10,750 bases of DNA from Prevotellaceae bacterium (GTDB taxonomy: Bacteria; Bacteroidota; Bacteroidia; Bacteroidales; UBA932). Where the stretch lies: positions 1-10,750 of the forward strand of contig JAIROQ010000008.1 of NCBI GenBank assembly GCA_031257455.1. Direction: 5' to 3'. Below, piece by piece: positions 1 through 10,750 of the stretch. The first letter of the stretch is position 1, and each line of letters begins with the position of its first letter. The translations under genes were made by a program, and so were the position numbers. The notes under the pieces were generated by a model. The model was not told the DNA's origin. It searched no databases and worked only from the letters and a program-made list of their open reading frames with translations.

Positions 1-4
1 TTTC

Positions 5-22
5 GCCCCTTCGGGGCTTTTT
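5..22 (+). terminator. Rho-independent terminator at the window edge
   Basis: A GCCCC/GGGGC stem with a TTC loop (5-17) is followed directly by TTTTT (18-22). This would end transcription of a + strand gene lying left of the window. The same hairpin with its A/T tract appears in the opposite orientation at 9431-9447, next to the same TTTCAAC-type simple repeat, so this terminator belongs to the dispersed repeat family and may be the edge of a third, inverted copy cut off by the window. Confidence 0.7.
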
Positions 23-23
23 A

Positions 24-118
24 GTTGAAAATTGAAAGTTGAAAGTTGAAAATGGCGGCAAGCGCAGTGGCGTCAGCCCAATTAGTCACATTACCACATT
101 AGCACATTAGCATATTAA
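24..118. repeat. Simple-repeat cluster with dispersed core
   Basis: Tandem GTTGAAA-type units (24-52) are followed by a GGCGGCAAGCGCAGTGGCG core and then CACATTAG-type units (about 84-112). Bases 38-72 (35 bp) are the exact reverse complement of 9649-9683. Bases 66-93 (28 bp) are identical to 3861-3888, where the CACATTAG tract is much longer. No reading frame with coding character is seen. Confidence 0.85.
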
Positions 119-120
119 TT

Positions 121-304
121 AGCCCCGAAGGGGCTGCCTGTAAATAACCCCGTGCGTAGCGCGGGGGTGCAACGCATCCCCCTGCCTTTCGCGCGGCGCA
201 CTGCCGGTGCATCGTGGAAAACCCGTGCGCCGCGCGAGGTGCAGGGCGAGGCATGTGGTGCTACTAAGGTTGTTTTGTTATTAAAATAAGGTGTAAATAA
301 GGTT
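121..304 (+). repeat. Structured dispersed element, copy 1
   Basis: This stretch of about 184 bp aligns with 9433-9618 with about 14 differences (about 92% identity, counted by eye). It holds three hairpins. The first is AGCCCC/GGGGCT at 121-135. The second is CCCCGTGC/GCGCGGGG around a 3-base GTA loop, just downstream. The third is long: CCTGC (181-185) plus a 12-bp perfect arm (189-200) pairs with 226-237 plus GCAGG (241-245). A conserved A/T-rich tail follows, from GGCATGTGGTGCTACTAAGG to AATAAGG. No open reading frame of note runs through it. It may be a non-coding RNA or a small non-autonomous mobile element; I do not recognise a named family. Confidence 0.8.
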
Positions 305-440
305 TTCGACTTTTCGATACTCGATATTCGATTTGCGACTTTTCGACAGTGCGCTTGCCGCCATTTTCAATTTTCAACTTTCAATTTTCAACTAATTTGC
401 GCTTGTCGCGACTTACGACTTACAACTTACAACTAAAAAA
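303..440. repeat. Simple-repeat cluster upstream of the PIN gene
   Basis: Variants of TTCGATA/TTCGACTTT (303-346) lead into a CAGTGCGCTTGCCGCCATTT core (347-366), then TTTCAACT units (to about 394) and TTACGACTTACAACTTACAA units (408-434). The same modules in the same order occur at 9340-9430, and the TTACAAC module appears inverted at 3800-3843. The tract ends about 30 bp before the promoter at 468. No gene is seen in it. Confidence 0.8.
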
Positions 441-467
441 CTTTCAACTTTCCCGGAACAGGGAATA

Positions 468-497
468 TTGTCATTCTGAAAATTTCCTGTAACTTTG
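468..497 (+). promoter_or_regulatory. Bacteroidetes promoter of the PIN/antitoxin pair
   Basis: TTG (468-470) is separated by 19 bases from TAACTTTG (490-497), which matches the Bacteroidetes -33/-7 pattern TTTG-N19-21-TAnnTTTG. Transcription should start near 503-505. This lies downstream of the GTG at 497, so translation more likely begins at the ATG at 515. Confidence 0.75.
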
Positions 498-514
498 TGA
501 AAAATGAAATTAAG

Positions 515-979
515 ATGATACCGAGGATATATATTGACATTTCCATTGTGGGCGGTTTTTTTGATGAGGAATTTTCTGTTGCTACACAAGCCTTGTTTGA
601 ACGTCTGAAGAAGGGGGAAGTAGTTTTTGTAGTATCGGATTTGCTAAAAAAAGAATTAATTCGAGCGCCTTTGCATGTGCAAGAACTTTTTCAAAATTAT
701 GAAGAAAATTGTTTTGAACATGTTGAATTAACCGAAGAAGCAAGAAAATTGGCTGATAATTATATTGAGGCAAAAGTGGTGGGTAAAGCAAGTTTGGAAG
801 ATTGCCAACATATTGCCATTGCCACCATTCAAAAGGTAGATGTACTGGCAAGTTGGAATTTCAGGCACATTGTTAATTTAGACAAGATAAAAGGGTATAA
901 TGGGATAAACCTGAAAAATGGTTATGCCATTATTGAAATAAGAAATCCTAAAGATTTGATAAATTATGAAAACGACTAA
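515..979 (+). CDS. PIN-domain protein, probable VapC-like toxin
   Basis: The 154-residue product has the layout of a PIN-domain RNase. A first strand carries Asp8 (RIYIDIS), a second acidic residue is Glu47 (LLKKELIRAP), and a third is Asp96 in the helix LEDCQHIAIAT. A final core strand reads VDVLASWNFRHIVN, where Asn115 stands in the position of the usual fourth acidic residue. Such proteins are metal-dependent ribonucleases, in toxin-antitoxin pairs often cutting tRNA or rRNA. The frame is open from GTG 497, but the promoter's -7 element covers that codon, so ATG 515 is preferred; the product then starts MIPRIYID, with the core strand at the N-terminus as usual. The gene overlaps the next by 14 bases, so they are probably co-transcribed and translationally coupled. 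The PIN assignment is strong; the toxin role is inferred from the pairing. Confidence 0.85.
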   Translation: MIPRIYIDISIVGGFFDEEFSVATQALFERLKKGEVVFVVSDLLKKELIRAPLHVQELFQNYEENCFEHVELTEEARKLADNYIEAKVVGKASLEDCQHIAIATIQKVDVLASWNFRHIVNLDKIKGYNGINLKNGYAIIEIRNPKDLINYEND

Positions 980-1136
980 GAAAATAAAAGATTTTGATTG
1001 TGTAGAAATGAAAAACGCTATTCAAGCGCAAATCTATGCCGAAACAAAGGATATGAGTTTTGAAGAATTGAAAGCGTATCTTTTTATTCCGCCGGAAAAT
1101 GACCCATTTAAAAAGCGCCATCTCAAAAAAGGATAA
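966..1136 (+). CDS. Small partner protein, probable antitoxin
   Basis: This frame encodes 56 residues, starting MKTTKKIKDFDCVEMKNAIQ, with a predicted helical segment ETKDMSFEELKAYLF and a basic end, KKRHLKKG. Its ATG lies 14 bases inside the end of the PIN gene, and its stop comes 4 bases before the A-tract of the terminator, so the two genes form a closed two-gene unit. Short proteins with a DCVEMK...YxETKxMSxEEL pattern are ones I associate from memory with PIN proteins of this type, so an antitoxin role is likely. No DNA-binding fold is obvious in so short a chain; it may act only by occupying the PIN active site. Toxin-first order is the reverse of classic vapBC. Confidence 0.75.
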   Translation: MKTTKKIKDFDCVEMKNAIQAQIYAETKDMSFEELKAYLFIPPENDPFKKRHLKKG

Positions 1137-1140
1137 GCAT

Positions 1141-1181
1141 AAAAAAAGCCGCCGGTACATTTCCATACCGGCGGTTCTTTT
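1141..1181. terminator. Bidirectional terminator between convergent genes
   Basis: A perfect 9-bp stem (CCGCCGGTA 1149-1157 with TACCGGCGG 1166-1174), extended by G-U and A-U pairs, has an 8-base loop. TTCTTTT follows on the + strand and seven A's precede it (1141-1147), giving a T-tract on the - strand. It can end both the PIN/antitoxin transcript and the convergent outer-membrane protein gene, whose stop codon is at 1243-1245. Between them, 1201-1236 contains repeated ATAGTCAAT/CAATCTTTAAAT words with no other function apparent. Confidence 0.85.
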
Positions 1182-1242
1182 AGTGCGCAAGCCAATCTTT
1201 AAATAGTCAATAGTCAATAAAAAAATAGTCAATCTTTAAATC

Positions 1243-3672
1243 TTAATTGTCGCCCAGTCGTTCGGCTTCTTCCTGCCGCCCGACATTGCGTTGGCGAGCG
1301 GGTTTCCCGGCATTACCGAAGCGATAGGAAAATGATGCGCGAACGGAGCGACTGGGTTGACGTTGCACGACATCGCGGTAGATGCCGTCCTTTAGGGTGG
1401 TCAGGTCGTTGGTCTGGGTGGCAAACACATCGTTTACATACAGCGACACGCTGCCTTTGTTGTTCCACAAGGTTTTTTGTACGCCAATGCTTGCGGTGTG
1501 CCGGGGTTTAATATTAAAATAACCCCATGAAACGGGTCCTTGCAAATTATATTCTATTTCCACCTTCCATGTTTTGCCCGGCTGGAAAATAGTACTGCCG
1601 TAGCCCTCGTAAAAGAAAGCTTCCTCTTTATAATCGCCGTTTTCGTTGTATAGGTATCCGGCGTTAACGTTTATTGTGAGCGTCCACCATGCCGTGAGCG
1701 GCAGTCCTGAAAGACTTACCCAGCCGACAGCCATTGCCATTTTCCCGAAATTATCCTGCCGGTAACCGCTGGCATGCGTTATTTCGTCATACGAGGGTAT
1801 CTGGATGATTTGTTCGTTGGTCATACTGTACATCATTCCCGTGTTGAACACCCGGAAACCGGTATAGGAAAGATTGACGCGGTGCACATATTCGGGGCTG
1901 AGTTCGGGATTGCCTTCGGTAAATGAATAGGCGCTGATATAGCGCCTGAACGGGTTCAGTTGCCCGTAATTCGGGCGGCGGATACGGCGCGTGTAGGACA
2001 GGCTGAGGCTATGCTGCTGCGCCGGATTGTAGCCCAGAAATACGGTTGGGAAGAAATCGTTGTATGTGCGGGAGGTTACGGTGTCTGCCGAGCGCCATTG
2101 TCCTTCGGACGCGGTGTGTTCCCAGCGGACGCCGCCTTTCACGTTCCAGTGGTCGTTGATGCGCCAGCCCCAGGTGGCATACAGTGCGCCGATGGTTTCG
2201 CGGTAGGTGAAGTCATCGCTTAAATTCAGGTTTTTTATCCATCCTCCGGCGCTGGAGTCGTTGCGTACAATTTCATTGTCGGTATGGCTGACGGCTATTT
2301 TTCCGCCGGCTTCCATTTTCATACTTTTGCCTATGGGCAACACATAATCGGCTTTTGTCGACAGCACGGTAACATATTGTTCCGAGTGGTCGCGATAGGC
2401 GTCCAGCGAGTCGGCTTTGGACAGCGCGGAAGGGAACGAGAAGCGCGTGTTTACCTGCTGTTCCGGCGTGCTGATATACCGCAGGTAGTCGGCGTTCAGC
2501 GTTAATTCGTGCCCGTTGTCGTCAAAATAGTGGGAGTAGTTCAGGTTACCCGAGCCGTTTATCCGGCGGCCTTTATTATCTCCGTTGAGAGTGGACGTTG
2601 TTATTGCGCCGTTGTTGTCTTCCTGCGTATATCCGCCTTGCCGGTCGCGCCCGTTGTTCAGCGCCAGATTACCGATGACGCCGAGAATATTTTTCTTGTC
2701 AATGAAAAAATCGATGCCCGCTTTTACATTTTGATTAAAGCCTTTGGTAAAGCTGTTCATATCCGATAGCCGGTGGTAATTTCCGGGCGCGGTGGTTGCT
2801 TCCGCCAGCGAATGGAGCGTTTTGTTCCCGTTAGAACTCATATTTACGTAGGTATTGATAACGTCTGTGCGGTAGTTGAGGTTCAGCGAGCCGCTGGCGC
2901 CGTAATAAAAATCCTTTTCGAGGTACTGCCTGTAAGCCGTGCGCAGCGAGCCGTTAAACCCTTTCAGGAAATTTTTCTTTGTAATAATATTCACGATACC
3001 GCCGCTGCCTTCCGCATCATACTTGCTTGACGGCTGGTCAATGATTTCGATGCGGTCGATAGTCGAGCCTTCCGTGCCTTCGAGCAGGGCGGAGAGCGCC
3101 TGTCCGCTCAGGTGGGTCGGGCGGTTATCCACCCACACCGCCACGCTTTGCCCGTTCAGCGTGATGTTGCCCTCCGAATCCACCGCCAGCCCGGGCGCTT
3201 TGCGCAATACTTCCAGCGCCGTGCTGTTTTGCGCCATCACGCTGTTGGCGACCGTCAGCACCAGCTTGTCAATTTGCCGTTCGACCACAGGGCGGCGGGA
3301 GGTAACCACCGCCTCTTCGAGCGTCTGCGCTTCGGCTTCCAGCGCTATCTGTCCGGCGTCCACTGTGGCCTGTTCGTCCGGCACGGCTATTGCCTGCTCT
3401 GCATCGGCATATCCGAGAAACGACACTTTTAACGTGTACTGCCCGCTTGCTACATCAGCCAATGTAAATGCGCCGTCAGGGCGGGTTACACTGCCCGCCA
3501 CCACTTTTTTCGCGGTGTCGAGCAGGCTCACGGTCGCAAACTCCAACGCCGCACCCGAGCGTTTGTCAATAATTTTCCCGCTGATAGTTCCCTTTCCTTG
3601 CGGGGCAGGCGAGGCGGAGATAATGCCGGCAGACATCGCCAGCAAACAGATAAGGATAGATAGAGTCTTCAT
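1243..3672 (-). CDS. TonB-dependent receptor-like outer-membrane beta-barrel protein
   Basis: The 809-residue product begins with a signal peptide (about 1-20: MKTLS, hydrophobic core, ISA/SP). A carboxypeptidase-regulatory-like beta-sandwich follows (about 28-115, with GTISGKIIDKRSGAALEFAT and PDGAFTL...SGQYTLKVSFLGY). A TonB plug comes next (about 118-232: VLRKAPGLAVDSEGNITLNG, VDNRPTHLSG, DRIEIIDQPSSKYDAEGSGG, IVNIITKK), and then a barrel rich in alternating aromatic strands (about 233-790). The motifs NYGQLNPFRRYISAYSFTEG and NPELSPEYVHRVNLSYTG are typical of the PF14905 outer-membrane barrel family. The last strand is followed by an unusual hydrophilic tail of about 20 residues. It sits alone, without a SusD partner, so the substrate cannot be named; peptide, metal-chelate or glycan import are all possible. 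The ATG at 3672 lies about 37 bp downstream of a -7 element. Confidence 0.93.
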   Translation of the reverse strand: MKTLSILICLLAMSAGIISASPAPQGKGTISGKIIDKRSGAALEFATVSLLDTAKKVVAGSVTRPDGAFTLADVASGQYTLKVSFLGYADAEQAIAVPDEQATVDAGQIALEAEAQTLEEAVVTSRRPVVERQIDKLVLTVANSVMAQNSTALEVLRKAPGLAVDSEGNITLNGQSVAVWVDNRPTHLSGQALSALLEGTEGSTIDRIEIIDQPSSKYDAEGSGGIVNIITKKNFLKGFNGSLRTAYRQYLEKDFYYGASGSLNLNYRTDVINTYVNMSSNGNKTLHSLAEATTAPGNYHRLSDMNSFTKGFNQNVKAGIDFFIDKKNILGVIGNLALNNGRDRQGGYTQEDNNGAITTSTLNGDNKGRRINGSGNLNYSHYFDDNGHELTLNADYLRYISTPEQQVNTRFSFPSALSKADSLDAYRDHSEQYVTVLSTKADYVLPIGKSMKMEAGGKIAVSHTDNEIVRNDSSAGGWIKNLNLSDDFTYRETIGALYATWGWRINDHWNVKGGVRWEHTASEGQWRSADTVTSRTYNDFFPTVFLGYNPAQQHSLSLSYTRRIRRPNYGQLNPFRRYISAYSFTEGNPELSPEYVHRVNLSYTGFRVFNTGMMYSMTNEQIIQIPSYDEITHASGYRQDNFGKMAMAVGWVSLSGLPLTAWWTLTINVNAGYLYNENGDYKEEAFFYEGYGSTIFQPGKTWKVEIEYNLQGPVSWGYFNIKPRHTASIGVQKTLWNNKGSVSLYVNDVFATQTNDLTTLKDGIYRDVVQRQPSRSVRASFSYRFGNAGKPARQRNVGRQEEAERLGDN

Positions 3673-3708
3673 TTTTTAGTAGATTTTAATAATTTATTAT
3701 TCGCGGCG

Positions 3709-3716
3709 CAAAGGTA
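3709..3716 (-). promoter_or_regulatory. -7 promoter element of the outer-membrane protein gene
   Basis: On the - strand this reads TACCTTTG, matching TAnnTTTG. No good -33 TTTG is found 19-21 bases upstream, where an A-tract and a 19-bp palindrome lie instead; this suggests an activated or regulated promoter. The predicted leader is about 30 bases. Confidence 0.6.
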
Positions 3717-3731
3717 CGTAAAAAAAGTCGA

Positions 3732-3750
3732 TATTATGCATGACATAATA
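3732..3750. promoter_or_regulatory. 19-bp palindrome, possible operator
   Basis: TATTATG (3732-3738) and CATAATA (3744-3750) are perfect inverted arms around CATGA. The site lies just upstream of the -7 element at 3709-3716, over the position expected for the -33 box, so a bound dimer could control the outer-membrane protein gene. It matches only 10 of the 18 defined positions of the E. coli Fur box, so no regulator is named. Confidence 0.4.
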
Positions 3751-3799
3751 CAAAAAAATCACAAACGCTTGATTTATACAAGCATAAATTTCAAATGTA

Positions 3800-3843
3800 G
3801 TCGTAAGTCGTGAGTTGTAAGTCGTGAGTTGTAAGTCACGACA
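3800..3843. repeat. Tandem 14-bp repeat tract
   Basis: Two perfect GTCGTGAGTTGTAA units (3807-3820 and 3821-3834) are flanked by a partial GTCGTAA (3800-3806) and GTCACGAC. The tract and the following GGCGCG are a diverged inverted version of 400-434. No gene is present. Confidence 0.8.
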
Positions 3844-3860
3844 GGCGCGATTTGGTGATT

Positions 3861-3978
3861 AGTGGCGTCAGCCCAATTAGTCACATTAGCACATTAGCAC
3901 ATTAGCACATTAGCACATTAGCACATTAGCACATTAGCACATTAGTCACATTAGCACATTAGTCACATTAGCACATTA
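3861..3978. repeat. CACATTAG 8/9-bp tandem array reaching into the PFOR stop codon
   Basis: A 28-bp entry sequence (3861-3888) identical to 66-93 leads into about 12 units: TCACATTAG, seven CACATTAG, TCACATTAG, CACATTAG, TCACATTAG and a last CACATTA (3881-3978). The final unit contains the TTA that is the reverse complement of the PFOR stop codon (3976-3978). The tract probably varies in unit number between strains, by slippage. Confidence 0.9.
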
Positions 3979-6900
3979 ATTTTCTCCTGCTAATCGTTTG
4001 TAGGTACTATACCGCCATTTGGCAAATTCTTCGGTACGCAGGAAAAGTTCTTCGGCTTCATTCGGGAACGTCTGCCCTAAGGAGGCATAGCGTACTTCGC
4101 CTTTCAGGAAGGCTTGGAATTTTGTCCAGTCGGGCTCCTTGCTGTCGAGGGAGAAGGGGTTCTTTCCGGCCTCTTCGAGGGCGGGATTGAAGCGGTATAA
4201 ATGCCAGTATCCACATTCCACCGCGAGTTTTTCTTCGCGCTGTGTAGCGCCCATGCCGTTTTTCAGGCCATGATTGATACAGGGGGCATAGGCGATAATT
4301 AATGACGGGCCGTTATAGGCTTCGGCTTCTTTCATGGCATTGAAGAATTGTTGCTGGCTGGCGCCCATCGCGACTTGTGAAACATATACGTAGCCATAGC
4401 TGATAGCCATCATCCCCAAGTCTTTTTTGCGTACCCGCTTTCCGGCGGTAGCGAATTTGGCCACCGCGCCTGCCGGCGTGGATTTCGAGGATTGCCCGCC
4501 GGTATTGGAATAAACTTCGGTATCCAGAACGAGTACATTTACATTTTCGCCGGACGCCAGCACATGGTCTAATCCGCCATAGCCGATGTCATACGCCCAT
4601 CCGTCTCCGCCGAAAATCCAGTTGGAACGCACCGTCAAGAAGTCTTTGAGTTCCGTAATTTCTTTGCAAATATCGCAGGAGCAGGCAGCGGCCAGTGGAA
4701 TAATCTGCCCGGTTAATTCGCGCGTTTTTGCAGCGTCATCGCGATGGCTAATCCATTCGGCAAATAATATTTTCAGTTCCGCCGGGCAACTTTGGCATTC
4801 CTGCCCTTTCAGCATCAGGGCGGCAAGGTGGTCGCGTACTCGTTCGGACCCCAGACGCATGCCGAGTCCAAATTCGGCGTTGTCTTCAAACAGCGAATTT
4901 GCCCATGCGGGGCCGCGTCCGTCCTTGTTTGTGCAATAGGGCGAAGCCGGGAAAGAGCCGCCGTAAATGGATGAACAACCGGTAGCGTTGGCAATCAACA
5001 TGCGGTCGCCGAAGAGCTGGGTAATGGCTTTGATGTAGGGCGTTTCCCCGCAACCTGCACATGCGCCCGAGAACTCGAATAACGGTTGGGAAAATTGACT
5101 GTTTTTCAAATTTGCCCGTTTGTCCTGCACGGTGTCTTTATAGCCGACATGGGCATGCAGGTAATCGAAATGCGCCTGTTCGGGCATTTGCGTTTCGAGG
5201 GGTTGCATCACCAACGCTTTTGTTTTTGCGGGGCAGACTTCGGCGCAGTTCCCGCAACCCGAGCAGTCGAGCGGCGATACTTGCATCCTGAAATTATATT
5301 CTTTGAACGGGCCGTTTCCTTTCACGCTTTTCAGTCCGCCGGGAACTTTTGCCGCTTCGTCTTCAGTCAGCAGGAACGGGCGGATAACCGCGTGGGGGCA
5401 GACATAGGAGCATTGGTTGCACTGGATGCAGTTTTCGGCTATCCATTCGGGCACATGTACTGCAATGCCGCGTTTTTCATAGGCCGCCGAACCGGCAGGC
5501 ATCGTGCCGTCTTCATAGTTTATAAACGCGCTCACCGGTAAATCGTCACCGTTTTGTGCATTCACCGTGTCGGCGACACGTTTTATCCATTCGGGCGCGA
5601 GGCGTTGATTGGTGTCGGCTTCGAACTTGCCGCTGTAACTAATCCATTCGGCAGGGATTTCCACTTTGGTTACTTCGCTGCCGCAATCTACGGCGGCGTG
5701 ATTACGTTTCACCACGTCTTCCCCTTTTTTGCCGTAGCTTTTTTCAATGGCTTTTTTCATTTCTTTCACCGCCTGTTCAAATGGAATAACATTGGCGATT
5801 TTGAAAAATGCCGCTTGCAGAATAGTATTGGTGCGGTTACCCAGTCCGATTTCTTCGGCTATCTTGGTTGCATTGATAATGTAAAAATTGATTTTCTTTT
5901 CCGCCAATGTGCGTTTCACAAAGTCGGGCAGGCGTTTTTTCGTTTCCTCGACATCCCACAGGCTGTTTAGCAGCAACGTCCCGCCCGGTTTGATACCGCG
6001 CAATACATCGTATTTGTGGAGATAGGAAGGCACATGGCATGCCACAAAGTCGGGCGTGGTAACGAGGTATGGCGAATTGATGGGGTGGTCGCCGAAGCGC
6101 AGGTGCGAGCAGGTAAACCCGCCTGATTTCTTACTGTCGTAGGAGAAATAGGCCTGACAGTATTTCGGCGTTGTTTCGCCGATAATTTTAATGGTATTCT
6201 TGTTTGCGCCCACCGTGCCGTCAGAGCCTAATCCGTAGAATTTGCCTTCAAATGTGCCGGCCTGCGCCAGACTGATTTCTTCTTTTTGCGGCAGCGACTT
6301 GAAGGTAACATCATCTATAATGCCTACGGTAAAACCGTTTTTCGGTTCATTCAACTTCAAGTTTTCAAATACGGCAAGCATTTGCGCCGGGGTAGTATCT
6401 TTTGACGATAAACCGTAACGGCCACCCACGACCAATGGCGCGTCGGATTGCCCGTAGAGCACGTCTTTTACATCCATATAAAGCGGTTCGCCGTTGGCGC
6501 CCGGTTCTTTGGTGCGGTCAAGGACGGCTATCCGCCGCACGCTTTTGGGCAACGCGCGCAGGAAATATTTGGCGGAAAACGGGCGGTAGAGATGTACCGC
6601 TACCACGCCTGTTTTTGCGCCCTGCGCATTCAAATAATCTACTGTTTCCCGCAGGGTGTCGCACACCGAACCGATGGCGACCACTACCTGTTCGGCCTGT
6701 TCATGGCCGTAGTACACGAACGGCAGGTAAGAACGCCCCGTCAGTTCGCTGATTTCGCCCATATAGCGCGCCACAATGTCGGGTACGGCATCGTAGAATG
6801 CATTGCCGGCTTCGCGCGACTGGAAATATACATCGGGATTTTGCGCCGTGCCGCGCGTTACAGGCGCGTTCGGGTTCAGTGCCCGTTGACGGAATGCGCG

Positions 6901-7506
6901 CAGCGATTTTTCACTAATCATGCCTTTCAGCGCATCGCCGTCAATAAGTTCAATCTTTTGAATTTCGTGAGACGTGCGGAAACCGTCAAAGAAATGCACA
7001 AACGGAATGCGCGATTTAAGAGACGCCAGATGCGCCACAGCCGCCAAATCCATTACTTCCTGCACGCCGCTTGACGCCAGCATGGCAAAGCCTGTCTGCC
7101 GCGCTGCCATTACATCCTGATGGTCGCCGAAAATAGACAATGCCTGCGCCGCCAATGCCCGCGCCGATACATGGAATACCGCCGGCAACAATTCGCCTGC
7201 GATTTTATACATATTGGGAACCATCAGCAGTAATCCCTGCGATGCCGTAAATGTGGTAGTCAATGCGCCGGCCTGCAGGAAGCCGTGTACAGCGCCGGCT
7301 GCGCCGCCTTCGCTTTGCATTTCCACCACTTTCACCGGTTCGCCGAAAAGGTTTTTCTTACCAAAGGCAGCCCATTCGTCCACATACTCCGCCATAGTCG
7401 AAGAAGGCGTGATTGGGTAGATAGCGGCAGCTTCGCTGAAAAGATAAGCCACGTGAGCGGCAGCATAGTTGCCATCACACGTAATAAATTTTTTTTCTTT
7501 TGCCAT
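3976..7506 (-). CDS. nifJ: Pyruvate:ferredoxin (flavodoxin) oxidoreductase
   Basis: This 1176-residue single-chain PFOR converts pyruvate, CoA and oxidised ferredoxin into acetyl-CoA, CO2 and reduced ferredoxin in the cytoplasm. Domains follow the family order. The N-terminal pyrimidine-binding domain has YPITPSS (30-36) and QSEGGAAG (from 64). A transketolase-C-like domain covers about 260-400 and the gamma-type domain about 425-610. Two 4Fe-4S motifs are C693/C696/C699 with C703, and C748/C751/C754 with C758. The C-terminal thiamine-diphosphate domain has CAGCGETP (C816, C819), ATGCSS (C844), GDGWAYDIGYGG (968-979) and SNTGGQSS (from 1000). C816, C819, C844 and C1076 (APCINHG) fit the ligands of the proximal cluster. 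It is shorter than the 1232-residue Desulfovibrio africanus enzyme, whose C-terminal extension is linked to oxygen tolerance. All expected ligands are present, so it should be active. It is transcribed alone, divergent from the prenyl synthase. Confidence 0.97.
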   Translation of the reverse strand: MAKEKKFITCDGNYAAAHVAYLFSEAAAIYPITPSSTMAEYVDEWAAFGKKNLFGEPVKVVEMQSEGGAAGAVHGFLQAGALTTTFTASQGLLLMVPNMYKIAGELLPAVFHVSARALAAQALSIFGDHQDVMAARQTGFAMLASSGVQEVMDLAAVAHLASLKSRIPFVHFFDGFRTSHEIQKIELIDGDALKGMISEKSLRAFRQRALNPNAPVTRGTAQNPDVYFQSREAGNAFYDAVPDIVARYMGEISELTGRSYLPFVYYGHEQAEQVVVAIGSVCDTLRETVDYLNAQGAKTGVVAVHLYRPFSAKYFLRALPKSVRRIAVLDRTKEPGANGEPLYMDVKDVLYGQSDAPLVVGGRYGLSSKDTTPAQMLAVFENLKLNEPKNGFTVGIIDDVTFKSLPQKEEISLAQAGTFEGKFYGLGSDGTVGANKNTIKIIGETTPKYCQAYFSYDSKKSGGFTCSHLRFGDHPINSPYLVTTPDFVACHVPSYLHKYDVLRGIKPGGTLLLNSLWDVEETKKRLPDFVKRTLAEKKINFYIINATKIAEEIGLGNRTNTILQAAFFKIANVIPFEQAVKEMKKAIEKSYGKKGEDVVKRNHAAVDCGSEVTKVEIPAEWISYSGKFEADTNQRLAPEWIKRVADTVNAQNGDDLPVSAFINYEDGTMPAGSAAYEKRGIAVHVPEWIAENCIQCNQCSYVCPHAVIRPFLLTEDEAAKVPGGLKSVKGNGPFKEYNFRMQVSPLDCSGCGNCAEVCPAKTKALVMQPLETQMPEQAHFDYLHAHVGYKDTVQDKRANLKNSQFSQPLFEFSGACAGCGETPYIKAITQLFGDRMLIANATGCSSIYGGSFPASPYCTNKDGRGPAWANSLFEDNAEFGLGMRLGSERVRDHLAALMLKGQECQSCPAELKILFAEWISHRDDAAKTRELTGQIIPLAAACSCDICKEITELKDFLTVRSNWIFGGDGWAYDIGYGGLDHVLASGENVNVLVLDTEVYSNTGGQSSKSTPAGAVAKFATAGKRVRKKDLGMMAISYGYVYVSQVAMGASQQQFFNAMKEAEAYNGPSLIIAYAPCINHGLKNGMGATQREEKLAVECGYWHLYRFNPALEEAGKNPFSLDSKEPDWTKFQAFLKGEVRYASLGQTFPNEAEELFLRTEEFAKWRYSTYKRLAGEN

Positions 7507-7546
7507 TATAAAATGAATTTAAAAATTGTATTGTTAAAAGAAGTCA

Positions 7547-7554
7547 CAAAGATA
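7547..7554 (-). promoter_or_regulatory. -7 promoter element of PFOR
   Basis: On the - strand this reads TATCTTTG, an exact match to TAnnTTTG. A T-rich TTTTTC lies at the -33 distance, a weak match. The predicted start is near 7540, giving a leader of roughly 34 bases. Confidence 0.7.
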
Positions 7555-7645
7555 CAACTTTTATTGTATATGGAAAAAGTGTAAAGCGAGAATGCGTCGA
7601 CCCTGCTGCGCCGGCGGGGAAACCGTACATTAAAAAAATTTTTTC

Positions 7646-7653
7646 TATCTTTG
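7646..7653 (+). promoter_or_regulatory. -7 promoter element of the prenyl synthase gene
   Basis: TATCTTTG matches TAnnTTTG and ends 17 bases before the ATG at 7671, implying a leader of only about 10 bases and no Shine-Dalgarno site. No TTG is found at the -33 distance. It is divergent from the PFOR promoter, about 90 bp away. Confidence 0.7.
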
Positions 7654-7670
7654 CTCCCCACATACTTTAT

Positions 7671-8648
7671 ATGTATTCAATTTCCGAAATACGCGATTGG
7701 GTGGACAAAGCGATAGCCAATCTAAATCTTCCCAAAGAACCGCAGGAACTCTACGCCCCGGTGTCCTACATGATGTCTATCGGGGGCAAGCGCATTCGCC
7801 CGGTGCTGTGTCTGCTTTCGTGCAACATGTTTTCCGACCGCATAGACAATAAAGTGTTGTTTCCGGCGGTAGGTCTGGAAATTTTCCATACATTCACACT
7901 GGTGCATGACGATATTATGGATAATGCCGCCCTGCGTCGCAACCAGCCGACTGTGCATCACAAATGGGATATGAATACCGCTATCCTTTCCGGCGATGTG
8001 ATGTGCATTGCCGCCTACCAGTATATTTGCCAGGCCGACCCTATTCACCTGTCGGAAATACTGCGGCTGTTCAATCAAACGGCGGCGCAGGTATGCGAAG
8101 GGCAACAGTTGGATATGAATTACGAACACCATGCCGTTATTAGCGAAGAAGAATACCTGCAAATGATTGAACGGAAAACGGCCGTACTGTTGGCTGCGGC
8201 AACCAAAATAGGCGCTATCGCCGGCGGCGCCACGCATCAGCAGATTGCCAGGATGCACGAGTTCGGCCGCCTGTTGGGGCTGGCGTTCCAGATTCAGGAC
8301 GACCTGCTTGATGTGTACGGTGACGCCGATATTTTCGGCAAAGCTATCGGCAATGACATTGCCGGCAACAAAAAAACATTCCTGCTCCTGCTGGCCATGC
8401 AGCAAGCCACCGGCAACGACAAGAAAAACCTGTTTTCCCTGCTCACCGACAAACAAATCTCCGCCGAAGAAAAAATAAAAAATGTCCTGGATATCTACCA
8501 GCGCCTGCAAATACGGCAACAGGTGGAAGAACATATTACCGGTTATTTTGAAAAAGCGTTGGCGCTGTTTGAAACCATAGACGTAGCGCCCGAACGTAAA
8601 GAGTATGTACAACAATTTTCCGAAAGGCTGGTCGGCCGCAATAATTAA
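7671..8648 (+). CDS. Short-chain all-trans polyprenyl diphosphate synthase
   Basis: The 325-residue class I isoprenoid synthase condenses allylic diphosphates with isopentenyl diphosphate. It shows GGKRIRP (38-44), the first Asp-rich motif DDIMD (80-84) followed by RR (89-90), SGDVM (107-111), KT (169-170), and the second Asp-rich motif FQIQDDLLD (D210, D211, D214) followed by GKAIGNDIAGNKKT. The first motif lacks the two-residue insertion of IspA-type farnesyl synthases, and Phe75 lies five residues before D80. A bulky aromatic there usually limits the product to C15-C20, so farnesyl or geranylgeranyl diphosphate is the best guess; exact chain length cannot be settled from sequence. It heads a probable two-gene unit with the DUF4254 gene 58 bases downstream, with no terminator visible between them. 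The products would feed menaquinone or undecaprenyl-carrier pathways. Confidence 0.93.
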   Translation: MYSISEIRDWVDKAIANLNLPKEPQELYAPVSYMMSIGGKRIRPVLCLLSCNMFSDRIDNKVLFPAVGLEIFHTFTLVHDDIMDNAALRRNQPTVHHKWDMNTAILSGDVMCIAAYQYICQADPIHLSEILRLFNQTAAQVCEGQQLDMNYEHHAVISEEEYLQMIERKTAVLLAAATKIGAIAGGATHQQIARMHEFGRLLGLAFQIQDDLLDVYGDADIFGKAIGNDIAGNKKTFLLLLAMQQATGNDKKNLFSLLTDKQISAEEKIKNVLDIYQRLQIRQQVEEHITGYFEKALALFETIDVAPERKEYVQQFSERLVGRNN

Positions 8649-8706
8649 GTTACGGGGCAAGTAACGCAAAGCAACGATTTTTATTCATTGATTTTTTCCA
8701 TAGATT

Positions 8707-9312
8707 ATGTCTTTTACCGAACACTGCAACGCCATTTTTTCCGCCTGTACCGACTATTACCACCTTATGGACAACGTGGATGCAATGCCTGAAAATCCTT
8801 ACGAATTTAAGAGCATCGACTATTATTTATTCCTGAAAAACTGGATTGACGCCGTGCAGTGGCATCTGGAAGATATTATCCGCCATCCCGCGATAGACCC
8901 GCAGGAAGCATTGCAAATAAAGCGCCGCATCGACTGTTCCAATCAAGACCGCACGGATTTGGTGGAGTTAATCGACAGTTATTTTTTGGAAAAATATGCG
9001 GCTGTACGACCGTTACCCGCCGCCACCATCAACACCGAAAGCCCTGCATGGGCTATTGACCGCCTGTCGATTCTGGCGCTTAAAATTTACCACATGCAGC
9101 AGGAGGCGGAACGTTGCGATGCCGGTGCAGCACACCGTAAACAGTGTCATAAAAAACTGCACACCTTGCTGGAGCAGCAAAAAGACCTTACGGCGGCGAT
9201 TGACCAACTGCTGGACGACATTGAAGCCGGACGCAAGTACATGAAAGTTTACAAGCAGATGAAGATGTACAACGACCCCTCTCTAAATCCGGTGCTGTAC
9301 GGCGCGAAATAA
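8707..9312 (+). CDS. DUF4254 family protein
   Basis: The 201-residue product is a mostly helical cytoplasmic protein without a signal peptide or membrane segment. It carries sequence blocks I recognise from the DUF4254 family of Bacteroidetes: WHLEDIIRHPAIDP (52-65), RRIDCSNQDRTDLVE (73-87), INTESPAWAIDRLSILALKI (108-127), and the C-terminal QLLDDIEAGRKYMKVYKQMK (167-186) followed by MYNDPSLNPVLY. The high conservation of INTESPAWAIDRLS and of the tail suggests a functional surface, but no activity is known. In related genomes the gene often sits near glycosyltransferases of the cell envelope; none is within this window. It may be co-transcribed with the prenyl synthase gene: the 58-base gap has no convincing TAnnTTTG, only a weak GTTAC/GTAAC inverted repeat (8649-8665). 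Confidence 0.9.
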   Translation: MSFTEHCNAIFSACTDYYHLMDNVDAMPENPYEFKSIDYYLFLKNWIDAVQWHLEDIIRHPAIDPQEALQIKRRIDCSNQDRTDLVELIDSYFLEKYAAVRPLPAATINTESPAWAIDRLSILALKIYHMQQEAERCDAGAAHRKQCHKKLHTLLEQQKDLTAAIDQLLDDIEAGRKYMKVYKQMKMYNDPSLNPVLYGAK

Positions 9313-9339
9313 ACGGATATTTAAAAATGATATGCGATG

Positions 9340-9430
9340 TCCGACTTTTCGATACGCGATGCTCGACCTTTCGACTTGCGACAGTGCGCCTGCCGCCATT
9401 TTCAACTTTCAACGCTCCATTTTCAACTAA
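9340..9430. repeat. Simple-repeat cluster, second copy
   Basis: TTCGATA/CTCGACCTTTCGAC variants (9346-9380), the core CAGTGCGCCTGCCGCCATTT (9382-9401) and TTTCAAC units (to 9428) repeat the module order of 303-394. On the left it follows the DUF4254 stop codon by only about 30 bp; on the right it runs into the structured element. No coding capacity is seen. Confidence 0.8.
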
Positions 9431-9447
9431 AAAGCCCCGTAGGGGCT
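9431..9447 (-). terminator. Hairpin terminator reading leftward
   Basis: On the - strand AGCCCC-TAC-GGGGCT is followed by TTTTTAGTTG. It is oriented to stop transcription entering from the right, and is the same module as the + strand terminator at 5-22. On the + strand no T-tract follows, so it would not end the DUF4254 transcript. Confidence 0.5.
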
Positions 9448-9618
9448 ACCTGTGAATAACCCCGTGCGTAAGCGCGGGGGTGCAAGGCAGCCTCCTGCTT
9501 TTCGCGCGGCATACTGCCGGTGCATCGTGGAAAACCCGTACGCCGCGCGAGGTGCAGGGCGGGGCATGTGGTGCTACTAAGGTTGTTTTGTTATTAAAAT
9601 AAGGTAGAAATAAGGTTT
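9433..9618 (+). repeat. Structured dispersed element, copy 2
   Basis: This is the second copy of the element at 121-304. Its second hairpin has a 4-base GTAA loop, a GNRA-type tetraloop, where copy 1 has GTA. The long hairpin pairs CCTGC (9494-9498) and 9502-9513 with 9539-9550 and GCAGG (9554-9558). Against copy 1, one C-G pair of the upper stem has become T-A (both sides changed), while a neighbouring G-C has become A-C. The hairpin loop (CTGCCGGTGCATCGTGG and on) and the tail from GGCATGTGGTGC through TTAAAATAAGG are unchanged between copies. Confidence 0.8.
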
Positions 9619-9620
9619 AT

Positions 9621-9683
9621 GGATTTACAGATTTACAGATTTGGCTTGCGCCACTGCGCTTGCCGCCATTTTCAACTTTCAAC
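9621..9683. repeat. Simple repeats and 35-bp inverted core
   Basis: GATTTACA units (9622-9639) lead into a 35-bp sequence (9649-9683) that is the exact reverse complement of 38-72 at the other end of the window. A further 160 bp (9684-9842) up to the CRISPR array has no gene. It is A-rich with an AAGTACTTAAGTA palindromic run, and could be the sequence flanking the old end of the array. Confidence 0.75.
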
Positions 9684-9913
9684 GTAAAGAAAAGTACTTA
9701 AGTAACGAGTGGCAGAATTTAACGCAAACAAGCAAGGAAAACGAAACCGACAATTAACAATAGGCGGATTTAGGCATGTGCTACTCATATCGTTGGTTAA
9801 ATGCAGGCAAGTAGGGCGCACAATCCCAACACGCAAAAAGACATTCTTTGAAATTTTGTGGTAGCTTTGAACATGGCTTCGCCGCATGGAGACTCCGGCG
9901 CGTTGTGACTTGA

Positions 9914-9944
9914 TTGCCTTCTTTGAAATTTTGTGGTAGCTTTG
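9914..9944 (+). promoter_or_regulatory. Promoter embedded in CRISPR repeat 2
   Basis: TTG at 9914-9916, a 20-base gap and TAGCTTTG at 9937-9944 match the Bacteroidetes promoter pattern. The predicted start falls in the first few bases of spacer 2, so each full repeat could drive its own crRNA. Confidence 0.5.
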
Positions 9945-9989
9945 AACGATATTGATACAGTTAAAGGATACCCATCAGTTGTGACTTGA

Positions 9990-10020
9990 TTGCATTCTTT
10001 GAAATTTTGTGGTAGCTTTG
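9990..10020 (+). promoter_or_regulatory. Promoter embedded in CRISPR repeat 3
   Basis: The same TTG (9990-9992)-N20-TAGCTTTG (10013-10020) arrangement occurs in repeat 3. The predicted start is near 10025-10027, inside the presumed spacer 3. If the junction with the phage gene is real, this promoter would also face the phage gene. Confidence 0.5.
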
Positions 10021-10023
10021 AAC

Positions 10024-10053
10024 ATTGTCGCCGGTATCGACAATCTGAAGCTG
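10024..10053 (+). other. Presumed spacer 3 / protospacer, array-to-phage junction
   Basis: These 30 bases stand where spacer 3 is expected but are not followed by GTTGTGACTT; they continue in frame into the phage-like gene. They include a 7-bp inverted repeat, ATTGTCG (10024-10030) and CGACAAT (10038-10044). The 30-base length is taken from spacer 2 and is an inference. Confidence 0.6.
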
Positions 10054-10750
10054 CTAAATAAAATCAAGGGGAAACTTGAGCGAGTAATATTCAACAAGGA
10101 GTATATCCGGGATGTTGCGGATTTTGTGCGGGCGTACTCGGCTGTTGCCGAGATGCAGAATGATTATTTTAAGGGTCAGGATAAAAATTTTAAAGCAAAG
10201 GATTATCACAGCGCTTTAAAACAGGTGGCGGTGAATAATACGATTGACGGGCTGACGGAGTCCGGCGTTCGCGCCAATGTGTTAAGGCCGATAAACGATT
10301 TGCTGCTTACCGGCATTACGTCCGGTCAAAGTTATGCCCAGTTAGAGGAGGCACTTCGTAAAACGTTGACGGAAACGGAAGGAAATCCCGGTGCATTAAG
10401 CCGGTATGCGAAGACCTACGCTACGGACAGTATCAATCAGTTTTCACGGGAATATCTGACGGTAATCAGTAGTGATTTGGGGTATGAGTGGTATGTGTAT
10501 CGCGGTTCAAATAAGGCAACGACGCGGGAGTTCTGCGAGCATATGAGGAAGAAAGAGTTTGTGCATAAGAGTGAATTTCCCGACATATTGAGAGGGAAAA
10601 TAGACGGTCATCAATGCCGGATATATGATAAAACGGGCTTGCCCTACGGGATGAAAGAGGGGACGAATGTGGATAATTTGACGGCAAACTGCGGGGGTTG
10701 GAATTGTGGGCATCAATTAGTACCTTTGCGGGAAGAGAGCGTGCCGGAAA
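10024..10750 (+). CDS. Phage head-morphogenesis (minor head) protein, both ends missing
   Basis: The frame is open from the junction to the window edge (242 codons, no stop) and would need a start upstream that the CRISPR repeat does not supply; the same frame meets a TGA at 10000-10002. The first in-frame ATG is at 10153. Seen from the junction, residues 1-150 are helical and charged (for example VADFVRAYSAVAEMQNDYFK, ITSGQSYAQLEEALRKTL). The C-terminal part has YEWYVYRGSNKATTREFCEH, GKIDGH, KTGLPYG and a Cys/His end, NCGGWNCGHQLVPL (221-234). This ending, after a TTRxFCxH segment, resembles SPP1 gp7/Mu gpF-type minor head proteins of phages and prophages. Such proteins sit at the portal and are needed for head assembly. 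The assignment is by recalled motif resemblance only. It is probably phage DNA, perhaps not contiguous with the host genome. Confidence 0.6.
   Translation, partial: MVAGIDNLKLLNKIKGKLERVIFNKEYIRDVADFVRAYSAVAEMQNDYFKGQDKNFKAKDYHSALKQVAVNNTIDGLTESGVRANVLRPINDLLLTGITSGQSYAQLEEALRKTLTETEGNPGALSRYAKTYATDSINQFSREYLTVISSDLGYEWYVYRGSNKATTREFCEHMRKKEFVHKSEFPDILRGKIDGHQCRIYDKTGLPYGMKEGTNVDNLTANCGGWNCGHQLVPLREESVPE

What the first reader, a model, noticed from the sequence alone, without database searches (positions are those of the whole stretch)
9978..10750. CRISPR array runs without a break into a phage head gene: a candidate spacer-protospacer pair
A perfect repeat ends at 10023 and the next base begins an open frame resembling a phage minor head protein, with no further repeat. 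Array spacers are about 30 bp, so a natural explanation is that 10024-10053 is spacer 3 and is identical to a stretch of phage genome; the contig then passes from the array into the targeted phage through the shared 30 bases. That would reveal the phage attacked by this host. Since type II PAMs lie 3' of the protospacer, it would also show the PAM region directly: bases from 10054 on (CTAAATAAAA). Alternatives are a real prophage or rearrangement inside the array, or a phage carrying its own mini-array.
Basis: partly seen in the sequence, partly recalled or inferred. Interest (0 to 1): 0.85.

Follow-up and report, generated by a model that had tools for sequence, protein, structure and literature searches.

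The report
CRISPR array joined to phage gene
A bacterial CRISPR array runs, exactly at the end of a repeat, into the middle of a phage head gene of the kind that carries interchangeable toxin tails; relatives show that cut-off pieces of such genes can sit in bacterial chromosomes, so the join may be real, although an assembly error through a shared spacer is not excluded.

Summary
Two full 46-nt repeats (9902-9947, 9978-10023) and a truncated one (9843-9872) flank spacers of 29 and 30 nt; at 10024 an open frame begins and no further repeat follows. The repeat is probably type II: its 5' half is complementary to a tracrRNA-like stretch upstream of cas9 in two same-genus genomes. The frame is a MuF-type phage head protein lacking its first ~47 residues. 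The contig ends at 10750, where relatives sharing its last 33 residues diverge into different tails, so the end is probably an assembly fork. Against an assembly chimera: 5'-truncated pieces of this gene family adjoin host-like genes in three other bacterial contigs, once 17 kb inside a 77.5-kb contig. I favour a real join to a displaced phage fragment (about 0.5, plus 0.1 for a chance landing) over a chimera (0.35). Only reads can decide. Side finding: solitary copies of this repeat, some beside tRNAs and mobile-element genes, are candidate RNA anti-CRISPRs.

The parts
9843..9872 (+). truncated terminal repeat (3' 30 nt only; 9827-9842 does not match)
   Evidence: the G007 array has a degenerate terminal repeat at the same end
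9873..9901 (+). spacer 1, 29 nt
   Evidence: no exact match in viral contigs
9902..9947 (+). CRISPR repeat, 46 nt, one base different from 9978-10023
9948..9977 (+). spacer 2, 30 nt
   Evidence: no exact match in viral contigs
9978..10023 (+). CRISPR repeat, 46 nt, identical to the commonest repeat of the G007 array
9990..10020 (+). promoter-like motif inside the repeat (TTG, 20 nt, TAGCTTTG), pointing into the head gene
   Evidence: pattern match; the same pattern occurs in the other full repeat and at three more places in the window (468-497, 10698-10728, 8339-8368 on the - strand), so it is not specific. A repeat-borne TTG about 35 bp before each spacer, and TAnnTTTG as Bacteroidetes promoter motif, are named in PMC10309648 passages. 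Activity here is inference.
10024..10053 (+). putative spacer 3, copied from the head gene (inferred only from its position)
   Evidence: boundary at the repeat end; no second context found
10021..10749 (+). 5'-truncated MuF-type phage minor head protein gene (model positions 47-289 of 298), cut by the contig end
10651..10750 (+). end of the constant part of the head protein, shared residue for residue (33 aa) with P0162, P0163, P0164, which then differ; probable assembly fork

Best explanation
The tail of a type II-C-like CRISPR array is physically joined in the chromosome to a displaced piece of a MuF-type phage head gene, the kind of gene that carries exchangeable C-terminal toxin domains. 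Shown: the array, the truncation of the head gene exactly at the repeat end, the open frame, and the divergence of tails just past the contig end in relatives. Inferred: the join arose in vivo, most simply at a spacer (10024-10053) that had been copied from this gene, by recombination or deletion between the spacer and a copy of the gene elsewhere in the genome, or by an abnormal capture at the acquisition end of the array. The piece would act as a silent store of a toxin-tail module, open to recombination with phages through the constant part, and the promoter-like motif in the last repeat could read into it.
For: Close full-length relatives (P0079 82%, P0060 79%, P0080 79%) carry 47 further residues before the residue that matches 10024. 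Of 18 sequences scanned with the full-length model, 13 start at model position 1-9 and a weak one (L075) at 11; only the window (47) and three bacterial-genome contigs, L072 (114), L073 (130) and L074 (144), start late (L006's own protein was in the model). In these three the piece adjoins ordinary-looking host genes on its 5' side (gene identities read by eye, not searched). L072 lies about 17 kb inside a 77.5-kb contig with host-like genes on both sides and is followed by a remnant of a small gene that also lies downstream of the head gene in phage-gene contig L071 (23 of 46 residues identical), so it looks like a real captured phage fragment. PMC10309648 states that Flavobacterium II-C arrays are probably transcribed toward the variable end (passage); if so here, the junction lies on the side where new spacers arrive.
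Against: The exact coincidence of the break with the repeat end is odd for a random insertion and needs no in-vivo event if a spacer misled the assembler. The contig ends 727 bases after the junction (L074: about 260), so no far side is seen. P0162-P0164 have no stated source, so that they come from the same assembly is a guess, and only proteins, not DNA, were compared. G000 has no second match to the head gene, which a recombination partner would have given unless it was lost or not binned. No tail or immunity gene is in the window. No match to the portal protein of the distant relative L006 was found in nine genus genomes, a search without positive control. The introduction of PMC10309648 also speaks of spacer insertion at the 5' end of the array, which leaves the acquisition side here uncertain.
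Confidence: 0.5

Rival explanations
1. Assembly chimera: 10024-10053 is a spacer identical to a phage head gene, and the assembler passed from the array into the phage through the shared 30 bases.
For: The break is exactly at the repeat end. A recent spacer would match a current phage perfectly. Full-length relatives show that the gene normally continues upstream. Both the window and L074 end soon after the junction.
Against: No second context of the 30-mer was found. The shared ends at the fork are about 99 nt or more if the DNA is as alike as the proteins, so an overlap of 30 bases should not survive at the last k; a true phage path into 10024 would have broken the contig there (inference about assemblers, not tested). 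A truncated MuF piece lies deep inside a host-like contig elsewhere.
Confidence: 0.35
2. A phage fragment landed next to the array independently of any spacer; the coincidence with the repeat end is chance.
For: Other truncated MuF pieces start at different points (model 114, 130, 144), and a search for direct repeats just upstream of those three found no CRISPR-like array.
Against: A break exactly at a repeat end is expected about once in 76 positions of the array (arithmetic from the 75-76 nt spacing).
Confidence: 0.1
3. A phage or plasmid that carries its own mini-array.
For: Solitary copies of the repeat do occur beside mobile-element genes in this genus.
Against: The left 9.3 kb hold ordinary host genes (outer-membrane receptor, pyruvate:ferredoxin oxidoreductase, polyprenyl synthetase, DUF4254), and the head gene is cut, not flanked, by the repeat.
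Confidence: 0.03

Closest known systems
Bacteroidota type II-C CRISPR arrays (e.g. Flavobacterium psychrophilum, PMC10309648, passages seen)
   Same: promoter-like TTG/TAnnTTTG motif inside each full repeat; in the genus: cas9 and a tracrRNA-like anti-repeat upstream of it
   Different: no cas9 or cas1 match in the window's own draft genome; the array runs into a phage gene
MuF polymorphic toxins of temperate phages (PMC5576092) and Bxa of Bacteroides stercoris (PMC11699363), passages seen
   Same: phage head protein with a constant N-terminal part and variable, partly toxin-like C-terminal domains in relatives; phage-gene contig L071 has a 713-aa version
   Different: the window copy lacks about 47 N-terminal residues, its tail is not in the contig, and no phage neighbours are seen; relatives match Pfam Phage_Mu_F only below the curated cut-off
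Standalone toxin cassettes that recombine with polymorphic toxins (PMC3482391; only the start of the abstract seen in a listing); orphan modules of CDI and Rhs systems (recalled)
   Same: displaced C-terminal modules, here keeping part of the constant region
   Different: here the carrier is a phage head protein, and L072 looks like captured phage DNA
Solitary repeat units / Racr RNA anti-CRISPRs (PMC10651486, passages seen)
   Same: single copies of the host repeat in or beside mobile elements (side finding, not the junction)
   Different: type II-C-like repeat with its own promoter-like motif; expression and inhibition untested

Membership tests
type II (II-C-like) CRISPR array | regular repeats separated by unlike spacers of constant length | tested here: met
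   window: two full repeats plus one truncated, spacers 29 and 30 nt; G007: 20 repeats, 19 spacers of 29-30 nt
type II (II-C-like) CRISPR array | tracrRNA with anti-repeat complementary to the repeat, near cas9 | tested here: met
   in relatives, not in the window's genome: G007 C240 19 of 20 bases, G005 C55 18 of 20, both just upstream of cas9; no comparable match beside cas9 of the third genome, G008
type II (II-C-like) CRISPR array | cas9 and cas1 in the same genome | tested here: inconclusive
   cas9 model (TIGR01865) matches 3 of 9 genus genomes, 2 over the cut-off, not G000 (4 of 14 control genomes ring, none over the cut-off); cas1 0 of 9 (9 of 14 controls ring); the genomes are incomplete and the cas9 matches run off contig edges
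MuF polymorphic toxin | MuF-like phage head domain | tested here: inconclusive
   strong match to a model of relatives (E 6.6e-121); relatives P0079 and P0060 match Phage_Mu_F at E 0.003, below the Pfam cut-off; the window itself has no Pfam match
MuF polymorphic toxin | variable toxin-like C-terminal domain | tested here: inconclusive
   beyond the contig end; relatives with the same or a similar constant end carry other tails: CdiA_C over its cut-off in P0077 and P0150, below it in P0162-P0164, LPD3 in P0145, no family in P0165 and P0088
MuF polymorphic toxin | encoded in the head region of a phage or prophage | tested here: not met
   on the left side: the CRISPR array and host genes; the right side is not assembled
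MuF polymorphic toxin | adjacent immunity gene | not testable with these tools
   contig ends at 10750

The most novel reading that the evidence does not exclude
The variable end of a CRISPR array has captured a phage MuF toxin-carrier module in vivo, so that the promoter inside the last repeat now reads into it, and the toxin tail at this locus differs between cells of the population, exchanged by recombination through the constant part.
Probability: 0.15. Interest if true: 0.7.

Novelty: new variant of a known kind. Interest (0 to 1): 0.42.

Why it matters
If real, an immune array and a piece of a phage gene that it may have targeted have fused, a natural case of what happens to a host that holds both a spacer and its target. 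If it is an assembly chimera, it still points to a phage gene family met by this host. In both cases the contig end shows how interchangeable toxin tails can break assemblies, and the relatives point to captured fragments of phage head genes in bacterial chromosomes.

Tried and rejected
Prophage integrated at the repeat: rejected, because the break is inside the head gene; I saw no attachment-like structure there by eye. Comparison of the place next to the DUF4254 gene: 7 of 9 genus genomes, G000 included, have the gene; I read the downstream genes in 5 of the 6 others (L051 not read) and they differ by eye, so this says nothing about the array. Spacer matches to derive a PAM: spacers 1 and 2 have no exact match in viral contigs; 22 spacers (3 of the window, 19 of G007) blasted against 75 loci in hand gave only self matches in the 60 rows shown, where the listing was cut. 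Repeat core in viral contigs: none. Phage collection by tblastn: none. cas9 by PF18541: no match in 9 genomes, but no control rang either, so TIGR01865 was used instead. Direct repeats upstream of the other truncated MuF pieces: no CRISPR-like array; a 21-nt imperfect pair lies at the L074 breakpoint and a 20-nt pair far from that of L072. Literature on displaced MuF modules: searches (20 of 22 papers listed; 12 of 1,690 listed) showed none by title or start of abstract, apart from the general statement on standalone cassettes in PMC3482391; 'orphan' occurs 0 times in the main text of PMC5576092 and PMC11699363. That such modules are unpublished is not claimed.

Full report
What is there. The window is the whole of contig C39 (10750 bp) of a draft genome G000 (225 contigs, 80% complete). 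Its left 9.3 kb hold host genes: of five proteins scanned there, four match Pfam families (outer-membrane receptor, pyruvate:ferredoxin oxidoreductase, polyprenyl synthetase, DUF4254) and a 160-aa frame matches none. A short CRISPR array follows: a terminal repeat of which only the last 30 bases remain (9843-9872), a 29-nt spacer, a full 46-nt repeat (9902-9947), a 30-nt spacer and a second full repeat (9978-10023). From 10024 to the contig end there is no further repeat but an open frame that resembles a phage head protein.

The array. A genome of the same genus (G007) has a 20-repeat array with this repeat and 19 spacers of 29-30 nt, with a degenerate repeat at the same end. In G007 and G005 a stretch just upstream of cas9 is complementary to repeat positions 2-21 (19 and 18 of 20 bases); beside the cas9 of G008 no such match was found (G007 checked again). 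In G007 it is followed by a hairpin and a T-run, as in a tracrRNA (read by eye). So the repeat is probably type II and the crRNA strand is the window's + strand (inference). Each full repeat holds a TTG-N20-TAGCTTTG motif; the pattern also occurs at three other places in the window. PMC10309648 describes a repeat-borne TTG promoter and transcription toward the variable end in Flavobacterium II-C arrays, while its introduction speaks of insertion at the 5' end (passages). If the former holds here, 10024 lies on the side where new spacers are added. cas1 was found in 0 of 9 genus genomes (9 of 14 controls ring) and cas9 in 3 of 9, not in G000; these drafts are incomplete, so absence means little.

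The head gene. The closest relatives are 297-303 aa proteins, 79-82% identical, with 47 residues before the residue that matches 10024. A model of 18 full-length relatives matches the window from position 47 to 289 of 298. I scanned 18 sequences with it (window, L006, L057-L067, L071-L075; L007-L009 and L068-L070 were not scanned, and L006's own protein is in the model). L006, all eleven of L057-L067 and L071 match from position 1-9; L075 weakly from 11. L072, L073 and L074 match only from 114, 130 and 144. In L072 the piece lies between host-like genes on a 77.5-kb contig (genes named by eye) and is followed by a remnant of a small gene (23 of 46 residues identical to one downstream of the head gene in L071). 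In L073 and L074 host-like genes stand on the 5' side. Over 398 genomes drawn from the family, 5 match: one full-length (G095), and G000, G001, G084, G027 with late starts. By eye, in G084 the piece lies among phage-like genes and in G027 it is fused to another N-terminus, so not every late start is a lone piece. G001's contig has the same length as the L074 record, a Prevotellaceae genome. G000 shows no second head-gene match.

The contig end. P0162, P0163 and P0164 (252 aa, contigs of 1.1-1.3 kb, no source stated, as for the window's own protein P0078) begin with exactly the last 33 residues of the window and then differ, tails 76-78% alike; P0165 shares 27 and has another tail. Some relatives' tails match CdiA_C (P0077 and P0150 over the Pfam cut-off, P0162-P0164 below it) or LPD3 (P0145); P0165 and P0088 match none. 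This is the layout of MuF polymorphic toxins (PMC5576092; Bxa in Bacteroides, PMC11699363; passages). So the contig probably stops where one constant part forks into several tails, with about 99 or more shared bases if the DNA is as alike as the protein.

Reading the junction. The break exactly at a repeat end is best explained if 10024-10053 is, or was, a spacer copied from this gene. Whether the join was made by the assembler or in the cell is open. For the cell: the apparent large overlap at the fork, the absence of a break at 10024, which a phage path into the same sequence should cause, and truncated pieces of this gene family at host-like loci. For the assembler: the coincidence itself, contig ends soon after the junction in both G000 and L074, and no second copy of the gene in G000. 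I put a real join at about 0.6 in all (0.5 by way of a spacer or capture at the array, 0.1 by chance) and a chimera at about 0.35. The PAM claim cannot be made: no second copy of the 30-mer was found.

Side finding. Single copies of the repeat lie at six further places in the genus: G000 C69 and C199, G007 C111 and C237, G005 C38, and a less exact one in G002 C103; a half-copy is in G008 C18. ARAGORN finds a tRNA near 4 of the 6 (C69, C199, C237, C103) and none on the C111 and C38 contigs. In C69, C199 and C237 the copy stands between a tRNA-Leu gene and the 3' end of a very large phage-type gene (best PHROG match is to a 3427-position family of unknown function, another to a DarB-like one; the name polyvalent protein is recalled). 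C69 also has a tyrosine recombinase next to it. A terminator-like hairpin follows in the repeat direction in C237; I see similar ones by eye in the others. They fit the description of solitary repeat units, shown to act as RNA anti-CRISPRs in other types and once proposed to enable viral integration in arrays (PMC10651486, passages). Folding of three of them is only modestly better than shuffles (z -1.3, -2.0, -2.3). Function is untested.

Noticed in passing
L004 6229-6275 (-), L005 263-310, L041 1927-1972, L040 minus strand 298-343, L043 1885-1930, L042 minus strand about 50-95: Solitary copies of the host's CRISPR repeat; a tRNA is found near 4 of 6, three stand beside the end of a very large phage-type gene and one beside a tyrosine recombinase. 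Candidate RNA anti-CRISPRs for a II-C-like system.
   Followed up: partly
L072 6001-7616: A probable captured phage fragment in a Paludibacteraceae chromosome: head gene from model position 114 with a C-terminal tail, and a remnant of a further phage gene, between host-like genes.
   Followed up: partly
L088 3-1982 (-), L089 4083-5450, L090 1-309 (-): cas9 in three genus genomes each time runs off a contig edge, and cas1 is found in 0 of nine genomes.
   Followed up: no
window 66-117, 3861-3979, 158-305, 9471-9618: Intergenic repeats: an 8-nt tandem unit (ACATTAGC type) and a 148-nt element in two copies 93% alike.
   Followed up: no
L039 about 1470-2060: Beside the G007 array lie two diverged copies of a short coding fragment, one abutting the degenerate terminal repeat; only a Pfam match far below its cut-off.
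   Followed up: partly
L074 5976-6257: This contig too ends inside the head gene, and P0150 begins with the same 31 residues, another probable assembly fork; a 21-nt imperfect direct repeat lies at its breakpoint.
   Followed up: partly
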